A stretch of 53,410 nt of DNA. It comes from Serratia sp. M24T3. Its GTDB lineage: Bacteria > Pseudomonadota > Gammaproteobacteria > Enterobacterales > Enterobacteriaceae. The number at the start of each line of letters is the position of its first letter. Position 1 is the stretch's first letter. The notes under the pieces were generated by a model. It saw only the letters and a program-made list of their open reading frames with translations, was not told the origin of the DNA and did no database searches. The position numbers were made by a program, and so were the translations under genes. Positions 1 to 53,410 of the stretch are shown piece after piece. Location of the stretch: the NCBI RefSeq assembly GCF_000257645.1, contig NZ_AJHJ01000032.1:1-53410 (forward strand). The letters are read 5' to 3'.

Positions 1-85
1 TGCCTTTACTTACCCCAGTCACTGACTTATGTCGCTTCTGGGGATGCGCGCAGGTGCCGCCTACCTGTAACTCGAATGCCTTTAG
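1..85. repeat. Partial ERIC element (cut by window start)
   Basis: The first 85 bases contain the ERIC core (accccagtcactgacttatg followed by a ctggggat block) and the ERIC right end (gccgcc...ctgtaactcgaa). The left end lies outside the window. It sits upstream of dnaX, where enterobacteria usually carry apt. Related copies occur at 3117, 12841, 33363 and 38890. Confidence 0.75.
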
Positions 86-105
86 ATTTACTCGTTTGTT
101 CTAGC

Positions 106-125
106 CCTCGCTCGTGCGGGCGAGG
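106..125. other. GC-rich hairpin upstream of dnaX
   Basis: Arms 106-113 and 118-125 pair over 8 bp (one G-T) around a GTGC tetraloop. No T-run follows, so it is not a convincing terminator. It lies 45 nt before the dnaX start and could affect the dnaX leader; function unknown. Confidence 0.35.
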
Positions 126-170
126 CTGTGATAACATAACGCTACAGACCCCTCGACTTCTCCGGTATTA

Positions 171-2114
171 ATGAGCTATCAGGTTCTTGCCCGTAAGTGG
201 CGCCCCCAAACTTTCACTGACGTTGTTGGTCAGGAACATGTGCTGACGGCACTGGCTAATGGCCTGTCGCTGGGGCGGATCCATCACGCCTATCTTTTCT
301 CTGGTACTCGTGGCGTGGGTAAAACTTCCATTGCCCGCCTGTTGGCCAAAGGCCTGAACTGCGAAACCGGCATTACTTCTACGCCGTGCGGCGTTTGCGA
401 TAACTGCCGTGAAATCGAGCAAGGGCGCTTTGTTGACCTGATCGAGATAGACGCCGCCTCGCGAACCAAAGTCGAAGATACCCGTGAATTGCTCGACAAT
501 GTGCAGTACGCCCCGGCTCGTGGGCGTTTCAAAGTTTATCTGATTGACGAAGTGCACATGCTTTCGCGCCACAGCTTTAACGCGCTGTTGAAAACGCTTG
601 AAGAACCGCCTTCGCACGTCAAATTCCTGCTGGCAACCACCGATCCGCAAAAGCTGCCGGTGACAATTCTGTCGCGCTGTCTGCAATTTCATCTTAAGGC
701 GCTGGACGTCGAACAGATCCGCAAACAGCTTGATAAGGTGTTGAACGCCGAGCAGATCACCAGTGAAGCGCGAGCACTGCAATTGCTGGCCCGTGCTGCC
801 GATGGCAGTATGCGCGATGCGCTGAGTCTGACCGATCAGGCGATCGCCATGGGGCAGGGGCAGGTTACTACCGAAACCGTATCGCAGATGCTCGGAACGC
901 TCGACGACGAGCAGCCGCTGGCGATTCTTGAAGCACTGGTCAGTGCAGATGGCGCAACGGTAATGGCGCAGGTTGAACACGCTGCTTCACGGGGTGTTGA
1001 CTGGGAAACCTTGCTGGTGGAAACGCTGGCACTGCTGCACCGCATCGCCATGGTTCAGCTTTTGCCGTCGGTTCTCGACAACCATTACGCTTCAATTGAA
1101 CAACGTTTGCGTGAGTTGGCGCGAGTTATTCCGCCAACCGACGTGCAGCTGTATTATCAAACTTTGCTGATTGGCCGCAAAGAGCTGCCGTTTGCGCCAG
1201 ACAAACGCATGGGGGTCGAAATGACTCTGCTGCGCGCGCTGGCTTTTCATCCAAAAGTGTTGATCGCAGAACCGGAAATCACTACACCACGCGCGTCCGC
1301 TGCGCAACAGCAGCCAGTGCAAAACAGCGCGCCGCCGTCCGCCGTAGCGCCGTCTCGCCATGCTCCGCCACAGTCAGAAGCTGCCATCCCGGATTCCACC
1401 GCGCAGCTGCTACAGGCGCGAACACAGCTACATCGGCAGCAGGGAAGCTCTTCCCCAAAAAAAGCTGAGCCGGCCGCGCCTGGAAAAGCGCAGCCGGCAA
1501 ATACGGTGCTGGAGCGACTGGCTTCAGTTACCGAGCGTTCGCTAGAGCGCAAGGGCGCGACTGCTCAGAAGAAAGCACCGGCAGTACCGGTCAAGGAAGA
1601 AGCCTATCGCTGGAAAACGGTTAACGAGCCGGAGGCTGCGCCTGAACCTGTTGCGACTCCCAAGGCTCTGCGCGCCGCGTTAGAACATGAAAAATCGCCT
1701 GAGCTGGCCTCGCGTCTGGCTGAGGAAGCCATTGAACGCGACGAGTGGGCGGCGATTATCCAGCAGCTGACTATTCCGAAACTGGTTCAGCAATTAGCGC
1801 TTAACGCTTTCCTTGAACGCCCTGATTCGGCTACCCTCTGTCTACATTTGCGTTCGGCGCAGCGTCATTTAAACTCGCCGACGGCACATAAAACGTTGGC
1901 AGACGCACTGGCAGCGCTTTATGAGCAACAAATTACGCTAAGCGTGGTTGAAGACGACAATCTGGCGACCCGCACGCCGCTGGAATGGCGGCAGGCAATT
2001 TATGAAGAAAAACTGGCGCAGGCGCGTCAGTCGATTATCGCGGATAATAATATCCAGACTCTGCGTCGTTTCTTTGATGCCGAGCTGGACGAAGAAAGTA
2101 TTCGCCCCATTTAA
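171..2114 (+). CDS. dnaX: DNA polymerase III subunits tau and gamma
   Basis: Clamp-loader ATPase of the replicative polymerase. Tau (647 aa) is the full product. It carries the AAA+ P-loop GTRGVGKTS (residues 45-53), a zinc module with C64, C73, C76 and C79, the Walker B/DEVH segment near 122-129, a sensor-1 region TTDPQKLP and a sensor-2 region GSMRDALSL. The C-terminal third is the tau-specific DnaB- and alpha-binding part, reached through an Ala/Pro/Gln-rich linker (about 365-480). Length is close to the 643 aa of E. coli. A -1 frameshift signal at codons 430-431 would yield a 432-residue gamma (annotated separately). ybaB and recR follow in the same direction, as in E. coli. Only a weak ribosome-binding site is visible before the ATG. 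Confidence 0.97.
1441..1498 (+). promoter_or_regulatory. dnaX programmed -1 frameshift signal
   Basis: The slippery heptamer A AAA AAA lies at 1457-1463, in frame with dnaX codons 430-431. A Shine-Dalgarno-like AGGGAAG (1441-1447) lies 9 nt upstream. A stem-loop follows: 1469-1474 pairs with 1493-1498, then a C/A mismatch, then 1476-1479 pairs with 1488-1491. After a -1 slip the next codons are AGC and TGA (1466-1468), giving gamma of 432 residues. E. coli dnaX uses the same three-part arrangement with A AAA AAG. Seen directly; function by analogy. Confidence 0.9.
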
Positions 2115-2169
2115 CCGCCGCAGTAGGAGCATGGTGCACATACGCGGCCCGACGCAAAGAGAGAAGATT

Positions 2170-2499
2170 ATGTTTGGAAAAGGCGGCATTGGTAACCTGA
2201 TGAAACAGGCCCAGCAAATGCAGGAAAAAATGCAGCAGGCACAAGCTGAGATAGCGACCATTGAAGTTACCGGCGAATCTGGCGCAGGTCTGGTTAAAAT
2301 TACTATCAACGGAGCGCACAACGTTCGTCGCGTTGAGATCGATCCAAGCCTGTTTGAAGATGACAAAGACATGCTGGAAGACCTGATCGCTGCAGCATTC
2401 AACGATGCGGCTCGTCGTATCGATGAAACGCAGAAAGAGAAAATGGCAGCAGTTTCTGGCGGCATGCAGTTGCCACCGGGCTTTAAGATGCCATTCTGA
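2170..2499 (+). CDS. ybaB: Nucleoid-associated protein YbaB/EbfC
   Basis: Small dimeric DNA-binding protein of the YbaB/EbfC family, thought to bind the nucleoid and usually encoded between dnaX and recR. 109 aa, the same length as in E. coli. The N-terminal helix is rich in Gln/Met/Lys ([15 protein letters not shown]) and the C-terminus ends in the family-typical PPGFKMPF. The ATG at 2170 is preceded by the purine-rich AAGAGAGAAG. Upstream in-frame codons back to 1948 lie inside dnaX and are not used in relatives. The stop TGA overlaps the recR ATG by one base, implying coupled translation. Confidence 0.95.
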
Positions 2500-3104
2500 T
2501 GCAAACCAGCCCACTCCTTGAATCATTAATGGAGGCGTTACGCTGCCTGCCGGGCGTTGGTCCGAAGTCAGCGCAACGTATGGCATTCCAGCTGCTGCAG
2601 CGCGATCGCAGTGGCGGAATGCGGCTGGCGCAGTCTCTGACCCGGGCAATGTCCGAAATTGGCCACTGTGCCGATTGCCGGACCTTTACCGAGCAGGATA
2701 TTTGCACCATTTGTGCCAACCCAAGGCGCAAGGAAAATGGTCAGATTTGTGTGGTAGAAAGTCCGGCGGACATTCACGCTATCGAGCAAACTGGTCAGTT
2801 TTCAGGGCGTTATTTTGTGCTGATGGGGCATTTATCCCCGCTGGACGGCATTGGTCCTGATGACATTGGTTTGGGCAGGCTTGAACAACGTCTTGAAAGC
2901 GAAAGCATTCAGGAAGTGATCCTCGCGACTAACCCGACAGTCGAAGGGGACGCGACCGCAAACTATATCGCCGAAATGTGTGGTCAGTACGGCGTTGTTG
3001 CCAGCCGCATCGCTCATGGTGTGCCGGTCGGCGGAGAGTTGGAGATGGTCGACGGCACTACGCTAGCCCACTCTCTTGCTGGGCGTCATCTGTTTAAGTA
3101 TTGA
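2499..3104 (+). CDS. recR: Recombination mediator protein RecR
   Basis: Partner of RecO/RecF in loading RecA at single-strand gaps. 201 aa as in E. coli. An N-terminal helix-hairpin-helix ([13 protein letters not shown], about 17-29) is followed by a zinc finger with C57, C60, C69 and C72, then a TOPRIM domain beginning at [15 protein letters not shown] (about 82-96). It overlaps ybaB by one base and completes the dnaX-ybaB-recR operon. Confidence 0.97.
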
Positions 3105-3116
3105 TCCGTCGTCGTA

Positions 3117-3225
3117 TTTAAAGCTGTAGCTGCGTTGGCTTCACTCGCTTACCCCGGTCACTGACTTCAGTCAGCTCTCGGGGCTAAACTTACTTGCCGC
3201 CTTGCTACAGCAGCAACTACTTAGA
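3117..3225. repeat. ERIC element between recR and htpG
   Basis: About 105 bp with the ERIC core (cgcttaccccggtcactgac, then a tcagctctcgggg block), the right-end ttgccgccttgct, and short terminal inverted repeats (gctgtagc / gctacagc). It lies just after the recR stop and may form the 3' structure of the recR transcript. Confidence 0.8.
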
Positions 3226-3371
3226 CGGTCTGTTTTTTAAACCCGACCCAGTGCCGACAATACGTTCTGTTTTTTAAATCCCTCCTACTGTTCAAAGCAT
3301 TTAACTAGCTGGCCTATTCGATTCTTAAATAATCAAATAGCGCTTGTTTTTATCTTTCCTTGTCCTTTCCT

Positions 3372-3400
3372 CTTGAATATTTCCCTTTAGCACCCCATTT
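3372..3400 (+). promoter_or_regulatory. Sigma-32-type heat-shock promoter of htpG
   Basis: CTTGAAT (3372-3378) and CCCCATTT (3393-3400) are separated by 14 nt, close to the RpoH consensus CTTGAAA-N13-17-CCCATNT. It lies about 65 nt before the htpG start, on the right strand. htpG of E. coli is a known RpoH target. Confidence 0.8.
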
Positions 3401-3465
3401 CATTCTCAGTCTGTTTTGAACACAGTTTCGTTTTAACCACTCAAACGGTTTGATTGAGGTATTTG

Positions 3466-5340
3466 ATGAGTATGAAAGGACAAGAGACCCGCGGATTCCA
3501 GTCGGAAGTAAAACAGTTACTCCACCTGATGATCCACTCGCTATATTCGAATAAAGAAATTTTCTTGCGTGAGTTGATCTCCAACGCCTCGGATGCGGCG
3601 GACAAACTGCGTTTCTGCGCGCTGTCAAAACCTGATCTCTATGAAGGCGACGCCGATCTTCACGTCCGCCTGGCGTTTGACAAAGAAAAACGTACCCTGA
3701 CACTCAGCGATAACGGCATCGGCATGACCCGCGACGAGGTGATTGATAATCTCGGGACTATCGCCAAATCAGGCACCAAGGCTTTCCTGCAGTCCGTAGG
3801 CTCCGAGCAGGCCAAGGATAGCCAACTGATTGGTCAGTTCGGCGTGGGCTTCTATTCAGCGTTTATCGTGGCTGATAAAGTCACCGTTCGGACCCGTGCA
3901 GCAGGCGTAAGCGCCTCAGAGGGCGTATTCTGGGAATCTGCCGGTGAAGGCGAATACACTCTGGCAGATATCGAGAAAGCCGATCGCGGCACTGAAATCA
4001 CCCTGCATCTGCGCGAAGATCAGGACGAGTTTCTGGATGACTGGCGTGTGCGTTCGATCATCAGCAAATATTCCGACCACATTGCGCTGCCGGTTGAAAT
4101 TGAAACCCGCAACGAAGAAGACGACACCACTACCTGGGACCAAATCAACAAGGCTCAAGCCCTGTGGACCCGCAGTCGCTCTGAAGTCACCGACGAAGAA
4201 TACACTGAGTTTTACAAGCATATCTCCCATGATTTCAGCGATCCGCTGAGCTGGAGCCACAACCGCGTCGAGGGTAAGCAAGAATATACCAGCCTGCTGT
4301 ATATTCCTTCGCAGGCGCCGTGGGACATGTGGAACCGTGACCACAAGCATGGCCTGAAACTGTACGTGCAGCGCGTCTTTATCATGGACGAAGCCGAGCA
4401 GTTTATGCCGAACTACCTGCGCTTTGTGCGCGGCCTGATAGATTCCAACGATCTTCCGCTGAACGTTTCGCGTGAAATTCTGCAAGATAGCCGCGTAACC
4501 CAGAATCTGCGCAGTGCCCTGAGCAAGCGCGCCTTGCAAATGCTGGAAAAACTGGCCAAAGACGACGCAGAAAAATATCTACAGTTCTGGAAACAGTTTG
4601 GTCTGGTATTGAAAGAAGGCCCTGCAGAAGACAGCAGCAACAAAGAAACCATTGCCAAACTGCTGCGCTTTGCCAGCACTCGTAACGACTCTTCCGAGCA
4701 AACACTGTCTCTGGAAGATTACGTTGCCAGCATGGTGGAAGGTCAGGACAAGATTTATTACATCACTGCCGACAGCTATGCTGCAGCCAAGAACAGCCCG
4801 CACCTTGAGTTATTCCGTAAAAAGGGTATCGAGGTTCTGCTGCTTTCCGACCGCATTGATGAATGGATGATGAGCTATCTGACTGAATTCGATGGTAAGT
4901 CGTTGCAGTCTGTCAGCAAAGCCGACGAGTCTCTGGACAAGCTGGCCGATGAGAAGAGTGAAGAGCAGCAAGATGCTGACAAGGCACTTGAGCCATTCGT
5001 CGAGCGCGTGAAAACGCTGTTGGGAGATCGCGTCAAAGAAGTCCGCCTGACGCACCGTTTGACCGATACTCCGGCAATTGTCACCACCGGTGCCGATGAA
5101 ATGAGCACGCAGATGGCCAAGCTCTTTGCCGCAGCGGGTCAGGATGCGCCAGAGGTGAAATACATCTTCGAACTGAACCCTGAACACGCGCTGGTTAAAC
5201 GTGCCGCTGATGAAATTCAGGAAGATCAGTTCTCTGAATGGGTAGAGCTGTTGCTCGATCAGGCACTGTTCGCCGAGCGCGGTACGCTGGAAGATCCTAA
5301 CCAGTTTATTCGCCGCATGAATACCCTGCTGCAGGCTTAA
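3466..5340 (+). CDS. htpG: Hsp90-family chaperone HtpG
   Basis: ATP-dependent cytosolic chaperone of the Hsp90 family, 624 aa (E. coli 624). GHKL ATPase motifs are visible: [11 protein letters not shown] (40-50), DNGIGM (82-87) and [11 protein letters not shown] (123-133). The middle and C-terminal dimerisation domains follow (ending [11 protein letters not shown]). Start chosen at ATG 3466 (MSMKGQ) because TGAGG at 3455-3459 is 6 nt upstream; ATG 3472 (MKGQ, the E. coli-type start) is the alternative. The open frame also extends to a TTG at 3454. A sigma-32-like promoter precedes it and two hairpins follow. Confidence 0.97.
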
Positions 5341-5364
5341 AGTCTTCTTTCAGGCAGTTATTAA

Positions 5365-5388
5365 GGCAGGCGTTGATTAGCGCCTGCC
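5365..5388. terminator. Hairpin after htpG
   Basis: Perfect 8-bp stem GGCAGGCG/CGCCTGCC with an 8-nt loop, 25 nt after the htpG stop. There is no strong T-run on either side, so it is probably a transcript-end stabiliser between the convergent htpG and LysR genes. Confidence 0.55.
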
Positions 5389-5394
5389 AACATC

Positions 5395-5425
5395 AGAGGC
5401 CAGTCGCTAACCCCGGCTGGCCTCT
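5395..5425. terminator. Hairpin at 3' end of LysR gene
   Basis: Perfect 9-bp stem AGAGGCCAG/CTGGCCTCT with a 13-nt loop, overlapping the last codons of the LysR-type gene. With the 5365 hairpin it forms a double structure between convergent genes. Confidence 0.5.
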
Positions 5426-6279
5426 TCTAATAACCAGTGTCGAAACAATGTTATCTCACGTTCATGGCTGCGCACACGCTTAACCAGCATATAAGTGGCT
5501 CTGTCGACCTCGGTGAAGCCTAGCGGTGCAATCAAACTCCCTTCCTGAATTTCTTTTTTCACCAAAATCTGCGGCGTCATAATAATCCCTAAACCGTTTT
5601 TAGCGGCCTGGATTGCTAACGTAAGATTGTCGAAATGCTTACCGGAAATAAAGTCTCCCCGTGTATTGGTTTTACGCGCCCATTCCTGCCAGGCATTGAT
5701 TTTAGTATCAGCATGCAGCAGCGGTTGGGTCGTAAAATCGGTCTCATAAGTGAAGCGGTGGCGAAATTCTGGCGAACACACCGGGCCGATATAATCGACA
5801 GTAATAAGCGTCGCTTCAATTTCCTCTGGCAATAATGTTTCATTACTTTTGATTAAAATATCAGTCCTCTCATCCTGAACATTTTCAATGTTTACATGGG
5901 TCTGAAAGGTGAGGGCAATATTTTCATGCAGCTGTGAGAAACGATTGATTCGCGGAATTAACCACTGTGACAAAAAACTTGGTGCACAGGAAATAATAAG
6001 GCTGTTTTCTTCTCGAGTTTTAATTTCTTTGCAGGTCGCCTCTATATTTCTAAATACCTGTTCGCAGCATTTTTTTAATGTCTCGCCATCCTGAGTTAAA
6101 TAAACCCGTCCGGCAGTACGTTTAAATAAAGGCGTGCCTAACCAGGTTTCCAGATTCTTTATTTGGTGGCTGATTGCGCTGTGGGTGACATTCAAAGATT
6201 CTGCTGCTGCGCTGAAGCTTTCGAACATCGCGGCTTGTTTAAAGTAGTGCAATGCGCGCAGTGAAGGGAGATCTGACAT
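5407..6279 (-). CDS. LysR-type transcriptional regulator (GcvA-like)
   Basis: 290 aa, usual length for the family. The N-terminal winged HTH (about 5-65, with FSAAAESLNVTHSAISHQI) is of the GcvA/AmpR-like subtype. A substrate-binding-protein-like effector domain follows. An AAGGTGG ribosome-binding site precedes the ATG. It is transcribed divergently from the four-gene PP-loop/Nudix/PLP/EamA operon across a 204-bp spacer, the classical arrangement for a LysR protein controlling its neighbour. E. coli has no gene here between htpG and adk, so regulator and operon were probably acquired together. Its effector is unknown; a purine or pathway intermediate is a guess. Confidence 0.85.
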   Translation of the reverse strand: MSDLPSLRALHYFKQAAMFESFSAAAESLNVTHSAISHQIKNLETWLGTPLFKRTAGRVYLTQDGETLKKCCEQVFRNIEATCKEIKTREENSLIISCAPSFLSQWLIPRINRFSQLHENIALTFQTHVNIENVQDERTDILIKSNETLLPEEIEATLITVDYIGPVCSPEFRHRFTYETDFTTQPLLHADTKINAWQEWARKTNTRGDFISGKHFDNLTLAIQAAKNGLGIIMTPQILVKKEIQEGSLIAPLGFTEVDRATYMLVKRVRSHEREITLFRHWLLEEASRG

Positions 6280-6361
6280 AGCGCCACCTTGTTAGTTAAT
6301 TTCAACTCGTCTGTCTGTTTATATCATTTTCTAAGCTAAAAAAAACCCTTTAGTCTCGACC

Positions 6362-6422
6362 TTGTCCCGACACGAAGCGCCAGGATGGCGAAGTTAATCT
6401 CCAGGTTGGCGTGGCGGGACAA
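6362..6422. promoter_or_regulatory. Long inverted repeat in the LysR/operon divergent spacer
   Basis: Arms 6362-6374 (ttgtcccgacacg) and 6410-6422 (cgtggcgggacaa) pair at 12 of 13 positions. A second small hairpin (cgcca/tggcg, 6378-6390) lies inside the loop. It sits about 60 nt before the first ATG of the operon. It could be the LysR operator dyad or, if transcribed, a leader RNA structure. I see no start-codon sequestration. Confidence 0.5.
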
Positions 6423-6483
6423 CCTTACACAGCAGCCATGAGTGCCTTGCACCCGAGTATCCCAGTAAATATTAAGGATCAAT

Positions 6484-7194
6484 ATGAAAAATACTTACGT
6501 AAAAACTCAACTTGTGATGTTTACCGGTGGTCGTGACAGTACCTTAGCAGCCTGTTATCTGATGTTACAGGGTATACCGGTTCACCTGTATTCAGCGAAC
6601 AGCGGATGTTCCCTACATCGTGGCATTCTTTCTCATCGTGTTGATGAACTTAAAACCCGTTTTGGGGATTTGGTAGTAGAACACACAGTCGAAGATATTA
6701 GTGGAACCTTCCGTAGCATCGCTATCGAAAATATCGAAGGCGATATTTTAAAGTATAGAAAGAATTTAGTATTGCTTGGCGAAAAATTAGCAATTCACGC
6801 ACATCTAATTGATTTCTGTCGCCGTCATGACATTGACGTCATCAATGACGGGATCACCCATTATCAGCAAGAGTTCCCTGAGCAACGTCAGGTTGCCAAA
6901 GATTATCTCGTCGATTTAATGAAAGAGTTTGGTATTCAATATCACTCACCAATATATGAATTTGCCCAGTCATCCGATGATGTGAAATATCGCCTGCTAC
7001 AACTGGGTATTTCTACCAAGTCACTGGAAGGCGTGAGTATTTTTGGCGACAGTTTCTCTACTCCGAGTGACGATACCATTATGGCCTACCTGCGTGAAAA
7101 AACGCCGTTGGCTCTGAACATCGTCAAATTCCTGTCTGGTGAATCCCTGAGCCTGGCGAAAAAAGTTGCCACCTCTCCTGCTGAAGCTGCCTGA
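6484..7194 (+). CDS. ycfA: PP-loop ATP pyrophosphatase, YcfA-like (putative 6-thioguanine synthesis)
   Basis: 236 aa. The N-terminus carries a PP-loop, TGGRDST (14-20), typical of N-type ATP pyrophosphatases such as QueC, ThiI and MnmA, which adenylate a carbonyl before amide, amine or thio transfer. Cysteines that could carry sulfur are C24, C42 and C112. AAGGA lies 5 nt before the ATG. It is first in a four-gene operon whose content (PP-loop, Nudix, PLP enzyme, transporter) matches the ycfABCD cluster described for 6-thioguanine in Erwinia amylovora. There the PP-loop enzyme activates guanine nucleotide for thiolation. The PP-loop class is seen in sequence; the specific pathway is inferred from cluster content and memory of that work, not from an alignment. 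A QueC-like or tRNA-thiolation role is the alternative. Confidence 0.75.
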
Positions 7195-7206
7195 GTGGAG
7201 CCTGTG

Positions 7207-7605
7207 ATGAAAACCATCATCAAGTGTTCGGCCATTATTATCCGTAACCGTTCGCTGCTGTTGACGCGCAAAGAAGGCACGGACGTGTTCATCTCCCCGG
7301 GCGGTAAGCCGTTGCAGGGGGAGGACCATCTGTCCTGCCTGCGTCGCGAGCTCAAGGAGGAGCTCAACGTTGAAGCGGCGGAGATTAAGCCTTTTGGCCT
7401 GTTTCACGGCATCGCCGAGTTTGAATCCGTGGCGATAGAAAATCACGTGTATCAGGTTGAGGTCGTGGGCCAACCGGTAGCCAGCTCTGAAATCGCCGAG
7501 ATTGCCTGGGTTAACTACCGCAAGCCTCCTTGCGAAGTCGGTGTCGGTTCTGTGTTTCGCGACAACGTCTTGCCACTGCTTTATCAGAAGGAGTTAATCG
7601 ACTAA
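7207..7605 (+). CDS. ycfB: Nudix hydrolase, YcfB-like
   Basis: 132 aa single-domain Nudix protein. The Nudix box runs from G33 to V55 (E39, then R47-E48-L-K-E51-E52); the usual Gly near the end is Asn54. The catalytic glutamates are present. Start at ATG 7207 with GGAG 6 nt upstream; an in-frame GTG at 7195 is less likely. It begins 12 nt after the PP-loop gene and its stop overlaps the next ATG. In a thiopurine pathway it may hydrolyse thio-nucleotides, releasing product or protecting the cell (human NUDT15 degrades thio-dGTP). That role is inference. Confidence 0.75.
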   Translation: MKTIIKCSAIIIRNRSLLLTRKEGTDVFISPGGKPLQGEDHLSCLRRELKEELNVEAAEIKPFGLFHGIAEFESVAIENHVYQVEVVGQPVASSEIAEIAWVNYRKPPCEVGVGSVFRDNVLPLLYQKELID

Positions 7606-8483
7606 TGGACCCTTCAGCATTGTCACCCCAACTCCAGATGCAGCACGGTGGTGGACACTTTTACAAGAAAGTGAACCAGTTACGTGAAGCAGTCAGGGAG
7701 AGACTTACCGAGGTTTACCGTCTCGAGCAGTATGATGTGTTTATGGTCCAGTCGGTCAGCGTCGGGTTGGCGATGCTGTCCCACTTGCTACATAAGCAGA
7801 ATATTTCTTTGAGCCTGGCAAACCATCAGCATTATGAGCCGATCGATATGCTATTTCGGCCTTTTGTTGCCGAAGGTACGGAAAACAGCGGCGTACAGAT
7901 TGTCACTCACGTCAATCCCTACACCGGCCAATTGAACAGTCTGCCAAGGTCGCAAAACCGTTTTGTTGTCGATGCGTCGCACAGTTTTGCTACCAATATG
8001 CACGATGACTTGATCGAACACGGCTCGCTGTTTTTGGCACCGCTGCACAAGCACGCCTCGGTGGCAGTTGGACTGACGCTTATTGCTGTGCGCCCGGAAG
8101 ACTACAGCATGCTGCTGCGAAGCGAGCTGCGTTTGTTCGAGCACTCTACGGTCTCGGAAGCGCCATTGGAAAGGGCGCTGGAAACGATTAATGCGCCAGG
8201 ATGGCAGCCGTTTAACGTTGCCAGTGTCGATCCCATCGATATCTGGTTGCCTGACGGCCAGCATTTGCAGTCTTTGGGTGAACCAGGATTGCCTTTCAGC
8301 TGCTTCCACGTGCCGTCATTTACCGAGCAGCAGCGTCAGACCACCAAAGAGCTTAACGGCAGTTATTTTGAACACAGTAATACCCTTCGCCTGTCCCGCT
8401 GGACGCGCGGACAGAATGGACGTCCGGTCAACTGTACCGGTAGCGTTTTTGAAGATATTTCAAAACTATGGAATATAAGATGA
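7605..8483 (+). CDS. ycfC: PLP-fold enzyme, YcfC-like putative sulfur donor
   Basis: 292 aa, divergent from well-known aminotransferases but with a fold-type-I PLP signature: D123 in VVDASHSF (pyridine-nitrogen partner), H126, and K149 in APLHKHASVAVG as the likely Schiff-base lysine. It is short for a class-V aminotransferase (usually 350-400 aa). The ATG overlaps the Nudix stop (TAATG), and an AAGGAG-type site lies upstream. In the Erwinia 6-thioguanine cluster the third gene is a PLP enzyme mobilising sulfur from cysteine. The same role is proposed here by position and fold. Activity cannot be read from sequence. Confidence 0.7.
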   Translation: MDPSALSPQLQMQHGGGHFYKKVNQLREAVRERLTEVYRLEQYDVFMVQSVSVGLAMLSHLLHKQNISLSLANHQHYEPIDMLFRPFVAEGTENSGVQIVTHVNPYTGQLNSLPRSQNRFVVDASHSFATNMHDDLIEHGSLFLAPLHKHASVAVGLTLIAVRPEDYSMLLRSELRLFEHSTVSEAPLERALETINAPGWQPFNVASVDPIDIWLPDGQHLQSLGEPGLPFSCFHVPSFTEQQRQTTKELNGSYFEHSNTLRLSRWTRGQNGRPVNCTGSVFEDISKLWNIR

Positions 8484-9367
8484 GTAAATCAAGCGCAGTT
8501 AACGGCAACCTGATCGGCATTCTAGGTGGCGTCATTCTCAGTTCAGATTCGGTGTTTATCCGTTTGATGGCAGTGGAAGACTCCTGGCTTATTGTGGTTT
8601 TACGTGGATTATTGATGTGGGCGGTAGTCTTTGCCATCTGGCTATTGGTGCCGAAAAGCCGTTCGGTGCTGGGTGTGCCGTGGATTACTCGCCAAAATCT
8701 GCTGTCGGTGCTGTTTTTTTGCGCTTCATCGGCCTGCTTCGTGAATGCGCTTAACCGCGGCAATATTGCGACGGTATTAGTGATTATTTCTTCGACGCCG
8801 TTTGTTTCCGCCATCATCTCACGGCTGTTTTTCAGTACTAAAATCGATCGTTCTTTGATGGTTGCGGCAGTGATTGGCATGCTCGGCGTGGTGATTGTCA
8901 TGTCAGGGCGACAGGCGGGCGTTGATGGAACAGCGAACTACTTCGCATTGGCAACCGCGGTATTTATGGCATTGGCCTTTATTTTCGCCTCACGGGTCGA
9001 AAACGGAACTCTGGCTTTGCCATCGTTGGGCGGCGTGCTGGCGTCAGTGATTGTGCCAATGTTCGCCGGGGCAGGGATGGTTTCGACACTTAGTGAGCTG
9101 CACGCGCAGCAGTGGTTGTGGCTGGTTATTGAAGGGGCGATGATTATGCCGTTGGCAATGGGGCTGATTTCCTTGTCAACACGCTACGTTGCACCGGCCA
9201 ACGCAGGTCTGTTTTTATTGCTCGAAACGGCGCTGGCCCCGCTGTGGATCTATCTGTTCTTGCATGAAGCTCCCACTGCAAATGCAGTGATTGGCGGCTG
9301 TATCATCATTGTTGCTGTTGTCTCACAAACCTTGCAGGCGAAAAAACAGGCAGCCATCGCTTTGTAG
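8480..9367 (+). CDS. ycfD: EamA/DMT-family transporter, YcfD-like exporter
   Basis: 295 aa hydrophobic protein with about ten membrane segments in the two-repeat EamA (drug/metabolite transporter) pattern. The second repeat ends with NAGLFLLLETALAPLWIYLF, typical of the family. The ATG overlaps the PLP gene stop (ATGA), so translation is coupled. As the last operon gene it is the likely exporter of the pathway product. It ends 113 bp before adk, with a hairpin (9394-9415) between. Confidence 0.8.
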   Translation: MSKSSAVNGNLIGILGGVILSSDSVFIRLMAVEDSWLIVVLRGLLMWAVVFAIWLLVPKSRSVLGVPWITRQNLLSVLFFCASSACFVNALNRGNIATVLVIISSTPFVSAIISRLFFSTKIDRSLMVAAVIGMLGVVIVMSGRQAGVDGTANYFALATAVFMALAFIFASRVENGTLALPSLGGVLASVIVPMFAGAGMVSTLSELHAQQWLWLVIEGAMIMPLAMGLISLSTRYVAPANAGLFLLLETALAPLWIYLFLHEAPTANAVIGGCIIIVAVVSQTLQAKKQAAIAL

Positions 9368-9381
9368 TTATTCTTAAATAG

Positions 9382-10125
<744 letters not shown>

Positions 10126-10151
10126 TTGCCGTGAAGTGAATTAACGTTATC

Positions 10152-10178
10152 AGGGCGGCTTCGGTCGCCTTGGTTTTA
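10152..10178 (+). terminator. Rho-independent terminator of adk
   Basis: GGCGGC-TTCG-GTCGCC hairpin (10154-10169) with a stable TTCG tetraloop, followed by TTGGTTTT. Confidence 0.75.
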
Positions 10179-10339
10179 CCTGCAACTCCCCCGTTTCCCC
10201 CTCATAAATCGCATTGATTGTTAATCCCATTTGCTGTTATCGGTTCCGATTTGCCTGAGTTTGGTTACAATAAGGGCGCATTCAGACAGGTCATTTGCCC
10301 TGTGTTAAAAAATTAGTAATATTATTTAGGGAATTCAGC

Positions 10340-11302
10340 ATGATGCAGACGAAATTCGGTGTGTTACTGGTTAACCTGGGAACCCCGGAGGCTCCAACCA
10401 CGGCGGCGGTAAAACGTTTTCTGGCTGAGTTTTTAAGTGATATTCGCGTGGTTGATACCAATCGGCTGATCTGGTGGCCTATTTTGCAAGGCGTGATCCT
10501 GCCTTTCCGCTCCCCTCGCGTGGCCAAGCTTTATAAATCCGTGTGGATGGATGAAGGCTCACCTTTGATGGTTTACAGCCTGCGTCAGCAAAAAGCACTC
10601 GCCGCGCGTTTCCCTGACACACCGGTCGAACTGGCGATGAGTTACGGTAAACCCAGCCTGGAAGACGGCATTGGTCGCCTGTTGGAACAGGGTGTGACCA
10701 AAATGGTCGTTCTGCCGATGTATCCACAGTATTCCTGCTCGACCAGCGCTTCAGTGTTTGACGGCGTCGCGCGCGTATTGAAAGAACAGCGCCGTTTGCC
10801 ATCGGTAAGCTTTATCCGCGATTACGCCGAACATCCGGCCTATATTTCGGCACTTAAGGCCAGCATTCTGGAATCTTTCGCCAAACACGGCGAGCCGGAT
10901 AGACTGGTTCTGTCTTTCCACGGCATTCCAAAACGTTTCGTCGCACTGGGTGATGACTATCAGCAGCGTTGCCAGGCTACCACTCAGGCGCTGACTACCG
11001 CGCTGCAACTGGCTCCCGGTAAAATCATGTTGACCTTCCAGTCACGTTTTGGTCGTGAGCCTTGGCTGACGCCATACACCGATGCCACCATGGAAAGCCT
11101 GCCGGGCCAGGGCGTGAAACATATTCAGATTGTGTGCCCGGGCTTCTCTGCCGACTGCCTGGAAACCATCGAGGAAATAAACGGAGAAAACCGTGAACTA
11201 TTCCTTCACGCAGGTGGTGAGAAGTTTGAATACATCGAAGCATTAAACGATCGCGACGATCACATCGATATGCTGCAACAGCTGGTGTCGCAACACTTCT
11301 AA
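10340..11302 (+). CDS. hemH: Ferrochelatase
   Basis: Inserts Fe2+ into protoporphyrin IX, the last step of haem synthesis; peripheral on the inner membrane. 320 aa as in E. coli. It begins [19 protein letters not shown], with the catalytic-His region [12 protein letters not shown] and the acidic segment [18 protein letters not shown] 10340 chosen: AGGGA at 10328-10332 is 7 nt upstream and it aligns with the E. coli start. No aes follows, unlike E. coli. Confidence 0.97.
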
Positions 11303-11419
11303 TACCGCAAGACCCCTGTTTTGGCTGGTGCCGGTCGCCAGCCCAAATAATAACTGCCCTATATCAATTGTTCTCCTGTGATAACATCCCCGCATGTTTC
11401 ACTGCCTAAACCAAATCCC

Positions 11420-12733
11420 ATGAAATTTCCCGGTAAACGTAAGTCAAAACACTATTTTCCCGTAAGCGCGCGCGATCCATTGCTGCGTGATTCAATGCTG
11501 CTTAACGCCCAGCCTGATGCGAGCGCCTCTTATATTGTCGGGATTGATCAGACTTTGGTGGATATCGAGGCCAAGGTCGATGACGAGGTTATCGCTCGCT
11601 ATGGACTGGTCGCCGGGCAGTCGAGCCTGATTGACGACGAGCGGGCCGAGCTGCTTTATCAAGAATTAACCAGTCAGACGTTGATTACTCACGAGTTTGC
11701 CGGAGGCACTATCGGCAATACTCTGCACAACTATTCAGTGTTGGCCGATGACCGTTCGGTGCTGCTCGGCGTGATGTGTAGCAACATTAAAATTGGCAGC
11801 TATGCCTATCGCTATCTGTGTAATACCTCCAGCCGCACCGATCTGGATTATCTACAGGGGGTAGATGGCGCGATTGGCCGCTGTTTTACGCTAATTAACG
11901 AAAGCGGCGAGCGCACTTTTGCCATCAGCCCCGGACAGATGAACCAGCTGCGGGCAGAAAGTATTCCCGAAGAGGTGATAGCCGGAGCTTCGGCGCTGGT
12001 ACTGACTTCTTACCTGCTGCGTGGGGAAGCCGAAGATCCGATGCCCGATGCAACCCGTCAGGCGATCGCTTATGCCAAAAAATATAACGTGCCAGTGGTA
12101 TTAACCCTCGGTACACAGTACGTGATCGCCGAAGATCCGCAGGCATGGCGCGATTTTATCCGTGAAAACGTGACTATTCTGGCAATGAATGAGGACGAAG
12201 CTTTTGCCCTTACCGGCCTCAGCGATCCTTTGATGGCGACCAATCAGGCGCTGGAATGGGCCGATCTGGTGTTATGTACTGCAGGACCGAGTGGCCTCTA
12301 CATGGGCAGCTATACCGAGGACGCCAACAAACGAGCCACCAACCATCCGTTGCTGCCCGGCGCGATTGCCGAGTTCAATCAATATGAATTCAGCCGCGCG
12401 ATGCGCCGTGAGAACTGCACCCAACCTCTGCGCATTTTCTCTCACATCGCTCCTTATATGGGCGGTCCCGAGAAAATAATGAATACCAACGGGGCGGGGG
12501 ACGGCGCGCTTTCCGCACTGCTACACGATATTGCAGCCAATGGTTTTCACCGTTCCTCAGTGCCAAACTCCAGCAAACATGCCCTTGAATACCTGACTTA
12601 TTCTTCGCTGGCGCAGGTCTGCAAATACGCTAATCGAGTCAGTTATCAAGTATTGAACCAGCATTCCCCGCGACTAATGCGAGGCCTGCCGGAGCGAGAG
12701 GACAGTCTTGAAGAGTCCTACTGGGAAAGATAA
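11420..12733 (+). CDS. gsk: Inosine-guanosine kinase
   Basis: Ribokinase-family (PfkB) kinase that phosphorylates inosine and guanosine in purine salvage. 437 aa (E. coli 434). It begins MKFPGKRKSKHYFPV and ends LPEREDSLEESYW-(E)R, as in relatives. The PfkB anion-hole/catalytic motif NTNGAGDGALSALLHD is present near the C-terminus. Start set at ATG 11420 by agreement with relatives; upstream in-frame codons are not conserved. If the ycf-like operon makes a thiopurine, salvage kinases like this are potential activators of the product. Confidence 0.96.
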   Translation: MKFPGKRKSKHYFPVSARDPLLRDSMLLNAQPDASASYIVGIDQTLVDIEAKVDDEVIARYGLVAGQSSLIDDERAELLYQELTSQTLITHEFAGGTIGNTLHNYSVLADDRSVLLGVMCSNIKIGSYAYRYLCNTSSRTDLDYLQGVDGAIGRCFTLINESGERTFAISPGQMNQLRAESIPEEVIAGASALVLTSYLLRGEAEDPMPDATRQAIAYAKKYNVPVVLTLGTQYVIAEDPQAWRDFIRENVTILAMNEDEAFALTGLSDPLMATNQALEWADLVLCTAGPSGLYMGSYTEDANKRATNHPLLPGAIAEFNQYEFSRAMRRENCTQPLRIFSHIAPYMGGPEKIMNTNGAGDGALSALLHDIAANGFHRSSVPNSSKHALEYLTYSSLAQVCKYANRVSYQVLNQHSPRLMRGLPEREDSLEESYWER

Positions 12734-12743
12734 ATCCTCGTCG

Positions 12744-12775
12744 CCCTGCACACCGTAACGGCGTTATTCGGCCCA
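12744..12775. repeat. 32-nt direct repeat, left copy (pairs with 13206-13237)
   Basis: The 32 nt starting ccctgcacaccgtaacggcg occur at 12744-12775 and again at 13206-13237 with one difference (a/g). The right copy includes the last three codons and stop of ybaL. The two copies bracket the 129-bp tandem array. The 65 bp between this repeat and the array (12776-12840) hold a small cccc/gggg hairpin and nothing coding. Confidence 0.8.
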
Positions 12776-12840
12776 TCCATAGGCCTCACCCCTACGGGGC
12801 CGCCGCAAGCTGCGTTTAAATCTGCTCCCGGCAGATTTAT

Positions 12841-13227
12841 GGCTTCTTTCGCGCACCCGAATCACTGACGAGTGTCAGCTCATCGGGATTTGCTCGATTG
12901 CCGCCTTGCTACGATGCGCATGGCTTAGAGGATTACGTTTAATTGGCCCCTGCACACCGTAACGGCGTTGGCTTCTTTCGCGCACCCGAATCACTGACTA
13001 ATGTCAGCTCATCGGGATTTGCTCAATTGCCGCCTTGCTACGATGCGCATGGCTTAGAGGATTACGTTTAATTTGCCCCTGCACACCGTAACGGCGTTGG
13101 CTTCTTTCGCGCACCCAAATCACTGACGAGTGTCAGCTCATCGGGATTTGCTCGATTGCCGCCTTGCTACGATGCGCATGGCTTAGAGGATTACGTGTAA
13201 TTGGCCCCTGCGCACCGTAACGGCGTT
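12841..13227. repeat. Three tandem 129-bp ERIC-like units
   Basis: Units at 12841-12969, 12970-13098 and 13099-13227 have exactly the same 129-bp period and differ at only a few bases (for example gacgagtgtc / gactaatgtc / gacgagtgtc). Each contains an ERIC core variant (cacccgaatcactgac, then gtcagctcatcgggat) and the ERIC right end ttgccgccttgct. The units are contiguous, so this is tandem amplification of one element, not separate insertions. The array fills the 492-bp spacer between convergent gsk and ybaL; no gene is visible in it. Confidence 0.9.
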
Positions 13228-14908
13228 ATTCGGCCCAGGGATTAATGGAAATATCTTTCCCTAAGTTAATTGAGTTGAGCATATTGTTGGCAATTTCGCG
13301 CTCGCCCATCACGACTTTATCTGCGCCGCGAGCCATGATGTAGGAGACTTCATCATCGTAGTGGGCGCGGGCAATAATCTCGATGGTGGGGCGCTTGGCA
13401 CGGGCGGAGGCGATGATTTCACCTGATTCGTAGCCGTTTGGAATGGTCAGCAGCAGCCAGCGCGCGCAGTCGAGGCCTGCCAGTTCCATGATTTCTTGAT
13501 TCGCCGCGTTGCCCAATACCGCACTGATGCCTTGCTCACGCAGGGCTTCAACCCTTGGACGCGAGTTTTCAATCACCACTAGCGGAACACCTTGCTCAAT
13601 AAGCTTGGCGCCGAGCAGGCTTCCCACTCGTCCATAGCCAACAATTAAAACGTGATCGCAAAACGTAACCTGTGTCTGGGCCTCGTCTTCAATTACCTCC
13701 TCCAGGCTCTGATCTTCAATAATCTCGGTCTTGATTAGGTAACTTTCCAGCAGAGAAAAAAGCAGTGGATTCAGCATGATCGACAAGATAGACCCTGCGA
13801 GTACCAAATTACGCGCGTGTTCGGTGAGCATGCCGAAAGAAATCCCGAGTCCTGCCAGAATAAACGCGAACTCGCCGATTTGTGCCAGACTGACGGAAAT
13901 CGTTAACGCAGTGCGCTGCGAGTGGCCAAACATTCTGACCAGTGCGAAGGCGGCGGCAGATTTTCCAAACAGAATAATCGCCAGAGTTGCCAGGACGGCA
14001 AGCGGCTCATGAATCAGAATCATTGGGTCAAACAACATGCCGACCGACACAAAAAACAGCACGGCAAATGCATCGCGCAACGGCAGAGTATCGTGCGCCG
14101 CACGCTGGCTAAGCTCCGAGCCGTTAAGCACCATTCCTGCAAAGAAAGCCCCCAGTGCAAATGAGGCATCAAAAAACTCTACCGCTCCAAAAGCTATGCC
14201 AAGAGCCAGAGCCAGCACCGCCAAAGTGAATAACTCGCGTGAACCTGTGGCGGCTGACTTTGCCAGAATCCACGGGACTAAACGGCGACCGACCACAATC
14301 ATCAATATAATGAAGGCGATAACTTTACCCAGGGTGATAGCTAACTCAGTGAGCAAATTTCCTGCGCTAACTTCCTGACTACCCATCATATTGCTGATAG
14401 CAGGCAGCAGAACCAGCGTTAACACCATTGCCAGGTCTTCGACAATCAGCCAGCCGATGGCGATTTGCCCTCGTTGACTATCAATTAACTGCCGTTCCTC
14501 TAGCGCGCGTAGCAAGACCACGGTGCTGGCGGTCGACAGACTTAACCCGAACACCAGCCCGCTGGTCAGGTTCCAGCCCATTAAATGCGAAAGCCCCATG
14601 CCGAGTATGGTAGCCACGGTAATCTGTAAAATGGCTCCCGGAATGGCAATCGATTTAACTGCCAGTAAATCTTTCAGAGAAAAATGCAGCCCCACACCGA
14701 ACATCAGCAAAATGATACCAATCTCTGCCAGCTCGGGAGCCAGTGAGGTATCGGCAACGAATCCGGGGGTGAAAGGGCCAGCCAACACGCCAGCGGCAAG
14801 ATAACCGACCAGCGGCGAAATACGCAAACGATTCGCCAGCATGCCCAGCAAAAAAGCGAGAACGAGTCCGCCTACGATGGTGGTAATCAGGGGGGTAGAA
14901 TTATGCAT
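13226..14908 (-). CDS. ybaL: Putative K+/H+ antiporter YbaL (KefB/CPA2 family)
   Basis: 560 aa inner-membrane protein of the CPA2 family (E. coli 558). The N-terminal part has about twelve membrane segments. The C-terminal cytosolic RCK/TrkA-N domain starts at HVLIVGYGRVGSLLG, a Rossmann nucleotide-binding motif. ATG 14908 chosen (MHNSTPLITTIVGG) with a GAGGGA site upstream; a TTG at 14911 is the alternative. It is convergent with gsk, and its stop codon abuts the tandem repeat array. Ion specificity is not evident. Confidence 0.93.
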   Translation of the reverse strand: MHNSTPLITTIVGGLVLAFLLGMLANRLRISPLVGYLAAGVLAGPFTPGFVADTSLAPELAEIGIILLMFGVGLHFSLKDLLAVKSIAIPGAILQITVATILGMGLSHLMGWNLTSGLVFGLSLSTASTVVLLRALEERQLIDSQRGQIAIGWLIVEDLAMVLTLVLLPAISNMMGSQEVSAGNLLTELAITLGKVIAFIILMIVVGRRLVPWILAKSAATGSRELFTLAVLALALGIAFGAVEFFDASFALGAFFAGMVLNGSELSQRAAHDTLPLRDAFAVLFFVSVGMLFDPMILIHEPLAVLATLAIILFGKSAAAFALVRMFGHSQRTALTISVSLAQIGEFAFILAGLGISFGMLTEHARNLVLAGSILSIMLNPLLFSLLESYLIKTEIIEDQSLEEVIEDEAQTQVTFCDHVLIVGYGRVGSLLGAKLIEQGVPLVVIENSRPRVEALREQGISAVLGNAANQEIMELAGLDCARWLLLTIPNGYESGEIIASARAKRPTIEIIARAHYDDEVSYIMARGADKVVMGEREIANNMLNSINLGKDISINPWAE

Positions 14909-15060
14909 CAAGATTCCCTCTCGTTATGCACGCAACAGCGTAAATCTGGTAGTACTGAGTTTAAGTTATTAACTAGCCAATGTGTAAGAAAATGTTTATT
15001 TTATTGGCATAAATGCGACAAAAGAGAGGGTTAACTGATGAAGCGTTCATTAATGTTGCA

Positions 15061-16626
15061 TTAGCTTTTAAATGGCTTATAAAACACGGCATTCCGTTTA
15101 ATTATGAAAATTTTACACATAATGAAAACGAAAGATATAAAACTCAGAAATGCTCCCAGACCATACAATAATTCGAATGCGGCTGATCTTTTAACTTCAA
15201 CCCGATTGTCGCCTTTTGACGCATTATAATAAAGATAACCATCAATGATATTTCTCTTACCATCAAGGGTCACGGAGTTGTAGGCCATAACCGGGATAAT
15301 GCATTTTCCATCAATTTTACTGTTAAATTCAAACACGGGCATGCCGTGGGTGTTTCTTTTTTCTGTGAAATCGATCTGTGTTTCACTGTTTTGGCTATCT
15401 AGGCAAATTATTTTACCTTCCGGTAAAACAATTTTTTTGGCGCTAGTTAAAGCGTAATCACTAAAAATAGTCGAGCCATAATTGTCTTTAGTTATGTTAT
15501 ACGAGCTGGTTTTTTCGACTGACATCCAGGTAGTCATCAGGCTGGTCAAAAACAGGCATGTTAAAAGATGTTTATTGGTTACTTTACTGCTTTCGGCTAT
15601 CTGGACCAAAACAAGTAACAGCAAATAAGGCACGAGTCTCCAGGCAAACTGTAGCAGACTTAATTCTTGCAGAAATTTTGGCAAAAATGAATAGTTAGCT
15701 CCGCTAATGACTATAAATGTTAAAACTAATAGGATAAGAAAATTTAATTTTTTAAAGTTATTGTATAGCGCCAGTAATAGCAGCAAGAAAATAGGCCAGC
15801 CAACACCTAAAGACATGTCCCTTAAACTGCCTGTTTTTATTTTTTCACCCGAGACGAGATCGTAAAGACTTAAGCTTTTTTCGCTCATCGTTGGAAAAAA
15901 ATTAAAGCTAATCAAGTTAAAGCTCTGCCCATGCAAAGAATAAAATAGTGGCAGAATATAGAATGCGCTTAGTAAAAAACAGACAGTAAAACCCTTAATA
16001 AAGAATGGGATAGATTCTTTTCTAAAAGCTGCGAAGACCAGCGCTACTATAGCGCAAGCTATGAATGATGGTATGTTTGACAAGAGAATGCCGGCACTGG
16101 CTACCCCCATTACGAGGAAAGACTTGGGTTCTGTTCTTTTGAGTAAACTGCAGATGAATAGTGGTGCGAAACAAATAGCTAAAGATTCAGGTATCGCTCC
16201 TCGGATAAAAATATTATCAACCATGTATATTGAGCATGAGAACATTAATGACAAGGAGAGTGATTTATCTCGGATAATACCTAAACTATTAAAGGAAAAA
16301 AATGAAATTAGAGTTGAAAACATTAAAATTACTAATGATGTAAGTTTGAGTGTATTGTTTAAGTTGTCTTGAATATATTGAAAGAACGACATGATAAAGT
16401 TAGCAAGTGGCGGGTAAAATATATTCCATGAATAGCCAGGGTAGTGATGATAATTGAAATCAAAATAAGGTGGGAACTGCCCCTGCCTGAGTTCTCCAAC
16501 GGTAGATAATGTTCTTGAAATATGAGCGCCTAAATCCCATGATATCCAGGAAATTGAGTGAAACAATGGCATCCATGACATGTATATACAAAGAAAATAT
16601 AAAGCAATAACGGGTAATAACCTCAA
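15061..16626 (-). CDS. Orphan polytopic membrane protein, GT-C/PTPS-related type
   Basis: 521 aa, about twelve hydrophobic segments. The first periplasmic loop contains WDLGAHISR and a Tyr/His-rich stretch (FDFNYHHYPGYSWN), resembling GT-C-type glycosyltransferases and PTPS-related membrane proteins. A soluble loop of about 110 residues precedes the last segment. Base composition is clearly more AT-rich than the flanking core genes, indicating acquisition. Start is a TTG at 16626 with AGGAG upstream; no internal ATG fits as well. It has no operon partner. Function unrecognised; a role in surface glycan or lipid modification is only a possibility. Confidence 0.6.
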   Translation of the reverse strand: MRLLPVIALYFLCIYMSWMPLFHSISWISWDLGAHISRTLSTVGELRQGQFPPYFDFNYHHYPGYSWNIFYPPLANFIMSFFQYIQDNLNNTLKLTSLVILMFSTLISFFSFNSLGIIRDKSLSLSLMFSCSIYMVDNIFIRGAIPESLAICFAPLFICSLLKRTEPKSFLVMGVASAGILLSNIPSFIACAIVALVFAAFRKESIPFFIKGFTVCFLLSAFYILPLFYSLHGQSFNLISFNFFPTMSEKSLSLYDLVSGEKIKTGSLRDMSLGVGWPIFLLLLLALYNNFKKLNFLILLVLTFIVISGANYSFLPKFLQELSLLQFAWRLVPYLLLLVLVQIAESSKVTNKHLLTCLFLTSLMTTWMSVEKTSSYNITKDNYGSTIFSDYALTSAKKIVLPEGKIICLDSQNSETQIDFTEKRNTHGMPVFEFNSKIDGKCIIPVMAYNSVTLDGKRNIIDGYLYYNASKGDNRVEVKRSAAFELLYGLGAFLSFISFVFIMCKIFIIKRNAVFYKPFKS

Positions 16627-16712
16627 GTGATCTTCTCCTAAATAAAAAAATCAATCTATTAAAACTAATTTATATTTTTAAATAGATGTCGTGTGGAAAA
16701 GTATCTAAACTT

Positions 16713-16755
16713 TGGACTGATAATTTAGCGTAATTTCTTTTTTACGCTAAGTCCA
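16713..16755. terminator. Extended inverted repeat between the orphan membrane gene and fsr
   Basis: TTAGCGTAA (16725-16733) pairs perfectly with TTACGCTAA (16742-16750), and an outer TGGAC/GTCCA (16713-16717/16751-16755) extends the arms with a bulge. It lies in AT-rich DNA upstream of the 521-aa gene and downstream of fsr; it could end fsr read-through transcripts. Confidence 0.45.
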
Positions 16756-16767
16756 GATAGGAAATAA

Positions 16768-16785
16768 CCCTCGTATTTAAGAGGG
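16768..16785 (-). terminator. Likely fsr terminator
   Basis: CCCTC/GAGGG stem with an 8-nt loop, followed on the minus strand by TTATTT, about 57 nt after the fsr stop. A short stem, so moderate strength. Confidence 0.5.
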
Positions 16786-16841
16786 CTACCCGTCAGTCAG
16801 TATATGCACTAGTAATTTTACTATAGCACTTAATCTGGTAA

Positions 16842-18059
16842 TTAATTTGCTTTATGTTCTATATTTGGGAGGAAGGCCGTGAATATTCCCAGCAGTGGCA
16901 GGAAAGCACAAATTTGGTAAACCAACTCGATGCTGGTTTTGTCGGCAACATAGCCCAAAATGGCTGCGCCTAATCCACCCATGCCAAAGGCAAGTCCAAA
17001 GAACAAACCAGAAACCATGCCGACTTTTCCCGGGATCAGTTCCTGCGCATAAACCAGAATTGCGGAAAATGCCGAGGCCAGAATTAAACCGATGATGATG
17101 CTTAGTGTGCTGGTCCAAAACAGATTGGCATGTGGCAGTAAGAGGGTAAAAGGCGCGACGCCGAGGATTGATACCCAGATAACATATTTACGCCCAATCT
17201 TGTCGCCAATCGGCCCGCCAAGAATTGTGCCTGCCGCTACAGCCAGCAGGAAGGCAAACAGATGGAACTGTGCGTTCTGAATCGACACGCCAAATTTGTG
17301 GATCAGGTAGAAAGTGTAATAGCTGCTCAGGCTGGTCAGATAAAAATATTTAGAGAATACCAGCATCAATAAAATACCTAACGAAAGCATGACGGTGCGT
17401 TTCGGCAGGTGACTCACTGCTATTGGGGCCGGGCCGCGTTTTTTTGCCAACTGCTGCTGATGGCTATACCAGCGGCTGACTTGCAATAGCACAACCATAC
17501 CCAGCAGTGCAGCCAGAGCAAACCAGGCGACATTGCCTTTGCCATAAGGAGCAATAATAATCGCGGCAAGCAGTGGGCCTAGCGCGCTACCAAAGTTGCC
17601 GCCAACCTGGAACAGGGATTGGGCTAATCCATGACGACCACCGGAGGCCATTCGTGCAACGCGTGAGGACTCTGGGTGGAACACTGAGGATCCGGTTCCG
17701 ACCAGCGCGGCCGCAATCAAGATTACGCCATAGGTTTGTGCGATAGCCAGCAACAATAGACCGGCCAGAGTAAAGCCCATGCCCACGGGGAGCGAGTAAG
17801 GTTTAGGATGCTTGTCGGTATAATGGCCAATCAGTGGCTGTAATAGTGAAGCCGTAATTTGATAGGTCAGGGTAATAATGCCGATCTGCGTAAAGCTGAG
17901 GGTAAACTCTTTTTGCAGCAGCGGGTAGATCGCCAAAATCAGTGACTGCAGCATGTCGTTAATAAGGTGAGAAGCGCTAATAGCCGTCAGCACCTTATAA
18001 GCGGTGCCCTTCAATGCGCTCTCCTTGCTCTGAGTTTGAGGTTCTGTTCTATCGGTCAT
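16842..18059 (-). CDS. fsr: MFS transporter Fsr (fosmidomycin resistance)
   Basis: 405 aa, twelve-segment major facilitator exporter; E. coli Fsr is 406 aa and confers fosmidomycin resistance when overexpressed. Strong family blocks include LIGTGSS/VFHPESSRVARMASGGRHGLAQS, GNFGSALGPLLAAIIIAPYG and QELIPGKVGMVSGLFFG. It lies 38 bp downstream of ybaK on the same strand. In E. coli ushA separates these genes; it is absent here. Confidence 0.95.
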   Translation of the reverse strand: MTDRTEPQTQSKESALKGTAYKVLTAISASHLINDMLQSLILAIYPLLQKEFTLSFTQIGIITLTYQITASLLQPLIGHYTDKHPKPYSLPVGMGFTLAGLLLLAIAQTYGVILIAAALVGTGSSVFHPESSRVARMASGGRHGLAQSLFQVGGNFGSALGPLLAAIIIAPYGKGNVAWFALAALLGMVVLLQVSRWYSHQQQLAKKRGPAPIAVSHLPKRTVMLSLGILLMLVFSKYFYLTSLSSYYTFYLIHKFGVSIQNAQFHLFAFLLAVAAGTILGGPIGDKIGRKYVIWVSILGVAPFTLLLPHANLFWTSTLSIIIGLILASAFSAILVYAQELIPGKVGMVSGLFFGLAFGMGGLGAAILGYVADKTSIELVYQICAFLPLLGIFTAFLPNIEHKAN

Positions 18060-18097
18060 AATTTTTATTTTCGTTTAGGTAAGAGGAGAGGGCAGAT

Positions 18098-18577
18098 TTA
18101 ATCGCGTTTTGCTATATCCGCAAAGCGACCATTGAGTAAGCGGCTGAGATCGCCTGCCTCCAGCTCGAGATCGAGCCCACGTTTGCCACCCGAGACAAAA
18201 ATAGTCGCAAATTGCTCGGCTGAACTATCGATAACTGTCGGCAGCAGTTTCTTCTGGCCCAACGGACTGATACCACCAACCAGATAACCCGTCACGCGCT
18301 GCGCCAGCTGAGGATCGGCCATATCAGCTTTCTTGGCTCCCAGCGCTTTGGCTACTTTTTTAAGATCGAGTTGAGTTGCAACCGGTGTCACGGCAACGGC
18401 AAGATTTTTGGCTTCGCCATTAAGGGCAACCAGGAGTGTTTTATAGACTTGCGCAGCATCCAGCCCCAGTTTTTTTACCGCTTCATCACCGAAATTTGTT
18501 TCATCGCTGCTGTGTTCATAGGGGTGAAGGGTAAACTTGATCTTATTTTTTTCTAAAAGCTTAACGGCAGGCGTCAT
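18098..18577 (-). CDS. ybaK: Cys-tRNA(Pro)/Cys-tRNA(Cys) deacylase YbaK
   Basis: Trans-editing protein that hydrolyses mischarged Cys-tRNA(Pro). 159 aa, as in E. coli, starting [16 protein letters not shown] 18577 chosen because GGAAATGAAA lies just upstream and the length matches; a longer frame from ATG 18589 lacks a ribosome-binding site. Family blocks [23 protein letters not shown] and [14 protein letters not shown] are present; K of LDLKKVAKA is in the expected place of the catalytic lysine region. Confidence 0.95.
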
Positions 18578-18719
18578 TTTCATTTCCATTTAATGAAGTC
18601 GGCTCTATAGGTGAACTAACCTGAGAAGCCAAAAAATAATCACGTGGCACAATGTTTTGAAACATAAGAACAAAGTATGAAACTTGCTCGTGTAGTGCGA
18701 AATTTAATCAGATTGAGAG

Positions 18720-18748
18720 TTGCCAGACGCCGCACTCGTTGCTAACCT
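18720..18748 (+). promoter_or_regulatory. Sigma-70 promoter of chiX
   Basis: TTGCCA (18720-18725), 17-bp spacer, TAACCT (18743-18748), on the strand of the sRNA and about 8 nt before its expected 5' end. Confidence 0.75.
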
Positions 18749-18755
18749 ACGCGCG

Positions 18756-18852
18756 CCGGCATGGATTCCTCAAGAACTCCATGCTGCCGCGATAATTAAT
18801 AAAAATGAAATTCCTCTTTGACTGGCCAATAGAAATATTGGCCATTTTTTTT
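18756..18852 (+). ncRNA. chiX: ChiX (MicM) small RNA
   Basis: It lies between ybaK and ybaP, as in E. coli. The 3' half is nearly identical to E. coli ChiX: an unstructured AAAAATGAAATTCCTCTTTGAC stretch (seed for chiP-type porin mRNAs), then the hairpin TGGCCAAT-agaaat-ATTGGCCA (18823-18844) and eight T. The 5' half differs from E. coli but keeps a hairpin (GGCATGGA / TCCATGC). The promoter is in place. The 5' end is estimated from the promoter. ChiX silences chitoporin synthesis with Hfq when chitosugars are absent. Confidence 0.88.
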
Positions 18853-18876
18853 ACTAAATTAAAGAGGGGGGATGGT

Positions 18877-19686
18877 TTAATTTTTATTATTTAATAGGTT
18901 AGGGAGGTTCCCTTCACCATAAAGATGTAAAGCGCCTACGGCTACAACATAATTCCCAGCAGGCATGTTCTCTAGCTGCTGCTTCCAGCGTTGATTACGC
19001 TGATGCATCAGCACATCATACAGCGCGTTGCCAAAAGTTGAGGGCAACTGGTCAATTCCAACCGATGGGCGACTGTCGAGCCACCAGCTGATCATGGTTT
19101 GTAATAATCTTGCATTAGTGTGCCAGTGGGTCAGGGTGTCATCAAGCAGGCTGCGCCCATCTTCAGGCAATTGTTTTAGCAATTCGAGCTGTTGATCTGC
19201 CCCTTCTAGCTCAATGACTTTCTTATCCTGCGCTTTGGCCCAATTCAGCAGTTGAAAATCAATGCCATATTCCCCACGCAGCCCCAGGCGTTGAGCCTGC
19301 GTGGCCTGTAGCATCAGGGCAATCTGCCAGCAGGGTAAACGGCTTAACGACCAAAGAGGGGTGCCGAGTTCTTCGCATAATTGCTCGATTTCCCGATACT
19401 GCTGTTCATCGATACGCTCACTTAACGGGGCTAGATCCTCAGGTTCTCCAAAAGGAGATTCACTGCTGCTGATATCTGCCTCAACAATCAGCGCATCCGC
19501 TTGAGTAACTTTACGGGTCAATTGACGAGGTAGGGGGGCCATATTTTGCGTGCCCATATGGATACTGCCTACCAGATGGAAATTGCGTCCACCGGAAAGC
19601 GCGATATCAATCGCCGGATAAGAATATTGCGTGGGGGATAGCAGGCCGGTCCAGCGAGCTACTTGAATTAATAGATCCCGTATCAT
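18877..19686 (-). CDS. ybaP: TraB/GumN-family protein YbaP
   Basis: 269 aa (E. coli 264), TraB/GumN superfamily with the paired histidine motifs VGSIHMGT (near 38-45) and AVGALHLYGEGN near the C-terminus, proposed to be metal or catalytic sites in this Tiki-like fold. Biochemical role unestablished. AGGGAG precedes the ATG. It follows copA on the same strand, with a 96-bp gap; E. coli ybaQ is absent. Confidence 0.92.
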   Translation of the reverse strand: MIRDLLIQVARWTGLLSPTQYSYPAIDIALSGGRNFHLVGSIHMGTQNMAPLPRQLTRKVTQADALIVEADISSSESPFGEPEDLAPLSERIDEQQYREIEQLCEELGTPLWSLSRLPCWQIALMLQATQAQRLGLRGEYGIDFQLLNWAKAQDKKVIELEGADQQLELLKQLPEDGRSLLDDTLTHWHTNARLLQTMISWWLDSRPSVGIDQLPSTFGNALYDVLMHQRNQRWKQQLENMPAGNYVVAVGALHLYGEGNLPNLLNNKN

Positions 19687-19782
19687 GTGTGGTCTCCCTG
19701 TTCCAATTGCTTTTCATGCTAGCGCCAACCAGCAATTGGTAACAGGGGTAAAACTCTTGAAGGGCTATTTATTTGTTATCAA

Positions 19783-22334
19783 TTACTTTTTAACTGCCGA
19801 GACATTTCCTGGTTTGAAATGCAACAGGCGGTTAGCGTTAGCGACAACGGTAATTGAAGACAGCGCCATAGCTGCTCCGGCGACAATAGGGCTCAGTAAT
19901 GTTCCTGTCAGCGGGAACAGTACTCCGGCAGCAATGGGAATGCCGATGATGTTATAGATAAATGCGCCGAGCAGGTTCTGTTTCATATTACGCAGTGTGC
20001 CTTTTGACAAAGCCAGCGCATCGGCAACGCCGTGCAGGCTAGGGCGCATCAGGGTAATCGCAGCGGTTTCAATCGCTACATCGCTGCCGCCGCCCATGGC
20101 AATCCCCACGTCGGACTGAGCTAGCGCAGGGGCATCGTTGATACCATCGCCAATCATTGCCACCTTCTCGCCCCGTGCCTGCAAGGCTTTAATCGCTTCG
20201 GCTTTTCCATCAGGTCGCACACCGGCTATTACGTCGCCAATACCCGCCAGTTTCGCTATTGCATTCGCCGTGACCGGATTATCACCCGTTAACATAACCA
20301 GCTTGAAACCTTGCTGATGCAGCCTCTGTAGTGCCTCGATACTGTCTTCGCGCAGCGAATCGCGGATTGAAAAAAGCGCGACTATTTTGCCATTGGCCGC
20401 CAATAACACGGGAGTGAAGCCTTCCGCTGATTGCCTGGCGAGCAGCGTATCGACCTCAGTACAGTCCACCTGCTGTTGCTCAAGCAAGTCGCGATTGCCC
20501 AACAATAGCGTAGTTGTATCAGTATTTCCGCTGACGCCAAGACCGCCAAGCGTGCGGAAGTTTTCAACATTGACTGTTGGCAGCCCGGCAGCTTTCTCGG
20601 ATATTGCCTGTGCCAGCGGATGATGAGAACCTTGTTCCAGTGAAGCAGCCCAGCTTAAGGCCTGATTTACATCGGTTTGATTAAATAGCTGAATATCAAC
20701 GACCTGCGGCTTACCTTCAGTCAACGTTCCAGTTTTATCAAACACCAGAGTGGTCAGCGTGCTGGCCCTTTGCAGTGCATCGGCATCTTTTACCAAAACG
20801 CCAAATTCTGCGGCTCTACCGACACCTGCGGTTATTGACATCGGCGTGGCTAGCCCCAGCGCACAAGGGCAGGCGATAATCAATACCGTAGTCACGATGA
20901 CCAGCGTGTACATAAGCTGAGGTTGTGGCCCAAAAAAATACCAGATAGCGCCACTAAATAGGGCAATCAGCACGACTGCCGGGACGAACACTGCCGAGAT
21001 TCTGTCTGCCAATTTACCTATTTCGGGTTTACTGCTTTGTGCTTCGCGCACCAGCTTGATAATGCGCGACAGTTGAGTCTGACCGCCAATTGCCATCGCA
21101 GTAAACTGCACGCTGCCGTCTTTGACTTGTGTACCGGCGCTAATTTTTTCGCCTCGAGTACGGTATTGTGCAATGGGCTCACCCGTCAGCATCGCCTCAT
21201 CCATCCAGGCTTCACCCTGATGAATTTCACCGTCGACCGGCACCCGATCTCCAGTTGTGAGGCGCAGAAGCATGCCCTGTTTTACCTCGGCCAGAGGCAC
21301 AGTCTGCTCTCCCTGCTCAGTGATAACGCGCGCCGTGGGCGGGGTTAGGTCCAGTAAACGCTCAAGCGCCCTGGAAGATCGCTGACGTCCGCGTTGCTCA
21401 AGTGCGTGACCAAGGTTGATGAGGCCAATAATCATTACGCTAGCTTCAAAATATAAATGCCGCGCCTGCATCGGGAACGCGTCTGGCCATAACGAGACAA
21501 GAAATGAAAAGATCCATGCCGCGCCAGTGCCCAGGGAAACCAGTGTGTCCATGTTGGCGCTGCCGTGCATCAGGCTTTTCCAGGCGCTGCGATAAAAATG
21601 ACCGCCGGCGACGATCATAATCACCAGTGTCAAAATGCCAACGATAAGCCAGCCTGTTTGGTTACCGGCGTTCACCATCATGTTGCCGCCAAATAACCCC
21701 CATGCCATCAGCGGGATGCCTGCCGCCAGACCCAATGCCGCCTGCCAGCTAAAGCGGATCATGCTGCTGCGAGCAGTTTGCTGCTGACGTTCTCGGCGTA
21801 GGGTTTCATCAATGATGATTTCTGCGCCGTAACCTGCTTTTTCAACAGCGGCTATCAACGCCTGGGCGTCGTTGGCGCCCTGAACCAGTGCGCTGCGTTC
21901 AGCCAAATTAACCCTGGCTCGTTTAACGCCGCTTACGCCTTCTAAAGCACGCTGTACCTTGTTGACACAGCTGGCGCAGCTCATACCGCTAAGCAGGAGC
22001 TGCACGCTATGTTCTTCCATTGAAGGAGGTCTAGCTGCTTCCGATGCCGGAAAATTAGGGATTGCCGCTGACTGAGGTTCCGGCAAGGAAATTTCAGATG
22101 GAGTCAGCGGCTCAATTTTGGGGATGATTCATCCGCCAGCAACTCGGCGTGATATCCCGCGTTTTCGACCGCATCAAGTAAACTCTGGTTACTGACATTA
22201 CCGGTCACGATCGCTTTATCAATTGTCACTTCAACAACGTGTGCTCCACTTACCGCTTCCAGCGCTTTACGTGTTGAAGCCACGCAGTGTCCGCAAGACA
22301 ACCCTTCCAGGGTCAATACAGTCGTGTTTGTCAT
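19783..22334 (-). CDS. copA: Cu(+)-exporting P-type ATPase CopA (expressed by -1 frameshift)
   Basis: Inner-membrane P1B ATPase that exports Cu+ to the periplasm. The gene reads in two frames: ATG 22334 to the slippery site at 22122-22116, then the -1 frame from ATT 22116-22114 to the stop at 19783, giving about 850 aa (E. coli 834). HMA1 has GLSCGHC (11-17) in the zero frame; HMA2 has GMSCASC. CPC ([11 protein letters not shown]), DKTGTLTEG, the HP of HHPLAQA and GDGINDAP are intact. No Shine-Dalgarno stands before TTG 22086 or the first ATG of the second frame, so independent initiation looks poor. A CueR-type promoter lies upstream. A frameshift mutation or sequencing indel is the main alternative, but the signal structure (22122-22046) argues against it. 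Confidence 0.88.
22046..22122 (-). promoter_or_regulatory. copA -1 frameshift signal with pseudoknot
   Basis: Minus strand: heptamer C CCA AAA (22122-22116) in frame with the short product; 5-nt spacer TTGAG; stem 1 CCGCTGACT (22110-22102) with AGTCAGCGG (22073-22065), 9/9 pairs; stem 2 TGCCGGAA (22085-22078, inside the stem-1 loop) with TTCCGGCA (22052-22045), 8/8 pairs, making an H-type pseudoknot. The zero-frame TGA lies within stem 1. All pairs were checked base by base; efficiency is unknown. Confidence 0.88.
22104..22334 (-). CDS. CopZ-like copper chaperone (zero-frame product of copA)
   Basis: Without frameshifting, translation from ATG 22334 ends at TGA 22106-22104, giving 76 aa: one HMA domain with the metal-binding GLSCGHC (C14, C17) and the usual beta-alpha-beta layout. 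GAGGA lies upstream of the ATG. E. coli makes a similar 70-residue CopA(Z) from the start of copA by frameshifting. Here it would be the default product. It shares its first 72 codons with CopA. Confidence 0.85.
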
Positions 22335-22401
22335 AATGGATCCTCTGGGCAATTTGTGCCCTGTTAAACATCAAAAGATGGTCAATTTCTACTCGTGATA
22401 T

Positions 22402-22432
22402 AGAATAAACCTTCCAGCAAGGGGAAGGTCAA
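22402..22432 (-). promoter_or_regulatory. CueR-controlled copA promoter
   Basis: On the minus strand: -35 TTGACC (22432-22427), 19-bp spacer, -10 TATTCT (22407-22402). Within the spacer lies the CueR dyad ACCTTCC-N7-GGAAGGT (22409-22429 on the plus strand). The long 19-bp spacer is the hallmark of MerR-family activation, and the operator matches E. coli PcopA closely. It overlaps the cueR ribosome-binding site. Confidence 0.92.
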
Positions 22433-22441
22433 GGAGCAAAA

Positions 22442-22840
22442 ATGAACATTAGCGATGCGGCAAAAAAAACCGGTTTAACCAGTAAAGCGATTCGTTTTTA
22501 TGAGGAAAAAGGCTTGGTGACAGCCCCCATGCGCAGTGAAAATGGCTACCGCAGCTATGCACCTAAGCAAATTGAAGAACTTACTTTACTGCGTCAGGCT
22601 CGCCAGGTCGGCTTCAACCTTGAGGAGTGCCAGGAATTGGTCGCGCTATTCAATAATCCGCAGCGACACAGTGCCGATGTAAAAGCGCGAACGCTAGAAA
22701 AAGCGGCTGAAATTGGAAGACACATCGAAGAACTAACAGATATGCGCCAGAGATTACTGGCGCTTGCAGACTCTTGCCCTGGTGATGAGGGAGCCTTTTG
22801 CCCAATCATTGATAATTTGAGTGGATGCTGCAAAAAGTAA
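22442..22840 (+). CDS. cueR: Copper-responsive MerR-family regulator CueR
   Basis: Activates copA (and cueO elsewhere) when Cu+, Ag+ or Au+ binds. 132 aa (E. coli 135). N-terminal MerR HTH ([20 protein letters not shown]), dimerisation helix, and the metal loop [10 protein letters not shown] with C112 and C120, the Cu+ ligands. It ends in a CC-containing tail. AAGGAG precedes the ATG. Divergent from copA; the E. coli glsA-ybaT pair between them is absent. Confidence 0.96.
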
Positions 22841-23006
22841 TGCTAATTTCGCTGCTTAAGGTCTATTAAATGAAAATTTCACATGTTTTTTTATCCAAAT
22901 TGTTGAATTTATGGGGGGGCTAGCATTCTTGCAGTTGTTAATCCATGATTTTTAACGATGCCAAAGCCCTTGATGACATGAATTTTATTAAGGTGCAATT
23001 CGATTG

Positions 23007-26000
23007 CTAGATTTGTAAAATCCATAATTCTGTTTCTGAAGATTCTTGCTCACTACTAAATTCCTGTTCCACCTGTCGCAAGGTGAGTGTGTCGCTATTT
23101 TCGGGTAACTGGAAATAGCTGAAGGGAATAGGGTAGTGAGTGTTTTTTTGGATAAGGGAAACAACGTCAGGTAGAACATCTTCAGGAACGATTATGCTTT
23201 TTATCTCTTCGGGTGAAATTATATTTGATCGTGCGTTTGGAAGGTTTTGGTGATTTCTATCCATGATTATTATCAATGGGATGTGGATTTCGTCTTTATT
23301 TAGTCTTTCAGAGCCTACTATTCCCTGGTTAAATCGGCTAATTAATCCATTTGACTCGCTAATAAGGGGCGTTAATTCAATATCAGGTGCTAAATCGTTT
23401 TTATTAATTAAAGGATGATGCCCATCACTGATGGCCTCAAGTTCTTGATTGCGGGCAGTCTCTAATTCCGGGCTCCATAAAGCATCATTTTCGGCTTGCA
23501 TGAATGCTTGATAAATATAGCTAATATTTGCGCTGGTTAATGTTTCTTGAGAATGATTGACTTTCGGAGCACTAAACTGAGTTATTGTGATTGAAGTGCC
23601 ATTGATAATCAGCCCGCGAAGGTCAGTGCCTATAAACTCTAAATTGCTATCTATCAGCAAGTTACCGTCAGTTTCTAATTTGGATAAAAGTGTTTGGGAA
23701 GAGTTGCCATCATTCGTTGAACAATTGGTTATCCATTGACTTAAAGCTGTCTTTCCCCATAGATTACTGCCGATATTATAAAATGAATTGGGAAACCATT
23801 GGTTAATTATTTCTGAATTGCTAATTAATGCGAAATTTTGATTTTTGTCTTTTTTAAGCTTGCTAGCCCGTTTTACTAGTAACCTTTCGGATATTCTCCT
23901 TTTGGCTGCGATTTTCTCAAAGAGTAGAGTAGTATCATGAGGCAATCGTTTAGAAGCATAATTATCGATAAAGGGTAGGTCTATATCAACACCTATATCT
24001 AGTTTATTAACTGTTGGTTTCTTCTTCCCTAAAATTTCATTGATTCCTTTGCTAATTCTTTTTTTAACTTCAGGGGGGATCATATCATCCGATATTTTTA
24101 TCTGAGGTAATGACTTTAGTACCTTGCTTAACGCCCAACCAATTCCCTCACTGCTCAAGGCAAGAAGAGCATCAACTAGAAATTCTTGTACTTTTTGTGG
24201 ACGATCGGCTGTAGCAGACTGAATTAATTTAGGAATGATGGTACTGACAGAGGTAATAGCCAAACTGGTTATCACATGACTAAGTTTAGCGACGGCAAAA
24301 TGAGATGAGCCACCCAACGATAATGGAATTGAGGCGATAGCAATTGAGGTGCCAATCGAGTCCATGGTTTCAAATATTGAGTTCCAATAAATTTCCGAGT
24401 CAGATAAGGCCAAATAATCCATGTCGGACTGAAGATTTTCAATAAATTTATTATAATGTAATTCACTGAGTCTTTCAGAAGCACCAAACGTTAGTCTCGG
24501 AGTATTTCTGACTGTGTCGCCTGCTTCAACCACTAACTTTCTATTTACTTTAACCTTTTCTAATAATGAGCCCATTGGTTGATAATTTTCTTGATCTTCT
24601 AAAGATAAATGACTGGCTAAAAATGAGTCAAAGTCTTCTCTAATTAAAAAAGAAACAGCATTTCCATTAGCTACAATATTATAAACACGCTGGTCAGTCG
24701 TAGAAAAGAGTAATCCCTTTGTTTCTATTTGTTGATCGTAAGAGGTGGTGATTATTTTTTCCGATGTTGGGATTAAAAATAAATTTCCAACGGCCTTGTT
24801 TTGCCAATAAACAGCACGAGGTTTTATTTTATTTTCTAAATAATTCTCAAGATAAGAGATTTCTTTTGAATAAAATATCGGCTTATTTGTTCTTATATGA
24901 TTATAAACTCTGGCCTTCCACGCGATATCGAAATATTTTATCAGGTATTCTTTTATTTCTGGTTGTTTTAGGTGATTATTGAGTTCTTCAAAATATTCTT
25001 TTTGTATATCCGTGTTTTTGAATTTCTCTGCCATTGCTGGGGAAATATCCTCTGGCCACTCAAACTCTAAGTTAATGCCTTCATAAGTTCCACGCCGGTA
25101 CTCTTTAGTTAGTATTTCAATTAATGTATGACTTTTAACTCTTTTAGATATATTCATCGAGGTATCAATTCTCCTCGCAGGCAGTCGAGTTTTTATTGCC
25201 AAATTGCTGTTAATAGAATTGTGGTCTCCACCTTCCTCTATAACAATTCTTTTAATTCGATCATTTATCCATGTTCCAAGATGAAGAACAGGGTGATCCA
25301 AGGCAGATAAGGATTTAGAGAATTCACTTACGGCCATATTGATGGCCTTATTAGCTACTAGATCAATGTTGGTTTTATTATTTTCTGAATTAAAAAGATC
25401 ATTAATGATAGACGTTGTATTTTGAGTGGGAAGGGGAGCGGCAACAGAGGATCTCGTAACTTCTGAAGATGGTAAAGCTGTATTTATTCTACTTTTACCC
25501 TTTTTAGATTTTCTGGCTGGAAGTAGGTGATGTGGTAACTCAAAAAAACTCATCGACAGTATGGGCTTTGCCTCGGCTCCGTTAAATAATGCAGCCGGTC
25601 CCGTACTATGTGCTACTACACTTCTCACTGACTTTCCGAAGGATGTGATGGTACGATCAACATGCTGCAGTAAACCTTCGTGCGTTTCCTGAATAATGCC
25701 TGCTAAATTATGCGTTACTCCAACTATATGCGTTGCTCCAACTATATGCGTTGATCCAACTATGTCATTAGTTTCATTTTTCGTTAGAGGTGTCAGAGTG
25801 TTATGTAAATTAAACGTATTTGAAGACGGGGGTTTAATGTTATTTCTTATTGCTCTATGATTGCTTGCGAAATCTAAACCCATTGCACCTTGAGTATAAA
25901 GTAATAGCATTGCCTGTGCCCAGGGATCTGTTCTGAATTTTAACGCAGGATATTCAATGTTTGCAGGATTGTATTTTTGTTCTTTTTTGGCGTTAAATAT

Positions 26001-26039
26001 TTCAGAGGACATGTTTTTATTAATGTACGAAACAGGCAT
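23007..26039 (-). CDS. Large orphan protein, possible secreted toxin/effector
   Basis: 1010 aa, not confidently recognised. Clearly AT-rich compared with its neighbours, with rare-codon use, so probably acquired. No N-terminal signal peptide is evident. Residues near 70-90 contain three IVGxTH hexapeptide repeats. The middle (about 330-530) is mixed charged helices with a block LLFSTTDQRVYNIVANG...FLASHLSLEDQENY that recalls large dermonecrotic-toxin-like/effector proteins. A hydrophobic Ala/Ser/Ile-rich stretch near 560-610 could insert in membranes. The C-terminus is Glu/Ser-rich. No adjacent immunity or chaperone gene is visible. It lies between cueR and ybbJ, where E. coli has nothing. 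A type III/VI effector or a toxin is a hypothesis only. Confidence 0.6.
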   Translation of the reverse strand: MPVSYINKNMSSEIFNAKKEQKYNPANIEYPALKFRTDPWAQAMLLLYTQGAMGLDFASNHRAIRNNIKPPSSNTFNLHNTLTPLTKNETNDIVGSTHIVGATHIVGVTHNLAGIIQETHEGLLQHVDRTITSFGKSVRSVVAHSTGPAALFNGAEAKPILSMSFFELPHHLLPARKSKKGKSRINTALPSSEVTRSSVAAPLPTQNTTSIINDLFNSENNKTNIDLVANKAINMAVSEFSKSLSALDHPVLHLGTWINDRIKRIVIEEGGDHNSINSNLAIKTRLPARRIDTSMNISKRVKSHTLIEILTKEYRRGTYEGINLEFEWPEDISPAMAEKFKNTDIQKEYFEELNNHLKQPEIKEYLIKYFDIAWKARVYNHIRTNKPIFYSKEISYLENYLENKIKPRAVYWQNKAVGNLFLIPTSEKIITTSYDQQIETKGLLFSTTDQRVYNIVANGNAVSFLIREDFDSFLASHLSLEDQENYQPMGSLLEKVKVNRKLVVEAGDTVRNTPRLTFGASERLSELHYNKFIENLQSDMDYLALSDSEIYWNSIFETMDSIGTSIAIASIPLSLGGSSHFAVAKLSHVITSLAITSVSTIIPKLIQSATADRPQKVQEFLVDALLALSSEGIGWALSKVLKSLPQIKISDDMIPPEVKKRISKGINEILGKKKPTVNKLDIGVDIDLPFIDNYASKRLPHDTTLLFEKIAAKRRISERLLVKRASKLKKDKNQNFALISNSEIINQWFPNSFYNIGSNLWGKTALSQWITNCSTNDGNSSQTLLSKLETDGNLLIDSNLEFIGTDLRGLIINGTSITITQFSAPKVNHSQETLTSANISYIYQAFMQAENDALWSPELETARNQELEAISDGHHPLINKNDLAPDIELTPLISESNGLISRFNQGIVGSERLNKDEIHIPLIIIMDRNHQNLPNARSNIISPEEIKSIIVPEDVLPDVVSLIQKNTHYPIPFSYFQLPENSDTLTLRQVEQEFSSEQESSETELWILQI
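25710..25763. repeat. Three 18-bp tandem repeats inside the orphan gene
   Basis: Units atgcgttactccaactat, atgcgttgctccaactat and atgcgttgatccaactat at 25710, 25728 and 25746 encode IVGxTH on the minus strand. Near-identity at DNA level suggests recent expansion by slippage. Confidence 0.9.
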
Positions 26040-26164
26040 GACTTTTTTCCTATTATAAAATCCGTTTAACTTTTCTATACAGAGCTGTTTTCGCGGACTT
26101 TATAAAGGGTCGGAAGCCAATGTGTCAAATAATTAAGAGTTTAGATGCAATGATTTTAAAAGAT

Positions 26165-26635
26165 TTAATTAATACTTGAAGGAGCATTCAAACCTACAAC
26201 CCGCAACGTATTTCCCTCAACGCCTGTTACAGCGACTTCCTCACCGATATTCAAATTATCGGCACAACTGACTCGCCAGGTGCTATCACCAATACTTATT
26301 CGGCTATAGCCGTTTTCTGGCTGCTCAAGCAAATGACCATGAAGGCCCACCATTTGCCTGCCGCGCTGATTCAGGCTTTCATTTGTAGTCGAGTTATCTG
26401 GTTTGCGCTTAAGCCAATTCGCCCACAGTAAGGCGGCAACAATAGTGAGCACCGCGAAGGCAATGCCTTGCCATTCCCAAGGCAGAGGCAAAACCCAGAC
26501 CAGAAGGCCAACCAGCGCCGCCGCCACGCCGCTCCACAGCAAGTAACCGCTGGCACCGAGTAATTCGGCAGCCAGAAGCACGCCACCAAGTGACAGCCAA
26601 AACAGATGTGGACTTGCCATCAACTGCTGCAGCAT
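26165..26635 (-). CDS. ybbJ: NfeD-like membrane protein YbbJ
   Basis: 156 aa (E. coli 152). Two to three N-terminal membrane segments (about 10-70) and a C-terminal OB-fold NfeD domain (about 90-150: GLHGHLLEQPENGYSRISIGDSTWRV...). NfeD proteins pair with SPFH/stomatin partners. The ATG overlaps the qmcA stop (TAATG), so the two are co-translated. Confidence 0.93.
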   Translation of the reverse strand: MLQQLMASPHLFWLSLGGVLLAAELLGASGYLLWSGVAAALVGLLVWVLPLPWEWQGIAFAVLTIVAALLWANWLKRKPDNSTTNESLNQRGRQMVGLHGHLLEQPENGYSRISIGDSTWRVSCADNLNIGEEVAVTGVEGNTLRVVGLNAPSSIN

Positions 26636-27543
26636 TATTTTCCGCCTTTGGTTTCTTTAAGTAATTCGGCAATACCGCCAATTGAGCCCATCAGACTGGT
26701 GGCATCGAGCGGCATCATGATCACTTTACTGTTGTTGGCAGAACCAATTTTCGTCAATGCTTCAGTATATTTCTGCGCCACAAAGTAGTTGATCGCCCGC
26801 ACATCTCCAGCAGCGATGGCGGCTGAAACCATCTGCGTAGCCTTTGCCTCTGCTTCGGCGCTACGTTCGCGCGCTTCTGCCTGCAAAAATGCTGACTGAC
26901 GCTCCCCTTCTGCTTTCAATATTTGAGACTGCTTTTCGCCTTCGGCACGCAGGATGGCAGACTGGCGTACGCCTTCAGCCTCGAGAATATCGGCGCGCTT
27001 GGTTCGCTCGGCTTTCATCTGCGCATTCATGGCTGATACCAGCTCGGCCGGTGGGCGCACGTCGCGGATTTCAATTCGAGTGATTTTTATCCCCCACGGG
27101 CTGGTTGCTGCATCAACAATATGCAGGAGTCGGGCATTGATGTTGTCACGCTGCGAAAGCATTTCGTCTAACTCCATTGAACCCAGTACGGTACGGAAGT
27201 TAGTCATGGTGAGATTGACGATGGCCTGCTCAAGGTTGCTCACCTCATACGCAGCCCGCGCAGGGTCGATAACCTGAATAAAACACACAGCATCGATGGC
27301 CACGTTGGCATTGTCGCGGGAGATAATTTCCTGAGATGGAATGTCTAAAACCTGTTCCATCATATTGATTTTTCTACCTACGCGGTCCATGAACGGCACA
27401 ACCAAATTAAGACCGGGCATCAGCGTCTTGGTATAACGACCAAAACGTTCAACCGTCCACTGAAAACCCTGAGGGACAATCTTGACCCCGGCAAAGACAA
27501 TAATCAGCGCCAGAACCACCACAACGGGTATAAAAGTCAGCAT
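26635..27543 (-). CDS. qmcA: SPFH/band-7 protein QmcA
   Basis: 302 aa (E. coli 305). One N-terminal membrane anchor ([19 protein letters not shown]), SPFH domain ([19 protein letters not shown] onward), then a long Glu/Ala-rich coiled coil with repeated AEGxxQSxxL units (about 195-240). Linked in E. coli to FtsH/HflKC-type membrane quality control. Start at ATG 27543 (AGGAG upstream); a longer frame to 27606 is not conserved. Confidence 0.95.
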
Positions 27544-27690
27544 GGCTAAAAACTCCTGTAATGAGATGTACCGAAATGTCGGATAAAACGTTCCCTGTGC
27601 GTACAAGCTATAGCAACAGTTAAATCATCGCATATTTAGAGTCGGAGAGTGATGAGTAAAAAGCATAATGCAGATGGGAGAGACTGTTTC

Positions 27691-27842
27691 GCGAGACGTC
27701 TCGCAGAAAACACACGCGGTACTCAAGAGAGTTAAATACCGCGTGCGCCAAAGGGGGATCAGGTGTAAAACCTTTCTCCGCAGAGAGTGCCGTTCAGCTT
27801 GCAGGCAGGCATCGCAGAGGATTTAACGAAGCCTTTTTTTAA
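27691..27842 (+). ncRNA. Candidate structured sRNA in the qmcA-cnoX spacer
   Basis: The 359-bp spacer between qmcA and cnoX (both on the minus strand) holds a 14-bp palindrome gcgagacgtctcgc (27691-27704), a 9-bp hairpin cacgcggta/taccgcgtg (27713-27721/27737-27745), and a plus-strand terminator-like hairpin (aggcatcg...cgaagcct) followed by seven T ending near 27842. A plus-strand terminator with no plus-strand gene suggests a small RNA. No promoter could be fixed and no known family is recognised. Confidence 0.35.
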
Positions 27843-27902
27843 ACTAAATAATCAGTTAAGCCATTAATTAATTAATAAATAAAAGTCTAATAAAGCAAAA
27901 GG

Positions 27903-28760
27903 TTAATAAAGCAAAGAGTAAAGCTGTCGGCGGTATTTAGCAGCCAGCGCATCTCCGGTACCCAATGCAGCAAGGATATCCATCAATGTTTTGCGAGCAG
28001 AACCATTGCCTGCAGCCAAGTCTTTTTTCAGGTGACCTAGCAGCAACTCGAGGGCTTCTTCATTGCGACCAACCTGATGCAGCTGCAAAGAGAGTTGGAC
28101 TGCCAGATCAACATTTTGCGGGTCTTGCTCAATCTGCTGCTGCAATTGCTGAATTTCAGGGGTATCAGCGGCCTGTTTTAGCAGCTCGATCTGAGCTATC
28201 AGCCCCTGATAACGGGTATCACGATCTTGCAGAGGAATTGTTGCCAGCACGGCTTCGGCATCTTCACTGCGGTTAAGCAGAATTTGCGCTTCTGCCAGCA
28301 TCAGGCCGATATCACTGCGCTGATTACTGATTTGCCAGGCGTCTTTCAGCAGCGGCAATGCTTCGATAACCTTACCCTCTTGCATCAGTTCGGCAGCCTG
28401 AGTGGCTTTGATTTCTTCTTCTTTTGGCAGCACTTTACTCAGAAGTTCGCGGATCACTTCTTCCGGCTGCGGACCTTGGAAACCGTCAACCGGCTGGCCT
28501 TCCTGGAATAAATACACCGCCGGAATTGAGCGCAGGCCAAACTGGCTGGCAATCGCCTGCTGCACATCACAGTCAACTTTAGCGAGCACGAACTGACCGG
28601 CGTATTCGGCCGCCAGTTTATCAAGGATTGGGCCTAGGGTCAGGCAGTGCTGACTGCGTTCTGACCAGAAATAAAACATCACTGGCACCGTCATGGACTG
28701 GTCCAGGGTCTGATGCAAATTGGATTCGTTAATTTCAATCGATAAAGGTTGTGCAAGCAT
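27903..28760 (-). CDS. cnoX: Chaperedoxin CnoX (YbbN)
   Basis: 285 aa (E. coli 284). N-terminal thioredoxin fold (1-110) in which the canonical CxxC is replaced by SQHC (S36-C39), as in E. coli, so it is a holdase/redox partner, not a reductase. C-terminal TPR repeats (about 115-285). Activated by hypochlorous acid and hands substrates to GroEL and DnaK in E. coli. Followed by the structured spacer described at 27691. Confidence 0.95.
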
Positions 28761-28820
28761 GAATTCTTTTCTCTCTCGTCCGTTCCGTTTAATTCTAAAT
28801 GGGGGCGTTTTAAATCAGTT

Positions 28821-29597
28821 TCAACTATTACCGCGCACCAGAATATCTATCAGGCGGCCTGGCAGTAGGCGTTTTAGCACGGACACGACGTGCGCGATGA
28901 ACGTAACGGGATAGCGCAATTTGGGACGTGGACTTTCCAAAGCATGGCGCAATTTTGGTAAAACTGCCTCAGAAGTCAGTGTAAATCTTTCCGTCATGGC
29001 CGAGTTGAATATCGGCTTATCGGACTGCGTCTGCTTCACGTTGTCGGCAAATTTGCTGCTAAGCGGGCCGGGCTCAATGATGCTGACCTTGATACCAGTA
29101 CCGTGCAACTCCATGCGCAGCGCGTCGGACCAGGCTTCCAGCGCATATTTACTGGCACCATAAATGCCACGATTGGGCATGGTGATAAGCCCCAAAATGG
29201 AACTCGTCAAGATGATACGCCCTTCGGCATGGGCCAGCATGGCAGGCAGGAGAAGCTGTGTCAGCTGATGAGTGCCGAACAGATTAGTTGAAAATTGCTG
29301 TTCAAACTGCTCGCGACTGGTGGTGTGTAACGGCCCATAAACGCCATATCCGGCATTATTGAACAATCCGTAAAGCCGGTTGCCTGTTAACTCGATAACC
29401 TTTGCTGCTGCTCGGGCAACAGAGGTTTTATCATCCAGATCGAGTTCTATGGTCTCGAAACCGAGTTGTTGAAGGTGTTCTAAATCAGCGGCCTTACGAC
29501 AGGCGGCAAGCACGCGATAACCCCGATTTTGGAGATCCTGTGCCGCCACCAGCCCGATTCCACTGGAACAACCGGTAATCAAAACAGCTTTTTGCAT
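28821..29597 (-). CDS. ybbO: Short-chain dehydrogenase YbbO
   Basis: 258 aa classical SDR (E. coli 256): TGCSSGIG nucleotide motif (8-15), NNAGYGVYGP, catalytic Ser in LTSSILG and YGASK (YxxxK). NADP-dependent oxidoreductase; E. coli UcpA/YbbO-type enzymes reduce aldehydes or retinoids, substrate here not known. A CAGGTAAAG site precedes the ATG. Confidence 0.92.
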   Translation of the reverse strand: MQKAVLITGCSSGIGLVAAQDLQNRGYRVLAACRKAADLEHLQQLGFETIELDLDDKTSVARAAAKVIELTGNRLYGLFNNAGYGVYGPLHTTSREQFEQQFSTNLFGTHQLTQLLLPAMLAHAEGRIILTSSILGLITMPNRGIYGASKYALEAWSDALRMELHGTGIKVSIIEPGPLSSKFADNVKQTQSDKPIFNSAMTERFTLTSEAVLPKLRHALESPRPKLRYPVTFIAHVVSVLKRLLPGRLIDILVRGNS

Positions 29598-29632
29598 AAC
29601 TTTACCTGTTGAAGGCCCCTAATATTTAAAGA

Positions 29633-30280
29633 TTATGGTTTACTCAATGATGGAGCAACCAAAGGAGCGAGTTTGCCGGACATCCAGTTAGCAATAAAGT
29701 TTTGCGCCGCTTGATTTGGATGAAGCCCATCGTCTTGCATCCATTCGGGTTTAATCGCCACTTGTTCCATAAAGAATGGCACCAACGGAATATCGGCCTG
29801 CTTTGCCAGTGTCGGATAAATCGCATAAAACGCGTCGTTATAGCGTTTACCGTAGTTTGGCGGCAGGCGGATTTGCATCAGCAGCGGCTGAGCATGTGCC
29901 TGTTTAACCAAGGTGATGATTTGGCTCAGCGTCTGGCTAATGGTTTGCGGAGCAAAACCGCGCAGACCGTCGTTAGCTCCCAGCTCAACCAACACCCAGC
30001 GCGGATGATGCTGTTGCAAGAGGGCAGGCAGGCGAGCCAGGCCTTGTGCAGAGGTGTCACCGCTGATACTTGCGTTGACAATATCAGGCAGGCCGCTACG
30101 CTTTTTCCACTGATTATTCAGTAGCGTAGGCCACGAAGTGTTTGCCGGTAAACGGTAAACCGCACTCAAACTGTCGCCTACAATCAGCAGCGTATCAGCA
30201 GCAACGGCGCGAAAACTTAATATTCCCATCAACAGAAGGAAGGGAAGATGCCAGCGGAAAACGTACTTGAAGTTCATCAT
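29633..30280 (-). CDS. tesA: Acyl-CoA thioesterase I / lysophospholipase TesA
   Basis: Periplasmic SGNH hydrolase, 215-aa precursor. Signal peptide about 1-27 (positive start, FLLLMGIL core, AVA-AD cleavage). GDSLSA block with the nucleophile at S37, GAND block and catalytic DGLHPN. E. coli GDSLSAG is GDSLSAV here, a change beside the nucleophile. ATG 30280 (MMNF) matches E. coli. Its 5' end overlaps divergent ybbA by 33 bp, as in E. coli. Confidence 0.95.
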   Translation of the reverse strand: MMNFKYVFRWHLPFLLLMGILSFRAVAADTLLIVGDSLSAVYRLPANTSWPTLLNNQWKKRSGLPDIVNASISGDTSAQGLARLPALLQQHHPRWVLVELGANDGLRGFAPQTISQTLSQIITLVKQAHAQPLLMQIRLPPNYGKRYNDAFYAIYPTLAKQADIPLVPFFMEQVAIKPEWMQDDGLHPNQAAQNFIANWMSGKLAPLVAPSLSKP

Positions 30281-30934
30281 CTTAGTAAACACGTCGGTCA
30301 AGGGGAACATGAGCTATCCATCCTGTCCGGTGTTGAGCTGGTTGTCAAACCTGCTCAGACTATTGCGCTGATCGGCGAGTCGGGTTCGGGAAAGTCAACG
30401 TTATTAGGTATTCTTGCCGGTCTTGACGATGGCAGTAGCGGCGAAGTCACGCTGCTCGGCAAGCCTTTATCAGCACTCAATGAAGAAAAGCGTGCGGCGC
30501 TTAGAGCCAAAAACGTCGGCTTCGTTTTTCAGTCATTTATGCTGGTCCCCACGCTGAACGCCTTGGAAAATGTTCAGCTTCCCGCTTTGCTGCGCGGTGA
30601 AACCGATGCCAGCAGTCGTGAACAGGCAGTTCAATTGCTTAAACAGTTAGGACTTGGGGAGCGGTTACATCATTTGCCGGCCCAGCTTTCTGGTGGTGAG
30701 CAGCAGCGTGTTGCCCTGGCCCGCGCCTTCATCGGCAAACCTAAACTGCTTTTCGCCGATGAGCCGACGGGCAATCTCGATCGCCAGACCGGAGAGCGCA
30801 TCGCCGATCTACTGTTCTCGTTTAATCGCGATAATCACACCACGCTGATTTTGGTCACCCATGATGAGCAACTTGCCGCGCGCTGTCAGAGACGCCTGCG
30901 ATTGCGAGACGGAAAATTGTGGGAGGATGCATGA
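30248..30934 (+). CDS. ybbA: ABC transporter ATP-binding protein YbbA
   Basis: 228 aa, LolD/MacB-like ATPase: Walker [10 protein letters not shown] (43-51), Q-loop FVFQSFM, signature LSGGEQQ, Walker [11 protein letters not shown]-loop VTHDEQ. Works with YbbP. The stop overlaps the ybbP ATG (ATGA). A mechanotransmission-type, not import, complex by family; substrate unknown. Confidence 0.96.
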
Positions 30935-33363
30935 TTTGGCGTTGGTTCTGGCGTGAGTGGCGTTCGCCGTCACTGCTGATAGTGTGGCTTTCACTGACGC
31001 TGGCCGTGGCTTGTGTGCTTGCGCTCGGCAGCATCAGCGATCGTATGGATAAAGGTTTGAGCGAGCAAAGCCGCGATTTTATAGCCGGTGATCGAGTGCT
31101 GCAGTCTGCTCGCCCAATTACTGAAGCCTGGATACAGGATGCTCGCCAGCAGGGGCTGAAAGTGAGTCGTCAGCTGTCGTTTATGACGATGACCTTTGCC
31201 GGAAATACGCCGCAGCTGGCCGATGTCAAAGCAACGGATTTGGCCTATCCGCTTTACGGCAAGCTGGATACGCAACCGGCGAATGTGAAACCGGCACCCG
31301 GAACCGTGCTGGTCGCGCCACGGCTATTGGCCCTGCTCAATCTTAAAGTCGGCGATAATCTCGACGTGGGTGATACCACGCTGCGCATCACGGCCGTTAT
31401 TAATCAGGAGCCTGATTCGGGCTTTAACCCGTTCCAGACCGCGCCGCGCATCATCATGAATCTTGCTGACGTACCGAAAACCGGCGCGATTCAGCCAGGT
31501 AGTCGTTTAACCTATCGCTACATGTTTGCCGGGTCGGCGCAGAATATTGCGACCTATGGCGCGGCGGTAAAAGGGCTGCTCCGCCCCGACCAGCGCTGGT
31601 ACGGTATGGAAGAGTCTGATGGCGCACTTAGCCGTTCGCTGCAACGTTCACAGCAGTTTCTGACTCTTTCTGCACTGCTCACTCTGATGTTGTCGATTGC
31701 GGCTGTAGCGGTGTCAATGAGCCATTATTGCCGCAGCCGCTACGATTTGGTGGCGGTGTTAAAAACGCTGGGCGCAGGGCGCAGGGCGCTGCAAAAACTA
31801 ATTATCGGTCAGTGGCTTGCAGTGCTGGTGCTTGCAGCAGTAGTGGGTAGCATCATCGGTTTAGGTTTTGAGGCGTTGCTAATCAAAATGCTGGCACCGG
31901 TGCTGCCGGGTAAATTACCCGCAGCCGGAGTATGGCCCTGGGTATGGTCGATGGGCGCGTTGGTGGTCATTTCGCTGCTGGTCGGATTGCGGCCTTATCG
32001 CCAGTTGGTGGCCACCTTGCCGCTGCGAGTACTGCGTCAGGACGTGGTCGCCAATGTCTGGCCGTTACGCTATTTTCTGCCGGTAATCGCTCTGATAGTG
32101 ATTGGCCTGCTGGTGGCTTTGGTCGGCAATAGTTCACTGCTGTGGGCGCTGCTTGCCGGTATAATCGTGCTTTCTCTGTTGTTGGGCGGCATTGGCTGGC
32201 TAAGCCTGCTAATACTGCGTCGCCTGACTGTGAGTCATCTGGGGCTGCGGCTGGCAATCAATCGCCTGCTGCGTCAGCCGTGGGTCACACTGAGCCAGCT
32301 GGCCGCGTTTTCAATGTCATTTATGTTGCTGGCTTTACTGTTGGTGCTGCGCGGTGATTTGCTTAGTCAGTGGCAGCAGCAATTGCCGCCAGACAGCCCG
32401 AACTATTTCCTGTTGAATATCACTAAAGAGCAGGTGCCACAGGTCACTGACTTCCTGCGCCAGCACAAGGTCGAGCCGGATACCTTTTACCCCATAGTTC
32501 GCGTCAGGCTGACCAAAATCAATCAGCATGAAGCCACCGATTTAATTAAACCGGGCGATTCAGGTCGCGAGGCTTTAGATAGGGAACTCAACCTGACCTG
32601 GATGCAAGGGTTGCCAGCCCACAACCAGATTCTTGAAGGCAGCGGGCCGCCAAAGGCGGGTGAGGTTTCAATTGATTCAGGGATTGCCGATCGCCTTGGG
32701 ATAAAGCTGGGCGATACGGTAACCTTTACTGGCGATACGCAGGATTTCACTGCCAAAATCTCCAGCATTCGTAAAGTTGACTGGGACAGTCTGCGGCCAA
32801 ACTTTTACTTTATCTTCCCGCCGGGCGCACTGGACGCGCAGCCACAGAGTTGGCTGACCAGTTTCCATTATCAGGAAAACGGTCAAATGCTGGTTGAATT
32901 GAATCGTCAGTTCCCAACGCTGAGCCTGTTGGATATTGGCTCGATTCTGCGTCAAATTGGCGATGTATTGCAGCAGGTTAGCCGTGCGCTGGAGGTTATG
33001 GTGATTCTGGTTATCCTGTGTGGCGGACTGCTGCTGTTGGCGCAAATTCAGGTTGGTATGCATCAGCGTCGACAGGAGCTGGTAGTTTATCGCACGCTGG
33101 GTGCCAGTAAAAAACTGCTGCGCAGTACTCTCTGGTGTGAGTTTGCGGTGCTTGGGCTGGTGGCGGGAATTGCCGCTGCGGTAGGTGCCGAAGCCGCTCT
33201 CTGGCTGTTGCAACGTAAAGTTTTCGACTTCCCGTGGCAGCCTAATATGGTGCTTTGGTGGTCGGTGCCGATTACCAGCGCGGTGCTGTTGTCGCTGTGT
33301 GGCGGCTGGTTAGGGATAAGGCTGCTAAGAGGGAAGGCGCTGTTTCGCAGCTATCAGGGGTAA
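30931..33363 (+). CDS. ybbP: FtsX-like permease YbbP
   Basis: 810 aa (E. coli 804) inner-membrane partner of YbbA. One N-terminal membrane segment, a large periplasmic domain, FtsX-type four-segment blocks around 255-330 and near the C-terminus, plus additional segments in the centre (about 385-480), i.e. a duplicated FtsX layout. Start ATG 30931 ([10 protein letters not shown]) overlaps the ybbA stop; the in-frame start at 30919 lies in ybbA. May extract or move lipids or hydrophobic compounds across the envelope. Confidence 0.94.
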   Translation: MIWRWFWREWRSPSLLIVWLSLTLAVACVLALGSISDRMDKGLSEQSRDFIAGDRVLQSARPITEAWIQDARQQGLKVSRQLSFMTMTFAGNTPQLADVKATDLAYPLYGKLDTQPANVKPAPGTVLVAPRLLALLNLKVGDNLDVGDTTLRITAVINQEPDSGFNPFQTAPRIIMNLADVPKTGAIQPGSRLTYRYMFAGSAQNIATYGAAVKGLLRPDQRWYGMEESDGALSRSLQRSQQFLTLSALLTLMLSIAAVAVSMSHYCRSRYDLVAVLKTLGAGRRALQKLIIGQWLAVLVLAAVVGSIIGLGFEALLIKMLAPVLPGKLPAAGVWPWVWSMGALVVISLLVGLRPYRQLVATLPLRVLRQDVVANVWPLRYFLPVIALIVIGLLVALVGNSSLLWALLAGIIVLSLLLGGIGWLSLLILRRLTVSHLGLRLAINRLLRQPWVTLSQLAAFSMSFMLLALLLVLRGDLLSQWQQQLPPDSPNYFLLNITKEQVPQVTDFLRQHKVEPDTFYPIVRVRLTKINQHEATDLIKPGDSGREALDRELNLTWMQGLPAHNQILEGSGPPKAGEVSIDSGIADRLGIKLGDTVTFTGDTQDFTAKISSIRKVDWDSLRPNFYFIFPPGALDAQPQSWLTSFHYQENGQMLVELNRQFPTLSLLDIGSILRQIGDVLQQVSRALEVMVILVILCGGLLLLAQIQVGMHQRRQELVVYRTLGASKKLLRSTLWCEFAVLGLVAGIAAAVGAEAALWLLQRKVFDFPWQPNMVLWWSVPITSAVLLSLCGGWLGIRLLRGKALFRSYQG

Positions 33364-33563
33364 TCCCCTTTATCTTTCAAGCTGCAGATGCGTTGGCTGC
33401 CTTCGCTCACCCCGGTCACTTACTTATGTAAGCTCCCGGGATCCCCTTTATCTTTCAAGCTGCAGATGCGTTGGCTTCCTTCGCTCACCCCGGTCACTTA
33501 CTTATGTAAGCTCCCGAGGATTTGCTTAGTTGCCGCCTTCCTGCAGCTCGAAATCTATTGGGG
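33363..33563. repeat. Two fused ERIC elements (78-bp truncated plus full copy)
   Basis: A truncated ERIC (33363-33440) stops at ctcccggg and is immediately followed by a complete copy (33441-33563). The full copy has terminal inverted repeats (ccccttta...caagctgcag / ctgcagctcgaaat...gggg) and the consensus core cgctcaccccggtcacttac + ttatgtaagctccc. The first 78 bp of the two copies are nearly identical. The whole 223-bp ybbP-purK spacer holds nothing else. Confidence 0.92.
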
Positions 33564-33586
33564 ATTAAATTTGTTTTAGCTGGCGA

Positions 33587-34651
33587 TTAAAGCTTATTTA
33601 AGGCCCAGGCAATTCCGCTGGCATATTCGGCTGGTAGCAATGGCACCAGCGCCTGAAGATTATCCTTCAACAGCAGTGGGTTAGCATCGTTGAGATTGAG
33701 GTGTCCGACTTTACGACCCGGACGTACTTCTTTTTCGTACCAATGCAGATTAACCAGCGGCTGGTTCAACCACTCGAGATTCACATCGGTGCCAATCAGG
33801 TTGACCATCACCGAAGGCGTGCTGACTACCGGCTTTGGTAGCGGTAGATTGAGAATGGCACGCAGGTGCAGTTCAAACTGGCTGATGGATGCGCCGTTCT
33901 GCGTCCAGTGTCCGCTGTTATGAACACGCGGCGCCAGTTCGTTTATCAGCAGACCTTCTGGAACAATAAAGCATTCCATCGCCATCACGCCGACGTAACC
34001 AAGCTCGTTCATGATTGCCGACAGCATCGATTCCGCCTGCTTTTGCTGGGCCGAGTCAGGGGTCGGTAATGCTACGCTGGTACGCAGGATCCCTTCCTGA
34101 TGCAGGTTATGAGTCAACGGATAAAATACTGTCTTGCCGTCATGACCACGAGCACCGACCAGCGAAACTTCGCCAGAGAAATTGATGCCCTGCTCGACGA
34201 TGCATTCGCCGTAGCAATCTTCAGGCAAAGTCGCCTCTTCACCCTGACGGAAACGCCATTGACCGCGTCCGTCATAGCCGCCTACGCGACGTTTGACGAT
34301 CGCCAGTTCGCCCAGTTCAGAGTAAATATCTGCCCATTCAGAGGAATCAGCCAGCAGTTGCCATGGCGCAGTCGCCAGACCCAATTGGTCAAGCAGCTGC
34401 TTTTGCGTTAAGCGATCGGCCAGACGCGGGAAAATATCGCGGTTAACAAAGCCAGTATGAAGAGCTAGCTCGCGGGTTAACGCGGTTTCCGGCCAGCGTT
34501 CGATTTCTGCAGTGATTACACTATTTTGAAACGGCACAGCTTCAGGTTCGGCATCGATGCCTATTGGATATACGGCGATACCCAGTGGCTCACCGGCCTG
34601 ACGCAGCATGCGGCCAAGCTGGCCATTTCCGAGTACGCAGACCGGCTTCAT
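33587..34651 (-). CDS. purK: N5-carboxyaminoimidazole ribonucleotide synthase
   Basis: ATP-grasp enzyme converting AIR + HCO3- to N5-CAIR in purine synthesis. 354 aa (E. coli 355). N-terminal [23 protein letters not shown]-grasp blocks [14 protein letters not shown] and [25 protein letters not shown]. The ATG overlaps the purE stop by 4 bp. Confidence 0.97.
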
Positions 34652-35157
34652 GCTTCCTCCCGCGGATCGGGGTTATTCAGCACTTCATCAGTTTGCTCTT
34701 TGCGCCAGGTTGCCAGAGCCTGAGCGATGCGTGTGTCGTGCAGCGCAAGGATTTGAGCAGCCAGCAGGGCGGCGTTGGCGGCACCCGCTTTACCAATCGC
34801 CAGCGTACCGACCGGGATCCCGCGTGGCATCTGAACGATAGAATAAAGACTGTCCACGCCGCTGAGAGCCGCGCTTTGTACTGGAACGCCCAGCACAGGA
34901 ACCAGCGTTTTTGCCGCAATCATACCCGGCAGGTGCGCAGCGCCACCGGCACCGGCGATAATTACGTCCAGGCCATTTTCAGACGCCTGCTCTGCAAAGC
35001 TGAACAGTTTGTCCGGCGTGCGGTGAGCGGAGACAACTTCGACATGAAAAGGGATATTCAGCGTTGTGAGGACGTCTGCAGCGAACTGCATGGTAGCCCA
35101 GTCACTTTTAGACCCCATGACGATAGCGATTTTTGCCGGGGTAACGTTGGATGTCAT
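34648..35157 (-). CDS. purE: N5-CAIR mutase
   Basis: Converts N5-CAIR to CAIR. 169 aa as in E. coli. Motifs [19 protein letters not shown] (catalytic His) and [15 protein letters not shown] 35157 with CAGGAG upstream; a longer frame to 35184 is not supported. First gene of the purEK operon, with a PurR box at 35261. Confidence 0.97.
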
Positions 35158-35260
35158 GCCTGTAAAGCTCCTGTGATTATGCAAGCGTTGTCAGGTGGCG
35201 GTTCGAATAAATAAGTTTACCTGACAGAGAGGGCGCAAATAATAGCACGGCAAAACCGCT

Positions 35261-35276
35261 AGGAAAACGGTTGCGT
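35261..35276 (-). promoter_or_regulatory. PurR operator of purEK
   Basis: Minus strand ACGCAACCGTTTTCCT matches ANGCAANCGNTTNCNT at every fixed position. It lies about 104 bp before purE. PurR with hypoxanthine or guanine represses purEK in E. coli, so a cellular thioguanine pool could in principle affect it. Confidence 0.88.
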
Positions 35277-35360
35277 CGCTGTAATCAGGTGAGAATCCTG
35301 CGATGACTTTGTATAATCAAAGGATAACGAATTTCACAGACTTTACTCGGAAACTACGCC

Positions 35361-35972
35361 ATGAATCAGGATTTGCTGGCCCCTATCAATGACTTTCTAC
35401 ACTGTGAGACCCCAGGACGCTGGGTCGACGTAGCCTTGGTTAATCAGGATATTATGCTGATCGACCATGCCAACTGTGAGAAGAAAGCCGCTGCATCGGC
35501 CATGAGCTTGATGACGCGCTATCTCGATCGCACCGAATTGCTGTTTTGCGCGGCAAGATTGGCTCGCGAGGAGTTGCATCATTTTGAGCAGGTGGTAGAG
35601 ATCATGCAAAAGAGAAATATCACTTATGAGGTGCTTACGCCTTCGCGCTATGCCAACGGGATGCTCAAGCATTCACGTCACGGTAATGAGCTAAATTTGC
35701 TGGTCGATAGACTAATTATTGGCGCTTACATTGAAGCTCGGTCGTGTGAACGCTTTGCAAAGATAGCGCCGTATCTCGACAAAACGCTGTCACGTTTCTA
35801 CATTTCACTGCTGCGTTCCGAAGCGCGTCATTTTGAGGATTATCTTTCACTGGCGTCGCAGTACGCCGGTGAAGACATCAGCGATCGCGTGGAAGAGTTA
35901 GGAAGGGTAGAGGCGGAACTGATCCTGACGCCGGACGAGCAGTTCCGTTTTCACAGCGGAGTTCCGGTTTAA
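35361..35972 (+). CDS. miaE: tRNA-(ms2io6A37) hydroxylase MiaE
   Basis: Non-haem di-iron monooxygenase hydroxylating the isopentenyl group of ms2i6A37. 203 aa. Ferritin-like di-iron ligand motifs: [26 protein letters not shown] and [10 protein letters not shown]. Present in Salmonella and other enterobacteria, absent in E. coli K-12. Its stop overlaps the convergent lpxH stop. Confidence 0.93.
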
Positions 35973-36691
35973 AGCGGGAAAGTGATCAGTTCGACGCCAT
36001 CTGAGGTAACTTTTACCATTGAACCTTCTTCGTGCCATGCCCCAAGCACCGCGCGATAACCGAGGGTTTCGCCCAGCGGAACTTCATGGATTGCCGGTCG
36101 ATGGGTGTGGCCGTGTATTAGCCATTCAACGCCGTGGTTTTGCATTTCCTGCACAACGGCTTTTTGATTCACATCCATGATGTTCAAGTCTTTATGACTA
36201 TTGGATGCCTTACTTCCGGCACGCATTTTGGCGGCAATCGCCAGACGCCACTTGAGCGGTAGCAGCAAAAAGATTTTCTGAATCAGCGGGTTATGGACTT
36301 TTTTTCGAAACTTTTGATAGCCCACATCGTCAGTGCATAACGTATCGCCGTGTAAAATCAGCACTTTGCGTCCGTAAAGTTCGAGCACTTTGCTTTCAGG
36401 CAGCAAAGTCATCAGGCTTTCGCGAGCAAAACGGCGGCCCAGTAAAAAATCACGGTTACCGTGGATAAAAAAGCAGGGAACTCCCTGTTGATGCAATGCA
36501 TTGAGTGCGCTGGATATTTTTGCATGCAGCGGTTGTGGATCGTCATCGCCAATCCAGGCTTCAAACAGATCGCCAAGAATATAAACAGCATCGGCTTTAG
36601 GTGCATCTTCGCGTAAAAAACGCAGAAAACCGGCAGTAATTGCCGGTTCCTGTTCGCAAAGATGGATATCTGCGATTAAAAGCGTTGTCAT
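35969..36691 (-). CDS. lpxH: UDP-2,3-diacylglucosamine diphosphatase LpxH
   Basis: Makes lipid X in lipid A synthesis at the inner membrane. 240 aa as in E. coli. Calcineurin-type metal ligands: D8/H10 (ADIHL), D41 (GDLFEAW), GNRDF, HGDTLC and GHTHRP. It starts 11 bp after ppiB stops, the E. coli ppiB-lpxH arrangement. Confidence 0.97.
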
Positions 36692-36702
36692 TCCTGAGCG
36701 CG

Positions 36703-37197
36703 TTATTCGCTAACGGTAACGCTTTTAATGATCACGTCTTCTACTGGTACGTCCTGGTGCATGCCGCTGCGGCCAGTTTTTACTGCTTTAATTTTTTCTA
36801 CTACGTCCAGACCGCCGGTTACTTCTGCGAATACGCAGTAGCCCCAACCCTGAGCGTTCTCACGGCTGAAGTTCAGGAAATCATTGTCAGTTACGTTGAT
36901 GAAGAACTGAGCAGTTGCAGAATGTGGATCGTTGGTACGAGCCATTGCCAGCGTGCCTTTGGTATTTTTCAGACCATTGTTCGCTTCGTTTTTGATAGGA
37001 GCATCAGTGTTTTTCTGGTTCATGCCAGGCTCAAAACCGCCGCCCTGCACCATGAAACCGTTAATCACACGGTGGAAAATAGTGTTGTCGTAGAACCCTT
37101 TACGGCAGTAGTTCAGGAAGTTTTCAACGGTTACTGGCGCTTTGTCAGCAAAAGTGTTGATAACGATGTCGCCGTGATTGGTGTGAAAAGTGACCAT
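36703..37197 (-). CDS. ppiB: Cytosolic peptidyl-prolyl isomerase B
   Basis: Cyclophilin, 164 aa as in E. coli ([12 protein letters not shown]). Catalytic [21 protein letters not shown] and the late Trp of [11 protein letters not shown] 37197 preferred over 37206 on homology; GCAGGAT lies upstream. Heads the ppiB-lpxH unit. The 296-bp spacer to cysS holds divergent promoters and a small gcttc/gaagc hairpin near 37284; no gene seen. Confidence 0.97.
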
Positions 37198-37493
37198 AAT
37201 AATCATCCTGCTATTGTTAGTGTTTACTCATTAAGAGGCAGTACTATAGCCTTTTCTTATACCATAACTCAAAAGTAGCCGTCAGCTTCTGCATTGGAAG
37301 CATCACTTTCAGAGCAACTGATAGTCCTAAATATCGTCAAAATGTTATATTATAACGGTAATTATGCGAGCAATATTACGCCGAATTGGCTTATGCCGTT
37401 TCGATAGAATCTTTTTCGTTATATTATGACTGCTATTATCGGTATATTTCTGCCGTTTTAGTAATTTACCCACAACACAATTGGAATAGCTCG

Positions 37494-38882
37494 ATGCTGA
37501 AGATTTTTAATACCCTGAGTCGCCAAAAAGAGGAATTTAAACCAATTCATGCCGGAAAAATCGGTATGTACGTGTGTGGGATTACTGTTTATGACCTTTG
37601 TCACATTGGACACGGGCGTACTTTTGTTTCTTTCGACGTCGTGGCGCGCTATTTGCGTTTTTTGGGTTATTCGCTGAACTATGTGTGTAACATCACCGAT
37701 ATCGATGACAAAATCATTAAACGTGCAGCGGAAAATGGCGAAGGATTTAACGATCTTAGCGATCGGATGATTGCCGAAATGCATGCTGATTTCGACTCTC
37801 TTGGCATTTTACGGCCAGATCTCGAGCCGCGTGCAACTCACCATATTCCTGAGATTGTCGAGATAGTCCAGCAGCTGATCGACCGCGATCACGCCTACGT
37901 TGCCGTTAATGGTGATGTGATGTTCTCGGTTGCAAGCGATCCTAATTATGGTTTGCTCTCACGTCAGGATCTCGACCAATTACAGGCCGGTGCGCGTGTT
38001 GAAGTTGCCGATGTGAAACGTAATCCGATGGATTTCGTCTTGTGGAAAATGTCGAAAGAAGGCGAGCCAAGCTGGAATTCACCTTGGGGTAATGGGCGTC
38101 CGGGCTGGCACATCGAATGTTCTGCAATGAACTGCAAACAGCTTGGGTCACATTTTGATATCCACGGCGGCGGCTCAGATCTGATGTTCCCGCATCATGA
38201 AAACGAGATTGCACAATCGACCTGCGCCCATGACGGCCCGTACGTTAACACCTGGATGCACTCGGGTATGGTGATGATCGACCGCGAAAAGATGTCTAAA
38301 TCTTTGGATAATTTCTTCACCGTGCGTGATGTGCTGAAATATTACGACGCTGAAAGCGTGCGTTATTTCCTGATGTCAGGCCATTATCGCAGCCAGTTAA
38401 ACTACAGTGAAGAAAACCTCAAGCTGGCGCGAACTTCAATGGAACGCCTTTATACCGCGCTGCGCGGCACCGATGCCAATGCGCAACCTGCGGGCGGTGA
38501 AGAGTTTGAGGCTCGTTTCCGTTCGGCAATGGACGACGATTTCAATACGCCAGAAGCCTATTCTGTGCTGTTCGATATGGCTCGCGATATCAACCGCTTG
38601 AAGAGTGAGAATCCGCAAGCTGCTAATGGTCTTGCTGCCGAATTGCGCCGTCTTGCGGGCATATTGGGCCTGCTGGCTCAGGATCCAGAGCAGTTCCTGC
38701 AATCTGGTGCGCAGGCTGACGATAACGACGAAGTTGCCGAAATTGAAACGCTGATTAAACAGCGTAAAGATGCTCGTGCCAGCAAAGACTGGGCGTTGGC
38801 GGATCAGGCGCGCGATCGTTTGAATGAAATGGGTATTGTTTTGGAAGATGGCGCTTCAGGCACCACCTGGCGTCGCAAATAA
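37494..38882 (+). CDS. cysS: Cysteinyl-tRNA synthetase
   Basis: 462 aa (E. coli 461). Class I motifs HIGH (37-40) and KMSKS (266-270), zinc ligand C28, and the Cys-selective pocket [10 protein letters not shown]...[14 protein letters not shown]. Start ATG 37494 ([15 protein letters not shown]) as in E. coli; the frame is open to 37386 without homology. cysS belongs to Cys supply, also relevant to sulfur-using pathways. Confidence 0.97.
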
Positions 38883-38889
38883 ATAAATC

Positions 38890-39003
38890 GTTTCTTTCAA
38901 ACCACAGTCTGGCTGGTACGCGATAAGCCTCGGTGACTTAGTTTGCTAAGCTATCGGGGACTTAACATTATCCGGCCTGGCTGCCCTGCTACTTGCCGGG
39001 AAT
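38890..39003. repeat. Degenerate ERIC-like element
   Basis: Core-like ctcggtgacttag...ctaagctatcggggact and a right end ctgccctgctacttgccggg. Less conserved than the other copies. It lies between cysS and the HTH gene. Confidence 0.6.
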
Positions 39004-39016
39004 TAAATCTACAAAT

Positions 39017-39838
39017 TTATAAACCTGTAGATTTTTCCCGGGGTGTGCAGACAATCAGCCGCATCCCGGGGCATCCATCTACGCTTAGGCTCATGTATTC
39101 GAAAACCAACAGCCCTAACTCGGGATGTTGAATTCGTTTGATAGTCGACGGCTGATGGGTAACGTCATGCTGCGTCCACCAAGATGTAAACACCTCGCTC
39201 TCTGCTTTCAGCAGCCCAATCAGTCGTTCAAAGTCCTTATTTCCTGCATAAAAAGCGCAATCGGCCCTAAACATTGCCAGCGATACGGGTGCCAGCTGAT
39301 CCCAGTCGACAAAAAGCTTTTGATGAGACTGGGAGGCGAACATCATATATATGAGATTGCGCTGGTCACCTTCGAGCTGACTAAAATCGCCAAACACCTC
39401 TGCTGCTGCGCTATTCCAGGCAAGAACGTCCCAGCGTCGGCCTAAGACGTAGGCCGGCTGATTTTCCATGCCATTGAGCATTCTGGTAATAGAATCAGGA
39501 ACTTGTTCGGCACCTTCATACCTTTGCTCCTGAACGGGTATAGCGGCGAGAGTGAATAGATGTCGTTTTTCCGCTGGGTTAAGTTTCAGAGCCACAGCAA
39601 TTGCATCAAGCACTTCAACGGAAGGGCGCACATCGCGGCCCTGTTCCAGCCACGTATACCAAGTGCCGCCAATACCGGCGAGTAAGGCAACTTCCTCGCG
39701 ACGTAGCCCTGGCGTGCGGCGTCGAAAACCTGCCGGAAGGCCAACGTCTTTCGGGGCCAGTTTTTCACGTCGTGACCGCAGGAATTGTCCAAACTCTCTC
39801 AGCCTCAACTCTATTTCGACCGTGTTTTGATCCAGCAT
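39017..39838 (-). CDS. HTH regulator with MmyB-like ligand domain
   Basis: 273 aa. N-terminal XRE-type HTH (about 12-85; RTPGLRREEVALLAGIGGTWYTWLEQGRD is diagnostic of the MmyB group) and a C-terminal MmyB-like PAS-related ligand domain (LGRRWDVLAWNSAAAEVFGDF). Divergent from the atypical SDR gene across 135 bp, as is typical for this family, where the regulator controls a neighbouring oxidoreductase. E. coli has no counterpart here. Confidence 0.85.
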   Translation of the reverse strand: MLDQNTVEIELRLREFGQFLRSRREKLAPKDVGLPAGFRRRTPGLRREEVALLAGIGGTWYTWLEQGRDVRPSVEVLDAIAVALKLNPAEKRHLFTLAAIPVQEQRYEGAEQVPDSITRMLNGMENQPAYVLGRRWDVLAWNSAAAEVFGDFSQLEGDQRNLIYMMFASQSHQKLFVDWDQLAPVSLAMFRADCAFYAGNKDFERLIGLLKAESEVFTSWWTQHDVTHQPSTIKRIQHPELGLLVFEYMSLSVDGCPGMRLIVCTPREKSTGL

Positions 39839-39973
39839 AATGGCTCACCGTAGCAGTACTGATACCAGGATAATACCAGAACTGTTTGCCGTGTGTGATG
39901 TGATTACACTCTTATTCAGCGTTTGAAAAATAGGCGCTATTGAAGAGTTATTTTCCCTTAAAGGAGTAATTTT

Positions 39974-40684
39974 ATGTCACAGCAACACACGGTCATCATG
40001 GGTGGATCTTCAGGTATTGGCTTGGCAACGGCAAAGTTACTTCTCGACAGAGGCCATAGAGTGACAATAGCCGGGCGTAGCAGCGATCGCTTGCAAAAAG
40101 CAGCAGACACGCTGTCTGGAGAAATGAATACGCTGATTATCGACGCCACGCGCGAGCAGGATTTACAGCAGGCGTTTAGTCGTATAGAGAGTTTTGACCA
40201 TCTGGTTGTGGCATTGGGTAGCACCAAGGGCGCGGGGGCGTTTGCATCAGTTGCGCTGAGCGATGTGAAGGCCGGGGTCGAGGAAAAATTTTACGCGCAT
40301 TTTGCCTGTGCTCAGGCCGCGCTTCCTTATCTCCGTAAAGATGGCAGTATCACTTTTCTTTCAGCAGTAACTGCTCATGCGGCAATGCCCGGTACGGCAG
40401 GTATCGCGGCCGCCAACGCCGCTGTTGCCGCGCTGGTTCCTGTTCTAGCCTCGGAACTTCAACCTTTGCGAGTCAACGGTGTTTCGCCGGGAGTAATTGA
40501 TACACCCTGGTGGGATTTTCTTTCAACAGAGGATAAAGCGGCAGTTTTCAGTGATTACGCCAAAAGTACTCCTGCAGGAAGGGTAGGGAATGCCGAAGAT
40601 ATTGCGCAGGCTGTGGGTTTTCTGATCGAAAATACTTATACGTCCGGACAGACTATTATTTGTGATGGCGGCCTGCGGCTCTGA
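39974..40684 (+). CDS. Atypical SDR-family oxidoreductase lacking YxxxK
   Basis: 236 aa. NAD(P)-binding GGSSGIG (11-17), catalytic-region Ser (TFLSAVTAH) and the C-terminal SGQTIICDGGLRL are kept. The position of the catalytic Tyr-x-x-x-Lys reads IAAAN (in GTAGIAAANAAVAAL), so both residues are missing. A subgroup of SDRs shows this pattern, so it may use another mechanism. AAAGGAG precedes the ATG. Likely controlled by the divergent MmyB-like regulator. Confidence 0.85.
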   Translation: MSQQHTVIMGGSSGIGLATAKLLLDRGHRVTIAGRSSDRLQKAADTLSGEMNTLIIDATREQDLQQAFSRIESFDHLVVALGSTKGAGAFASVALSDVKAGVEEKFYAHFACAQAALPYLRKDGSITFLSAVTAHAAMPGTAGIAAANAAVAALVPVLASELQPLRVNGVSPGVIDTPWWDFLSTEDKAAVFSDYAKSTPAGRVGNAEDIAQAVGFLIENTYTSGQTIICDGGLRL

Positions 40685-40721
40685 ACTCTATAAGCTTTTA
40701 AGTTGATATTTTGCCAATAAA

Positions 40722-40753
40722 AAAGCGACGGCTAATCGCTTAACCGTCGCTTT
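40722..40753. terminator. Bidirectional terminator between SDR and ybcJ
   Basis: Perfect 10-bp stem AAAGCGACGG/CCGTCGCTTT with a 12-nt loop, A-rich before and CTTTTT after, so it can act for both convergent genes. Confidence 0.88.
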
Positions 40754-40778
40754 CTTTTTGCGTTACAGGCAGGCCTGA

Positions 40779-40997
40779 TTACGCGGAGGCTTTAACCACC
40801 ATTTTGCTGCTGGCGAATTCGACCTGTTGGTCAGCCAGGATTTTGCAACGTTTGCGGGTTTCAACCTTGCCGTTGACTTTAACCTGACCTTCGGCAATCA
40901 CCGCTTTAGCTGCTGCACCGCTCTCACACCAGCCCATAAATTTGAGCAGGTCGCAGAGTTCTACGTGCGGGTGAGATTCGAGAAAAAAAGTTTCCAT
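40779..40997 (-). CDS. ybcJ: RNA-binding S4-like protein YbcJ
   Basis: 72 aa (E. coli 70). S4-like fold: HVELCDLLKFMGWCESGAAAK and EGQVKVNGKVETRKRCKI. Start ATG 40997 with AGGA upstream; the frame extends to 41042 into folD without conservation. Directly downstream of folD by 11 bp. Confidence 0.93.
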   Translation of the reverse strand: METFFLESHPHVELCDLLKFMGWCESGAAAKAVIAEGQVKVNGKVETRKRCKILADQQVEFASSKMVVKASA

Positions 40998-41008
40998 GCC
41001 ATCCTGTC

Positions 41009-41875
41009 TTAGTGAGTATTCACGTCGTGATATTCCTCGCAAGCCTGCAAGGTATTTTGAATAAGTGTAGCAACAGTCATAGGACCAACGCCACCTGGAA
41101 CCGGCGTAATGAAAGAAGCACGTTCAGACGCGGCTTCAAATTCTACATCGCCGACTACTTTACCACTTTCCAGACGGTTAATACCGACATCAATCACGAT
41201 AGCGCCCGGTTTGATCCATTCGCCCGGAATAAAGCCTGGTTTACCCACGGCAACGACCACTAAATCAGCGTTCTCGACGTGGTGACGCAGATTCTTGGTG
41301 AAACGGTGAGTCACGGTAGTCGTGCAACCGGCCAGAAGAAGCTCCATGCTCATTGGGCGGCCCACGATATTTGACGCACCAATGACCACGGCATTCAGGC
41401 CGAAAGTGTCGATATCATAACGTTCGAGCAAGGTAACAATGCCGCGAGGAGTACAAGGACGCAGCTTCGGCGCACGCTGGCACAGGCGACCCACGTTATA
41501 AGGGTGGAAACCATCGACGTCTTTATCGGGATGGATATTTTCCAGCACCTTCACATTATCGATACCCGCAGGCAAAGGCAGCTGAACCAGAATGCCATCG
41601 ATTGCGTCGTCATTATTTAGTTGATCGATAAGTGCCAGTAACTCACCTTCAGTGGTGGTAGCAGGCAAATCGTATGAACGGGAAAGAAAGCCGACCTCGT
41701 CACAGGCTTTGCGTTTGCTGGCAACATAAATTTGTGAAGCCGGGTTTTCACCGACCAGCACAACGGCCAATCCTGGAGCGCGTTTGCCATGCGCGATGCG
41801 TTGCTTAACTTTTTCAGCGACTTCGCTTCTGACCTGCTGCGCAATCGTTTTACCGTCAATAATCTTTGCTGCCAT
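41009..41875 (-). CDS. folD: Methylenetetrahydrofolate dehydrogenase/cyclohydrolase
   Basis: Bifunctional one-carbon enzyme, 288 aa as in E. coli. Catalytic [13 protein letters not shown] with its Lys, [20 protein letters not shown] and the NADP loop [10 protein letters not shown]. Supplies formyl-THF for purine synthesis. The 238-bp spacer to the next gene is AT-rich with no gene seen. Confidence 0.97.
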
Positions 41876-42113
41876 CTGGGGAAAAATCCATCAATTAATA
41901 AATGCGGGGGAATCCGTCTATTTTGTCAGAACCTGCGCTCGCTGTCAGGCGCAGAATCGCAATAAGATGAACGGATAATAACCAGATGGGCGCTATTTTT
42001 AACACTAAACCCTAAAAAACCGTGACAGTCGCGCAAGTTATGCGTTTTATAAGTGAATAAAACGTCACCACTCTTTTGTTATTTTTAACTCATATTTAAA
42101 AGGAAACTCAGCC

Positions 42114-43025
42114 ATGACCAGTAAGGTGGGTATCATTGGAACGGGCCATGTCGGCGCTGACGTGGCATTTTCACTCGTAACACAGGGTCTGTGCGACGTC
42201 CTGGTATTAATTGATCAGGATGAAAAGAAAGCGGCTGCGCAGGCGCTGGAACTGCAGGATATGGCATCCCTTACTGCATCTCGAACTACAGTGATCGCCA
42301 ATGATTACAGCGTATTAGCTGACGCTGACGTAGTGGTCATCGCCGTTGGCCCCAAAACCATGCTGAAAGAGGATCGTCTTGAGGAGTTGGCCGAGACCTG
42401 CTCCGCCGTGCGTGAAGCAATTCCTAAACTAATTGCCAGTGGTTTTGGCGGCGTGATTATTAATATCACCAATCCGTGCGACGTAATAACTCAGATTGTG
42501 CAGCATACCAGCGGGCTACCCAAGGCACAGGTGTTCGGCACCGGCACTTCATTGGACACTGCACGCATGAAGCGTGTTATTGGAGAATTCTTTAACGTCG
42601 ACCCAAAAAGCGTTAACGGCTACGTGATGGGCGAGCACGGCGAATCACAGTTTGTTGCCTGGAGCACGGTGAATATCGGCGGATGCCCGGTCAGCGAACT
42701 TGCCGGAGAAGAACAACCAGATTGGACGGCGCTAGAATCTTCAGTTCGTGGCGGCGGATGGGCGATTTTGCAGGGCAAAGGCTGGACTAGTTTTGGTATC
42801 GCCACGGCGACCGCGCAACTGGTTGACGCCGTTTTGTCTAATGCACAAAGCGTTTACCCTGTGGCCGTGTGGGACGAGACTCAGCAGGTTTACATTGGTC
42901 AGCCGGCGATAATTGGCCGCAATGGCATTGTAAAAGTGCTTAAACCTGTTCTCGAAAGTCGCGAGCAGGCATTATTCGATGCTTCAGCCAGAGTGATTTC
43001 AAACGCATTCAATAGCACACTGTAA
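42114..43025 (+). CDS. L-2-hydroxyacid dehydrogenase (L-LDH/HicDH family)
   Basis: 303 aa NAD-dependent member of the lactate/malate dehydrogenase superfamily. GTGHVG nucleotide motif (9-14), substrate Arg in LDTARM and catalytic His in GEHGES. The substrate loop (VGPKTMLKEDRLEEL) is unlike lactate or malate enzymes and recalls L-2-hydroxyisocaproate dehydrogenase, so branched 2-oxoacids are a possible substrate. AAAGGAAA precedes the ATG. No operon partner; absent from this position in E. coli. The 290 bp after it, up to the tRNA, carry only the tRNA promoter. Confidence 0.82.
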   Translation: MTSKVGIIGTGHVGADVAFSLVTQGLCDVLVLIDQDEKKAAAQALELQDMASLTASRTTVIANDYSVLADADVVVIAVGPKTMLKEDRLEELAETCSAVREAIPKLIASGFGGVIINITNPCDVITQIVQHTSGLPKAQVFGTGTSLDTARMKRVIGEFFNVDPKSVNGYVMGEHGESQFVAWSTVNIGGCPVSELAGEEQPDWTALESSVRGGGWAILQGKGWTSFGIATATAQLVDAVLSNAQSVYPVAVWDETQQVYIGQPAIIGRNGIVKVLKPVLESREQALFDASARVISNAFNSTL

Positions 43026-43253
43026 TTTGATTGGAACCGTCCACCGTTTATAAATGACCGTGCTATTAAAGGCGGCATTCCGCTGGAGTTTGACGGGGCA
43101 TAGCAAGAATCGCTGACAGCGGTGAGGTTAAAGTTATCACCGCTGAGTAAAGCCTAAGTATTGAAATTTATTTAATTTCAGAGGGCCTGGCGGTGTTTTA
43201 ATGATAAAAATTGGCAAAACTGCTCAGGCATTAAGCAGTAAGCGCGAAAGCCA

Positions 43254-43281
43254 TTGACTCGACCTCGATGGCCCGTATAAT
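43254..43281 (+). promoter_or_regulatory. Promoter of the tRNA-Arg gene
   Basis: TTGACT (43254-43259), 16-bp spacer, TATAAT (43276-43281) and a GC-rich discriminator (ccgagtccgc) typical of stringently controlled stable-RNA promoters, 34 bp before the tRNA. Confidence 0.85.
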
Positions 43282-43315
43282 CCGAGTCCGCTGTACTGCC
43301 TTTTAGCAGTCTAAT

Positions 43316-43392
43316 GCGCCCTTAGCTCAGTTGGATAGAGCAACGGCCTTCTAAGCCGTAGGTCACAGGTTCGAGCCCTGTAGGGCGTACCA
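43316..43392 (+). tRNA. argU: tRNA-Arg(UCU)
   Basis: 77 nt with encoded CCA. Acceptor GCGCCCT/AGGGCGT, anticodon arm ACGGC-CTTCTAA-GCCGT with anticodon TCT at 43350-43352, T-arm ACAGG-TTCGAGC-CCTGT. It decodes AGA. argU is a common integration target (DLP12 in E. coli), and a P4-type integrase follows at once, so its 3' end is the attachment site. Confidence 0.97.
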
Positions 43393-43417
43393 TTTTCACT
43401 TCTCCGTACGTATCCTA

Positions 43418-43505
43418 AAGTCTACAAAACCCCTTATAACAAGCATACATAGCCATGCCTCCCTCTACCGACGTCTACCTACATCTATTGAAATCTACAC
43501 CCAAG
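43418..43505. promoter_or_regulatory. Putative integrase arm sites left of int
   Basis: Repeated (g/a)TCTAC motifs (agtctacaaa near 43421, cgtctacc near 43470, atctattg and aatctaca near 43490). The inverse motif GTAGA recurs three times after int (44793-44825). Clustered short repeats on both sides of int are typical arm-type integrase or Vis/AlpA binding sites. Confidence 0.5.
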
Positions 43506-43506
43506 T

Positions 43507-43555
43507 GGGGGTATCTTTGGGGGTACACGCCCGTTCAATGAAATGAGATACCCCC
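43507..43555. promoter_or_regulatory. Inverted repeat spanning the int start codon
   Basis: GGGGGTATCT (43507-43516) pairs perfectly with AGATACCCCC (43546-43555); the int ATG (43543-43545) lies at the foot of the right arm. As RNA this 10-bp stem could mask the start; as DNA it could be an autoregulatory operator. Confidence 0.6.
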
Positions 43556-44772
43556 AAGTGAAGCTAAATGCCCGCCAGGTTGAAACCTCCAAAGGTAAAG
43601 AGAAGCCTTATAAACTCGCTGACGGTGGCGGCCTGTACCTATTGGTCAATCCTAATGCGACCAAGTACTGGCGTTTAAAATACCGTGTCAGCGGTAAAGA
43701 GAAGCTGTTATCCGTGGGGGTATATCCTGACGTGTCGCTGGCTGCTGCCAGGGGCAAGCGTGACGAGGCTAAAAAGATACTGGCAGCTGGTGGTGATCCG
43801 AGCGAAGAAAAGAGAACGGAGAAGCTGGCAAAGAAAACCAGTGTTGAAAACACCTTCGAGGCTCTCGCCAGAGAGTGGCATGCTTATAAAGAGCCAAATT
43901 GGTCTAAGGGCTATGCCGAGGATCTGATGGAGTCCTTCGAAAACGACATTTTTCCGTATATCGGTAAGAAGCCCATAGACGATATCAAACCTCTCCATGT
44001 ACTCGATGCGCTCAGGAAGTTAGAGAAGCGCGGCGTTATCGATAAGATGCGCAAAATCCGCCAGGCATGCAGCCAGACATTCCGCTATGCCATTGTCACC
44101 GGTAGAGCCGAAAATAATCCTGCTAGTGAATTAGCCGGTGCTCTAGTCGTTCAGAAGCACAAACATTACCCGCACCTGGTCGCCTCTGAATTCCCCGAAT
44201 TCCTGCAATCCCTTAATGACTATTCTGGAAGCATCGTCACGCAGATAGCTACGCGCTTGCTGATGCTTACCGGCGTTCGCACCATTGAGCTGCGCGCCGC
44301 TGAGTGGGCAGAGTTTGATTTAGACAAGGGTGTCTGGGAAGTGCCACAAAGCCGAATGAAGATGCGCCGGCCACACTTAGTGCCGCTCTCTGAACAGGTG
44401 CTGTTATTGCTCCACCAGCTGCAGGAGATAACAGGGCGCTTTAAGTTCGTTTTCCCTGGCCGCAATGACAGTACCAAACCAATGAGTGAAGCCAGCATTA
44501 ACCAGGTGATTAAGCGGATCGGTTATGGTGGCCGAGCAACCGGGCATGGGTTCCGCCACACCATGAGTACCATCCTGCATGAGCAGGGCTACAACACAGC
44601 CTGGATTGAAACCCAGCTGGCACACGTCGATAAGAACTCAATTCGCGGCACCTATAACCATGCTCAATATCTGGATGGCCGCCGTGAGATGCTTCAATGG
44701 TATGCCGACTATATGGACCGCCTCGAGCGTGGTGAGAATGTTGTGCATGGGAAGTTTGGGAAGAGTGCGTAA
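43543..44772 (+). CDS. int: P4-type tyrosine integrase
   Basis: 409 aa site-specific recombinase. N-terminal arm-binding DUF4102-like region (LADGGGLYLLVNPNATKYWRLKY), core-binding domain about 105-190 and a catalytic domain with R246, H335, R338, H361 and Y371 all present. Adjacent to the tRNA, as expected for integration at its 3' end. No good ribosome-binding site precedes ATG 43543, which is embedded in an inverted repeat. Confidence 0.95.
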   Translation: MRYPQVKLNARQVETSKGKEKPYKLADGGGLYLLVNPNATKYWRLKYRVSGKEKLLSVGVYPDVSLAAARGKRDEAKKILAAGGDPSEEKRTEKLAKKTSVENTFEALAREWHAYKEPNWSKGYAEDLMESFENDIFPYIGKKPIDDIKPLHVLDALRKLEKRGVIDKMRKIRQACSQTFRYAIVTGRAENNPASELAGALVVQKHKHYPHLVASEFPEFLQSLNDYSGSIVTQIATRLLMLTGVRTIELRAAEWAEFDLDKGVWEVPQSRMKMRRPHLVPLSEQVLLLLHQLQEITGRFKFVFPGRNDSTKPMSEASINQVIKRIGYGGRATGHGFRHTMSTILHEQGYNTAWIETQLAHVDKNSIRGTYNHAQYLDGRREMLQWYADYMDRLERGENVVHGKFGKSA

Positions 44773-44787
44773 CTGGATAAAAAAACA

Positions 44788-44826
44788 GTGCTGGTAGACA
44801 CTCAATGTAGACCACAGTAGACTACA
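44788..44826. promoter_or_regulatory. GTAGAC repeats after int
   Basis: gGTAGACac, tGTAGACca and aGTAGACta occur at 44791, 44806 and 44816, inverse to TCTAC motifs left of int. Probably further arm-type or excisionase sites. Confidence 0.45.
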
Positions 44827-44930
44827 TTGGAAAACTAAAAACTTATAAACCGAGCTCATAATAACCCGAAAACTAGTATTCCTATACGGTTAGTTATGGT
44901 TCTTACTCTACAGAAAGCTCGAGGTGACAT

Positions 44931-45656
44931 GTGCCAATAATTGAAAATATCCCAGACTTATCACATTGGCGAACAATTCAAGAATTCACGGTTGAGCAAG
45001 CCTCTATGCTATTGGCTGCTATTGACCCATATGATTATGATGATGGGTTGATATCTATAAAGCGCATCAGGCATGAGCGCTGGAAAATGGCTTGGGGTTT
45101 TTCAGAGGGGATTGTTAGTGCTATCAGACGAGGTGTTTTAACCCCCGTAGTCTGTATGGGGGAAATTACAAGTTTTAATAGTTATGACAATGAATACTAT
45201 ATAAATAATGAAACAATTAAGCCTACCGATAGAACAAAAGATATTAGTAAAAGTAAAACAATAATTACAAGGGATTCACTATATGCTTGGGTTGAAGCTG
45301 AGAATGTAGACTTTGTTAGAAAGCCACCTGCTACAAAATTAAAAAACGTATCTGAATGGAGTGGGGAATTACCAAGTACAGAGTATTTTGTCGATTCCAC
45401 TTCAGACCCAGCAATAGAAGAAAAGCTATTATTGCCAAGGTTTGAACATCAAAGTGAAGGTCTTGAGTATATTGAAGAAGCAGTGAGGCAATTTTGGTCA
45501 ACTTATGATCCTGATGATAAATCAACAGCTCCTAGCCGTGAGGACGTTCGTGGCTATCTAATCAGCAAGGGGGCAGGGGTTAATTTAGCTAAGGCTGTTG
45601 ATGAGGTTTTAAGGCCTTTTGAACTTAAGAAAGGAGGAAGAAAGCCTTTAAAATGA
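44931..45656 (+). CDS. AT-rich accessory protein of unknown function
   Basis: 241 aa, GTG start with GAGGTG 4 nt upstream. Unrecognised. The N-terminal half (FTVEQASMLLAAIDPYDYD...KWKMAWGF-like) resembles hypothetical proteins of phages and satellites; the C-terminal 60 residues (FWSTYDPDDKSTAPSREDVRGYLISKG) look like a small helical DNA-binding-type tail often seen in such proteins. Much more AT-rich than its neighbours. It stands alone between int and alpA, a common cargo position in P4-like elements. Confidence 0.65.
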   Translation: MPIIENIPDLSHWRTIQEFTVEQASMLLAAIDPYDYDDGLISIKRIRHERWKMAWGFSEGIVSAIRRGVLTPVVCMGEITSFNSYDNEYYINNETIKPTDRTKDISKSKTIITRDSLYAWVEAENVDFVRKPPATKLKNVSEWSGELPSTEYFVDSTSDPAIEEKLLLPRFEHQSEGLEYIEEAVRQFWSTYDPDDKSTAPSREDVRGYLISKGAGVNLAKAVDEVLRPFELKKGGRKPLK

Positions 45657-45664
45657 AACCGTTA

Positions 45665-45702
45665 AACCTAACTTCCCTTTTTCGTAAAACAGTGGTTAGG
45701 TT
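45665..45702. terminator. Inverted repeat after the accessory gene
   Basis: AACCTAAC (45665-45672) pairs perfectly with GTTAGGTT (45695-45702), 22-nt loop, 9 nt after the stop codon, then GAAAAAATG. May end the accessory transcript or be an operator. Confidence 0.45.
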
Positions 45703-45747
45703 GAAAAAATGAAGGGTATTTCTCAAGTAATTAGCCATTAATGACAA

Positions 45748-45797
45748 TTTAAACAGTGATTCGGTTATAGCTTAAACAGCGGTAACCTTGTTTAAAC
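45748..45797. promoter_or_regulatory. TTTAAAC repeats upstream of alpA
   Basis: TTTAAACAG (45748), CTTAAACAG (45771) with 23-bp spacing, and TTTAAAC (45791). About 95-140 bp before alpA and on nearly the same helix face, so plausible operators for AlpA or another element regulator. Confidence 0.4.
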
Positions 45798-45889
45798 CTG
45801 CCTGCTATTTTAATTTATTTGTGTCTGAGATTATCTCCCCAGTTATCGCAAAGTCTATCAAATATAATCTGAATATAGCAGGGGTATGT

Positions 45890-46087
45890 ATGTCAAAGTC
45901 ATTAATACGTTTACCTGAAGTTCAACGCCGAACTGGTTATAGTAAGGCCTGGATTTATCGTCTTATCAGCCAGAGTCGCTTCCCTGCATCAATTAAAATT
46001 GGTTCTCGTGCTATTGCTTTTATCGAGAGTGAAATTGATGATTGGATCAATCAGCGTATTGCTGAATCACGCGGGGAGGCTGCATAA
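45890..46087 (+). CDS. alpA: AlpA-family transcriptional regulator
   Basis: 65 aa (MSKSLIRLPEVQRRTGYSKAWIYRLI...). MerR-like winged HTH of the AlpA/Vis family (LPEVQRRTGYSKAWIY), ending DDWINQRIAESRGEAA. Regulates excision or int expression in P4-like elements. AGGGGT lies 6 nt before ATG 45890; longer in-frame extensions are AT-rich and unconserved. The next gene starts directly after its stop. Confidence 0.9.
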   Translation: MSKSLIRLPEVQRRTGYSKAWIYRLISQSRFPASIKIGSRAIAFIESEIDDWINQRIAESRGEAA

Positions 46088-46507
46088 ATGCAAAAGAAAA
46101 CCCGCACAGAGGCGGGCATTATCGAACAGGTTAGCGCCAACGATAATACCGCCATTCTCACTATCAAGCCAGCACCAAAGAAACACCGCGCACGCTGCTA
46201 CATGATGCGTACCGGGGTTGAGGGCTGGACGGAGAATGACATTCTCCGTTACTGCCGATTATCATCCGGGCGTAATTACGCTACAGAGTTGGAACGTCGT
46301 CTTGATATTCATCTTGAACGTATCGAGGAGAAAAACCCTGACGGCATTGGCTCACATCTGCGCTATCGCTTCTCCTGCCGTGCTGACGTGATGCTAGTAA
46401 TCCAATTGGTCAGCCGCAACGCTGCTACTGGTGGTTATCGTGGGCTATCACAGCCGGAAATCAGCGACATTCTCACCCTCTATCCAGACGCCTTCACCGC
46501 CGCCTAA
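46088..46507 (+). CDS. Satellite-element hypothetical protein
   Basis: 139 aa, immediately after alpA. Basic N-terminus (QKKTRTEAG) and a central DILRYCRLSSGRNYATELERRL segment resembling a small helical domain. Belongs to hypothetical proteins commonly found beside AlpA in P4-like elements. Function not recognised. Confidence 0.75.
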   Translation: MQKKTRTEAGIIEQVSANDNTAILTIKPAPKKHRARCYMMRTGVEGWTENDILRYCRLSSGRNYATELERRLDIHLERIEEKNPDGIGSHLRYRFSCRADVMLVIQLVSRNAATGGYRGLSQPEISDILTLYPDAFTAA

Positions 46508-46520
46508 CGGAGCCTGACAA

Positions 46521-47108
46521 ATGAAAATCGAAAAAAGCAGATTAAATTCTGAGGCCGCCCCTCAGCCTTCCACCAGCCTGGGCGGTATTTTCAATGCTGA
46601 TGAAGCTGATATTTCGGTAATTAAATTCGAAGGTCAATCCGTCCGCATCGTGAATGTTTACGGTGAGCCGTGGTTCATTGCTAAAGATGTTTGTAAGGCT
46701 CTGGAAATGGCGGATCACTTAGTCGCACTGCGCCGCCTTGATAATGATGAAAAGGGGGAGTGTTCAATACCTACCCTTGGTGGCAATCAGATTATGCGCA
46801 CGGTATGTGAATCAGGTTTTTATAAACTGATTGCCCGCAGCCGCAAAGCCTCCACACCTGGAACATCTGCTCACCGGTTCACTAACTGGGTATTCCGAGA
46901 CGTGATCCCATCCATTCGCAAAACTGGCTCATACGGCGTGCCGTTCGCCTTCCTGAATGACCACAGTAAACGCAAAGCCTTGTACACAGCTAAGGCCAGT
47001 AAACGTGGTTCAGCGCTTCAATCGTGCAAAGCGGAAAAAGCACGCCTGAACGCCGAAGAAGCTGCGCTATGGCGCAAGTTTCAGCCTCAGCTGCCGGAGG
47101 TTCACTAA
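46521..47108 (+). CDS. Bro-N domain protein (antirepressor-like)
   Basis: 195 aa. Bro-N domain at about 32-135: VYGEPWFIAKDVCKALEMAD...LDNDEKG...ESGFYKLIARSRK...FTNWVFRDVIPSIRKTGSY. The C-terminus is Lys/Ala-rich. Bro-N proteins in phages bind DNA or act as antirepressors. GGAGC lies upstream of the ATG. The last base of its stop region overlaps ATG 47108. Confidence 0.85.
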   Translation: MKIEKSRLNSEAAPQPSTSLGGIFNADEADISVIKFEGQSVRIVNVYGEPWFIAKDVCKALEMADHLVALRRLDNDEKGECSIPTLGGNQIMRTVCESGFYKLIARSRKASTPGTSAHRFTNWVFRDVIPSIRKTGSYGVPFAFLNDHSKRKALYTAKASKRGSALQSCKAEKARLNAEEAALWRKFQPQLPEVH

Positions 47109-47361
47109 TGACTACCGCCCACAACGCAGCCTTTTCGCTGGCTGGGAACTTAACAATACTTAACACCCAGAACCTAACAAAACCTGACATTGAATTTAAT
47201 TTTGGCACCAGGGTGAGGGAGGGACTTTTTGCAACAGTACGAGCGAGCGCACGAGGGCGGGAAGGTTTTTCGGGGATCACTACGCGAGGCGGTGAGCTTT
47301 CGGACTCCATAAAAAAGGGCAGCACACATTGTGCGATCCTCTGTGATGGCATGATGTTGAA
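47109..47361 (+). other. Leader-like region between Bro-N and ylcI genes; possible C4/CI-type RNA
   Basis: An open plus frame from ATG 47108 runs through here into the antisense of the next gene, without a recognisable protein. The segment 47230-47340 carries hairpin-forming blocks (tcac...gtga near 47278-47292; gcaca-cat-tgtgc, 47320-47332) and a TCCATAAAAAAGGGCAGCAC stretch. In P4 and P1 the region before the kil/icd gene encodes the CI/C4 immunity RNA, so a similar RNA is possible here. Not proven. Confidence 0.35.
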
Positions 47362-47676
47362 TCAATCTTCTGACGAATCAGCAATAGGTTTCCGACGCTG
47401 TAATTCTTCACGGGCAATGCTGACAAGTTGCTGGATTTCCTCACCCACTTTCGTACCGATTTCCTCAAGTCTGCTCAGCGCATCTAGAGAGGATAACAGT
47501 AGATTTTCCTCGCTACCTTCAAGCTGGCGGCGAGTGATTTCGCTTCGCATTGCCGTAACGATGAAACCAGCCGTTGATTCTCCATTCAGCTTAACAGATT
47601 CCATATCATGCAAAACATCGTGCGGAACGCGGACATTTTTGATCTGTGATTTGTTGTTGACGCTACCCGTAGCCAT
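47362..47676 (-). CDS. YlcI/YnfO-family protein
   Basis: 104 aa, begins MATGSVNNKSQIKNVRVPHDVLHDM, the conserved start of YlcI/YnfO-type phage proteins (ribbon-helix-helix-like). A helical Glu/Leu-rich C-terminus follows. A perfect AGGAGG lies before the ATG. It is the only minus-strand gene in the element and lies antisense to the leader of the Icd-like transcript. Likely a small DNA-binding regulator. Confidence 0.8.
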   Translation of the reverse strand: MATGSVNNKSQIKNVRVPHDVLHDMESVKLNGESTAGFIVTAMRSEITRRQLEGSEENLLLSSLDALSRLEEIGTKVGEEIQQLVSIAREELQRRKPIADSSED

Positions 47677-47743
47677 TGAGCCTCCTGGATTAAGTTTGAG
47701 TGTATTACATTACATTAGTGAGTGTGCATTTAAAAGCATTGAC

Positions 47744-48082
47744 ATGAATACACACTTGTCATTAAATGAAATGCACACCTTATCCACAGGTAAGGCACAG
47801 GCAGTACCAAAAACAGCGAAGCCCAGCAGTGGTGGAACACTAGCCGGGCTTCTCACCAAACAGTTATTAGAGGTAACAGTTATGGCTGAAGCACAGTCTA
47901 CCCAAACTCGCCCCAAATTTCAGTATCGCTTTCTGGCAATCGATCGCGCTAATCGTAAAGCGACACCGTGTCGTTTGACTGTCGAAGCGCATACGGAGCA
48001 TGAAGCACGCTTAATTCTCTGTGCCCACTTCATCCTTTCACTCGCTGCCCGCCTGCCAACGCAGGAGGCCCGCCATGCTTAA
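47744..48082 (+). CDS. Icd-like host cell-division inhibitor (Ash/Icd family)
   Basis: 112 aa from ATG 47744; a 66-aa form from ATG 47882 (GAGG upstream) is equally plausible. The C-terminal part (FQYRFLAIDRANRKATPCRLTVEAHTEHEARLIL...LSLAARLPTQEARHA) is typical of Icd-like proteins of P4-type elements; the N-terminal TGKAQAVPKTAKPSSGGTLAG stretch also recurs in that family. Homologues in P1/P4 block cell division. It overlaps the next gene by 8 bp. Confidence 0.75.
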   Translation: MNTHLSLNEMHTLSTGKAQAVPKTAKPSSGGTLAGLLTKQLLEVTVMAEAQSTQTRPKFQYRFLAIDRANRKATPCRLTVEAHTEHEARLILCAHFILSLAARLPTQEARHA

Positions 48083-48254
48083 ACACTTCACGGTATACGG
48101 TTACGGCATAAACAAGCGCGGCCTGACGCTGGGTATTAACTACAAAACTCACTCAGACACCTCAGAAAGCGCAAAGGCAGCCGCAATGCTAAAAGCCCAG
48201 CATGACGGCCTGACTGATATCCGCATTACCCGTGTTCAGGGGGTAGCAGTATGA
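48075..48254 (+). CDS. Small satellite protein
   Basis: 59 aa, MLKHFTVYGYGINKRGLTLGI... Perfect AGGAGG 6 nt before ATG 48075, inside the end of the Icd-like gene, so coupled. Beta-strand-rich N-terminus then an Ala/Lys helix. No function known. It overlaps the next gene by 4 bp. Confidence 0.75.
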   Translation: MLKHFTVYGYGINKRGLTLGINYKTHSDTSESAKAAAMLKAQHDGLTDIRITRVQGVAV

Positions 48255-48853
48255 AAGCCATTACCGTTCATGATGCAAAAATGCCTTTGGTTGAGTATCA
48301 GGGCCAGCGCGTTGTCACCTTCGCCATGATTGACGAGGCTCACCAGCGCCCGAAAGAAACCGCCCGAAAAGCGTTTAACCGAAATCGCCGCCACTTCATC
48401 GAAGGTAAAGATTATTTTGTGGTTAACGCTACCGATGTTGATTGGTTAGAGGGGGGCATTAAACGCCCAGGCAAAAAAATAACCAATCACATTCATGGCA
48501 AGGTCACGGTGTTTACGGAGTTTGGTTATCTGTTACTGACAAAGCCCTTTACCGATGATCTAGCTTGGCAAGTACAACGCGAGTTGGTTGATGGCTATTT
48601 TCGGCATACCCCTCACTTCTCAGACATTCGCCCTGTGCTTATTCCTTCACTGGATGAGCTGGAATCTATGCCATTACAGCAGGCACAAGACATTCTCACC
48701 GCCGCAGATCACCGTTCTCACTGGCGACACGGCAAGCACGGTAGCGCTGAGATGAGTCAGCGTAAGCGCGAGCTTAAAGCAATCCGCCCAGCCATTGCCC
48801 GCATTACCGCACTGGTTCAGCTAACCATTCCTGGACTGGAGAAAGCCAAATGA
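48251..48853 (+). CDS. ORF6N-domain protein (antirepressor-like)
   Basis: 200 aa. ORF6N/antirepressor-like N-terminal domain (YQGQRVVTFAMIDEAHQRPKET...KDYFVVNATDVDWL...VTVFTEFGYLLLTKPF, about 15-115), then an Arg/Lys/His-rich linker and C-terminal helix. A second antirepressor-type protein in the element beside the Bro-N gene. Its ATG overlaps the previous stop. Confidence 0.85.
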   Translation: MKAITVHDAKMPLVEYQGQRVVTFAMIDEAHQRPKETARKAFNRNRRHFIEGKDYFVVNATDVDWLEGGIKRPGKKITNHIHGKVTVFTEFGYLLLTKPFTDDLAWQVQRELVDGYFRHTPHFSDIRPVLIPSLDELESMPLQQAQDILTAADHRSHWRHGKHGSAEMSQRKRELKAIRPAIARITALVQLTIPGLEKAK

Positions 48854-49026
48854 CTCGCACTAATGCTCACTTCAAAAACGATGCGATAGACGCACTGGAA
48901 AAAATCCGCGTGATACTGCAGGCGGCACTTTTCCTGACAGCGACTGATAGTGAGCGTGATGCCTCAATCGAGCTGATGGGTTTGGCCGAAGAAGTTGCCA
49001 TTCGCGTATTGGAGGCCAGCCGATGA
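48850..49026 (+). CDS. Small helical satellite protein
   Basis: 58 aa from ATG 48850 (overlaps the ORF6N stop) to TGA 49024-49026: MTRTNAHFKNDAIDALEKIR... Predicted all-helical with an acidic centre. No homolog recalled. Fourth link in a chain of ATGA-type overlaps from 48075 to 49620. Confidence 0.7.
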   Translation: MTRTNAHFKNDAIDALEKIRVILQAALFLTATDSERDASIELMGLAEEVAIRVLEASR

Positions 49027-49208
49027 ATCATGAAATTTCTCTCTGCGATGTGATGAGCCGCATACAGCAGGCGCAGACCGTGCTGTCTGTTTGGCTTCAA
49101 ACCTTAACCACTGACGATGGCAAGGTACCTGACATGGTTGATTCGGTATTAACCATTCTTGACGGATTACCTGATGCGGTAGCGGTAGCAATGGAGGGCT
49201 GCGAATGA
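49023..49208 (+). CDS. Small paralogous protein, copy 1
   Basis: 61 aa, MNHEISLCDVMSRIQQAQTVL... Shares a pattern with the gene at 49399: QAQ(T/A)VLS(V/L)WL(Q/N)T(L/M)T, G(K/N)(V/L)PDM and L(D/E)G(L/V)P. Helical, acidic. It overlaps both neighbours. Function unknown. Confidence 0.75.
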   Translation: MNHEISLCDVMSRIQQAQTVLSVWLQTLTTDDGKVPDMVDSVLTILDGLPDAVAVAMEGCE

Positions 49209-49402
49209 GTCATGAAATAACTCTTCAGCAGGCCGCCGATAAAGCGGTTTTGGCTGAAACCATAGCTTTGCTGCTTGAGGAGTATCCAGGCGAGCTCCCG
49301 CCCACTCAGGCGGGAATGACTATCAATTTAATTCGTCGTCTATGTGGTGAGGCGGCGTGTTGGCTCCTTGAAGAACAGATGCTAAGGGAGGCGAAACAAT
49401 GA
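49205..49402 (+). CDS. Small paralogous protein, copy 2 (diverged)
   Basis: 65 aa, MSHEITLQQAADKAVLAETIALLLEEY... Starts like copy 1 (M-N/S-HEI) but the rest is diverged. Acidic and helical; it ends with two Cys and a Trp (CGEAACWLLEEQ). Overlaps copies 1 and 3. Confidence 0.7.
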   Translation: MSHEITLQQAADKAVLAETIALLLEEYPGELPPTQAGMTINLIRRLCGEAACWLLEEQMLREAKQ

Positions 49403-49620
49403 GCTATAAACTCGACGCAGACGACGCGCGTTGTCAGGTCATGCAGGCACAGGCGGTATTGTCTTTGTGGCTCAACACTATGACCAATAGCGATGGAAAT
49501 TTACCTGACATGATTGGCGCAGTCATTACCCTGCTTGAAGGCGTGCCAGAGGTAATGGAAGCCTTATTTTTGGAACATTCAGATCTACAAATTGCAGCCA
49601 TGCGGGGAAGAAAATCATGA
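49399..49620 (+). CDS. Small paralogous protein, copy 3
   Basis: 73 aa, paralogous to copy 1 (VMQAQAVLSLWLNTMTNSDG...PDMIGAVITLLEGVP), with an added C-terminal tail. GGGAGG lies upstream of the ATG. It overlaps the next gene by 4 bp. Confidence 0.75.
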   Translation: MSYKLDADDARCQVMQAQAVLSLWLNTMTNSDGNLPDMIGAVITLLEGVPEVMEALFLEHSDLQIAAMRGRKS

Positions 49621-50222
49621 CACAAGAAACCTGCTTTGAGGCGACTCCTGCCGGTATTAACTTCATGGCCCGCAACGACGACGGGGGATTTCAGCACCTC
49701 AAGCTGGTGGGTTACTCAGCGGTGATTCGTCAACTAGATAGCGGAAGATTTGATAGCAAGCTATCTGAAGGGTTGCGTGTAATGGCTGAAATCTACCAAG
49801 GCAAAGCGAGCGGTTGGTTCAGGCAGTCTGATGAACAAGATATGACGTGCTGGCGATGGATTGTGGCCGCTCTGTTTATTAATGAGCAGCTAGCACAGCA
49901 CGGCACCATTGAAACGTTGAAAGAGGACGGCACAACCGAACGCACCGCTGTCTATCGGGGCGCCGTTGGTGGGATCTCCATCTATCCGGCGACTGAACGT
50001 TTCGCGCTGGCTAACAACGTCGAGGGGATCGCCTTCGAAAAGTTTGGGATGGATGCCCATAAGAGGGCTGTCATGATTTACCAGTCAATGACAGAGGCCG
50101 ATCCTGACGGCGGCAACCTTCGGCTTTCCCAGTGGGGCCGTGACTCAATGGCGCTGCTTCACGATGGATTTATAGAAATGCTCAATACCGAAGGTTTACC
50201 ACCATTACCAACAGCTCACTAA
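49617..50222 (+). CDS. Satellite hypothetical protein A
   Basis: 201 aa. Central block WRWIVAALFINEQLAQHGT followed by a His/Gly-rich beta region; C-terminus helical. It recalls hypothetical proteins directly upstream of alpha in P4-like elements. Weakly related to the next gene (compare LRWLVLTLFIIQQVEEHGK), suggesting an old duplication. Function unknown. Confidence 0.75.
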   Translation: MTQETCFEATPAGINFMARNDDGGFQHLKLVGYSAVIRQLDSGRFDSKLSEGLRVMAEIYQGKASGWFRQSDEQDMTCWRWIVAALFINEQLAQHGTIETLKEDGTTERTAVYRGAVGGISIYPATERFALANNVEGIAFEKFGMDAHKRAVMIYQSMTEADPDGGNLRLSQWGRDSMALLHDGFIEMLNTEGLPPLPTAH

Positions 50223-50232
50223 GGGGATAAAA

Positions 50233-50799
50233 ATGAAAAAAATCACAAGCCAGACCGGTCGCTTTATCGCCTCAGAACGCCGTTGGGGTGGGGATGTTGA
50301 AATCGTTGAAGTGGTAAATGGCGAGCAAGCCCGCCGCTATAAATCTATCGAGCCAAAAGAGATACCAGGCCTGCTGTGTTCAGGGGAACTCCTGGACGAA
50401 CTGGAGCTTTCATTCCTGTTACTCAACGTTTGGCAGGAGAAGGTCAAAACGCCAACCATTGGAGAAGGCTTGTTGAGCCTCCGGTGGTTAGTCCTAACGC
50501 TGTTTATTATTCAGCAGGTTGAGGAGCATGGGAAACCTGTCAGCGTGGTTGAGGGGCAGACGTTCCCGATAAATTATTACGACCTCAGCAATGGTGTTGA
50601 TTTCTTTCTCACAGCACAGGCCGTAGAGGAACGCGGTGCTTTGTTCGGCGGTGTTCATGCTGCCGGCTGGCTCAGTTGCATGATTGAGCCGGGTTACTTC
50701 GCAGGAGAGCCAGGTAAATATCTGACTGAAGCGGGTGCGGAAACAATGTGCGGCATGGTTAAGCAGCTTCACCTCATGCAGGAGGAGCAGGATGCGTAA
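50233..50799 (+). CDS. Satellite hypothetical protein B
   Basis: 188 aa, AAGGGGA before the ATG, 10 bp after protein A. Shares with protein A the RW-(I/L)-V-x-x-LFI-x-(E/Q)Q block and a helical C-terminus (CGMVKQLHLMQEEQ). Its stop overlaps the start of alpha by 8 bp, linking it to the replication gene. Confidence 0.75.
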   Translation: MKKITSQTGRFIASERRWGGDVEIVEVVNGEQARRYKSIEPKEIPGLLCSGELLDELELSFLLLNVWQEKVKTPTIGEGLLSLRWLVLTLFIIQQVEEHGKPVSVVEGQTFPINYYDLSNGVDFFLTAQAVEERGALFGGVHAAGWLSCMIEPGYFAGEPGKYLTEAGAETMCGMVKQLHLMQEEQDA

Positions 50800-53410
50800 C
50801 ATTGACCTCATTCATGAAGTGACGGCCGCCGCAGCAGGGCGCTGGCCTGACGTATTGTCACTGGCTGGCATCTCTGTGCCCCAATCACCACGCCAGCATG
50901 CATCCTGCCCGGCTTGTGGCGGTAATGACCGCTTTCGATTCGATGACAAAGGGCGCGGTAATCATTTCTGCAACCAATGCGGGGCAGGCGATGGCCTCGA
51001 CCTGGTAAAAAAGGTAAATCACTGCGATACCACCGAAGCGGCGCAGATACTGGCGGGGGTGATGGGTATTGATTACCGGGTGACAGAAATTGACCACAAA
51101 GCCGCCAGCCAGAGGCGTGAACAGTTGGAATCTGAACGCCAGCAGCGGGAGCAGGAACGCCACCAGCAATCCGCAGCCGATGAAACACGCCGTCGGGAAA
51201 GCTTCCAGCAGAAGTATCAGGCATTGGCCGCACAGGCGCAGCCAGGTGAAAGCACGTATCTCACCGCCAAGGGGCTGACGGGCTTCTCGTTCCCTATTAT
51301 GGCTGACGGCACGTTATTGCTGATGCTGATCGATGCGTCCGGCGCCGTGGCCGCCGCGCAGACCATTACCGTTGATGGCGCGAAAAAAATGGTATTCGGT
51401 TCAGCCAAGCACGGGGCATACCACGCCGTGAACGTGCCTGAGCACCCGCAGGACATCATCATCACCGAAGGGCTGGCAACGGCCCTCACGTTGAGCCTGA
51501 TGCGTCCGGAGGCGCTGACCGTAGCCGCCATTGATGCCGGTAATCAGTTGCCCGTGGCCGAGCTAATGCGTCGCCAGCATCCGAATGCGCGGATCATCAT
51601 CGCGGCAGATAACGATTGGCATTATCCAGGCGAGCTGGACAAGTGTGGGAAGCCAAAAGTAAACACCGGCCGTATTCAGGCAGAGAAGGCCGCATTAGCC
51701 GTGGACGGCTTAATCTCAAGCCCACCAACTGACCATAAGGCCGACTGGAACGACTACCACCAGCAGAACGGCATAGAAGCCGCCACGGCCACATTTAACG
51801 ATTCAATATATCAACCGCAGGGCGAAGAGATGAAACCACAGCTACAGGCCATCGACGGCGGTAAAAAGCCCGGGCAAAGAGATGACATTCTCAAACCTCA
51901 TGTTGAAAGCCGTAAGGATGGTGTGTTCTGGATCTCGCCTAAGGCAGATAAGGAAACCGGCGAAGTGATTAACAGCGAAAGCTGGCTGTGCTCACCGCTG
52001 GAAGTCGTCGGAACCGGTAAAGATGACAAAGACCAGTTTTTGATTATCCGCTGGTTGCCGGTGGGTGAGCATTCATCTCATACCGCGGCGATCCCGCTGG
52101 CTGATATTGGAGAACGTGAAGGCTGGCGCGTACTTAAATCGGGTGGCGTGAACATCACCACTAAACCTGCCATGAGGGCTACGCTGGCCGACTGGTTACA
52201 ACGAAGCGGTTCTCGTGAGATATGGCGAGTGGCTCAGGCTACGGGCTGGCAGCGCGGTGCTTACATCATGCCAGATGGTGAAATCATCGGTACGCCGGAT
52301 ATGCCGGTGCTGTTCAACGGTCGCAGCTCAGCAGCGGCGGGCTACACCAACAAAGGGTCGGTAAAAAGCTGGCGCGAAAGTGTGGCACGGCTGGTGGGCG
52401 GTAACTATTCGATGATGACGGGGATCGGTGCTGCCCTCGCAGCCCCACTTATCGGCCTGACCGGCGCTGATGGGTTTGGCATTCATTTCTATGAGCAGTC
52501 GAGCGCAGGGAAAACCACTACCGCGAACGTGGCCAGCAGCCTTTATGGTAATCCTGACATGCTGCGCCTCACTTGGTACGGCACTGCGCTGGGGTTGGCA
52601 AACGAGGCAGCCGCACACAATGACGCGCTGATGCCACTGGATGAAGTAGGCCAAGGCGCTGATCCGCGCAGCGTGGCGCAGTCTGCCTATGCACTGTTTA
52701 ATGGTGTGGGCAAGCTGCAGGGAGCCAAAGAGGGTGGCAACCGTGATTTAAAGCGCTGGCGTACCGTGGCAATCAGCACAGGCGAGATGGATTTAGAAAC
52801 CTTTATCGCCAGTAGCGGGCAAAAGATAAAGGCCGGCCAGCTGGTGCGGTTGCTCAATATCCCGCTTAGCAAGGCAATGAGGTTTCATGAGCACAAGAAT
52901 GGCAAAGAGCACGCCGACGCGCTTAAAGACGCTTTCCAGAACAACCACGGCACTGCCGGCAGGGAGTGGATTAAATACCTCGCTGACCACCAGCAGCAGG
53001 CCATTGAAACTGTGAGAGAGGCTGAGAGCCGCTGGCGCTCACTGATACCGGCAGACTATGGTGAGCAGGTTCACCGCGTAGGCGCACGCTTCGCCGTTCT
53101 GGAGGCAGCGCTAATCCTTGGCAAAGTTATCACTGGGTGGGATGAGCAAACGTGTCGTGATGCGGTTCAGCACAGCTATAACGCCTGGGTACGCGAATTC
53201 GGCACAGGCAACAAAGAGCATCAGCAAATCATCGAACAGTGCGAGGCTTTTCTGAATGCTTATGGGCTTAGCCGTTATGCCCCGATCCCCTATGACCCAA
53301 CGTCGCTGCCGATATCGAATCTTGCTGGATACCGTGCTAGGGGAGCTCATGACGCTGACATGATGACGTTCTATACCTTCCCTGCGGCTTTTGAAAACGA
53401 GATAGCGAAG
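50792..53410 (+). CDS. P4-type alpha primase-helicase (cut by window end)
   Basis: Replication protein of the satellite: 873 codons from ATG 50792 are open to the window edge, no stop seen. Zinc finger C39, C42, C60, C63 (CPACGG...CNQCGAGDG); a charged Gln/Arg/Glu coil (about 110-150); TOPRIM primase with E226 (ITEGLATAL) and D273-x-D275 (AADNDWH); a DUF927-type helicase with P-loop SSAGKTT (G573, K574) and a Walker B-like DEVGQGAD. P4 alpha is 777 aa; this one is larger. GAGGAG lies upstream. Domain order matches P4 alpha-type primases. Confidence 0.9.
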   Translation, partial: MRNIDLIHEVTAAAAGRWPDVLSLAGISVPQSPRQHASCPACGGNDRFRFDDKGRGNHFCNQCGAGDGLDLVKKVNHCDTTEAAQILAGVMGIDYRVTEIDHKAASQRREQLESERQQREQERHQQSAADETRRRESFQQKYQALAAQAQPGESTYLTAKGLTGFSFPIMADGTLLLMLIDASGAVAAAQTITVDGAKKMVFGSAKHGAYHAVNVPEHPQDIIITEGLATALTLSLMRPEALTVAAIDAGNQLPVAELMRRQHPNARIIIAADNDWHYPGELDKCGKPKVNTGRIQAEKAALAVDGLISSPPTDHKADWNDYHQQNGIEAATATFNDSIYQPQGEEMKPQLQAIDGGKKPGQRDDILKPHVESRKDGVFWISPKADKETGEVINSESWLCSPLEVVGTGKDDKDQFLIIRWLPVGEHSSHTAAIPLADIGEREGWRVLKSGGVNITTKPAMRATLADWLQRSGSREIWRVAQATGWQRGAYIMPDGEIIGTPDMPVLFNGRSSAAAGYTNKGSVKSWRESVARLVGGNYSMMTGIGAALAAPLIGLTGADGFGIHFYEQSSAGKTTTANVASSLYGNPDMLRLTWYGTALGLANEAAAHNDALMPLDEVGQGADPRSVAQSAYALFNGVGKLQGAKEGGNRDLKRWRTVAISTGEMDLETFIASSGQKIKAGQLVRLLNIPLSKAMRFHEHKNGKEHADALKDAFQNNHGTAGREWIKYLADHQQQAIETVREAESRWRSLIPADYGEQVHRVGARFAVLEAALILGKVITGWDEQTCRDAVQHSYNAWVREFGTGNKEHQQIIEQCEAFLNAYGLSRYAPIPYDPTSLPISNLAGYRARGAHDADMMTFYTFPAAFENEIAK

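What the first reader, a model, noticed from the sequence alone, without database searches (positions are those of the whole stretch)
22046..22334. copA: short chaperone is the default, full-length pump needs a -1 frameshift
In E. coli, copA is full-length in frame and a -1 frameshift yields the CopA(Z) chaperone (established work, recalled). Here the zero frame ends after 76 codons and the pump domains lie in the -1 frame. At the junction stands a C CCA AAA heptamer, a 5-nt spacer and a pseudoknot with 9-bp and 8-bp stems, all perfect. This would reverse the logic: chaperone by default, pump only by recoding, so the frameshift rate would set the CopZ:CopA ratio.
Basis: partly seen in the sequence, partly recalled or inferred. 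Interest (0 to 1): 0.95.

Follow-up and report, generated by a model that had tools for sequence, protein, structure and literature searches.

The report
Copper pump gene with swapped frames
In this bacterium the copper pump gene looks one base shorter right after a built-in ribosome slip site, so ribosomes would make the small copper chaperone by default and must slip back to make the pump, a swap of a known two-proteins-from-one-gene trick that also arose in the Sodalis lineage and seems kept by selection.

Summary
copA lies on the minus strand (ATG 22334). Its zero frame stops after 76 codons (TGA 22106-22104). The pump is one open frame, -1 relative to it, to 19783. The junction holds a C CCA AAA heptamer (22122-22116) and a pseudoknot with stems of 10 and 8 bp. 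It is not an assembly error: a second strain (2-contig assembly, 97.6% identical over 12.4 kb) has the same split. Four other Rouxiella species have the pump in the zero frame; in 67 of 67 distinct canonical sequences the -1 frame stops at once, as in E. coli. The window species is one nucleotide shorter between heptamer and stem 1. It is not a pseudogene: the pump frame shows 27 synonymous and 6 nonsynonymous changes between the strains (dN/dS 0.07). A second, independent swap exists in the Sodalis lineage (S. praecaptivus and a sister genus), with slip site, pseudoknot, chaperone stop and pump frame kept at dS 0.56. Best reading: an inherited copA frameshift site with reversed polarity, chaperone by default and pump by recoding. 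Reversed dnaX is a stated precedent. Frameshifting was not measured, and internal initiation of a shorter pump is not excluded.

The parts
22104..22334 (-). Zero-frame ORF: 76-codon copper chaperone (CopZ/CopA(Z)-like HMA domain), stop TGA 22106-22104
   Evidence: NCBIfam PRK10671.1 (CopA) profile positions 1-73 and CopZ_AFE_1862 1.5e-17, both below their cut-offs; Pfam HMA
22116..22122 (-). Slippery heptamer C CCA AAA in the 25-nt overlap of the two frames
   Evidence: CCCAAA[A/G] in all 78 loci with the second HMA domain (69 distinct sequences)
22102..22111 (-). Pseudoknot stem 1, 5' arm GCCGCTGACT (contains the zero-frame stop)
   Evidence: covariation
22064..22073 (-). Pseudoknot stem 1, 3' arm AGTCAGCGGC
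22078..22085 (-). Pseudoknot stem 2, 5' arm TGCCGGAA
22045..22052 (-). Pseudoknot stem 2, 3' arm TTCCGGCA
19783..22128 (-). -1 frame ORF: copper-exporting P-type ATPase CopA (second HMA domain and pump), 777 aa after the slip; 850 aa as the predicted trans-frame protein
   Evidence: NCBIfam PRK10671.1 equivalog 1385.5 bits, cut-off 1316, profile 72-836
22442..22840 (+). cueR, Cu(I)-responsive regulator, divergent from copA
   Evidence: NCBIfam CueR 192.6 bits, cut-off 147.4
22410..22429 (.). CCTTCCAGCAAGGGGAAGGT dyad between cueR and copA, CueR-operator-like (motif recalled)
   Evidence: for the sequence; reading it as a CueR operator is recalled knowledge

Best explanation
This is the Enterobacterales copA -1 programmed frameshift site with its polarity reversed. 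In the ancestral state the zero frame runs through into the pump, and ribosomes that slip back one base on C CCA AAA hit a stop at once and release the chaperone. In this Rouxiella species the stretch between heptamer and stem 1 is one nucleotide shorter. That puts the pump in the -1 frame and the TGA inside stem 1 (CCGCTGA) in the zero frame. Ribosomes that do not slip make a 76-aa chaperone; ribosomes that slip make the 850-aa pump. Slip site and pseudoknot are inherited, so the expected effect is that chaperone:pump changes from p:(1-p) to (1-p):p, where p is the shift probability. Shown: frames, conservation, selection, two independent origins. Inferred: that the shift happens, and its rate.
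For: Same split in two strains with separate assemblies, 113 contigs and 2 contigs, 97.6% identical over 12.4 kb. The four other Rouxiella species searched have a single frame with the same heptamer and knot. In 67 of 67 distinct canonical sequences the -1 frame stops at the fourth codon counted from the slipped CCC; 25 of 26 further canonical loci, some repeating a genome, agree. The pump frame is under purifying selection after the swap: 27 synonymous, 6 nonsynonymous between the strains, dN/dS 0.072, binomial p 1.1e-11. Second swap: S. praecaptivus (G009) and sister genus G112 share heptamer, zero-frame stop, knot and pump frame at pump dS 0.56, dN/dS 0.15. On the tree the swapped state needs two changes; 0% of 200 bootstrap trees make it one. 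The genome has one hit over the CopA equivalog cut-off, and the chaperone query hits only the two HMA domains of this gene. E. coli copA frameshifting is called well supported by ribosome profiling and confirmed by an independent study in PMC9548414 (part 1 of 3 read).
Against: No expression data. The spacer from heptamer to stem 1 is 4 nt here against 5 in congeners, which could lower the rate. In-frame start-like codons exist between the slip and the second HMA domain's CxxC (22086 TTG, 22020 ATG, 22005 GTG). The one at 22086 aligns with a GTG in G009, though with GCG in G112 (sequences), so a shorter pump from internal initiation is not excluded. Two more divergent relatives have fused copA without CCCAAA[A/G] (G132, G330), so the site is not universal. 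Only two strains of the window species are held.
Confidence: 0.85

Rival explanations
1. The pump is made by internal initiation or by reinitiation after the chaperone stop, not by frameshifting; slip site and knot are relics.
For: Start-like codons in the pump frame at 22086 (TTG), 22020 (ATG) and 22005 (GTG) before the second HMA domain's CxxC. The stretch with the ATG is not found in the four congeners. The TTG at 22086 aligns with a GTG in G009 (both stand before CCGGAA).
Against: Weak Shine-Dalgarno pairing: +0.4, -0.7 and -3.3 kcal/mol against -5.8 for the copA ATG; but this is weak evidence, since two other starts in the same check scored +0.6 and +0.1 and one -2.1. In G112 the aligned codon is GCG and its only start-like codon is a TTG at +105, so no one start serves all swapped lineages. 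Heptamer, knot and zero-frame stop are kept in both swapped lineages.
Confidence: 0.11
2. copA is a pseudogene: the chaperone remains and the pump is dead.
For: Annotation by single frames would see a frameshifted gene. In the Sodalis symbiont G109 the swapped copA has in fact decayed.
Against: dN/dS 0.072 in the pump frame between two strains that share the split; intact motifs and length; no other hit over the CopA equivalog cut-off in the genome; dN/dS 0.15 at dS 0.56 in the Sodalis pair.
Confidence: 0.02
3. Sequencing or assembly error of one base at the junction.
For: Short runs CCCC/AAAA at the junction.
Against: The same junction in two assemblies that differ by 33 substitutions in the pump alone, and a separate swap in the published finished genome G009.
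Confidence: 0.01
4. Transcriptional slippage on CCCCAAAA rather than ribosomal slippage gives the second product.
For: A run of four A.
Against: The review speaks of bacterial transcriptional slippage on runs of 9 A or T (PMC5009743, passage); the run here is four, and the covarying pseudoknot fits a ribosomal stimulator.
Confidence: 0.01

Closest known systems
E. coli copA / CopA(Z) programmed -1 frameshifting (Meydan et al. 2017 and Drees et al. 2017, neither held; known here through PMC9548414 and PMC5009743)
   Same: Same gene, same kind of heptamer (CCCAAA[A/G]) between the two HMA domains, same covarying pseudoknot, same two products.
   Different: In E. coli the pump is the zero-frame product and the chaperone the -1 product; here the two are exchanged.
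Reversed dnaX (review PMC5009743, passages read)
   Different: Other gene and products. Here the ancestral state, the swap and selection after it can be read within one genus, and a second independent swap is found.
Separate copZ-copA systems
   Same: A free chaperone beside a CopA pump.
   Different: Here the chaperone is the 5' part of the pump gene, not a separate gene.
Corrective or 'savior' frameshifting of indels (PMC5009743, passages)
   Same: An indel whose effect is translated through by frameshifting.
   Different: The review says the unshifted product is then in general useless; here it is a chaperone, and the slip site existed before the indel.

Membership tests
copA -1 programmed frameshift element | X XXY YYZ heptamer CCCAAA[A/G] between the two HMA domains | tested here: met
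   22122-22116; all 78 loci with the second HMA domain; absent in G132 and G330
copA -1 programmed frameshift element | Downstream pseudoknot | tested here: met
   10-bp and 8-bp stems; covariation in 43 sequences
copA -1 programmed frameshift element | -1 frame ends at once, giving the chaperone | tested here: not met
   The -1 frame runs on as the pump; the zero frame ends instead. It is therefore a reversed-polarity variant, not a plain member
copA -1 programmed frameshift element | Measured frameshifting | not testable with these tools
   No expression data
Copper-exporting P-type ATPase CopA (NCBIfam PRK10671.1 equivalog) | Score above curated cut-off | tested here: met
   Pump frame alone 1385.5 bits, cut-off 1316
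Copper-exporting P-type ATPase CopA (NCBIfam PRK10671.1 equivalog) | CPC, DKTG, TGE, GDGIND motifs | tested here: met
CopZ family metallochaperone (NCBIfam NF047957) | Score above curated cut-off | tested here: not met
   63.7 bits, cut-off 85. It should work like CopZ but by sequence is the first domain of CopA
Reversed-polarity programmed frameshifting (dnaX precedent) | Zero-frame stop after the slip gives the short product; -1 frame gives the long one | tested here: met
   Frames as read; recoding itself not measured

The most novel reading that the evidence does not exclude
copA frameshifting is polarity-tolerant. Because the shift is efficient and stop codons stand behind the site in more than one frame (in 39 of 67 distinct canonical sequences a TGA inside stem 1 lies in the frame that a one-base loss would make the zero frame), a one-base loss leaves both proteins made and only inverts their ratio. 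The gene can therefore pass between 'pump by default' and 'chaperone by default' without loss of function, and it has done so at least twice in Enterobacterales; in the swapped state pump synthesis is set by the slip rate.
Probability: 0.5. Interest if true: 0.82.

Novelty: new variant of a known kind. Interest (0 to 1): 0.73.

Why it matters
It would give a natural experiment in which recoding turned from optional to obligatory for a copper pump, with a readable ancestral state, evidence of selection afterwards, and an independent repeat. It makes a quantitative prediction: chaperone:pump is p:(1-p) in most relatives and (1-p):p in swapped species, so comparing them measures p in vivo and tests whether rates near one half make polarity nearly neutral. 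It also warns annotation: such genes would look like frameshifted pseudogenes.

Tried and rejected
Assembly error: rejected by the second strain and by a finished Sodalis genome. Pseudogene: rejected by dN/dS. Second copper pump or separate copZ in the genome: none found. Four E1-E2 ATPase places match in the genome: copA, an 806-aa frame that I read as ZntA from its sequence, and frames of 916 and 692 aa, which I take for MgtA- and KdpB-like from size alone. The chaperone query hit only the two HMA domains of copA at E<=0.001. Known RNA family at 21800-22500: none in Rfam at E<=1.

Other short chaperone frames in the survey were checked and set aside: stand-alone chaperone genes (L041-L043, L045, L046, L049, L112-L114, L140, L141, L146, and the named L021 and L022), a frame broken at a run of N (G340/L110), a poor assembly with many broken frames (G033/L111), and a split between two HMA domains away from the slip site (G283/L061). 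A first tree missed the Sodalis rows because of a too narrow motif and was rebuilt.

Limits and dropped rows. The survey by open-frame length saw rows for 257 of the 262 family genomes with a match, of 392 searched; it did not read every slip site. Twelve of the 90 loci looked at had no second HMA domain motif and were left out; the other 78 are those (69 distinct). One search printed only loci that hold CCCAAA[A/G]; one search looked at what it dropped: of 50 loci L115-L164, 14 have no motif for the second HMA domain, and 7 have the motif without CCCAAA[A/G] (L144 of G132 and L151 of G330 without such a site; L147 and L163, both G152, with a run of A in its place; L157 without a chaperone domain; L158 and L162, which I take for other ATPases). 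Of the 29 with the site, 3 are the G009 swap and 26 are canonical, some repeating a genome. Searches covered 30 and 20 genomes of two genera; by open-frame length they show no new swap with a pump, but the short frames of G430 and G432 were not read. The covariation used 43 of the 69 distinct sequences. The tree used 38 chosen rows.

Papers. Meydan 2017 and Drees 2017 are not held; a guessed DOI returned an unrelated paper. PMC9548414: part 1 of 3 read. PMC5009743, PMC3914690, PMC10187127, PMC7558416, PMC6747150, PMC12589874: passages only. All other papers: listings and abstract starts only. No report of a reversed copA was seen in the listings.

Full report
What is there. The window is contig C32 of a genome in the genus Rouxiella. 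The genus follows (best named hits R. badensis, R. aceris, R. silvae): three genomes of the window's own genus have contigs of the same lengths as those named records. The species itself could not be named; it is not one of those three. copA reads on the minus strand, divergent from cueR (22442-22840), with a CueR-operator-like dyad at 22410-22429 between them (motif recalled). From ATG 22334 the zero frame gives 76 codons and stops at TGA 22106-22104. The pump frame is -1 relative to it. Its nearest upstream stop is at 22131-22129 and it is open to 19783. The overlap of the two frames is 25 nt and holds the heptamer C CCA AAA at 22122-22116. The two pieces tile the CopA equivalog profile: the chaperone covers positions 1-73, the pump 72-836, and the pump alone scores 1385.5 bits against a cut-off of 1316.

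Pseudoknot. Stem 1 is 10 bp (22111-22102 with 22073-22064) and stem 2 is 8 bp (22085-22078 with 22052-22045), all Watson-Crick, in H-type topology; 2 of 5000 dinucleotide shuffles reach S1>=8 and S2>=7, and 5 of 15236 sampled 90-mers of the window do; at S1>=5 and S2>=5 1470 of 5000 shuffles do. On 43 family sequences 86.4% of cells pair, against at most 49.5% when the 3' partners are slid by 1-3 columns. 46 cells are changed on both sides, against 17.6 +/- 3.2 in shuffles (0 of 500 as high). So this is a conserved copA element, not a chance fold. Four outer pairs are poorly kept (columns 13-60, 20-53, 39-82, 48-73).

Ancestral state. Of 78 loci with the second HMA domain (69 distinct sequences), 67 distinct sequences have the heptamer in the pump's own zero frame. 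In all 67 the -1 frame stops at the fourth codon counted from the slipped CCC; the other two are the swapped sequences of the window species and of G112. Of 26 further canonical loci, some repeating a genome, 25 have that stop; L149 does not. One search shows what one search dropped: G132 and G330 have fused copA without CCCAAA[A/G], and G152 has a run of A there. The four other Rouxiella species, ten Rahnella loci and Ewingella L018 are canonical; a second Ewingella record (L021) and Hafnia psychrotolerans (L022) have only a stand-alone chaperone frame there. The window species is one nucleotide shorter between heptamer and stem 1 (spacer 4 against 5 nt), which exchanges the frames. In 39 of the 67 canonical sequences a TGA in stem 1 (CCGCTGA) already stands in the frame that a one-base loss would make the zero frame, so the chaperone would stay short after such a loss. 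The 67 include near relatives (Rahnella), so these are not 39 independent cases.

Not an error, not dead. A second strain of the species (G004, 2 contigs) has the same split and is 97.6% identical over 12.4 kb. Between the two strains the pump frame has 27 synonymous and 6 nonsynonymous changes over 777 codons, dN/dS 0.072; without selection about three quarters would be nonsynonymous (binomial p 1.1e-11). The chaperone part has one change of each kind, too few to judge. Pump dN/dS against the other species (0.043-0.067) is like that among them (0.058-0.099), though dS is near saturation for most of these pairs. There is no other hit over the CopA equivalog cut-off and no other chaperone hit in the genome.

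A second swap. A search among relatives of G112 (40 genomes) brought up G009. G112 (81% complete, 400 contigs, genus g108) and G009 (2 contigs, genus g5) have the heptamer, a zero-frame TGA 16 nt after its first base as in the window, and an intact pump in the -1 frame (792 and 793 aa after the slip). G009 is Sodalis praecaptivus strain HS by its contig lengths 4,709,528 and 449,897, which PMC3914690 gives for strain HS (passage; the species name for strain HS is recalled). Pump dS between G009 and G112 is 0.56 and dN/dS 0.147; chaperone dS is 0.64 and dN/dS 0.22. Both can form a pseudoknot at the same place, stem 1 of 8 bp and stem 2 of 11 (with G-U) and 9 bp. G031 (SOPE by its 4,513,140-base chromosome) has pump sequence without a chaperone domain in front (L157). 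G056 (L159) has a related, decayed stretch whose frame state I did not settle. On a tree of 38 pump segments the swapped state needs two changes, one inside Rouxiella and one for G009+G112; 0% of 200 bootstrap trees make it one, 5-95% range 2-2. Several deeper forks are weak; both swapped pairs are starred.

How common. 392 family genomes were searched with the window's chaperone domain and 262 matched; open-frame rows were seen for 257 of these. Swapped with an intact pump: G000, G004, G009, G112. Swapped with decayed pump: G109. Rare, but recurrent. This is a screen by open-frame length, not a reading of every junction.

Mechanism. E. coli copA frameshifting is described as well supported by ribosome profiling and confirmed by an independent study (PMC9548414, part 1 read) and as efficient, giving a 70-aa product (PMC5009743, passage). 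Here the same site is inherited with its frames exchanged. The simplest working is that unshifted ribosomes end at 22104 and release the chaperone, and shifted ribosomes make the 850-aa pump (73 + 777). The shift itself is inferred. Evidence that it happens: the pump is under selection, the only overlap of the frames is at the slip site, and site and knot are kept in two lineages. The internal-start rival is not excluded. Start-like codons stand at 22086, 22020 and 22005 with weak ribosome-binding-site pairing, though some real-looking starts score as low. The TTG at 22086 aligns with a GTG in G009 but a GCG in G112, and the stretch with the ATG at 22020 is not found in the congeners.

Known or new. 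[quoted passage not shown] So the idea of reversed polarity is not new. I saw no report of it for copA in the listings; the two main copA papers are not held and may mention it. I file it as a new variant of a known kind.

Noticed in passing
L041-L043, L045, L046 (g25), L112, L113 (g17), L114 (g26), L140, L141, L146 (g153), L021, L022: At the cueR - TraB-like locus (seen in those read in full) the pump part is absent and only a stand-alone chaperone gene remains, ending before the slip site. Of eight such genomes searched for CopA, seven have a more distant CopA-like ATPase elsewhere (698-736 bits, below the equivalog cut-off) and G378 none of that size. In g26 four of 30 genomes (G174, G424-G426) show a short chaperone frame.
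   Followed up: partly
L167 (G109), L157/L171 (G031), L159 (G056): Sodalis-like symbionts: G109 keeps the swapped slip site in front of a decayed pump; G031 has pump sequence without the chaperone domain in front; G056 has a decayed related stretch.
   Followed up: partly
L147/L163 (G152), L144 (G132), L151 (G330): Fused copA genes without CCCAAA[A/G]: G152 has a run of eight A at the aligned place (TAAAAAAAACTGAGCC) with what look like the stem arms behind it, perhaps another slip site; G132 and G330 show no such site.
   Followed up: no
L061 (G283): A copA with an extra HMA domain is split between two HMA domains, away from the CCCAAA site; error, decay or another recoding site not decided.
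   Followed up: no
L149 (G137): The one canonical copA among those read whose -1 frame does not stop right behind the heptamer (CCC AAA AAC GAA), so a slip there would not give the usual short chaperone at once.
   Followed up: no
window 23007-26039, minus strand: A 1010-aa ORF without any Pfam match (E<=0.001) lies between cueR and the gene at 26165-26635; its stretch aligns in strain G004 but not in the fetched stretches of the four other Rouxiella species.
   Followed up: partly
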